Source of the DNA: a virus
Direction: 5' to 3' (one strand)
DNA: 23,845 nt
IMG/VR virus record: IMGVR_UViG_3300036770_002129
Location: 1-23,845 of that record
A model generated the notes under the pieces. That model saw only the letters and a program-made list of their open reading frames with translations, made no database searches and was not told the origin of the DNA. Both the position numbers and the translations under genes were made by a program. Below are positions 1 through 23,845 of the stretch, in pieces (positions within the stretch are counted from its first letter, which is position 1; every line of letters begins with the position of its first letter).

Positions 1-81
1 GATTGCTTCAGGTTCTAATACCAAATCATCATCAAATTCTAACCCAGCCTGTTCAGCAAGTTCTCGAATTCGTTCGTTCAT
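1..81 (-). CDS. Hypothetical phage protein, N-terminal fragment (runs off the window)
   Basis: Only the first 27 codons are present (MNERIRELAEQAGLEFDDDL...). The ATG at 81-79 is preceded by GAGGAG at good spacing and overlaps the TGA of the upstream gene (TGATG). Small proteins beginning MNERIRELAEQAG are common in T4-like marine phages, but I know of no function. It is the last visible member of the coupled run that starts at 2166. Confidence 0.7.
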   Translation of the reverse strand, partial: MNERIRELAEQAGLEFDDDLVLEPEAI

Positions 82-242
82 CAAAACTCCTCATAACCTT
101 TACCAAAACCAATATAGACTCTCACCTTGAACAAATCAATATGAAGCGACCAGACATGCTCGAGTTTATAGCCACCTGCAATGCCAATGCTAAAGTAATT
201 TAACGGCATAAAAGAAATACGAAATCTATCACCACTACCCAT
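81..242 (-). CDS. Small hypothetical protein, 53 aa
   Basis: This 53-codon frame starts MGSGDRFRISFMPLNYF and ends KGYEEF. The ATG (242-240) overlaps the upstream stop as TAATG, with GGAGAG ahead of it, and its own TGA overlaps the next ATG. It is aromatic- and glycine-rich with no recognised domain. Coding status rests on the overlaps at both ends and the ribosome site. No function is known. Confidence 0.6.
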   Translation of the reverse strand: MGSGDRFRISFMPLNYFSIGIAGGYKLEHVWSLHIDLFKVRVYIGFGKGYEEF

Positions 243-436
243 TATTCTCTCCATTTAGTTAAGACTTGCAGACATTCGAATTCACCATAGGTCATTGAGA
301 AATGTCTCTCGTTGATTGTCACGTCGAATCCTTCTCCATTATACCACTCGGTGACCTCCATGAAATCATCTTGTTTTGCCAGATGATCGTAGGGTTTCAA
401 TTCCGAGAAGGTGGACTTGCGTGTGTAGGTTTTCAT
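242..436 (-). CDS. Small conserved phage protein, 64 aa
   Basis: The protein (MKTYTRKSTFSELKPYDH...) contains the segment WYNGEGFDVTI, a pattern I associate with short hypothetical proteins of T4-like phages, followed by a helical C-terminus (EFECLQVLTKW). It overlaps the upstream gene by 4 nt (ATGA) and the downstream gene by 1 nt (TAATG), so translation is probably coupled. It has no membrane segment. Function unknown. Confidence 0.65.
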   Translation of the reverse strand: MKTYTRKSTFSELKPYDHLAKQDDFMEVTEWYNGEGFDVTINERHFSMTYGEFECLQVLTKWRE

Positions 437-573
437 TTTCTATTCTCCAGTAGCCAGAGCAAATCTCTATACATTCCCATAAATCCTTCTGCAGCTGGTT
501 TTAGAAACGCATATGGGATTGCCCATATTGGAAACGTAAGTGTAAGAAAGAATGCTAGGATTTTATTCTTCAT
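433..573 (-). CDS. Small membrane or secreted peptide, 46 aa
   Basis: The sequence opens with a charged MKNK followed by an uninterrupted hydrophobic stretch (ILAFFLTLTFPIWAIPYAF, residues 5-23). This could be a single transmembrane helix or a signal peptide. The rest is a short amphipathic tail ending LLENRK. It overlaps both neighbours by 4 nt (ATGA at each end), which supports a real gene despite its length. It is probably an inner-membrane peptide of the early region. Confidence 0.55.
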   Translation of the reverse strand: MKNKILAFFLTLTFPIWAIPYAFLKPAAEGFMGMYRDLLWLLENRK

Positions 574-902
574 GAGTTGTTATCCAGTTTCGATGGTTCG
601 TCTTTCACCATCCAGGCATTCGCCTTGTTAAATTCCTCATCATCCATTATCGAATTATGCAGAGCCATATACCCACAGTCCATACCACGAGTATACATAT
701 CTGGACCAAAGCCAAAGATATCATAGAGAACATAACGATAACTTCCGTTTACCTTTATCTCACCTTCAAAGATACGTCTTACCACAGCATGAAACGCATC
801 ACATTTCTGCTCATAGGTTAGACTATCCCAGAAGTCATTGGCTGATTTCTCGTTGGCGATTCTTGCTTCTTCGAATGCCTTTGTTAGTTCATCATTATTC
901 AT
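570..902 (-). CDS. Conserved hypothetical phage protein, 110 aa
   Basis: The protein has a helical N-terminus (residues 1-45, ending CDAFHAVVRRIFEG) and an aromatic, glycine-rich second half with SYRYVLYDIFGFGPDMYTRGMDCGY around 54-78. It looks soluble and globular, and similar sequences are widespread in T4-like environmental phages. The start is the ATG at 902, which overlaps the preceding stop region by 8 nt. Function unknown. Confidence 0.7.
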   Translation of the reverse strand: MNNDELTKAFEEARIANEKSANDFWDSLTYEQKCDAFHAVVRRIFEGEIKVNGSYRYVLYDIFGFGPDMYTRGMDCGYMALHNSIMDDEEFNKANAWMVKDEPSKLDNNS

Positions 903-1122
903 AACACTTCTTATCGCCGAATTGTTCGTTGTACTCGTATCCAGCCATGTACTCAGTAATCTGTTCTGGAGTCATATCTCTACCTTCGACACGATCAGAC
1001 TGAGCAGTGGCACCAACGTAGTAGTGAATGTCGATTCCACGACCATAGTAGGAATCAGCCGAACCACGATCGAATGGACCACCATGTCGATCATTGTATT
1101 CAATACCATTGTATGTAGTCAT
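895..1122 (-). CDS. Conserved small phage protein, 75 aa (RGSADSYYGR type)
   Basis: I start this gene at the ATG at 1122 (MTTYNGIEYNDRHGGPFDRG), which overlaps the upstream TGA (ATGA) with GGAGG about 10 nt ahead. The in-frame TTG three codons upstream sits too close to that site. The segment DRHGGPFDRGSADSYYGR followed by HYYVG and a C-terminal EYMAGYEYNEQFGDKK is a recurring phage hypothetical pattern. It is very tyrosine-rich. No biochemical role is known. Confidence 0.65.
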   Translation of the reverse strand: MTTYNGIEYNDRHGGPFDRGSADSYYGRGIDIHYYVGATAQSDRVEGRDMTPEQITEYMAGYEYNEQFGDKKCYE

Positions 1123-1283
1123 TTTACACAAACCTCCATTCCAAATTTACGATAGAAATCAATGGCGACTTTCATTGCGTCATTAAATTCTTTAGTTTCA
1201 GGTTCATATCCATACGCAAGGACATCTCTTTCAGACTGACGATACATCTGCATCTCTTGTTTTAATAGTTCAGGTGCGTTCAT
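1119..1283 (-). CDS. Small hypothetical protein, 54 aa
   Basis: The likely start is the ATG at 1283 (MNAPELLKQEMQMYRQSERD), one base past the upstream stop. A longer frame reaches 1352 but would run 67 nt into the upstream gene. The protein is mostly helical with a C-terminal FYRKFGMEVCVK. No family recognised. Confidence 0.55.
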   Translation of the reverse strand: MNAPELLKQEMQMYRQSERDVLAYGYEPETKEFNDAMKVAIDFYRKFGMEVCVK

Positions 1284-1284
1284 T

Positions 1285-1599
1285 TTAGTTAAATCGAGCA
1301 AACGCACAGGCGTAGATGTCAGAGGCATTCGGTTTGAAATTCCAGTGACCACGACGATCCTTAAACTTCTCGATGAAGTTCAGAGTGTTCTCTGCAGTCG
1401 GAGTCATAATCTTCGCACGAGTACCACGATAGGAAACGATGGCACGTTGCTTGGGGACATAGAAGTAATCGTTGAGAGACAGGTCAATCTTGCGACCACC
1501 ATGGACGATCTGCTTGAGTTTGTATCCGTTCATCAGACCGATACCAGACATCATCACTGGGGTTGCCACATCAGAAAAAGTCACGTAATCGTATTTCAT
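1285..1599 (-). CDS. Hypothetical protein, 104 aa
   Basis: The frame opens at 1611 (overlapping the upstream TAA as TAATG), but the third of three adjacent ATGs, at 1599, is the one 6 nt behind the GGAG. I therefore start at MKYDYVTFSDVATP. The protein is basic and beta-rich in the middle (NDYFYVPKQRAIVSYRGTRAKIM) and ends SDIYACAFARFN. No motif recognised. Confidence 0.6.
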   Translation of the reverse strand: MKYDYVTFSDVATPVMMSGIGLMNGYKLKQIVHGGRKIDLSLNDYFYVPKQRAIVSYRGTRAKIMTPTAENTLNFIEKFKDRRGHWNFKPNASDIYACAFARFN

Positions 1600-1610
1600 C
1601 ATCATCTCCA

Positions 1611-1853
1611 TTAAATCAAATCAACTTGCACATTGTAACCACGCCACGTACCAGCGAGACCGACAGCTGCAGTCTCATGGCGACGCTGCATTGCCAGAGC
1701 CATCATTGCATCCCAGACTGCGACACGCTGCTCAGTGTTACCGAACAGGTCGAATGCCATCTCTTTCACAGTGGTGAAGAACATGATGCCATTCAGAGTC
1801 ACACGAAATTTCTGAGAGTTTTTAAAACCATCGATAATCACTTTCGTACGCAT
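1611..1853 (-). CDS. Hypothetical protein, 80 aa
   Basis: I start at the ATG at 1853 (MRTKVIIDGFKNSQKF), which overlaps the stop of the tiny membrane-peptide gene upstream (TAATG). The longer frame to 2024 would run over two other genes. The sequence has a beta-hairpin-like N-terminus, then FDLFGNTEQRVAVWDAMMALAMQRR, and ends NVQVDLI. No known family. Confidence 0.6.
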   Translation of the reverse strand: MRTKVIIDGFKNSQKFRVTLNGIMFFTTVKEMAFDLFGNTEQRVAVWDAMMALAMQRRHETAAVGLAGTWRGYNVQVDLI

Positions 1854-1924
1854 TATTTTACACTCCAAGGTTTCATCACAAACACGATCGATACAATTCC
1901 AAGAGCCAGAATCACATAGTCCAT
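1853..1924 (-). CDS. Very small single-pass membrane protein, 23 aa
   Basis: The 23-residue product MDYVILALGIVSIVFVMKPW + SVK is almost wholly one hydrophobic helix followed by a short basic tail. Its ATG overlaps the upstream TAA (TAATG) and its TAA overlaps the next ATG (TAATG). This is the same junction used by its neighbours and is the main reason to accept so short a gene. Confidence 0.5.
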   Translation of the reverse strand: MDYVILALGIVSIVFVMKPWSVK

Positions 1925-2166
1925 TATACAGTCTCCAGAGCACACTCAACCATATCCCAAGCCATGCCATCTGAGCCGAATCCGTACTCAGAAGCAAAGT
2001 CCATCGAGGACGATGCATATGCACGAGAGAAGTCCAGCGGAGTGGTCTTCATAAACTCGACCAACTCTTCAGTCGAGGAGAATTTTCCCAGAAGCATGTC
2101 GATGCCAGTATACAGCTCAACCTTACCATCACGTGCAGCTAGAAAATTCACAAACATCGTTTTCAT
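1924..2166 (-). CDS. Hypothetical protein, 80 aa, first gene of the left-end operon
   Basis: I start at the ATG at 2166 (MKTMFVNFLAARDGKVELYTG), 6 nt behind AAGGAAA. An upstream in-frame ATG near 2190 would lie almost on the predicted transcription start of the promoter at 2197-2225. The protein has mixed alpha/beta character and an acidic C-terminus (EYGFGSDGMAWDMVECALETV). It is first in a run of eleven overlapping or abutting genes. No family recognised. Confidence 0.6.
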   Translation of the reverse strand: MKTMFVNFLAARDGKVELYTGIDMLLGKFSSTEELVEFMKTTPLDFSRAYASSSMDFASEYGFGSDGMAWDMVECALETV

Positions 2167-2196
2167 TTCATTTCCTTTATCATTCATCATGTAGTT

Positions 2197-2225
2197 ATTA
2201 TGCCACAGATTGCAATAAAAGACAA
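2197..2225 (-). promoter_or_regulatory. Sigma70-type promoter P1
   Basis: On the minus strand a TTGTCT -35 box (2225-2220) and a CATAAT -10 box (2202-2197) are separated by exactly 17 nt. It lies directly upstream of the gene starting at 2166 and directly downstream of a terminator, so it should start the left-end operon. The same TTGTCT-17-TATAAT layout recurs at 8739 and 22941. Confidence 0.75.
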
Positions 2226-2234
2226 GCCCCAATG

Positions 2235-2260
2235 GTAAAAACCCTACAAAATGTAGGGTT
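2235..2260 (-). terminator. Rho-independent terminator
   Basis: A perfect 9-bp stem (AACCCTACA with TGTAGGGTT, 2260-2252 and 2248-2240, loop of 3) runs into a T-rich stretch on the minus strand. It follows the 54-aa gene ending at 2290 and precedes promoter P1, so it closes the transcript coming from the right. The hairpin at 15523-15547 has nearly the same sequence. Confidence 0.8.
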
Positions 2261-2289
2261 ATTGTAAGTTGTTGATTTTACAGGAGTTT

Positions 2290-2454
2290 TTAGAACACAT
2301 CTCTAGAGGGTTTCCAGTTGTCCCACTGGCTCTGCAACCATGCCTCTGCTTCCTCTTGAGAGTCGAAATATGGACTGCAAACTTTCTGCTCTTTATTTAC
2401 GTAGAAATACGTAAAAGTGTGCATTCCTGGATCTCTATACTTGATCAGTTCCAT
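2290..2454 (-). CDS. Small hypothetical protein, 54 aa, tandem paralogue 1
   Basis: The product MELIKYRDPGMHTFTYFYVN... carries the pattern FYVNKEQKVCSPYFDSQEEAEAW. This aligns residue for residue with FYIDEENTVISPYFPSEQEALQW in the upstream neighbour, so the two are tandem duplicates. Its ATG lies 20 nt inside the neighbour's 3' end. A terminator follows 30 nt after the stop. Function unknown. Confidence 0.6.
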   Translation of the reverse strand: MELIKYRDPGMHTFTYFYVNKEQKVCSPYFDSQEEAEAWLQSQWDNWKPSRDVF

Positions 2455-2581
2455 TTTCTGTCTTCCACTGTAATGCTTCTTGTTCGCTTGGAAAGTATGG
2501 ACTAATTACTGTATTTTCTTCGTCAATATAGAACCAAATCATCTTGTGAGTTCTACCATCTTTGTGTTTAACTAAAGTCAT
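2435..2581 (-). CDS. Small hypothetical protein, 48 aa, tandem paralogue 2
   Basis: The product MTLVKHKDGRTHKMIWFYID... shares the F-Y-[IV]-[DN]-x(5)-V-x-SPYF-x-S-x-[QE]-EA-x-x-W pattern with the next gene. The start follows GGAG and lies immediately after the stop of the upstream gene. The shared core suggests a small beta-hairpin/helix domain. Function unknown. Confidence 0.6.
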   Translation of the reverse strand: MTLVKHKDGRTHKMIWFYIDEENTVISPYFPSEQEALQWKTENGTDQV

Positions 2582-2770
2582 TTATATCTCCATAATTTTC
2601 TTTTTGCATCTCTCGATTTCGTCTTTGATTTTTAACTTTTGCTTCTTAACTTTTTCTACCTCAACATCAGAGACATTATCCAGGTACATGTCATGCACTT
2701 GTTTTTTAAGCACTTCAACTTTTTCTTGTAAAGAAACGATATGATGCTCCATTTTTTCTTTTTTAATCAT
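2582..2770 (-). CDS. DUF465/YdcH-like small coiled-coil protein, 62 aa
   Basis: The protein is one long charged helix (MIKKEKMEHHIVSLQEKVEV then KKQVHDMYLDN and a C-terminal KVKKQKLKIKDEIERCKKKI). The C-terminal KKxKLxxKDEI is the signature of the DUF465/YdcH family, whose members are about 60-70 aa. The start is the ATG at 2770, overlapping the upstream TGA; the track's longer frame would need a TTG. The family's role is not established. Confidence 0.65.
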   Translation of the reverse strand: MIKKEKMEHHIVSLQEKVEVLKKQVHDMYLDNVSDVEVEKVKKQKLKIKDEIERCKKKIMEI

Positions 2771-2973
2771 AATAACCAATTCCCATTGAAGTCAGACAGG
2801 TATTCATTATACTCTCTTTTAAGCATCTCTTCAAATTCTTTTTTGAAATCTATACTATGTAATCTATCCATAGATTTGACTAGCTGATCATTGAATTGTG
2901 GAGATTTATTTGCTTTCCACTCTTCAAACGACAGTGGTTTTTCTAATGGCATTTGATAATTTTTAGGATTCAT
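2767..2973 (-). CDS. Hypothetical protein, 68 aa
   Basis: The protein starts MNPKNYQMPLEKPLSFEEWK and has a helical core (DQLVKSMDRLHSIDFKKEF) and an aromatic end (YLSDFNGNWLL). It overlaps both neighbours by 4 nt (ATGA). It is charged and soluble with no recognised motif. Confidence 0.6.
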   Translation of the reverse strand: MNPKNYQMPLEKPLSFEEWKANKSPQFNDQLVKSMDRLHSIDFKKEFEEMLKREYNEYLSDFNGNWLL

Positions 2974-3173
2974 GATTTAATCCATTCCATTGCTTCTTCG
3001 TCTGTATAAAGAATTAGACCATCTTTTTCATACTCTAGAAAACAATGAAGGCAGACACATTTATATGCGACTGCCTTCATCCAACCATCTTCATTGATTG
3101 TCCACTCTTTAATCATAACATTTTTATGTTTATCGAAATCATCTTCACGATGACCACATGACAAAATAATCAT
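2970..3173 (-). CDS. Small zinc-ribbon-like phage protein, 67 aa
   Basis: C6 and H8 in SCGH near the N-terminus and C41, H43 and C44 in CVCLHC give a plausible four-ligand zinc site holding two short beta hairpins together. Proteins beginning MIILSCGHR with a later CxxC are frequent in T4-like aquatic phages and have no known function. The C-terminus (TDEEAMEWIKS) is helical. Confidence 0.65.
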   Translation of the reverse strand: MIILSCGHREDDFDKHKNVMIKEWTINEDGWMKAVAYKCVCLHCFLEYEKDGLILYTDEEAMEWIKS

Positions 3174-3187
3174 AACGAAATTAAAAC

Positions 3188-3445
3188 TTATTCAAATGTT
3201 ACTGTGGCATCAATACCTAATTTTTGTGATGCTGATTCAACTAGTGCTTTCCATGCATCTGCAGATGTTTGATCTTCCCAAACACGAGTTCCACCCCAAG
3301 TCACACCATCGATCTTTTCACCATTACCATCAGTTTTCCCATTCGCTACTGCGTTTGATAGAAAATCTGCTTTTAGAATAGCCCACTGGGCATCGTGGGC
3401 TTCAGTGAACCCTGCGCCCCAAACTGTTTTTGTAGTTACTGACAT
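3188..3445 (-). CDS. Hypothetical protein, 85 aa, late-expressed
   Basis: The protein starts MSVTTKTVWGAGFTEAHDAQ. It has a Gly/Trp-rich middle (GEKIDGVTWGGTRVWEDQTS) and a C-terminal helix plus strand (LVESASQKLGIDATVTFE). AAGGAG lies 7 nt before the ATG, and an AATAAATA late-promoter motif sits at 3473-3480 with no other gene between. Late control suggests a virion or assembly role, but no family is recognised. Confidence 0.65.
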   Translation of the reverse strand: MSVTTKTVWGAGFTEAHDAQWAILKADFLSNAVANGKTDGNGEKIDGVTWGGTRVWEDQTSADAWKALVESASQKLGIDATVTFE

Positions 3446-3471
3446 AAAAATCTCCTTGTTGGAATTACTTC

Positions 3472-4095
3472 TTATTTATTAGTTAGGTCTTCTCGATATG
3501 GCATTCTTAATGGAGGACTTGCCAGAATCGCACGACCATCATACATCTCATTGTAATATTTACCATTCACATCAACATAATGCATAAATACCTGAATTTG
3601 TTTTTTACCAGTGTAAACTTCTCTCCAATGTGGACATTTAGTTCCCTGATAAACCATCATTGATCCTACTGGTAGAGAAACTGGCTTTCTTTCTCCTTTA
3701 AGATCTTGAATCCAGATGTCCCAAGGAACATCGTCAATAGAAATAGTCATTGTTGCAGAATATTCACAACTTGGTCGATCTTTATGTTCTTTCATCTCTG
3801 CTCCCTCATAATATATTCTGGCATATGAGTAAGTTGGATAGAGATGTTTACCAACCACAAATTCTACTGTAGGTACCATCATTTGTAACAATGCTTCAAA
3901 TGGTAGTAGAGAATAATCGCCAAAACATTTATCGACAAGAGTATCATTGTGATGACCGATTTCTTGCGGTGGCAATCTATTCAAAAAGTAGTATGAATCT
4001 CTGTGCATATTCATACTCAATGCTAATAACTCTGCAGTTTCTTCAGAAATCGCTTCATCTACTACGTCATAACCATAATCTTCGAAATAAGTCAT
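3472..4095 (-). CDS. 2OG-Fe(II) oxygenase-like protein (1 of 6), 207 aa
   Basis: This is a double-stranded beta-helix dioxygenase candidate. Iron ligands H104-x-D106 lie in MKEHKDRPSCEYSATMTI and H156 in CPHWREV. K165 in GKKQIQVFMHYVD sits where the 2-oxoglutarate-binding Arg or Lys is expected. Other landmarks (YARIYYEGAEM before the HxD, LPVGSMMVYQG before the distal His) match the family. The N-terminal 90 residues are helical and unassigned. Substrate unknown; phage members are thought to hydroxylate protein, nucleic acid or small molecules. It overlaps the downstream gene start by 4 nt. Confidence 0.75.
   Translation of the reverse strand: MTYFEDYGYDVVDEAISEETAELLALSMNMHRDSYYFLNRLPPQEIGHHNDTLVDKCFGDYSLLPFEALLQMMVPTVEFVVGKHLYPTYSYARIYYEGAEMKEHKDRPSCEYSATMTISIDDVPWDIWIQDLKGERKPVSLPVGSMMVYQGTKCPHWREVYTGKKQIQVFMHYVDVNGKYYNEMYDGRAILASPPLRMPYREDLTNK
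3473..3480 (-). promoter_or_regulatory. T4-type late promoter (AATAAATA)
   Basis: The minus strand reads AATAAATA, which fits the NATAAATA late-promoter consensus known from T4-like cyanophages. It is 28 nt upstream of the start of the 85-aa gene (3188-3445) and overlaps the 3' end of the 2OG oxygenase gene. Late promoters need no -35 box, so the call rests on motif and position. Confidence 0.5.
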
Positions 4096-4448
4096 ATCAA
4101 TCCTAAAAATGTATCTTCGTCACATTCACCGCGACATGTAAGTTTACCACAAACAAAACATTTAAGTGGTTTCGGTATGTCTACTCTTCTGCCACGCTTC
4201 CACTCAGACAATTTAACGATAAGAATTTTCTTATCTTTGTAATATGGTAGCGTAAGAGTCATCATATCAGCTGCAGATTCTATAACGATCTCTTCATCCC
4301 AAGTTTCGCTGATAACTCGTTTGCCGTTTTCATAAACATTAACCTCAATCAGTCTAGACTCGTCATCAATCGTGTATGGATGTCTTAGTTTACCATTATC
4401 ATTTAATGGTATAGACTCACCAGTCATTGTATCAAAAACGACACTCAT
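4092..4448 (-). CDS. Hypothetical protein with C-terminal cysteine knuckle, 118 aa
   Basis: The first 90 residues look beta-rich (MSVVFDTMTGESIPLNDNGK onward). The C-terminus carries C97, C100, C105 and C109 in KCFVCGKLTCRGEC, which could bind one zinc. It overlaps both neighbouring genes by 4 nt and sits directly before the 2OG oxygenase gene. Function unknown. Confidence 0.65.
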   Translation of the reverse strand: MSVVFDTMTGESIPLNDNGKLRHPYTIDDESRLIEVNVYENGKRVISETWDEEIVIESAADMMTLTLPYYKDKKILIVKLSEWKRGRRVDIPKPLKCFVCGKLTCRGECDEDTFLGLI

Positions 4449-4714
4449 AACAATTCATTTGGTACTTCTGGGCACTCTCCAGATTTCATTTGAAATGGTT
4501 TGATGTCTTCTGCTTGGACTTCACTGCCATACTTACTCATAATTTCAGAGTAAGCATCTTTGCCTTCTGCTTGGGCTAGTTTAGCAGTCATCGCGCATCT
4601 GAATACAATTCTCTGCGCAAATGCCTCGACATCAAATACAAGATCGTGCCACACTTTGGCACCATCTTCGTTTTTGTATGATTGATTGTATAATGTTTTA
4701 ATCAACGGATGCAT
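4445..4714 (-). CDS. Hypothetical protein, 89 aa
   Basis: A mainly helical protein (MHPLIKTLYNQSYKNEDGAK; middle DVEAFAQRIVFRCAMTAKLAQ). GAGGT precedes the ATG at 4714. It overlaps the next gene by 4 nt. No family recognised. Confidence 0.6.
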   Translation of the reverse strand: MHPLIKTLYNQSYKNEDGAKVWHDLVFDVEAFAQRIVFRCAMTAKLAQAEGKDAYSEIMSKYGSEVQAEDIKPFQMKSGECPEVPNELL

Positions 4715-4731
4715 AATCTACCTCAGTTAAG

Positions 4732-5100
4732 TTATTCGTGTCCTAATGGATCCTCTGGTAATCCAGCCAATCTCTTTTGTCTTCTACCACGTGGTACATA
4801 TTGTTTTCCTGGTCTGAGATCTGGTAGTAGTCCATCTCTTTTTGAATTGTAATAATTCATTGGACCATAATCGCGTGGTGCTTGTGAGTTCATTGTTTTA
4901 CCTTCAATAAACTCACGAACAGAATTCCACTCTTCATCAGTCATTAACTCTCTTGGTGTTCTGAGGTTAAATGGTGGATATGGATTAGGGATGTCCCACC
5001 ATGCTTCTGCTCTTGCTTTGTTACCATCCATCATTTCATATAGTCTCTGCCAAAGACCATTATCTTTGAAGTTGACGCTGAATGGATCAATTGTAGCCAT
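4732..5100 (-). CDS. Hypothetical protein sharing the adhesin's N-terminal domain, 122 aa
   Basis: Residues 28-67 (ARAEAWWDIPNPYPPFNLRT...ELMTDEEWNSVREFI) align with residues 27-66 of the adjacent adhesin: WW, P-x-P, PFNLR-x-P and a following helix. The shape (W...P...P.dL then a helix) recalls the DUF2384/Xre-MbcA-ParS C-terminal domain, which is only an inference. The C-terminus is basic and proline-rich (RPGKQYVPRGRRQKR). It lies 11 nt downstream of the adhesin gene and is probably co-transcribed as a late structural or accessory gene. Confidence 0.65.
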   Translation of the reverse strand: MATIDPFSVNFKDNGLWQRLYEMMDGNKARAEAWWDIPNPYPPFNLRTPRELMTDEEWNSVREFIEGKTMNSQAPRDYGPMNYYNSKRDGLLPDLRPGKQYVPRGRRQKRLAGLPEDPLGHE

Positions 5101-5111
5101 TTACTATCTCC

Positions 5112-6398
5112 TTACACTGGTGCGACAGCAGAGTAAGGATAATGCCAGTACTCTCTGTTTCTATCGTTCTTGTATTCTTCATAACGAATAATAACAATAC
5201 CTGAACCACCAGATCCACCAGCAAAACCAGCAGTAGCACCTGCTCCACCACCACCGAGTCCGTTTGTTCCGCTAGGTGCATTGGATCTTTGATGATAGTT
5301 TCTTGCAGTAGCACCACCGCCAGCACCACCAAGACCACCTAGTGTTCCACCGATTAGAGAACCGACTCCATGAATACCGTAGCTGTTAACGCAACCACCA
5401 CCACCTCCGCCACCATAATAGACTGGCTGTCCAGTGATATTAGAAATAACTCCAATTCCACCATCTCCTGCTCTTTCTGGAATCACTGATGCGCCAGAAT
5501 AACCTGGACCACCAGCACCTCCACCACCTCCAGCGTTTCCGTATGCATCTGCATTGCCACCAGCGAATCCTTGTCCACCAATGCCAACTGCGCCACCAGT
5601 CCACCCATAGCCACCGCCACCACCTGAAGAACCAATTTGAGCTGCTGCAGGATAATTTGGTGCACCACCATAGTTCTGATGACTAATCACACCAGAAGCA
5701 CCAGCACCACCACCTCTAGCGATGATACCAAAAATAGAAGAGTCTCCACCATTTCTTGAATCTCTAAATGGTGCAGTAATTGTATTGTCCCAACCAGAAG
5801 AACCACCTGAGCCAACTCTCACTTCCCATGTTCCACTTGGAATATAAATGGATCCAGTAATTACTGCACCACCACCTCCACCACCTCCAGAATAGTCAGT
5901 GCGTGTTCCATCTTTAATTGGATAAGAAGAGTTATATCCGCCACCTCCACCGCCACCGCCACCAACAATTAAGTACTCTACAAGTCCACCGACTTGCATG
6001 TAAAGAGTGGTGCTAGAAGTAAATGTATGGAGTTTATAGTTTGTTGGTGCACCAAATTCTTTTTTCCAATAAGAAATTGATCCACCTTCAGCAATAACCT
6101 GAGAGTCTCGAAGCTGATTACTAACTTCGTTAGTTAAACCTGCTTGATTGATGCTTTGATTTAGATAGTTTACATCATATGTCCAGCCACCAGCTACGTT
6201 TTCAATAAGCCACTTTTCCAAGTCGCGAATATCGATATCGTTTAGAAGATCTTCTGGTGCTCTTAAATTAAATGGAGCATATGGCAGTGGAGTAACCCAC
6301 CATCGTTCTATCTGTTCTTCTGTACCACCTTCGACTAGTTTTCTAGATCTAGCATAGAGAGCAGTATTTTTGAAATTTGGATTTTTTAGTTTTGTCAT
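5112..6398 (-). CDS. Glycine-rich tail-fibre or adhesin protein, 428 aa
   Basis: The N-terminal 70 residues hold the WW...PFNLR-x-P motif shared with the next gene (P42-R46). A linker follows, then from about residue 120 a phage glycine-rich domain: YKLHTFTSSTTLYMQVGG, YLIVGGGGG, long G runs, SIYIPSGTWEVRVGSGGSS, and a closing GIVIIRYEEY. Poly-glycine lattices of this kind occur in tail-tip adhesins (for example gp38 of T4-like phages) and in side-tail-fibre tips that bind host receptors. A late promoter lies 31 nt upstream. There is no signal peptide, as expected for a virion protein. The receptor cannot be inferred. Confidence 0.75.
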   Translation of the reverse strand: MTKLKNPNFKNTALYARSRKLVEGGTEEQIERWWVTPLPYAPFNLRAPEDLLNDIDIRDLEKWLIENVAGGWTYDVNYLNQSINQAGLTNEVSNQLRDSQVIAEGGSISYWKKEFGAPTNYKLHTFTSSTTLYMQVGGLVEYLIVGGGGGGGGGYNSSYPIKDGTRTDYSGGGGGGGAVITGSIYIPSGTWEVRVGSGGSSGWDNTITAPFRDSRNGGDSSIFGIIARGGGAGASGVISHQNYGGAPNYPAAAQIGSSGGGGGYGWTGGAVGIGGQGFAGGNADAYGNAGGGGGAGGPGYSGASVIPERAGDGGIGVISNITGQPVYYGGGGGGGCVNSYGIHGVGSLIGGTLGGLGGAGGGATARNYHQRSNAPSGTNGLGGGGAGATAGFAGGSGGSGIVIIRYEEYKNDRNREYWHYPYSAVAPV

Positions 6399-6428
6399 TT
6401 CAGCCAGAAACCCTTATATATTATTGTA

Positions 6429-6436
6429 TATTTATA
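6429..6436 (-). promoter_or_regulatory. T4-type late promoter (TATAAATA)
   Basis: The minus strand reads TATAAATA, the exact T4 late consensus, 31 nt ahead of the adhesin ATG and in the only intergenic gap here. It would place the adhesin and the following gene under late (gp55/gp33-type) control. Confidence 0.7.
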
Positions 6437-6440
6437 AGAG

Positions 6441-6830
6441 TTAGTCTTTGTTATCCAGCTCTTCTTTTTCTGCTAGTTCTAGGTCTTCTGTCACTAGATT
6501 CATGTCTGCCATGCCAGTTAACATGTGTCCTATAGCCATGTTTTCTTTTTTCTCTTTAATCCATTTCTGTCGTTTTTCAGACTTTTCCAGAAGTTCTTTA
6601 GCCTCTATTTTGGCAGCATCTACATCTACAAAACCAGTAGCAATGCAAATAACAGCTAGGCAATGCAGTTCATCTTTAGTTAAAGATATTCTGCGCAGAT
6701 CATCTGGATCGGAGTAAAACATCAAATCCATACCTACTTTTGAATGCCACTCTGTGAATTCTACACAGGCTTCTGTTATTCCAATATCTTCTAGTTTACC
6801 AACAAACGCATCAAATCTAATATCGTTCAT
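6441..6830 (-). CDS. Hypothetical protein, 129 aa
   Basis: An acidic, mainly helical protein (MNDIRFDAFVGKLEDIGITE; ISLTKDELHCLAVICIATGF). It has a lysine/glutamate-rich helix at 75-100 (AKELLEKSEKRQKWIKEKKE) and an acidic tail. AGGGG precedes the ATG at 6830. No known family. It is upstream of, and separate from, the late adhesin unit. Confidence 0.6.
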   Translation of the reverse strand: MNDIRFDAFVGKLEDIGITEACVEFTEWHSKVGMDLMFYSDPDDLRRISLTKDELHCLAVICIATGFVDVDAAKIEAKELLEKSEKRQKWIKEKKENMAIGHMLTGMADMNLVTEDLELAEKEELDNKD

Positions 6831-6837
6831 ATTCCCC

Positions 6838-7569
6838 TCATTTATGACTAAATGGACATTTTCTTGCTTTTAAAAAACTACCAGTAAAATGTGGTCTAAA
6901 ATTAGATGCTCTCTCGAGTTTTTCATATTCTAGAGAATCAACTACAATTGATTTAAATTCTACATTGTAATCATCTTCAAGACAAATCCAATGATAGAGC
7001 GGATCAAGATAATTCATCTTGATTCTTCTAATCTCAGCTGGTATCAAAAGATTAACATTAATACCATATTGATATTTAAAATCTACAACACCTGGAAGAT
7101 ATTTAATGTGATAGTCATTTACCAAATTATTATATGTTGGTTCAATCGCTAAAAACTTTACGTCTTTATTACAACGCACTAACCATGGTGCTTCTAATTT
7201 AGCATGCCTGAAGTGATCAAAATTATATTTTTCCGTAGCATATTGATGCTTTCCATGCTCAACAATTCCTGGAGCATTATGGTCTGCAAATTGCCAAGTA
7301 TAAGATGTCTCGTTAATTTCAAGTAACACATCAGACCACAATGGAAGAATGTGACCACGATTATATAAATCTATAAATCCAGCACAAGATCTCATTGTTT
7401 GTCTTGGGACTGCCATTCCAGTTTCGTTTGGACCATAAATGGTTTTTGGAATATTCTTCCACCAGTCTGGAATGAATTGTGATGCTCTTGGAATTCCTAC
7501 ATCTGCAATTGTTTGTACTTTTGTAAATGCTTCAACTACTAATTTATTTTTCTTAAAGAAAAAAAACAT
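6838..7569 (-). CDS. Conserved phage protein of unknown function, 243 aa
   Basis: The protein starts with a basic, aromatic MFFFFKKNK and then has IPDWWKNIPKTIYGPNET, TMRSCAGFIDLYNRGHILPL and a block of aromatic and histidine residues (HGKHQYATEKYNFDHFRHA). I recall proteins with PDWWKN...SCxGxxDxxxxGxxxPxWxD in aquatic phage genomes, always unnamed. The fold looks alpha/beta with no nucleotide-binding motif. It has no transmembrane helix despite the phenylalanine-rich start. Function unknown. Confidence 0.65.
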   Translation of the reverse strand: MFFFFKKNKLVVEAFTKVQTIADVGIPRASQFIPDWWKNIPKTIYGPNETGMAVPRQTMRSCAGFIDLYNRGHILPLWSDVLLEINETSYTWQFADHNAPGIVEHGKHQYATEKYNFDHFRHAKLEAPWLVRCNKDVKFLAIEPTYNNLVNDYHIKYLPGVVDFKYQYGINVNLLIPAEIRRIKMNYLDPLYHWICLEDDYNVEFKSIVVDSLEYEKLERASNFRPHFTGSFLKARKCPFSHK

Positions 7570-7572
7570 AAT

Positions 7573-7773
7573 TTATCTACCTCTTCCAGATGTTTTTCTT
7601 TCTGGTTTGTTGGCCATAATATTTTTCATAGCCTGTTTAATCATTCCAGTTGCTTCTTTTGCAGAATGACCTTGATCAATAAGAGATTTCTTTGCTTTTT
7701 TCTTCGATCGCTTCAGCAACTTTTTTGCTTCCCACTCTTGTTTGAATGTTGAAGGTTGTTTTTCTTCTGTCAT
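7573..7773 (-). CDS. Small basic hypothetical protein, 66 aa
   Basis: I start at the ATG at 7773 (MTEEKQPSTFKQEWEAKKLL), 4 nt behind GGAGAT. The longer frame would run through tRNA-Gly. The protein is very lysine-rich (RSKKKAKKSL) and ends KTSGRGR, so it may bind nucleic acid. It lies 16 nt downstream of tRNA-Gly(GCC) and may share its transcript. Confidence 0.6.
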   Translation of the reverse strand: MTEEKQPSTFKQEWEAKKLLKRSKKKAKKSLIDQGHSAKEATGMIKQAMKNIMANKPERKTSGRGR

Positions 7774-7789
7774 AATATCTCCATGTTGT

Positions 7790-7864
7790 TGGAGCGGGAT
7801 ATCGGATTCGAACCGATGGCATTCACTTTGGCAAAGTGACATTCTACCCCTGAATTAATCCCGC
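7790..7864 (-). tRNA. tRNA-Gly(GCC)
   Basis: Complete cloverleaf with acceptor GCGGGAT/ATCCCGC, anticodon loop TTGCCAA on a TCACT/AGTGA stem, T-loop TTCGAAT and encoded CCA. It is the last (leftmost) tRNA of the region. Confidence 0.95.
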
Positions 7865-8135
7865 ATATTACTACTTATAAGGTGAGAGATGATACGTCAA
7901 TTTGATTAGTCGCTAGTCAAAAAACAATACATGCCACGCATTGACGCAGCACACCAGCAATAAGTCAAATAAACAAGTCCACAAAACTATAACTGGGGAT
8001 CAACAAACAGTGGCATTAACCTATTAACCCAGAGCAACAGTTATCTTTGGACAGATTTCAGGTCTGTAAGATTTTGGAGTATCTTTTCGAGATACGAATG
8101 CGATTCCTCTCTTATCAGCACCACCTCTCGTGGGT
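7865..8135 (-). other. Noncoding interval with several hairpins
   Basis: No gene is visible in these 271 bases between tRNA-Gly(GCC) and the coiled-coil gene. They hold a 9-bp stem with one G-T pair (7901-7909/7913-7921), a 7-bp long-range repeat ATAACTG/CAGTTAT (7989-7995/8038-8044) and a 5-bp stem with a 7-nt loop (8051-8067). There is also GTATCT/AGATAC (8079-8084/8090-8095). A weak promoter (TTGACG at 7900-7895, poor -10 near 7875) may serve the tRNA. Confidence 0.4.
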
Positions 8136-8711
8136 TTAGAGGATACCCTCTTCACCCAACAACTTTGCGTCATCAATGCTGACGCTGATCAACGTATTCA
8201 CGTTGACGGACAACAACTTGTCCTGTAATTCCTGGCGTGCTTTACGCATGCCTTTGATTCTCTGCTTTGCAGCAGCCTTGGCGATGTCGCTAACGACACC
8301 AGTGGTCACCTCATCAGTGCGACCATACAAGCGAGCACTTTCAGCAGGCGCATTGCGCAACTTATCCAGTCGCTTGGTGATTTCGTCAACACTCACCATA
8401 CGAGTGCGGACACCGACTGTCGTTTCCAACAGTTTGATGATGCTATCGATTTTCTCGATGTCACCAAGGATCTCACCAACACCAGCAGTGGCATTGGCAG
8501 ACGCTACACTCTTACGAATATTGTAAAGAGCAACAGTCAATGCCTCTTTGCGAGTCATTGCATTGATATAATCTACCTCTGCAGTAGACACTTCATCTAC
8601 TACGTTGGCAGTAAACTCAGACACGCTGATGGTGTCTTTTGCTTCCACAGCACTGATCGCTTTACGGATCTCTGCTTGGATTGCATTTGCTTTTCGCAAA
8701 TTGATTTCCAT
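8136..8711 (-). CDS. Coiled-coil hypothetical protein, 191 aa
   Basis: I start at the ATG at 8711 (MEINLRKANAIQAEIRKAIS), 6 nt behind AAGGAG, rather than at the ATG five codons upstream. The protein is almost all helix with heptad-like spacing (ILGDIEKIDSIIKLL; KQRIKGMRKARQELQDKL). Promoter P2 lies just upstream. Its codons are noticeably richer in G and C than those of the neighbouring genes. No family recognised. Confidence 0.65.
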   Translation of the reverse strand: MEINLRKANAIQAEIRKAISAVEAKDTISVSEFTANVVDEVSTAEVDYINAMTRKEALTVALYNIRKSVASANATAGVGEILGDIEKIDSIIKLLETTVGVRTRMVSVDEITKRLDKLRNAPAESARLYGRTDEVTTGVVSDIAKAAAKQRIKGMRKARQELQDKLLSVNVNTLISVSIDDAKLLGEEGIL

Positions 8712-8738
8712 ACTCAACTCCTTCAATTCAAGAATAAT

Positions 8739-8767
8739 ATTCTACAATAATAATTGCTGCAAGACAA
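8739..8767 (-). promoter_or_regulatory. Sigma70-type promoter P2
   Basis: Minus strand TTGTCT (8767-8762), 17-nt spacer, TAGAAT (8744-8739). The predicted start lies about 20 nt before the AAGGAG of the coiled-coil gene. It separates that gene from the RNase H-like/2OG pair. Confidence 0.7.
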
Positions 8768-8768
8768 G

Positions 8769-9248
8769 TTATGCTGCTCGATGAATAGCCCATTTTAGTC
8801 TGTCTGCAGCATATGATGCTGCAAATGCGCGTGGTTTAACCATTGGAATCACATTACACATACCACGAATATAACCAACTGCCTCATTTATAACGCAAGA
8901 TGAACCATGCATCTCATTTGGATTAATGTCCAGATGCACTTCAACATTTCTGTCTTCTAATACTTCGTGCAGTCTATTATACAACTCTGCAATTTTGTAA
9001 ACTTCGTTCATTAGACGCATACGTGGTCGATCTACTTTTTGATCATAGTCTCTTTCACGCTGGACTTCTCCAAAAATTTTACATCCATGTTTACCATCGA
9101 TATGAACTACAATAGCCAATGTATAATCTGCATACCAGTCATCACCGATTAAAAATCTTTCAGAATCACCACCAATATAAATTTTTGTGTTAGGTGATTG
9201 AGACTCGATAAATGTTTTGACTTCTTCGATATTAATTGGTTTCATCAT
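8769..9248 (-). CDS. RNase H-like protein, DUF458/YkuK family, 159 aa
   Basis: The protein fits the RNase H-fold DUF458 (YkuK) family. D28 is in YIGGDSE, a second strand pair is YTLAIVVHIDG, E81 lies in MNEVYK, D107 in VEVHLDINPNE, and D149 in the C-terminal AASYAADR. The acidic residues sit where a two-metal nuclease would need them, but activity of the family is not established to my knowledge. It overlaps the upstream 2OG gene by 17 nt. Confidence 0.7.
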   Translation of the reverse strand: MMKPINIEEVKTFIESQSPNTKIYIGGDSERFLIGDDWYADYTLAIVVHIDGKHGCKIFGEVQRERDYDQKVDRPRMRLMNEVYKIAELYNRLHEVLEDRNVEVHLDINPNEMHGSSCVINEAVGYIRGMCNVIPMVKPRAFAASYAADRLKWAIHRAA

Positions 9249-9789
9249 TTTTCCTTAAAACAAAATTGATAACAACTCGAGTTTCTGTTTTTCTTGGAGG
9301 AGAACTTGCATGTAATATATTTGAATCAAAAATAACAACAGCACCTGCTTTTGGAGTAACTCTTTTGATAATATTCATTGTATCATCAAAGAAGAATGTG
9401 TCGCCATCAGAATCATTAACATAGTATAACACACTAACAAATCCATCTGGTGAATCCACATGCGTTAAGTTGTAGTGATCATCTGGAAATGTTTCATTTT
9501 TATAAAGCAGATTTGCCTTTGCTCTGAAAAGATTGGTTCTAGAATATCCAAATGATTCTATAATTGGCACAGCGAATGAAAAATATTGAGACTTTATTTT
9601 GCTATCAGAATATAGAACATGATTAAATTGCGGTACATCTATTGTTTTGTCATCTATTACAATATTCTTTTTAGAATCTTTATCATCTGTGACATACGAT
9701 GTAAATGGCGTGTAGTACCATGCTATGTCCTCAGAACAAAACATTTCTTGCAAATCAGTATCAGTTTCTATATTATAGACTTGTATCAT
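9232..9789 (-). CDS. Prolyl-4-hydroxylase-like 2OG-Fe(II) oxygenase (2 of 6), 185 aa
   Basis: This is the most canonical of the six. It has H110-x-D112 in LTHVDSPDG, distal H160 in IFDSNILHAS, and R171 in the final strand TRVVINFVL for 2-oxoglutarate. DGDTFFFDD and PKAGAVVIFDS are typical P4H-type strands. The ATG at 9789 has no clear Shine-Dalgarno and lies 14 nt after the CCA of tRNA-Gly(TCC). Substrate unknown. Confidence 0.85.
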   Translation of the reverse strand: MIQVYNIETDTDLQEMFCSEDIAWYYTPFTSYVTDDKDSKKNIVIDDKTIDVPQFNHVLYSDSKIKSQYFSFAVPIIESFGYSRTNLFRAKANLLYKNETFPDDHYNLTHVDSPDGFVSVLYYVNDSDGDTFFFDDTMNIIKRVTPKAGAVVIFDSNILHASSPPRKTETRVVINFVLRKNDETN

Positions 9790-9802
9790 AATTTCATAAT
9801 TT

Positions 9803-9876
9803 TGGAGCGGGATAGCGGAATCGAACCGCTGACTTGAACTTGGAAGGATCTCGTTTTACCATTAAACTAATCCCGC
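9803..9876 (-). tRNA. tRNA-Gly(TCC), weak anticodon stem
   Basis: Acceptor GCGGGAT/ATCCCGC, loop CTTCCAA and encoded CCA. The anticodon stem AGATC/GTTCA has T-T and A-A mismatches, so it is held by only three pairs. The T-arm (AGCGG/CCGCT) and D-arm are good. Confidence 0.85.
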
Positions 9877-9882
9877 ATTATT

Positions 9883-9956
9883 TGGCATCCCCTCAGGGAC
9901 TCGAACCCCGACCAACAGTTTTGGAGACTGGTATGCTGCCATTACACTAAGGAGAT
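9883..9956 (-). tRNA. tRNA-Trp(CCA)
   Basis: Acceptor ATCTCCT/AGGGGAT with discriminator G and encoded CCA. Anticodon loop CTCCAAA, T-loop TTCGAGT. It is 6 nt upstream of tRNA-Gly(TCC). Confidence 0.9.
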
Positions 9957-9957
9957 A

Positions 9958-10503
9958 TTATTTTATCCATACAAATGTATTATCAAAGACAGAAATATTT
10001 TGTTTTATATTATTGATCTTTCTAAACTGATCAACTGTTTCTTTAATACAATCGTAATCATGCCCAGAAAATATACCACCAGATTTAACTTTAGGATACC
10101 AATTTTTTAATTCATCTAAAGCGTGGTCTTTGTTTATGTATGAATCTACGAAAATAAAATCTAATTCATGATCTGGTATTAAATCGAGAGCGTTGACAGA
10201 GTAATCTTCAACAAAAAGAACTTTTTCTTGTTTACCCGTTGACATAATGTTTGTCAATGCCTGTATCTTAACTTGCATTATCATATCAGAGTCAACAACC
10301 ATACTTTCACCATCAATGGTATCAACATATGGTTTATATGGATCGATACCATAAAGAGTTTTAATTCTTGGACAGTTATCTAACAAAGTGCAAAATGTTT
10401 GTGCTGTCCACATTCCAATTTCTGCACCGATTAATTCATCTCTTTGTATCATATTGATCAAATGAATTAAACTTTGTCCGTCTGATTCTCTATAATTTAT
10501 CAT
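9958..10503 (-). CDS. Class I SAM-dependent methyltransferase, 181 aa
   Basis: A Rossmann-type methyltransferase of the Methyltransf_24 kind. Motif I is GAEIGMWTAQT (26-36), the acidic end of strand 2 is YGIDPY (51-56), motif IV is LDFIFVDSYIN, and a later SGGIFSGHDYDC is typical of this family. Its target (sugar, nucleotide or protein) cannot be told. The AAAGGA ribosome site begins right after the CCA of tRNA-Thr, so it is translated from a tRNA-gene hybrid transcript. Confidence 0.75.
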   Translation of the reverse strand: MINYRESDGQSLIHLINMIQRDELIGAEIGMWTAQTFCTLLDNCPRIKTLYGIDPYKPYVDTIDGESMVVDSDMIMQVKIQALTNIMSTGKQEKVLFVEDYSVNALDLIPDHELDFIFVDSYINKDHALDELKNWYPKVKSGGIFSGHDYDCIKETVDQFRKINNIKQNISVFDNTFVWIK

Positions 10504-10511
10504 ATATCCTT

Positions 10512-10588
10512 TGGTGCTCCAGGAGAGACTCGAACTCCCGACTTACTGATTACTAATCAGTTACTCTACCAACTGAGTTACTGGAGCT
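10512..10588 (-). tRNA. tRNA-Thr(AGT)
   Basis: Acceptor AGCTCCA/TGGAGC-type pairing, anticodon arm ACTGA-TTAGTAA-TCAGT, T-loop TTCGAGT, encoded CCA. The anticodon reads AGT, so A34 would have to be deaminated or used as A. The 5' end overlaps the TAG stop of the upstream 2OG gene by 2 nt. Confidence 0.85.
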
Positions 10589-11186
10589 AAATTGGTATCC
10601 AATGATTTATATCATTGATATGTTTTTGTTGTAACATCTGTGCTGGGACGATATCAAATGCAACAGTTATCCTAGGATAGTCTTGTTGCCAATCTGAACT
10701 TCTATGAATATCTTCACCACTTCTACTTATAACAAATAAGTTGTTTTGACTATCAATACGAATTTCTTTTTCGTTTACTCTATACAAAGTGTAAGAATCT
10801 GGTTCTACATCTATACAATAAAAACCATGCCAAGAATAACATTCTTTTGGCCAGTGGGCATGCCAATCTATGTATTGATCTTTAGTATACACATTTAACC
10901 AGCATTGAACAAAATATTCTTCGAATGGATGATCTTCTAGAGAATAGAAGAAATCTTTTATCTCTGTATACAATTTATGCATACCAACATAAGGATAAAG
11001 CAGATAATTGTATTGATTAAACTTTTTAGAAACAGATGGTGCTACAATGTCTCTGTATTTTTCATCAACATTTTCAAAATGTTTTTGAATAAAGTCATGC
11101 ATTAAATATGCATTTTGTTTCTGCTGAGTTAAATCAAGGTTTACTAACCTAGTGTAAACATAATTATCAAAACAACTAATTTGCAT
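10587..11186 (-). CDS. 2OG-Fe(II) oxygenase-like protein (3 of 6), 199 aa
   Basis: The core is YTKDQYIDWHAHWPKECYSW then HGFYCIDVEP, with LFVISRSGEDIHRSSDW and PRITVAFDI. H109-x-H111 replaces HxD, as in the short phage 2OG-Fe(II) proteins (PF13759-like). H161 is the distal ligand and R172 the likely 2-oxoglutarate contact. Residues 1-90 are helical. AAAGGA follows the CCA of tRNA-Ala directly, and the stop codon overlaps tRNA-Thr. Confidence 0.7.
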   Translation of the reverse strand: MQISCFDNYVYTRLVNLDLTQQKQNAYLMHDFIQKHFENVDEKYRDIVAPSVSKKFNQYNYLLYPYVGMHKLYTEIKDFFYSLEDHPFEEYFVQCWLNVYTKDQYIDWHAHWPKECYSWHGFYCIDVEPDSYTLYRVNEKEIRIDSQNNLFVISRSGEDIHRSSDWQQDYPRITVAFDIVPAQMLQQKHINDINHWIPI

Positions 11187-11197
11187 TTTTTATCCTT

Positions 11198-11273
11198 TGG
11201 TGGAGATGACAGGGATCGAACCTGCGACATTCTGCTTGCAAAGCAGACGCTCTCCCAACTGAGCTACATCCCC
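11198..11273 (-). tRNA. tRNA-Ala(TGC)
   Basis: Textbook cloverleaf: acceptor GGGGATG/CATCTCC, discriminator A, anticodon arm TCTGC-TTTGCAA-GCAGA, T-loop TTCGATC, encoded CCA. Confidence 0.95.
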
Positions 11274-11383
11274 ATAAAATCATATGCTCCACAGGCTGGA
11301 CTCGAACCAGCAAGACCGAAGGAAGACGCATTAACAGTGCGTTGCAGTACCAATTATGCTTACTGTGGAGCATATGATTTTAT
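11274..11383. repeat. Perfect 21-bp inverted repeat around tRNA-Asn
   Basis: The arms 11274-11294 and 11363-11383 are exact reverse complements. The inner 7 bp are the tRNA-Asn acceptor stem and the outer 14 bp extend it. The outer end touches the stop codon of the HNH gene and abuts tRNA-Ala. Confidence 0.95.
11287..11369 (-). tRNA. tRNA-Asn(GTT), atypical: no CCA, long variable region
   Basis: TCCACAG/CTGTGGA acceptor, anticodon arm ACGCA-CTGTTAA-TGCGT, T-arm GCTGG-TTCGAGT-CCAGC, discriminator G. Unlike nearly all others here it has CAT where CCA is expected. Its variable region is about 14 nt, and the acceptor stem continues without mismatch into flanking DNA on both sides (see the inverted repeat). 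Confidence 0.8.
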
Positions 11384-12015
11384 TATTTTCTTTTCTTACC
11401 ATTTTGTGGCACGAATGCATCAACATGTCTGTTAAACATTTGAACCAAGTTAGGTAAACTTTTATCGTACCCTGTTTGTTTAACAAACTCTTCAAAACCA
11501 ACATTAGAATAAATTTCATAATATTTGGTATACATATCAACAAACATCTTTTTGTTTATTTCTTTCTTAGAGACTTTCTTGGAGATAGATTTAATAGATC
11601 TACCACGAACCCATCCATCTGGAATAGATTGAGAAGATTTTATTTTCTTAGCTTCCACTCCATTACATATCCATATTGTTCCATACTGAGAGTTTAATTC
11701 TCCAGTTTGGGCAGCTGACATTGCAACACTAAATGCTTCTCGAACTTTTCCATACCACCTGTTAGTTAATTTTCTTTCATCTTGACCAATACACATAACA
11801 GCAACTGCTCTGACTAATGGTAGATTAGATGGGTAAATTTTAACTAAAAGTAGATGAGCAATAAAATGCTCCCTAGCAGTTAAAGAAACCAAATTAGAAT
11901 TATCATCAGAACCACCCATACACTTAGGAACTATATGGTGCTTTTCTGAATATTCATCTAAACATCTAGATCTGGCTTTTTCTATTAATTTTTCGTAATG
12001 TTTTTTATAATTCAT
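11383..12015 (-). CDS. HNH homing endonuclease, 210 aa
   Basis: The N-terminus holds an HNH module. H26-H27 are in EKHHIVPKCMGGSDDNSNLV, N41 follows in NLVSL, and H50 and H54 lie in TAREHFIAHLLL. The C-terminal half is basic (GRSIKSISKKVSKKEINKKM) and ends in a possible helix-turn-helix DNA-binding tail, a layout common in phage free-standing homing endonucleases. It sits between tRNA-Pro-like and tRNA-Asn, a typical insertion site. GAGGAT precedes the ATG at 12015. Confidence 0.85.
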   Translation of the reverse strand: MNYKKHYEKLIEKARSRCLDEYSEKHHIVPKCMGGSDDNSNLVSLTAREHFIAHLLLVKIYPSNLPLVRAVAVMCIGQDERKLTNRWYGKVREAFSVAMSAAQTGELNSQYGTIWICNGVEAKKIKSSQSIPDGWVRGRSIKSISKKVSKKEINKKMFVDMYTKYYEIYSNVGFEEFVKQTGYDKSLPNLVQMFNRHVDAFVPQNGKKRK

Positions 12016-12059
12016 CTGTTAATCCTCTAACTATATTTAGTCAATTAACAGTTTTACTT

Positions 12060-12133
12060 TGGTGCCCTAAGAGAGACTCGAACCTACGACCCTCTGCTCC
12101 CAAGCAGATGCACTACCTCTGTGCTATCTCGGA
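12060..12133 (-). pseudogene. tRNA-Pro-like pseudogene, chimeric 3' end
   Basis: The anticodon arm TCTGC-TTGGGA-GCAGA has only a 6-nt loop with GGG/TGG. The 5' acceptor strand (TCCGAGA) does not pair with the 3' strand (TTAGGGC) in several positions, and the T-stem is mismatched. The 3' 24 nt match the 3' end of tRNA-Leu(TAG) at 12971-12994 with one difference. The 5' end overlaps the 3' end of the PP-loop gene by 10 nt. An intact tRNA-Pro(TGG) exists at 13061. Confidence 0.7.
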
Positions 12134-12957
12134 ATGTTCTTTCTTTTATAATAATTATCAATATCAAAAGTATAATAATCAGTAATGAAAGGAAGTGCGT
12201 TCAAATTTTTTAGATATGGCACAACCTTATCATTATAGTAAGAAGACAAATATTGATCTTCTGGATCAGTTTTTTTCTCCAAACGTAAATCTGGATAACA
12301 ATTTTGATAGATTCTATCTCTTATGTCAAATCCATCTTTACTAGTTTTATAATTTTCTATAAACTCTTTATCTCTTATGTAGGATAAGAATGTTTTATCT
12401 GTTGTGAAATTATATAAAACACCTTCATTATTTTTAATAAGCATAGCTGGATGATGTCTCATGTAAATCTTATTGCCAGCATCGTGCACAATTTTATATT
12501 CAGAGCCACAACCAGTCAAAAATACACCATTAAATCCAGCGTTCTTTTCTTTTTCTATAACAGTTTGAATATAGTAACAAACTAAAGCTGGATAAACAAA
12601 TCCTTTGTTAAATGCTAAATGTTTTACCTGTTCAAAAAATATTCTTCTGTTAAGATAAATTCTTTCTTGTTCTATTTTATTCGATAGACAGAATTGTTGG
12701 CTAACGATAGAATCATAGTCAGTGAAATCTGATTTAAAACATGTAGTGATTGCTTTAAATGGAGTACCTAACTCCATTAATGTTCTTGCCAATAACCTAC
12801 TATCATTTCCACCACTGAACAGCAATATAACATCTTTTTTATGTGTGACAGATTCAACAAAATCTATCATTTCTTCTTTAAAAGATTTTAGATTTTGTTC
12901 AACTGCTTCATCAATATCTATATTGAATCTGTTTATATGTTCCCAAGTAAATTTCAT
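12124..12957 (-). CDS. PP-loop (N-type ATP pyrophosphatase) protein, 277 aa
   Basis: LLFSGGNDSRLLARTLMELG (46-65) is a clear PP-loop (SGGNDS at 48-53) on the first Rossmann strand. FKAITTCF follows as the second strand and LTGCGSEY later as a conserved turn. This places it in the adenine-nucleotide alpha-hydrolase/asparagine-synthase-like group, which adenylates a substrate and then transfers a nucleophile. Relatives include tRNA modifiers (TilS, MnmA, ThiI), QueC and asparagine synthase, but I cannot assign it to one. It is flanked by a 24-bp tRNA-derived direct repeat. Confidence 0.75.
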   Translation of the reverse strand: MKFTWEHINRFNIDIDEAVEQNLKSFKEEMIDFVESVTHKKDVILLFSGGNDSRLLARTLMELGTPFKAITTCFKSDFTDYDSIVSQQFCLSNKIEQERIYLNRRIFFEQVKHLAFNKGFVYPALVCYYIQTVIEKEKNAGFNGVFLTGCGSEYKIVHDAGNKIYMRHHPAMLIKNNEGVLYNFTTDKTFLSYIRDKEFIENYKTSKDGFDIRDRIYQNCYPDLRLEKKTDPEDQYLSSYYNDKVVPYLKNLNALPFITDYYTFDIDNYYKRKNIPR

Positions 12958-12970
12958 ATAACCTTATATC

Positions 12971-13054
12971 TGGTGCCCCAAGAGAGACTCGAACTCTCAC
13001 GCACAAGGCACTGGCTTCTAAGACCAGCGTGTCTACCAATTCCACCATCAGGGC
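12971..13054 (-). tRNA. tRNA-Leu(TAG)
   Basis: Class II tRNA with acceptor GCCCTGA/TTGGGGC, anticodon arm CTGGT-CTTAGAA-GCCAG, long variable arm, T-loop TTCGAGT, encoded CCA. Confidence 0.93.
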
Positions 13055-13060
13055 ATAATT

Positions 13061-13137
13061 TGGTCGGAGTACAAGGATTCGAACCTTGGACCTCTTGCTC
13101 CCAAAGCAAGCGCACTACCAGGCTGTGCTACACTCCG
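13061..13137 (-). tRNA. tRNA-Pro(TGG)
   Basis: Complete: acceptor CGGAGTG/TACTCCG, anticodon arm CTTGC-TTTGGGA-GCAAG, T-loop TTCGAAT, encoded CCA. This is the functional counterpart of the broken copy at 12060. Confidence 0.95.
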
Positions 13138-13142
13138 AAATT

Positions 13143-13223
13143 TTAAATCTGCAAAAGCAGATGATAAACTACGATACCTAAACAAAAGAAACCAATATAG
13201 TTAAAAATTTCTTGTTTTAACAT
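13143..13223 (-). CDS. Tiny single-pass membrane protein, 26 aa
   Basis: The product MLKQEIFNYIGFFCLGIVVY + HLLLQI is one hydrophobic helix with a charged N-terminus. AGGAAG lies 5 nt before the ATG at 13223. I recall near-identical peptides in T4-like aquatic phages, usually near tRNAs. It sits alone between tRNA-Thr(TGT) and tRNA-Pro(TGG). Confidence 0.6.
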   Translation of the reverse strand: MLKQEIFNYIGFFCLGIVVYHLLLQI

Positions 13224-13241
13224 CGCACTTCCTTTCATTAA

Positions 13242-13315
13242 TGGTGCTCCCTGACAGAATCGAACTGCCATCAGAGGATTACAAATCCACTGTAATACCA
13301 TTATACTAAGAGAGC
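13242..13315 (-). tRNA. tRNA-Thr(TGT)
   Basis: Acceptor GCTCTCT/AGGGAGC, anticodon loop TTTGTAA on GTGGA/TCCTC (one T-T mismatch), T-loop TTCGATT, encoded CCA. Confidence 0.92.
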
Positions 13316-13332
13316 AACTTACTACTTATAAC

Positions 13333-13405
13333 TGGTAGCGAGGGCAGGAGTCGCACCTACGGAGGTGAGCATATGAAACTCACTTGAATTCTCATTCTCC
13401 TCGCA
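13333..13405 (-). tRNA. tRNA-Met-like (CAT), aberrant D- and T-arms
   Basis: Anticodon arm TGAGT-TTCATAT-GCTCA and acceptor GCGAGG/CCTCGC with an unpaired T1-T72 and encoded CCA. The D-region lacks the conserved GG and a recognisable stem, and the T-loop is TGCGACT instead of TTCGANT. It could be a decayed tRNA-Met/Ile2 or a specialised tRNA. Confidence 0.6.
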
Positions 13406-13409
13406 GACT

Positions 13410-13484
13410 TGGCGGTCCATACGAGAATCGAACTCGTCTCTGTGGCGTGACAAGCCACTATTCTAACCGATGAACTAATGAACC
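13410..13484 (-). tRNA. tRNA-Asp(GTC)
   Basis: Acceptor GGTTCAT/ATGGACC, discriminator G, anticodon arm GTGGC-TTGTCAC-GCCAC, T-loop TTCGATT, encoded CCA. Confidence 0.95.
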
Positions 13485-13489
13485 AATTC

Positions 13490-13575
13490 TGGTGGGTGCT
13501 TAGGGACTCGAACCCCATATGCCATAAGACGCCTGATTTACAGTCAGGTGCAGTAACCAGTTCTGCTCAACACCC
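13490..13575 (-). tRNA. tRNA-Tyr(GTA)
   Basis: Class II: acceptor GGGTGTT/AGCACCC, anticodon arm CCTGA-CTGTAAA-TCAGG, extended variable arm, T-loop TTCGAGT, encoded CCA. Confidence 0.93.
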
Positions 13576-13695
13576 ATTAGTTTTGCTGACTGCACTATTT
13601 GCTATGACTCATATGCTTTACTCGAGTTTACATCTTATCGTCATAGTTACTCAGGCATGATCAAGCCCATGGCTTACAATCAGCAAAACTAATGG
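13574..13695 (-). ncRNA. Inverted-repeat RNA element between tRNA-Glu and tRNA-Tyr
   Basis: A perfect 16-bp stem (13574-13589 with 13680-13695) encloses 90 nt containing a second 7-bp stem CTATGAC/GTCATAG and a short AAGCC/GGCTT hairpin. There is no convincing ORF or tRNA inside. The 5' strand of the stem includes the CCA of tRNA-Glu and the 3' strand reaches the first two bases of tRNA-Tyr. T4 also has stable non-tRNA RNAs in its tRNA cluster, which makes an RNA gene plausible. Confidence 0.5.
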
Positions 13696-13767
13696 TACAC
13701 GATAGGGGAATCGAACCCCTCTTCCTGCCGTGAAAGGGCAGTGTCCTAACCGATAGACGAATCGTGC
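13693..13767 (-). tRNA. tRNA-Glu(TTC)
   Basis: Acceptor GCACGAT/ATCGTGT, anticodon arm CTGCC-CTTTCAC-GGCAG, T-loop TTCGATT, encoded CCA, which is also part of the downstream 16-bp stem. Confidence 0.95.
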
Positions 13768-13768
13768 A

Positions 13769-13819
13769 TGGTGTAGAGGAAGCCCCTTGGTGCGTAAACC
13801 TATCCCATCGCATCTCTAC
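13769..13819 (-). ncRNA. 51-nt tRNA-like element ending in CCA
   Basis: GTAGAG (13819-13814) pairs with CTCTAC (13778-13773), followed by A and CCA, exactly like a tRNA acceptor end. Only two short arms lie between (TGCG/CGCA and AAG/CTT), with no anticodon or T-arm. It abuts the 5' end of tRNA-Glu. It may be a tRNA remnant or a small processed RNA. Confidence 0.35.
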
Positions 13820-13951
13820 AAAACTACTCAACAAGTAGTCTCCCAACTGGTGTCATTACTGTGAGGTATAACTCACTGATAACACCATCATACTCGCCTC
13901 ATGCTCCGTATTTACCGTAGACTTAGAGAGGACTTTCAGAACAGAAACATA

Positions 13952-13980
13952 ATTCTACATCAAACAATGTTGCATGTCAA
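13952..13980 (-). promoter_or_regulatory. Sigma70-type promoter P3 inside the tRNA array
   Basis: Minus strand TTGACA (13980-13975), 17-nt spacer, TAGAAT (13957-13952), just after tRNA-Cys. Spacer and flanks closely resemble P4, so the two probably arose by duplication. Confidence 0.75.
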
Positions 13981-13988
13981 TAACTATC

Positions 13989-14063
13989 TGGAGCACAGGG
14001 TGAGAATCGAACTCACGAACATCAGTTTTGCGGACTGCTACCTTACCATTCAGTCACCTGTGC
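13989..14063 (-). tRNA. tRNA-Cys(GCA) with C33
   Basis: Acceptor GCACAGG/CCTGTGC, T-arm GTGAG-TTCGATT-CTCAC, encoded CCA. The anticodon loop reads CCGCAAA, so position 33, normally an invariant U, is C. Confidence 0.88.
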
Positions 14064-14065
14064 AC

Positions 14066-14140
14066 TGGTGGGTCTGCTAGGAATTGAACCTAGACTCAAC
14101 CGATTATGAGTCGGCTGCTTTACCATTAAGCTACAGACCC
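14066..14140 (-). tRNA. tRNA-CAT (Met or lysidine-type Ile)
   Basis: Acceptor GGGTCTG/CAGACCC, anticodon arm GCCGA-CTCATAA-TCGGT, T-loop TTCAATT, encoded CCA. CAT can be elongator Met or Ile2 (k2C34), and the arm sequence does not settle it. Confidence 0.92.
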
Positions 14141-14146
14141 AATTAA

Positions 14147-14222
14147 TGGCGCGACTGGCAGGAATCGAACCTGCGACCCACTGCTTAGAAGGCAGTTGTT
14201 CTATCCACTGAACTACAGTCGC
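14147..14222 (-). tRNA. tRNA-Arg(TCT)
   Basis: Acceptor GCGACTG/CAGTCGC, discriminator G, anticodon arm ACTGC-CTTCTAA-GCAGT, T-loop TTCGATT, encoded CCA. It would read AGA/AGG. Confidence 0.95.
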
Positions 14223-14226
14223 AATT

Positions 14227-14318
14227 TGGCGGAAGCGGTGAGATTCGAACTCACGGAGACATCTCTGCCTCGACAGTTTTCAAGACTGTTGCAATAAACC
14301 AGACTCTGCCACACTTCC
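14227..14318 (-). tRNA. tRNA-Ser(TGA)
   Basis: Class II: acceptor GGAAGTG/CGCTTCC, anticodon arm ACAGT-CTTGAAA-ACTGT, long variable arm, T-loop TTCGAAT, encoded CCA. Confidence 0.93.
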
Positions 14319-14326
14319 ATAAACTT

Positions 14327-14411
14327 TGGTGCGAATGGTCGGACTCGAACCGACACGCCTTTCGGCGAGAGATTTTAAGTCTCTTGTGTCTACCTATTTC
14401 ACCACACTCGC
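14327..14411 (-). tRNA. tRNA-Leu(TAA)
   Basis: Class II: acceptor GCGAGTG/CATTCGC, anticodon arm AGAGA-CTTAAAA-TCTCT, variable arm with GCC-GAAA-GGC, T-loop TTCGAGT, encoded CCA. Confidence 0.95.
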
Positions 14412-14420
14412 AATAAACTA

Positions 14421-14449
14421 ATTATACATCAACAAATCTTGCATGTCAA
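14421..14449 (-). promoter_or_regulatory. Consensus sigma70 promoter P4 inside the tRNA array
   Basis: Minus strand TTGACA (14449-14444), 17-nt spacer, TATAAT (14426-14421): a perfect consensus, lying between tRNA-Ser(GCT) and tRNA-Leu(TAA). It gives the left part of the array transcription independent of the attenuator-like leader. Confidence 0.85.
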
Positions 14450-14452
14450 TTA

Positions 14453-14540
14453 TGGCGGAGAGTATAGGATTTGAACCTATGCGCCCATTTCTGAACGAGG
14501 GATTAGCAATCCCTTGTATTAACCACTCTACCAACTCTCC
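14453..14540 (-). tRNA. tRNA-Ser(GCT)
   Basis: Class II: acceptor GGAGAGT/ACTCTCC, anticodon arm AGGGA-TTGCTAA-TCCCT, long variable arm, T-loop TTCAAAT, encoded CCA. Confidence 0.93.
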
Positions 14541-14546
14541 AAAACT

Positions 14547-14621
14547 TGGCACCCAATGAGAGAATCAAACTCCCAACTCAGCGTTCGTAGCACTGCGTGA
14601 TATTCATTTCACTAATCGGGT
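14547..14621 (-). tRNA. tRNA-Arg(ACG)
   Basis: Acceptor ACCCGAT/ATTGGGT, anticodon arm CAGTG-CTACGAA-CGCTG, encoded CCA. The T-loop is TTTGATT (C56 replaced by T). A34 would need conversion to inosine by host TadA. Confidence 0.9.
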
Positions 14622-14622
14622 A

Positions 14623-14697
14623 TGGTGCATCGTAATGGTTTCGAACCACTGACCCTCTCCTTGTAAGGGAGACGCTCTACCACTGAGCTAACGATGC
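14623..14697 (-). tRNA. tRNA-Val(TAC)
   Basis: Acceptor GCATCGT/ACGATGC, anticodon arm TCTCC-CTTACAA-GGAGA, T-loop TTCGAAA, encoded CCA. Confidence 0.95.
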
Positions 14698-14705
14698 ATA
14701 AAACT

Positions 14706-14780
14706 TGGTGGTGATGGTTGGATTCGAGCCAACGACCTACTGCGTATGAAGCAGTTGCACTACCACTGTGCTACATCACC
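14706..14780 (-). tRNA. tRNA-CAT (Met or lysidine-type Ile)
   Basis: Acceptor GGTGATG/CATCACC, anticodon arm ACTGC-TTCATAC-GCAGT, T-loop CTCGAAT, encoded CCA. One of three CAT-anticodon genes in the array. Confidence 0.9.
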
Positions 14781-14781
14781 A

Positions 14782-14856
14782 TGGTACCTGATAGTGGGAA
14801 CGATCCACTGACCCTCGCCTTATCAAGACGATGCTCTACCACTGAGCTAATCAGGT
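14782..14856 (-). tRNA. tRNA-Ile(GAT)
   Basis: Acceptor ACCTGAT/ATCAGGT, anticodon arm TCGTC-TTGATAA-GGCGA, T-stem AGTGG/CCACT with an atypical loop ATCGTTC, encoded CCA. Confidence 0.9.
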
Positions 14857-14862
14857 ATAAAT

Positions 14863-14938
14863 TGGTGCAACCCACAGGGATCGAACCTGTTTCAATGGCT
14901 CTTCAGACCACCGCTATGACCACATCAGCTAGAGTTGC
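14863..14938 (-). tRNA. tRNA-Phe(GAA)
   Basis: Acceptor GCAACTC/GGGTTGC, anticodon arm GTGGT-CTGAAGA-GCCAT, T-loop TTCGATC, encoded CCA. Confidence 0.93.
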
Positions 14939-14939
14939 A

Positions 14940-15014
14940 TGGGGTATCGTATGAGAATTGAACTCATGATGACGGAATCACAATCCGTAGTTTTACCACT
15001 AAACTAACGACACC
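14940..15014 (-). tRNA. tRNA-His(GTG)
   Basis: Acceptor GTGTCGT/ACGATAC with a G at -1 opposite C73, the tRNA-His identity pair. Anticodon arm ACGGA-TTGTGAT-TCCGT, encoded CCA. Confidence 0.95.
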
Positions 15015-15018
15015 ATTG

Positions 15019-15122
15019 ACCATATTGAAACACACTACTGAGTCAGGCGACTGTGCAGCCGAACGTGATCAGTCCTCTCCGCGGATGCTCGATGTTTTGA
15101 GAGCAGTGCGCTTCAATATGGT
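15019..15122 (-). ncRNA. Inverted-repeat RNA element between tRNA-Lys and tRNA-His
   Basis: An 11-bp perfect stem (15019-15029 with 15112-15122), extended by further pairs after a small internal loop, encloses a GC-richer 82-nt segment. Inside are GACTG/CAGTC, AGTC/GACT, CTCTC/GAGAG and the palindrome TCCGCGGA. It is neither a tRNA nor an ORF. The 5' strand of the stem includes the CCA of tRNA-Lys, the same arrangement as at 13574-13695. Confidence 0.5.
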
Positions 15123-15193
15123 GCGTCCAGAAGGATTCGAACCTTCGACTCTCTGGTTAAAAGCCAGATACTCTACCACTGAGTTATGAACGC
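15119..15193 (-). tRNA. tRNA-Lys(TTT)
   Basis: Acceptor GCGTTCA/TGGACGC, anticodon arm TCTGG-CTTTTAA-CCAGA, T-loop TTCGAAT, encoded CCA. Confidence 0.95.
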
Positions 15194-15194
15194 T

Positions 15195-15268
15195 TGGCAG
15201 GGGTGCTGAGAATCGAACTCAGAACGCATGAATCAAAATCGTGTGTGATACCATTTCACCACACCCCA
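15195..15268 (-). tRNA. tRNA-Gln(TTG)
   Basis: Acceptor TGGGGTG/CACCCCT with an unpaired first position, anticodon loop TTTTGAT on CACGA/TCATG (one C-A mismatch), T-loop TTCGATT, encoded CCA. First tRNA of the array. Confidence 0.9.
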
Positions 15269-15301
15269 ACAGAAACTCTAATTGTTAAAGAACTATAAAA
15301 C

Positions 15302-15335
15302 AAAAAACCCTCTGGATTTTCATCTCAGAGGGTTT
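15302..15335 (-). terminator. Intrinsic terminator in the tRNA-array leader
   Basis: A 9-bp stem (AAACCCTCT at 15335-15327 with AGAGGGTTT at 15313-15305), continued by a 3-bp inner hairpin, is followed on the minus strand by TTT-G-TTTT. It lies between promoter P5 and the first tRNA. Its 5' arm overlaps a competing upstream stem. Confidence 0.85.
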
Positions 15336-15479
15336 GGGAAGTATACAGATACTCGTCTATTTACTCGCCAAACCCCCACTATCATTTCTAATCTCATATC
15401 CAAACTGTGGGCGTGCGCATGTCCAGCCACTTGATAGTGGTAGATGCTTCGCTAACATGGATACGGATCTTAATTTCAT
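15330..15479 (-). promoter_or_regulatory. Attenuator- or riboswitch-like leader of the tRNA array
   Basis: In the minus-strand RNA, CCACTATCA (15440-15432) can pair with TGATAGTGG (15384-15376). Directly adjoining it, GGGTTTGG (15375-15368) can pair with CCAAACCC (15337-15330). The second stem uses six bases of the terminator's 5' arm, so antiterminator and terminator exclude each other. A rival hairpin CCACT-ATCA-AGTGG (15440-15427) would undo the first stem. A 40-codon ORF (15479-15357) starting almost at the transcription start could be a leader peptide or chance. Confidence 0.5.
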
Positions 15480-15489
15480 AGTAGAATGT

Positions 15490-15518
15490 ATTATTCCCTA
15501 AAAGTGATTATTTGTCAA
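15490..15518 (-). promoter_or_regulatory. Sigma70-type promoter P5 for the tRNA-array leader
   Basis: Minus strand TTGACA (15518-15513), 17-nt spacer, AATAAT (15495-15490). Predicted start near 15483. No other promoter is visible before tRNA-Gln. Confidence 0.7.
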
Positions 15519-15522
15519 GTAA

Positions 15523-15547
15523 ATAACCATACAAGATGTAAGGTTAT
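15523..15547 (-). terminator. Terminator-like hairpin after the 2OG oxygenase operon
   Basis: An 11-bp stem with one T-T mismatch (15523-15533 with 15537-15547, loop of 3) is followed by TTTAC on the minus strand. Its sequence is close to the terminator at 2240-2260, and it too is directly followed by a promoter. Confidence 0.5.
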
Positions 15548-15571
15548 ACTCTATTTAGTCAAAAAATATCT

Positions 15572-16291
15572 TTAAATTTGTTTTTCGTGCAAATATAATT
15601 TTGTTTGTCCATCAATATCATTACTAAAGTAAACTCCATTTTTTTCTATGTTATCAACATATCTGTAATGATTGATTGGTAGATTAAAATCTTTGCAATA
15701 ATTTGGATCGATATCAAAGATTACAGAAATTCTATCTACATCACCAACATTTTCTGCCCAATGTAGTTGTTTGTTATCAAACCAGAACAATGTTCCTGGA
15801 GTGATAGTGAGTTCTTCATCAGCAACATAGTACTTATATGTACCTTGTATAGAAAAATGAAATCTATTTTTTCTATAGGATCTACCAAAATCATGATGCT
15901 TTACTACTTTATCTCCAGGATATAACTTGGAGATTATAATTCTAGCTAGCTCTGTTTTTAACGATGGAAATCTAGAATATAGGTATTGCATCAATAAAGG
16001 GTAGTCATTGAACATTTCTGTCTTTCTAAATTCAACAGATGGATCATCATATCTGTTGCCATTTTTTACCCATTGTTCATATGTATGATTTTCTTCTGAC
16101 AAACCAACATTATATGGTCCACCAATAAGAATTACATCTTTTTCGAATTTACTTCTATTCGGAGTGCAATGAATCTTTCCATCTTTAATAAGCTGAAGAT
16201 TTTTTCTCCAATTATCTGAGTTTTTAACTACAATTTCTTCGCAGATAGAAGAGACATCTAAGTTTTGTTCTAAGATTTTTATATGTTTCAT
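15572..16291 (-). CDS. Aspartyl/asparaginyl beta-hydroxylase-like 2OG-Fe(II) oxygenase (4 of 6), 239 aa
   Basis: H132-H133-x and D134 in VVKHHDFGRSYRKNRFHFSI, distal H177 in NKQLHWAENVGD and R187 in DRISVIFDID match the Asp/Arg hydroxylase type of double-stranded beta-helix. LTITPGTLFWFDN is the usual strand before the distal His. N- and C-terminal extensions are unassigned. It overlaps the upstream 2OG gene by 4 nt and ends the operon. Confidence 0.8.
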   Translation of the reverse strand: MKHIKILEQNLDVSSICEEIVVKNSDNWRKNLQLIKDGKIHCTPNRSKFEKDVILIGGPYNVGLSEENHTYEQWVKNGNRYDDPSVEFRKTEMFNDYPLLMQYLYSRFPSLKTELARIIISKLYPGDKVVKHHDFGRSYRKNRFHFSIQGTYKYYVADEELTITPGTLFWFDNKQLHWAENVGDVDRISVIFDIDPNYCKDFNLPINHYRYVDNIEKNGVYFSNDIDGQTKLYLHEKQI

Positions 16292-16851
16292 TGCGTGTTA
16301 AAACTTAAAACAATTCTTTCTTCTGAGAGATTAGGTTTGTTATCTGACCCATGTTTCAACCAACTTGGGAAAATCAATATCATACCAGTTTTTGGTTTGA
16401 TTGTATGAAATGACACATTAGAATCCGTCGAGAAATTAACATCTATAAAAAAAGAATATGGATTCGGATTTTGAAACACCAAGTCACTACTTTGCTCGTC
16501 TGCCTTTAAGTAGACAGCACCAGAAATTAAACTATTAGAATGTATGTGTTCTTTTAAGACACTTCCAGGATATTGTTTATTTATCCAAGATGATGTAATT
16601 TTAACTTCTCTATAACCTGTTATGCTGGTATAAAGATTGATACTTTTTTGTATCTTTTGCTTAAGATCTAAATGCCTATCGAGTATATCAGATTGTCTAT
16701 CGTGACTACTAATAGCAGACCCATCGAATGCCAAATGTTCATGAGCATCTACAGAAGAAAATAGCTGAAGTGCATCAAGACAATCTTGTTCGTTAATAAA
16801 ATTTTCTTGAGTGTATATCGTGGTTGGAAATATGTTTTTTATTTCGAACAT
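16288..16851 (-). CDS. 2OG-Fe(II) oxygenase, PF13759-like (5 of 6), 187 aa
   Basis: The N-terminal FEIKNIFPTTIYTQENF is the usual start of this phage family. H102-x-H104 lies in LKEHIHSNSLISGAVYLKA, distal H167 in FPSWLKHGSDN and R179 in ERIVLSFN. KPKTGMILIFPSW is the conserved strand before the distal His. The family is abundant in T4-like marine phages; substrates are not known. It overlaps the methyltransferase gene by 13 nt. Confidence 0.85.
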   Translation of the reverse strand: MFEIKNIFPTTIYTQENFINEQDCLDALQLFSSVDAHEHLAFDGSAISSHDRQSDILDRHLDLKQKIQKSINLYTSITGYREVKITSSWINKQYPGSVLKEHIHSNSLISGAVYLKADEQSSDLVFQNPNPYSFFIDVNFSTDSNVSFHTIKPKTGMILIFPSWLKHGSDNKPNLSEERIVLSFNTQ

Positions 16852-17549
16852 TTAATTATCCAGTATCTTCTTCCACCGAAATGTGTATTGTTCCACCAAG
16901 ATTCGACAACCCCATTTCTATCATCAGCATTAAATTCTACTTCTTTCCAATCATACTTATGCTGCATTGTGTTTAGATCAGGGTCATCACATCTGGTGTA
17001 CTCAGCATTATTTTCTTTTAGTAGTGTTTCTATATTTGAAGAAGAAACCAATGAACCTATGTGTCCAAATGGTCCATGCATTTTTGAGGTGTATTTGTAA
17101 TTTAATATTTTATATTCTGCATCACTGTCATATTTGGTAACAGCTGTTTCATATGCGATGTTATCTGCATGTTTGATAGTTCTTATCAAATCTTGTTCCC
17201 AATAATTTAAGTTATATGAGATACCAAGATGAATGATAAGATCAAAGTGATCATCAATAGACCATTTTGTTTCTTGATTTATTTGTATTGTTTTAAACTT
17301 TGAATTTTTCTTTTTGACAATATCCAATGCTTCTTTTCTTGCATCAGAGAATGTAACATCGGAACCGAGCAGGCTAAAGTAATGTCCAACATTACCATAA
17401 CCACACCCAAGTTCCAATATCTTTTTACCTCTAAACCATTCTTTGTCAAAGAATTGTTCTATTTTCTTTACACGAAAGAATCTCCATTGATTGAACATTC
17501 CACCAAAATCACTTTCGCTGGAATCAAATAGAACATCATACGGATTCAT
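16839..17549 (-). CDS. Class I SAM-dependent methyltransferase, 236 aa
   Basis: Motif I KKILELGCGYGNVGHYFSLL (43-62) is textbook. The acidic strand-2 end follows in SDVTFSDARKE, and motif IV in FDLIIHLGISYNLNYW. The C-terminal third (GPFGHIGSLVSSSNIETLLK) is consistent with a small-molecule or sugar methyltransferase, but the substrate is unknown. TAATG-type coupling joins it to ahpD upstream. Confidence 0.8.
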   Translation of the reverse strand: MNPYDVLFDSSESDFGGMFNQWRFFRVKKIEQFFDKEWFRGKKILELGCGYGNVGHYFSLLGSDVTFSDARKEALDIVKKKNSKFKTIQINQETKWSIDDHFDLIIHLGISYNLNYWEQDLIRTIKHADNIAYETAVTKYDSDAEYKILNYKYTSKMHGPFGHIGSLVSSSNIETLLKENNAEYTRCDDPDLNTMQHKYDWKEVEFNADDRNGVVESWWNNTHFGGRRYWIIKCSK

Positions 17550-18055
17550 TACGAATTTAATACTTTAGCACAAGCGTTCATAACTGCAGCGATACGACCA
17601 ATATCACGCAATTGTTCAACAGTATAGCCCATTTTCTTTAATTCATCATAGTGTGCTTTGACACAGAAGTGACATTTACCAACAATAGATGCAGCGAGAG
17701 AATATGCTTCGAATCTTTCTTTCGTAGTTCCACCATGTGTCGCAATCGCATTCATGCGCAGTTGTGCAGGTAGTCCAGCGAGAGCAGGATCGTCTGCCAT
17801 CTCAACATACGGATACCATACGTTGTTCTGTGCCATCAAACTTGCAGCAGTCATAGCAGCATTTGCATCAGCAGGTGCATCTGCGAGTAGAACACCTAAC
17901 AGTTTACCATTGCCAGTTGCAGCCAATGCAGCGACGGCACAACCCATCGCTTCATCAGAATCAAGAGTACTACGCAAAAGGACAGCGTCAATGTTCAGCT
18001 TAGTGTCTTTTGCGTATTCTGGCAACGCTTCTTTAACAGCGTCAATAAATGCCAT
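17549..18055 (-). CDS. ahpD: AhpD-like alkylhydroperoxidase (carboxymuconolactone decarboxylase fold), 168 aa
   Basis: KCHFCVKAHYDELKKMGYTV places the redox pair C128/C131 and H135 as in AhpD, with E116 (RFEAYSL) as the proton-relay Glu. The repeat-like N-terminal half and full length of 168 aa fit the two-repeat AhpD family. In Mycobacterium, AhpD passes electrons from lipoamide (dihydrolipoyl acyltransferase/Lpd) to AhpC. Here it is coupled by a 1-nt overlap to the ahpC gene, which strongly supports the pairing. CHFC replaces the more usual CSHC. Confidence 0.85.
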   Translation of the reverse strand: MAFIDAVKEALPEYAKDTKLNIDAVLLRSTLDSDEAMGCAVAALAATGNGKLLGVLLADAPADANAAMTAASLMAQNNVWYPYVEMADDPALAGLPAQLRMNAIATHGGTTKERFEAYSLAASIVGKCHFCVKAHYDELKKMGYTVEQLRDIGRIAAVMNACAKVLNS

Positions 18056-18591
18056 TATAGAGTCTCCCCACCTACTGTGCGATTACATGCACAAAGTTCG
18101 CCAGTCTGAAGTGCATCAAGAACACGCAGAGTTTCTTCTGGACTACGACCTACGTTTAAGTTGTTTACTGTAACGTGTTGAATAACATTATCAGGATCAA
18201 CGATAAATGTAGCACGTAGTGCAGCACCAGCTGGTGCATAGAAAACACCTAGTTGCTCAATTAAAGATTTATCCCAGTCACGCTGAGTATCAGCAAACTG
18301 AATATGTCTAATCTTCGAGAGATCTTCGTGGTGTTTCTGCCATGCCAATTTACAAAATTCGTTATCTGTAGAACCAGTCAAGAGCACAGCATCACGATCT
18401 GCAAAGTCTTGGAACAGTTTATCGTAAGCAACGATTTCTGTTGGACATACGAATGTGAAGTCTTTTGGATAGTATACGATAACTTTCCACTTACCTTCGA
18501 ATGATTTCTCTGTGATGTCAAAAAACTGGTCACTACCAGGATTAACACCAGTTACTACGAATGCTTCTAATTTTTCACCAACTGTTTTCAT
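18055..18591 (-). CDS. ahpC: AhpC-type peroxiredoxin, 178 aa
   Basis: P42-T46-C49 in YPKDFTFVCPTEI is the PxxxTxxC peroxidatic motif and R126 (ALRATFIVD) the supporting arginine. C167 and C169 in GELCACNR are resolving cysteines. The three-cysteine layout matches the AhpC that works with AhpD (mycobacterial or Legionella AhpC2 type) rather than with AhpF. It would reduce H2O2, organic peroxides or peroxynitrite. It overlaps the dCMP deaminase gene by 4 nt. Full length with no defect visible. Confidence 0.92.
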   Translation of the reverse strand: MKTVGEKLEAFVVTGVNPGSDQFFDITEKSFEGKWKVIVYYPKDFTFVCPTEIVAYDKLFQDFADRDAVLLTGSTDNEFCKLAWQKHHEDLSKIRHIQFADTQRDWDKSLIEQLGVFYAPAGAALRATFIVDPDNVIQHVTVNNLNVGRSPEETLRVLDALQTGELCACNRTVGGETL

Positions 18592-19043
18592 GAGGATTCC
18601 TTTATATGTTCAATTTCAATATTACATTTTTCTAAAAAATCAATACCATGTGTGTCACGATAAGTGTGACGATAGTATAATTTACTTATTCCTGCTCCAT
18701 AAATCATTTTTGCACAATGAATACATGGCGCATGTGTGCAAAACATTATTGCGCCTAAACCACTATCACCACTTCTTGCGAGTTTACCGATTGCATTTGC
18801 TTCTGCATGTATTACTTCGTCTTTTGTTTTTAATGTTGGACCATCACCTTGCAAATATGGAAGCGTTGGTGTAACAATTTCTTCACAAGTGTTATCCCAA
18901 CCAGATGGCATACCATTATAACCAATTGAAATGATGCGATTGTCTTTTACAACACAAGCACCAACCTTCAATCTTTTAGCACTTGATAGCTGAGCAAATC
19001 TCTCAGCTGTATCCATAAATGCATCAACCCACTTTTGTTTCAT
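18588..19043 (-). CDS. dCMP deaminase, 151 aa
   Basis: I start at the ATG at 19043 (MKQKWVDAFMDTAERFAQLS), because the longer frame lies inside the upstream gene. The zinc site is H79-A-E81 (HAEANA) plus C107 and C110 (PCIHC). KRLKVGACVVKDNRIISIGY N-terminal to it is typical of ComEB/T4 gpcd enzymes. It makes dUMP for thymidylate synthesis in phage nucleotide metabolism. It heads the overlapping run with ahpC and ahpD. Confidence 0.9.
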   Translation of the reverse strand: MKQKWVDAFMDTAERFAQLSSAKRLKVGACVVKDNRIISIGYNGMPSGWDNTCEEIVTPTLPYLQGDGPTLKTKDEVIHAEANAIGKLARSGDSGLGAIMFCTHAPCIHCAKMIYGAGISKLYYRHTYRDTHGIDFLEKCNIEIEHIKESS

Positions 19044-19722
19044 TTGGATTCTCTGCCAAACCACGCCATTTAGCGACTTCATTATAATTTTCCCAAGAAC
19101 CATTTTTATACTGAGTGAACTGAGGAAAATCCCACCCAGTAGTAGTAATTTCATACCATCCATCTCGAGCAGGTTTAACTTTACCATCATGCCATTCAGT
19201 GCGTTCAGCATCAGACCACATATCGTGTAGTTCTGATTCTATCCACTCACGATGAGAATTCTCTAAACCAGCAAAATCGACAATGTCTTCTGGGAGAGAA
19301 TCAATAGAACTTTCATCAGTTATATCATAGTCATAGTATTCATCACCACCATCACTATTCCACTTACCAGCATAACCCATACCACCTTCATGATAGTATG
19401 CATCAATTTCCCAACCTTGTTCAGTCAAATACTCATAAAGTGCAATTGGAGGAGACCAAGCGGTATCACAATAAATGGTCAATTCATTATCGCTATCGCG
19501 ACACCAATCAATAATATTTGCATCCCACTTAGTTCCCCAGTAGTTGATGTTCCAATCATACCAATTATCTTCTTGGTCTTCTGGACGAGGACGCAGATGC
19601 TGAAATGGTTCTGCTATAGAATGACCTTCATCATTTTTCTTACTCATCTCTGCTTCGAGGGCATCAATTTTTGTTTTGTCTTCGTGATAAAGACGCATAC
19701 TGTTATCGCACCAGTTAGGCAT
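19024..19722 (-). CDS. Api92-like phage protein (MPNWC family), 232 aa
   Basis: The MPNWCDNSMRLYHED start, a NWYDWNINYWGTKWDAN block (53-69) and TAWSPPIALYEYLTEQ are signatures of the Api92/DUF1281 group with a ferredoxin-like fold. The group occurs in phages and conjugative plasmids. The middle is strongly acidic and tyrosine-rich. Function unproven. AAAGGAA lies ahead of the ATG at 19722, and it overlaps the dCMP deaminase by 20 nt. Confidence 0.75.
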   Translation of the reverse strand: MPNWCDNSMRLYHEDKTKIDALEAEMSKKNDEGHSIAEPFQHLRPRPEDQEDNWYDWNINYWGTKWDANIIDWCRDSDNELTIYCDTAWSPPIALYEYLTEQGWEIDAYYHEGGMGYAGKWNSDGGDEYYDYDITDESSIDSLPEDIVDFAGLENSHREWIESELHDMWSDAERTEWHDGKVKPARDGWYEITTTGWDFPQFTQYKNGSWENYNEVAKWRGLAENPNETKVG

Positions 19723-19738
19723 AATGTATTCCTTTCAA

Positions 19739-20425
19739 TTAACTCATAAACTCTTTGAACAATGTAATCACGTCATCAATAGATGATGCGAATACTGCAA
19801 ATTTTTGCACTTTACCATCGTCATGCGTTTTAGAATAGCCATTTACCTTCAGCCACTCTTTCATCTGCTTCTTTTGAGCAGTTAGAGATTCTCCATCAGG
19901 CAGATTGATTTCGAATGTAACTTTTACAGGATCTTCTGAATTGGGATTCCACCACCACATCATATACATTTTGTTTCGAGCATTGCTCAAAAAGAATGCA
20001 GTGGAAGCATTTAGGTTGACTTCTCGCAGACGACCACGAAATGTATCATAGTTGTCAACATACCAAGATGGTAATGCTTCGAACATATCATACTGATCGT
20101 TCTTGTAGTTTGTGAACATTGAGGACAATGACGCCATAACAAAACACTCCTTGTAGTGACCAGATACAGAATTACCATCTGGATTCAAAGTAGCAATCAA
20201 ATAAGACTCTAACAAGAATGATTGCCAGTCTTTCTTGTCTTCAAATTTCTCTAAATTTTTTGCAATAATATAACAATGTTCTGGATTAAATCCCTTGTCA
20301 ACTACATGAGCATAACAACGATCTCCATTTCCTTTACCAGTATAGTATACTTTACCTTCAGAGTCTATGTATTGATATACATATTGTCCAAGTGTTGCAA
20401 AAAATTCTAACGATGGCTTTTCCAT
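19739..20425 (-). CDS. GIY-YIG-domain protein (LEM3-like), 228 aa
   Basis: Residues 15-90 carry the nuclease core: YVYQYID, VYYTGKGNGDR with R36, H40, E73 in LLESYLIATLN and N81. This spacing matches the LEM3-like GIY-YIG branch. The C-terminal 130 residues are unassigned. It could be a homing-type or host-directed nuclease. The ATG lies about 8 nt after the -10 box of P6, so the mRNA may be leaderless. Confidence 0.7.
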   Translation of the reverse strand: MEKPSLEFFATLGQYVYQYIDSEGKVYYTGKGNGDRCYAHVVDKGFNPEHCYIIAKNLEKFEDKKDWQSFLLESYLIATLNPDGNSVSGHYKECFVMASLSSMFTNYKNDQYDMFEALPSWYVDNYDTFRGRLREVNLNASTAFFLSNARNKMYMMWWWNPNSEDPVKVTFEINLPDGESLTAQKKQMKEWLKVNGYSKTHDDGKVQKFAVFASSIDDVITLFKEFMS

Positions 20426-20432
20426 AACTAAT

Positions 20433-20461
20433 ATTATACATCAAATGTGTATATTTGTCAA
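20433..20461 (-). promoter_or_regulatory. Consensus sigma70 promoter P6
   Basis: Minus strand TTGACA (20461-20456), 17-nt spacer, TATAAT (20438-20433): a perfect consensus. It overlaps the stop of the DUF6433 gene and drives the GIY-YIG gene. Confidence 0.85.
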
Positions 20462-20895
20462 GCACTTTTTGCTACGGTTTTCTTTTCTTTCTCTGGTGGC
20501 GGAGGAATAATCTTTGCGTCTGAAACAAGTTTCCATGTAATCTTTGGATACAATTTGTGCAGCTTTTGATCCTTAACTGCAATTACAACTTTCGCCTCAT
20601 CTGGATGTATTCCTTCCAACAATCCAATAAACAGAGTTTCTCTCTTAATCGCAGAAAGATCGTCACGCATGAACACATAGAATCTTTTAGCCTCAGCAAA
20701 AAGATTAGTTGGTGTCATCCCCATTGGTTCTGCTCCAGGTTTGAATGGTGGTTCACCTTCTGGTAAACGCATCTTATAGTCTGGCAAGAATGAATGAGCG
20801 AATACAACTTTTAGTAAGAAGTTATCTTTATATTTTTCAATACTCTTTGGATCATTATTAATCTCTTCGAGCATTTGTGTTAGATATTTTTGCAT
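20458..20895 (-). CDS. DUF6433 family protein, 145 aa
   Basis: MQKYLTQMLEEINNDPKSIE, then LPEGEPPFKPGAEPMGMTPT, KRFYVFMRDD and LLEGIHPDEAKVVIAV are the hallmarks of a family present in many T4-like cyanophages and pelagiphages, usually beside rnh. It is mostly helical and has a basic proline-rich tail (PPPPEKEKKTVAKSA). Function unknown. Confidence 0.85.
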   Translation of the reverse strand: MQKYLTQMLEEINNDPKSIEKYKDNFLLKVVFAHSFLPDYKMRLPEGEPPFKPGAEPMGMTPTNLFAEAKRFYVFMRDDLSAIKRETLFIGLLEGIHPDEAKVVIAVKDQKLHKLYPKITWKLVSDAKIIPPPPEKEKKTVAKSA

Positions 20896-21800
20896 TAGAA
20901 ATCCTCAATCTCATCAAGTAGCAATCGACAGCGATGTTCCATTAGATAGTTCATAACAGTCATCTTGTCGCCCTTTGGTTTATTACTTATGTACGTATCA
21001 ACGATAGACTTCTTCACCTCGACTGGAATATTATCAAATGCAACAAGCACTGCATTTCGTTGCCAATTGCGTCGCTCATCGTCTGTTTTACATGCATCAA
21101 TACCCTTCTCCATGAATTCAGCAAGACGCTTCGCGCTAACAGGTTTCTGTCTTTCACCTTTAACAAACACATCGTCTTTTGATAGGATATTTGGAATACC
21201 ATCACCTGTGTCACCCTTAACAATATGTTCAACAGTGAAGTCCAAGATTTCTTTCTTAGATGCTTCAATGTATTTCTTCTGCATTGGTGACCACTGACGC
21301 ACATTACCAGTTGAGAATGGTGCAAGTTGTAGTTGTTTAAAATCTTTATCTGAAGATAGAATCAAAACTTTTTGTGGTTCTTCCATCAATCCTTCTTGAA
21401 TCAATTCATTGGTTTGTGCATATTCTGTTAGAACAGCAATGATGTCGTCTGCTTCTGCGCGTTCCACATGAACAACTCGCCAAGGAAATTTCTCTGCAAT
21501 ATCGATACGCATTTCATTCAGCGTATCAAAGATAAGATGCCAATCCAAATCACTGGCATCTCGATTCTTTTTGCGCGATGCTTTATAATGTTCGAAATAA
21601 TCTCTACGCCAGTACTTGCGTCCATCGCAGCAAATAATCATCTCTCCATACTCTTTGCCATACTTTTTCTTGTATGACTTTAGTGTAGAAAGTGTTACAT
21701 GACGAATCAGATTCTTTACCTCTGACTCTGTTCCTTTCAGTTCACGCTGGAAGGTAAGGATGGCAGCAAGTGCCACCTGACTATAATCTACAAGAATCAT
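20895..21800 (-). CDS. rnh: T4 RNase H-type 5'-3' exonuclease/flap nuclease, 301 aa
   Basis: FEN-family metal ligands are in place: D5 (MILVDYSQ), D59 (CCDGRKYWRRDYFEHYKASR), E116/D118/D119 (ERAEADDI), D151/D153 (SSDKDF) and D197/D200 (GDTGDGIP, the H3TH start). In T4 this enzyme removes RNA primers from Okazaki fragments. I start at the ATG at 21800 (TGATG overlap with the upstream stop). The length is close to T4 Rnh (305 aa). Confidence 0.93.
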   Translation of the reverse strand: MILVDYSQVALAAILTFQRELKGTESEVKNLIRHVTLSTLKSYKKKYGKEYGEMIICCDGRKYWRRDYFEHYKASRKKNRDASDLDWHLIFDTLNEMRIDIAEKFPWRVVHVERAEADDIIAVLTEYAQTNELIQEGLMEEPQKVLILSSDKDFKQLQLAPFSTGNVRQWSPMQKKYIEASKKEILDFTVEHIVKGDTGDGIPNILSKDDVFVKGERQKPVSAKRLAEFMEKGIDACKTDDERRNWQRNAVLVAFDNIPVEVKKSIVDTYISNKPKGDKMTVMNYLMEHRCRLLLDEIEDF

Positions 21801-22912
21801 CAAAATGCTCCCAACAAAACACACTCTTCATTAATTCGACCATTCGGTGTGGTAGGTTTGGTCGTTAGTTTTTTAATCGCACCATTCAGTGCACGCTTAC
21901 CCATTGACAATCCTTTGAAGAATTCTTCTGGTTTACGCAGTGTCATTGAGATGGAATCTTTAACATTGAATCCAAGAATTGTAGTTCCCTTAACAGATAG
22001 AGTTCCAGACTCAGCACGATAGACCTGAACTTTACGGTATTTCGTATTGTATACCCACAATTCACTTGAAGTGAGAATGTCTTCTGGTTTAATCGACTTG
22101 AGACTAAGTTCTGTAAACTCTTTCATGTATTTCATCTTGCTCACCACTTTGCTTGGTGATGCTGCTTTACGCTTGCGTGGTGCGCGAGACGCTTTGGCAG
22201 TTTGAACCTGTTGTTGGCAATCAGAAACAATTTCCTCTAAGAATTTTGCGTATGCTTTTAATTCTCGTTTGGTAAAGTTGCTGTATCCTTCGACAAGCTG
22301 TTTGTCTTCTCCGTCAATGGCTTCTCGGATTTCTTCAAGTACTGGGACAAACATGTCTCCGATTCGTTTTGCGATTGTTGCTGCGACTGAGTTTGCCAGA
22401 AGAAAATTCTTCGTTGAGAAGTTAGTCGAGCATTTGTTCGTGATAAAGTCATCAAGTTCTCCTTCAATTTGTCCAGCGAGTTCTCTCGCTTTTTCATCAA
22501 TACGATCTTGAATAGAAATAACATTGGTTGGTTTGACAACCTCTATTTCTTTTTGTTTAACAACTTTATACTTATTGACAAGAGCAGTAACAGTATCAGT
22601 GATAAACTGCTTATGCTTTTCTGATAGAAACTGTTCACGCGCATCCAGTCTGGAAATAATTGCCAGTTGTCGAATCTCGTAATCAGTCGCTTTATTGATC
22701 GCAAGCACCTCTGCTTTTTTACCAAATTTTGCAAAATATTCTAGTGCAAACTTGCGCAGTTGTTTTTCAGTTGCAGTATTTGTATACCACTGCAACGCAT
22801 GAGACAACTGTGACAGATAAAGTTCTTCTGTTACAGGTGGTTCGTTGCGGATTGAGTCTTTCTGAGCAGCAAGGATCGCATGACCCTTCATTCGTTTTTT
22901 GCTAACAGCCAT
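21800..22912 (-). CDS. Conserved T4-like phage protein, 370 aa
   Basis: A long, lysine-rich, mainly helical protein (residues 1-260) with a basic linker (ASRAPRKRKAASPSK) and a beta-rich C-terminal domain (ELWVYNTKYRKVQVYRAESG through TILGFNVKDSISMTLRKPEE). The same architecture occurs next to rnh in T4-like marine phages. DNA association is plausible from the basic linker. GGAGGTT precedes the ATG; promoter P7 drives it. Confidence 0.75.
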   Translation of the reverse strand: MAVSKKRMKGHAILAAQKDSIRNEPPVTEELYLSQLSHALQWYTNTATEKQLRKFALEYFAKFGKKAEVLAINKATDYEIRQLAIISRLDAREQFLSEKHKQFITDTVTALVNKYKVVKQKEIEVVKPTNVISIQDRIDEKARELAGQIEGELDDFITNKCSTNFSTKNFLLANSVAATIAKRIGDMFVPVLEEIREAIDGEDKQLVEGYSNFTKRELKAYAKFLEEIVSDCQQQVQTAKASRAPRKRKAASPSKVVSKMKYMKEFTELSLKSIKPEDILTSSELWVYNTKYRKVQVYRAESGTLSVKGTTILGFNVKDSISMTLRKPEEFFKGLSMGKRALNGAIKKLTTKPTTPNGRINEECVLLGAF

Positions 22913-22940
22913 AGGTTTGTAACCTCCATTTCATACATAT

Positions 22941-22969
22941 ATTATACCGCAATATGTAATTAAAGACAA
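22941..22969 (-). promoter_or_regulatory. Sigma70-type promoter P7
   Basis: Minus strand TTGTCT (22969-22964), 17-nt spacer, TATAAT (22946-22941). The -35 box lies inside the last codons of the 2OG oxygenase gene. It should start the 370-aa gene, rnh and DUF6433 unit. Confidence 0.8.
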
Positions 22970-23541
22970 GCAGTTTTTTCTATGTTAAAAGCAATGGAGA
23001 TACGTTGTTTGGAGTTCTTATTTGGATAGACTCCATGCCTAATCCAAGATTCAAACATTATTAGTCTACCAGGAATTGGGGTTATTGTATGGTGATCTAC
23101 AATTTCTAAACGATTAGAAACTCTATATTGTTCTCGTTGAGGAATTTGATCTGGAATAACAAAACATCCAGATGAATCGTCTGGTTCACAATCAACATAA
23201 TAACAGCCAGACATTAACGCAGAAAAATGATAATGATCTTGTTCCATTGCGTTTTTATCAAAAACATTTAGCCAAGAAACAATTCTAAAATCATCATAAT
23301 AACCAAGAGAGTTTAAAAACATAACAGAGTTGTTATAAACTTCTTCATGTAATTCTACAAGATCTGCGGTTTCCAAAAAGTTTTCGTCTTGCTTGTATGT
23401 GGTCTTAACGATTTCTGTTTTTGGTGCAGAAAGAGTATTGTTTTGTAGATACTCTAATACTCTTTGTTTAGTTGTCTCCATTACAAATGGAGAAACTTGT
23501 TGGACGCCAAGATATAATGGAGACAACTCTTGTAAAATCAT
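22960..23541 (-). CDS. 2OG-Fe(II) oxygenase, PF13759-like (6 of 6), 193 aa
   Basis: H103-x-H105 lies in EQDHYHFSALMSGCYYVDCE, distal H169 in FESWIRHGVYPN and R180 in QRISIAFNI, with IPGRLIMFESW as the strand before the distal His. It resembles the protein at 16288-16851 in layout but is not a close copy. It overlaps the dsbA-like gene by 4 nt, so it has been inserted into the T4 core block. Confidence 0.85.
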   Translation of the reverse strand: MILQELSPLYLGVQQVSPFVMETTKQRVLEYLQNNTLSAPKTEIVKTTYKQDENFLETADLVELHEEVYNNSVMFLNSLGYYDDFRIVSWLNVFDKNAMEQDHYHFSALMSGCYYVDCEPDDSSGCFVIPDQIPQREQYRVSNRLEIVDHHTITPIPGRLIMFESWIRHGVYPNKNSKQRISIAFNIEKTACL

Positions 23542-23783
23542 TTAGTCACAGACTCATAAATCTCAACAAACTCTTCGTGATCAGCAACCTCTTGTGCTAG
23601 ATTCTGTTTGTGATAAGTTTTAGCTATTTTAGAAATAATCTTCTTTGGAATCTGTAGATTTTGTGATTGATCTTTTACGATCTCACGAATCAGGTCACGC
23701 TCTGCTTCCATGCGTGTCATTGAGTTAGAGATTTCTTGAACTGCTTTCTGCAGATCCTTCTTTTGTTCAGGTGTTAAATTCAT
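23538..23783 (-). CDS. dsbA: DsbA-like double-stranded DNA-binding protein (late transcription), 81 aa
   Basis: The C-terminal half (PKKIISKIAKTYHKQNLAQE then DHEEFVEIYESV) aligns well with the end of T4 DsbA (xLxxLYHKxNxxxxxxxxEExxELYDxV). The length matches the ~90-aa family. In T4 it binds late-promoter DNA and its gene lies next to rnh and gene 33. Here rnh is two genes away. It is distinct from the thiol oxidase of the same symbol. Confidence 0.8.
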   Translation of the reverse strand: MNLTPEQKKDLQKAVQEISNSMTRMEAERDLIREIVKDQSQNLQIPKKIISKIAKTYHKQNLAQEVADHEEFVEIYESVTK

Positions 23784-23845
23784 TTCTTTCCTTTATATGC
23801 CAAAGCTGCAAATAACCAAAATGCTGCAAACCAAGTTGCCAGATT
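23780..23845 (-). CDS. C-terminal fragment of a membrane protein (runs off the window)
   Basis: The last 21 residues (NLATWFAAFWLFAALAYKGK + K) form one hydrophobic aromatic-rich helix and a basic end. The TGA overlaps the dsbA ATG (ATGA). Nothing more can be said from the fragment. Confidence 0.5.
   Translation of the reverse strand, partial: NLATWFAAFWLFAALAYKGKK

Follow-up and report, generated by a model that had tools for sequence, protein, structure and literature searches.

A conserved short reading frame, competing hairpins and an rrn-type boxA ahead of a phage tRNA array: a candidate translation-coupled attenuator

The locus and its features

The window, by which we mean the whole stretch of DNA analysed here, comprises the 23,845 bases of an IMG/VR virus record. 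It carries 25-26 tRNAs according to ARAGORN and Rfam, every one on the minus strand, and it also encodes a T4-RNase-H-type gene. In the annotated phage collection, no close relative of the window was found; distant matches of one window protein were to Stenotrophomonas, Pseudomonas and other phages. T4-like phages have clustered tRNAs and extra structured RNAs with host-type promoters, and the same organisation is seen in the window. One part of the tRNA array is preceded by a leader region, and in the order of transcription the following features were assigned:

15490..15518, minus strand: sigma70-type promoter TTGACA-17-AATAAT, 11/12 consensus, predicted transcription start site (TSS) at ~15483
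15357..15479, minus strand: leader open reading frame (ORF) of 40 amino acids, MKLRSVSMLAKHLPLSSGWTCARPQFGYEIRNDSGGLASK*, with a near-leaderless ATG; conserved in homologous loci, with indels in multiples of three
15423..15446, minus strand: codons of the core peptide HLPLSSGW; clear purifying selection at the amino-acid level here and nowhere else in the peptide (unbiased set, pN/pS 0.27)
15427..15440, minus strand: small in-ORF hairpin CCACT-ATCA-AGTGG, the tip of stem-loop 1; recurs in the folds of most relatives
15330..15375, minus strand: hairpin 2, the antiterminator candidate; GGGTTTGG (15375-15368) pairs with CCAAACCC (15337-15330), complementary arms with covariation
15302..15335, minus strand: intrinsic terminator CCCTCTGAGATGAAAATCCAGAGGG followed by T6, with CCC (15332-15330) common to hairpin 2
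15280..15293, minus strand: rrn-type boxA GTTCTTTAACAATT between the terminator and tRNA-Gln, matching the boxA motif of the rrn leader in E. coli
14453..15268, minus strand: nine tRNAs (Gln, Lys, His, Phe, Ile, Met, Val, Arg(ACG), Ser(GCT)) and a 105-nt structured spacer (ARAGORN)

The block from Gln to Ser(GCT) comprises nine tRNAs according to ARAGORN, not ten as counted in the first-pass annotation of this DNA. The same annotation had seen no other promoter ahead of these tRNAs, and indeed there is no consensus minus-strand promoter from 15490 to 14449. The block thus appears to be served by the leader promoter, a further sigma70 start not being visible before 14449.

Several further elements of the tRNA region were recorded. 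The next tRNA block starts with tRNA-Leu(TAA), just upstream of which a perfect 12/12 sigma70 consensus promoter is located (14421-14449, minus strand). At 13992-14063 (minus strand), Rfam detects a tRNA gene (55 bits) left uncalled by ARAGORN, and relatives have tRNA-Cys at that place. The spacer RNA between tRNA-Cys and tRNA-Glu (13768-13991, minus strand) has its own strong promoter, TTGACA-17-TAGAAT, and no Rfam match; its motif GAAAGTCCTCTCTAAGTC-hairpin-GCATGAGGC recurs, partly diverged, in the relatives L219, L220, L221, L003 and L008. Two spacer RNAs with long closing stems, at 15014-15118 (Lys-His) and 13576-13692 (Glu-Tyr), both on the minus strand, have no Rfam match either and are reminiscent of T4 stable RNAs C and D. 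L220 and L221 carry larger structured RNAs of ~340-390 nt between Glu and Tyr, and sequence similar to these comes after tRNA-Gln in L157 and L159. Matches to tRNA-Sec below threshold, located between Arg and Val or following Arg (L220:5122-5209, minus strand; L219:4142-4229, plus strand), on which ARAGORN is silent, may represent an extra tRNA with a long variable arm.

Relatives of the leader

Relatives were gathered in three ways, namely by the neighbouring oxygenase gene, by an exact 16-mer of the peptide core and by peptide alignment. For an unbiased set, IMG/VR was scanned for a terminator with a downstream boxA-like motif using no ORF information, which yielded 63 loci. BLASTN of the leader against annotated phages gave chance matches only, and a scan across contigs of bacterial and archaeal genomes gave a single match (L216), which was spurious. 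Several 2OG-Fe(II) oxygenase-like genes are also present in the window, as are adjacent genes at 17549-18591 (minus strand) that read as an AhpC-type peroxiredoxin and an AhpD-type alkylhydroperoxidase; in L003, an AhpC-like gene comes after the oxygenase gene.

The tie between leader and tRNA array proposed in the first-pass annotation turned out to be very strong, nearly all homologues with enough flanking sequence sitting before such an array. Mostly tRNA-Gln(TTG) is the first gene after the leader, 89-247 nt past the stop codon, followed by Lys, His, Phe, Ile and more. In L198 and L199, the first tRNA is tRNA-Arg(TCT) and boxA is absent. One relative, L003, is without the leader at the equivalent place, and its array is shorter (13-14 tRNAs).

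Promoter and near-leaderless start

The sigma70-type promoter at 15518-15490, already noted at first pass, was confirmed, and relatives have an equivalent promoter at the same place, usually TTGACA/T-17-TATAAT or TAGAAT. Of 40 distinct upstream regions, 34 have their best -10 hexamer ending 6-7 nt ahead of the ATG, and for three others, the window included, this distance is 10 nt; in the window the ATG lies ~3-4 nt after the predicted TSS. No Shine-Dalgarno (SD) sequence was seen at a proper distance before the leader ATG. Since the ATG follows the -10 box by 6-10 nt, the mRNA is probably leaderless or nearly so, and its translation would be of the leaderless type. L157 and L159 have a likely promoter further upstream and a AAAGGAAG sequence ahead of the ATG. 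Retention of the ORF through this switch to an SD-preceded start argues that translation of the leader is selected.

The leader ORF and its peptide

The first-pass annotation had overlooked the 40-codon ORF and its near-leaderless start, together with boxA and a CATCGT-loop hairpin of the relatives. As would be expected of an attenuator, this ORF lies between promoter and terminator and is preserved as a reading frame. It is open in 50/50 loci of the 16-mer set in which the surrounding motif is retained (39-42 codons, one cut by a contig end; 32 distinct sequences), in the peptide set in 73/73 (two cut at contig ends; 48 distinct ORFs), and in the unbiased set an intact ORF is found directly upstream in 63/63 loci. 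L234 lay outside the spacing filter of the selection analysis, yet its ORF is intact. Spacing within the ORF shifts only by multiples of three (ATG to core 36, 45, 48 or 51; core to hairpin 57, 60 or 63), and the spacing from stop to terminator (24, 26-31) is not restricted in this way. An antisense frame, open in 19/19 representatives, was taken as a shadow frame, its ends not being conserved.

Across relatives, the peptide core follows the pattern [HQ]LPL[LNS][SC]G[WL]; two loci of the unbiased set are without the SGW string and read MKSVICLSLAKHLPLNCGW.. and ..HLPLLSGLTC... For the core (H..W), the unbiased set gives a pN/pS of 0.27, versus 0.75 in the N-terminal, 1.12 in the middle and 1.25 in the C-terminal part. 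The wider set gives 0.12 for the core, a value from loci partly ascertained by the core itself, and the unbiased 0.27 is therefore used. Frame and core thus matter, unlike most of the peptide, a pattern that a cis-acting leader peptide would be expected to show. Neither tblastn of the peptide against phages nor Pfam and PHROGs scans gave anything convincing, no known domain or annotated homologue being found, and the 50,697 annotated phage records contain no convincing homologue of the leader ORF. According to the codon table, the peptide has no run of regulatory codons for one amino acid of the kind that marks the trp/his subtype of attenuators.

Synonymous sites are constrained in the ORF (pS 0.25 in its middle), and codons rarely used in the window's genes (TCG, TCC, CTC, CGC, GCG, GGG) persist across relatives at ORF codons 3, 7, 14, 16, 24, 32 and 38. 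Together, these observations point to a constraint on the RNA level. In many, not all, relatives ATATCC (codons 6-7) pairs with GGATAT (codons 28-29), which accounts for the rare-codon bias only partly.

Hairpin 2 and the terminator

The intrinsic terminator reported at first pass (CCCTCTG..CAGAGGG and T6 at 15302-15335) was confirmed and is conserved in relatives; a simple scanner did not list it, apparently owing to a loop limit of 8 nt. Its position ahead of the tRNA genes is the one predicted for an attenuator. The antiterminator stem of 8 bp proposed alongside it (15368-15375 with 15330-15337) is exact and part of a longer hairpin, hairpin 2; the stem is present in 35/35 distinct relatives, and it is also found in 33/33 distinct sequences of the unbiased set, which were collected without selecting for it and in which hairpin 2 has a median z of -4.9. 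The 5′ side of hairpin 2 is made up of the final ORF codons plus the stop (TAG at 15359-15357 in the window), which falls inside the hairpin in every folded case, and GGGTTT(T)GG..stop..CCAAA(A)CCC folds as a hairpin in 31/31 distinct segments. The outer arms are complementary in 35/35, three T being opposite three purines and four T opposite four. Inner pairs 1-6 are maintained in 28-34 of the 35, A-U/U-A, G-C/A-U and U-A/G-C exchanges occurring among them, and a single A.C, C.A or C.C mismatch in hairpin 2 is itself preserved in 33/35. Also, the codon for Gly38 is GGG in every one of the 12 representatives that have Gly at this position, as expected if the third base must pair with C, and GGG makes up only 3% of the Gly codons in the window's genes. 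RNAalifold on a MAFFT alignment gave the terminator alone, MAFFT having misplaced the T-run gap and the terminator being the stronger state; the pairs of hairpin 2 were therefore counted by registering from its arms.

The CCC at the 3′ end of hairpin 2 is also the U-tract-proximal strand of the terminator stem, and the two always overlap in relatives. Losing CCC costs hairpin 2 ~9 kcal/mol and the terminator ~12, so that they exclude each other at CCC. A mutually exclusive alternative pairing, as found in attenuators, is thus present, hairpin 2 being the thermodynamically weaker state. At equilibrium in the final RNA, the terminator is favoured over hairpin 2 by ~2.9 kcal/mol, and the probability that hairpin 2 holds CCC is 0.0-0.4. 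Antitermination would therefore need kinetics and may be partial; since hairpin 2 is made before the terminator, the competition would be kinetic. The overlap of only 3-6 nt counts against an attenuator. Length covariation, inner compensatory changes and the constant CCC overlap in relatives support the terminator/antiterminator idea of the first-pass annotation.

Other parts of that folding scheme fared less well. A 9-bp stem (15376-15384 with 15432-15440) is present in the window and fully paired in 3/47 distinct relatives, 5-7 pairs being found in 29/47; the most plausible view is that coding segments happen to pair here. Covariation, which had been suggested as a check, was thus found for the 8-bp stem, in arm length and inner compensation, and the 9-bp stem is not conserved, which leaves the three-part attenuation logic unsupported in its original form. 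The local hairpin at 15427-15440 recurs in the folds of most relatives, with modest z-scores.

boxA and the CATCGT-loop hairpin

TG(T/C)TCTTT(A/T)A(A/C)AATT or a close variant was read from the spacer sequences of nearly all relatives. The boxA sequence of the E. coli rrn leader is ACTGCTCTTTAACAATTTATC..; the median number of places where it was found is 7 per genome, and the example inspected is located 103 nt upstream of 16S rRNA. As in rrn operons, the phage motif lies in the RNA before an untranslated operon, and a role of NusB/S10 is putative here. The boxA of rRNA operons recruits NusB/NusE (PMC4807359). In relatives' contigs of 131-165 kb that carry the leader, one copy of the pattern precedes the array, and there is no more than one other, apparently in coding sequence. 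The extra matches G001:113849 and G004:22690 were set aside, with no tRNA nearby and apparently within coding sequence. Being downstream of the leader terminator, boxA cannot act on it.

Just after the terminator, 46/52 distinct relatives have a hairpin with the loop CATCGT, whose stems are wholly different and covary (TAGC/GCTA, TGGC/GCCA, GGG/CCC, CCTAC/GTAGG). Loop variants are CATCGA with GGAG/CTCC (L234) and TATCGT with GTTTGT/ACAAAC (L228). This hairpin usually precedes boxA; it is absent from the window and from L143.

Proposed mechanism and alternatives

We see about even chances that a translation-coupled transcription attenuator gates the phage tRNA operon and that boxA protects the transcript, which is untranslated. 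In such a system, the host-type sigma70 promoter would give an RNA starting ~0-4 nt before the AUG of the ~40-codon leader ORF. A ribosome finishing the leader would sit on the stop codon, and with a footprint of ~28 nt it should cover the 5′ arm of hairpin 2 and stop short of the terminator; CCC would be freed, the terminator would form and tRNA transcription would end. With the ribosome absent, slow or stalled upstream, the stalling possibly due to the conserved HLPL(L/N/S)SGW core, hairpin 2 would form first and delay or block the terminator, and polymerase would enter the tRNA array. There, boxA may load NusB/S10-type factors and thereby keep polymerase processive over the long untranslated RNA, its presumed target being Rho-dependent termination inside the array.

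The main rival, a realistic possibility short of a probable one, is an independent small-protein gene that has a promoter and terminator of its own; the role of hairpin 2 would then be limited to stabilising the 3′ end of the mRNA or helping termination, and the tRNAs would be expressed by constant partial readthrough or from an unrecognised phage promoter. It gains from two observations that count against an attenuator: five relatives (L148, L157, L159, L160, L182) have an apparent promoter of their own between the terminator and tRNA-Gln and still keep the leader, and L181, where tRNA-Leu comes next, retains the ORF without hairpin 2, terminator and boxA. The preference for the terminator at equilibrium and the amino-acid selection on the core also suit a protein. 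However, this selection is confined to the 8-residue core, with none clear along the rest of the peptide (pN/pS 0.75-1.25), and a gene of this kind explains poorly why the ORF is bound to tRNA arrays, why GGG is favoured at the site pairing with CCC and why the terminator's own arm is exactly paired in every sequence.

Improbable in our view is a free-standing regulatory sRNA of ~180 nt that ends at the terminator, with the ORF as a secondary feature, an option raised in the first-pass annotation. The leader has a defined promoter and terminator, it folds better than shuffles (z -5.3 with the terminator, -6.1 without), and the constrained synonymous sites in the middle of the ORF would fit a structured RNA. 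Against this, the indels in multiples of three and the ORF kept intact throughout the unbiased set, with start, stop, frame and core peptide conserved, make an sRNA unlikely as the sole product, and some relatives have a weak stem-loop 1 or none (z ~0 in L183 and L211). A riboswitch that controls the array by binding a ligand or tRNA (T-box-like) would share the terminator/antiterminator geometry and is very improbable, as no Rfam family, T-box and riboswitches included, reaches threshold in the leader and the supposed aptamer region is occupied by a conserved reading frame, in which the 9-bp stem is not maintained; the metabolite riboswitch suggested earlier is thereby unsupported, and leader-peptide translation is the more likely input.

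Relation to known systems and biological meaning

The leader resembles trp/his-type and tnaC attenuators in its short ORF at the transcript start, the stop codon in the antiterminator region, the strand shared by antiterminator and terminator, and the conserved Trp-containing peptide core, tnaC having a conserved nascent-peptide Trp. Unlike trp/his-type attenuators, it would control phage tRNA genes, it has no single-amino-acid codon run, its mRNA is near-leaderless, the overlap is short, and there is no classical 1:2 pause hairpin shielding the antiterminator. The motif TG(T/C)TCTTT(A/T)A(A/C)AATT before a long untranslated stable-RNA operon is like the boxA of rrn leaders (NusB/S10/SuhB). 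In rrn leaders boxB precedes boxA, and in most phage relatives, too, a hairpin stands ahead of boxA. Unlike rrn boxA, the phage motif belongs to a tRNA operon and lies downstream of an intrinsic terminator, and NusB binding is putative. We know of no unit of leader ORF, terminator and boxA in T4-like tRNA clusters. In a limited set of literature, nothing relevant on phage tRNA attenuation or boxA was found; the one hit, PMC9025141, uses the unrelated BOXA1R primer. The parts are thus of known kinds, and their combination before a phage tRNA operon, present in dozens of contigs, is not described in that limited literature.

When and why phages express their tRNAs is an old question, and phage tRNAs have been tied to escape from tRNA-cleaving host defences (PMC10264068, PMC11555353). 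We put forward as a tentative and rather doubtful reading that this phage lineage senses translational failure, e.g. tRNA depletion by host anticodon nucleases, via a near-leaderless, possibly arrest-type leader peptide, and switches on its tRNA operon by attenuation followed by processive transcription through an rrn-type boxA. The peptide core is a candidate motif for arrest or pausing of the ribosome, and boxA suggests a phage tRNA operon bearing an rRNA-operon signal. If true, the leader-translation attenuator would couple tRNA expression to the state of translation and would represent a translation-state sensor for phage tRNA supply.
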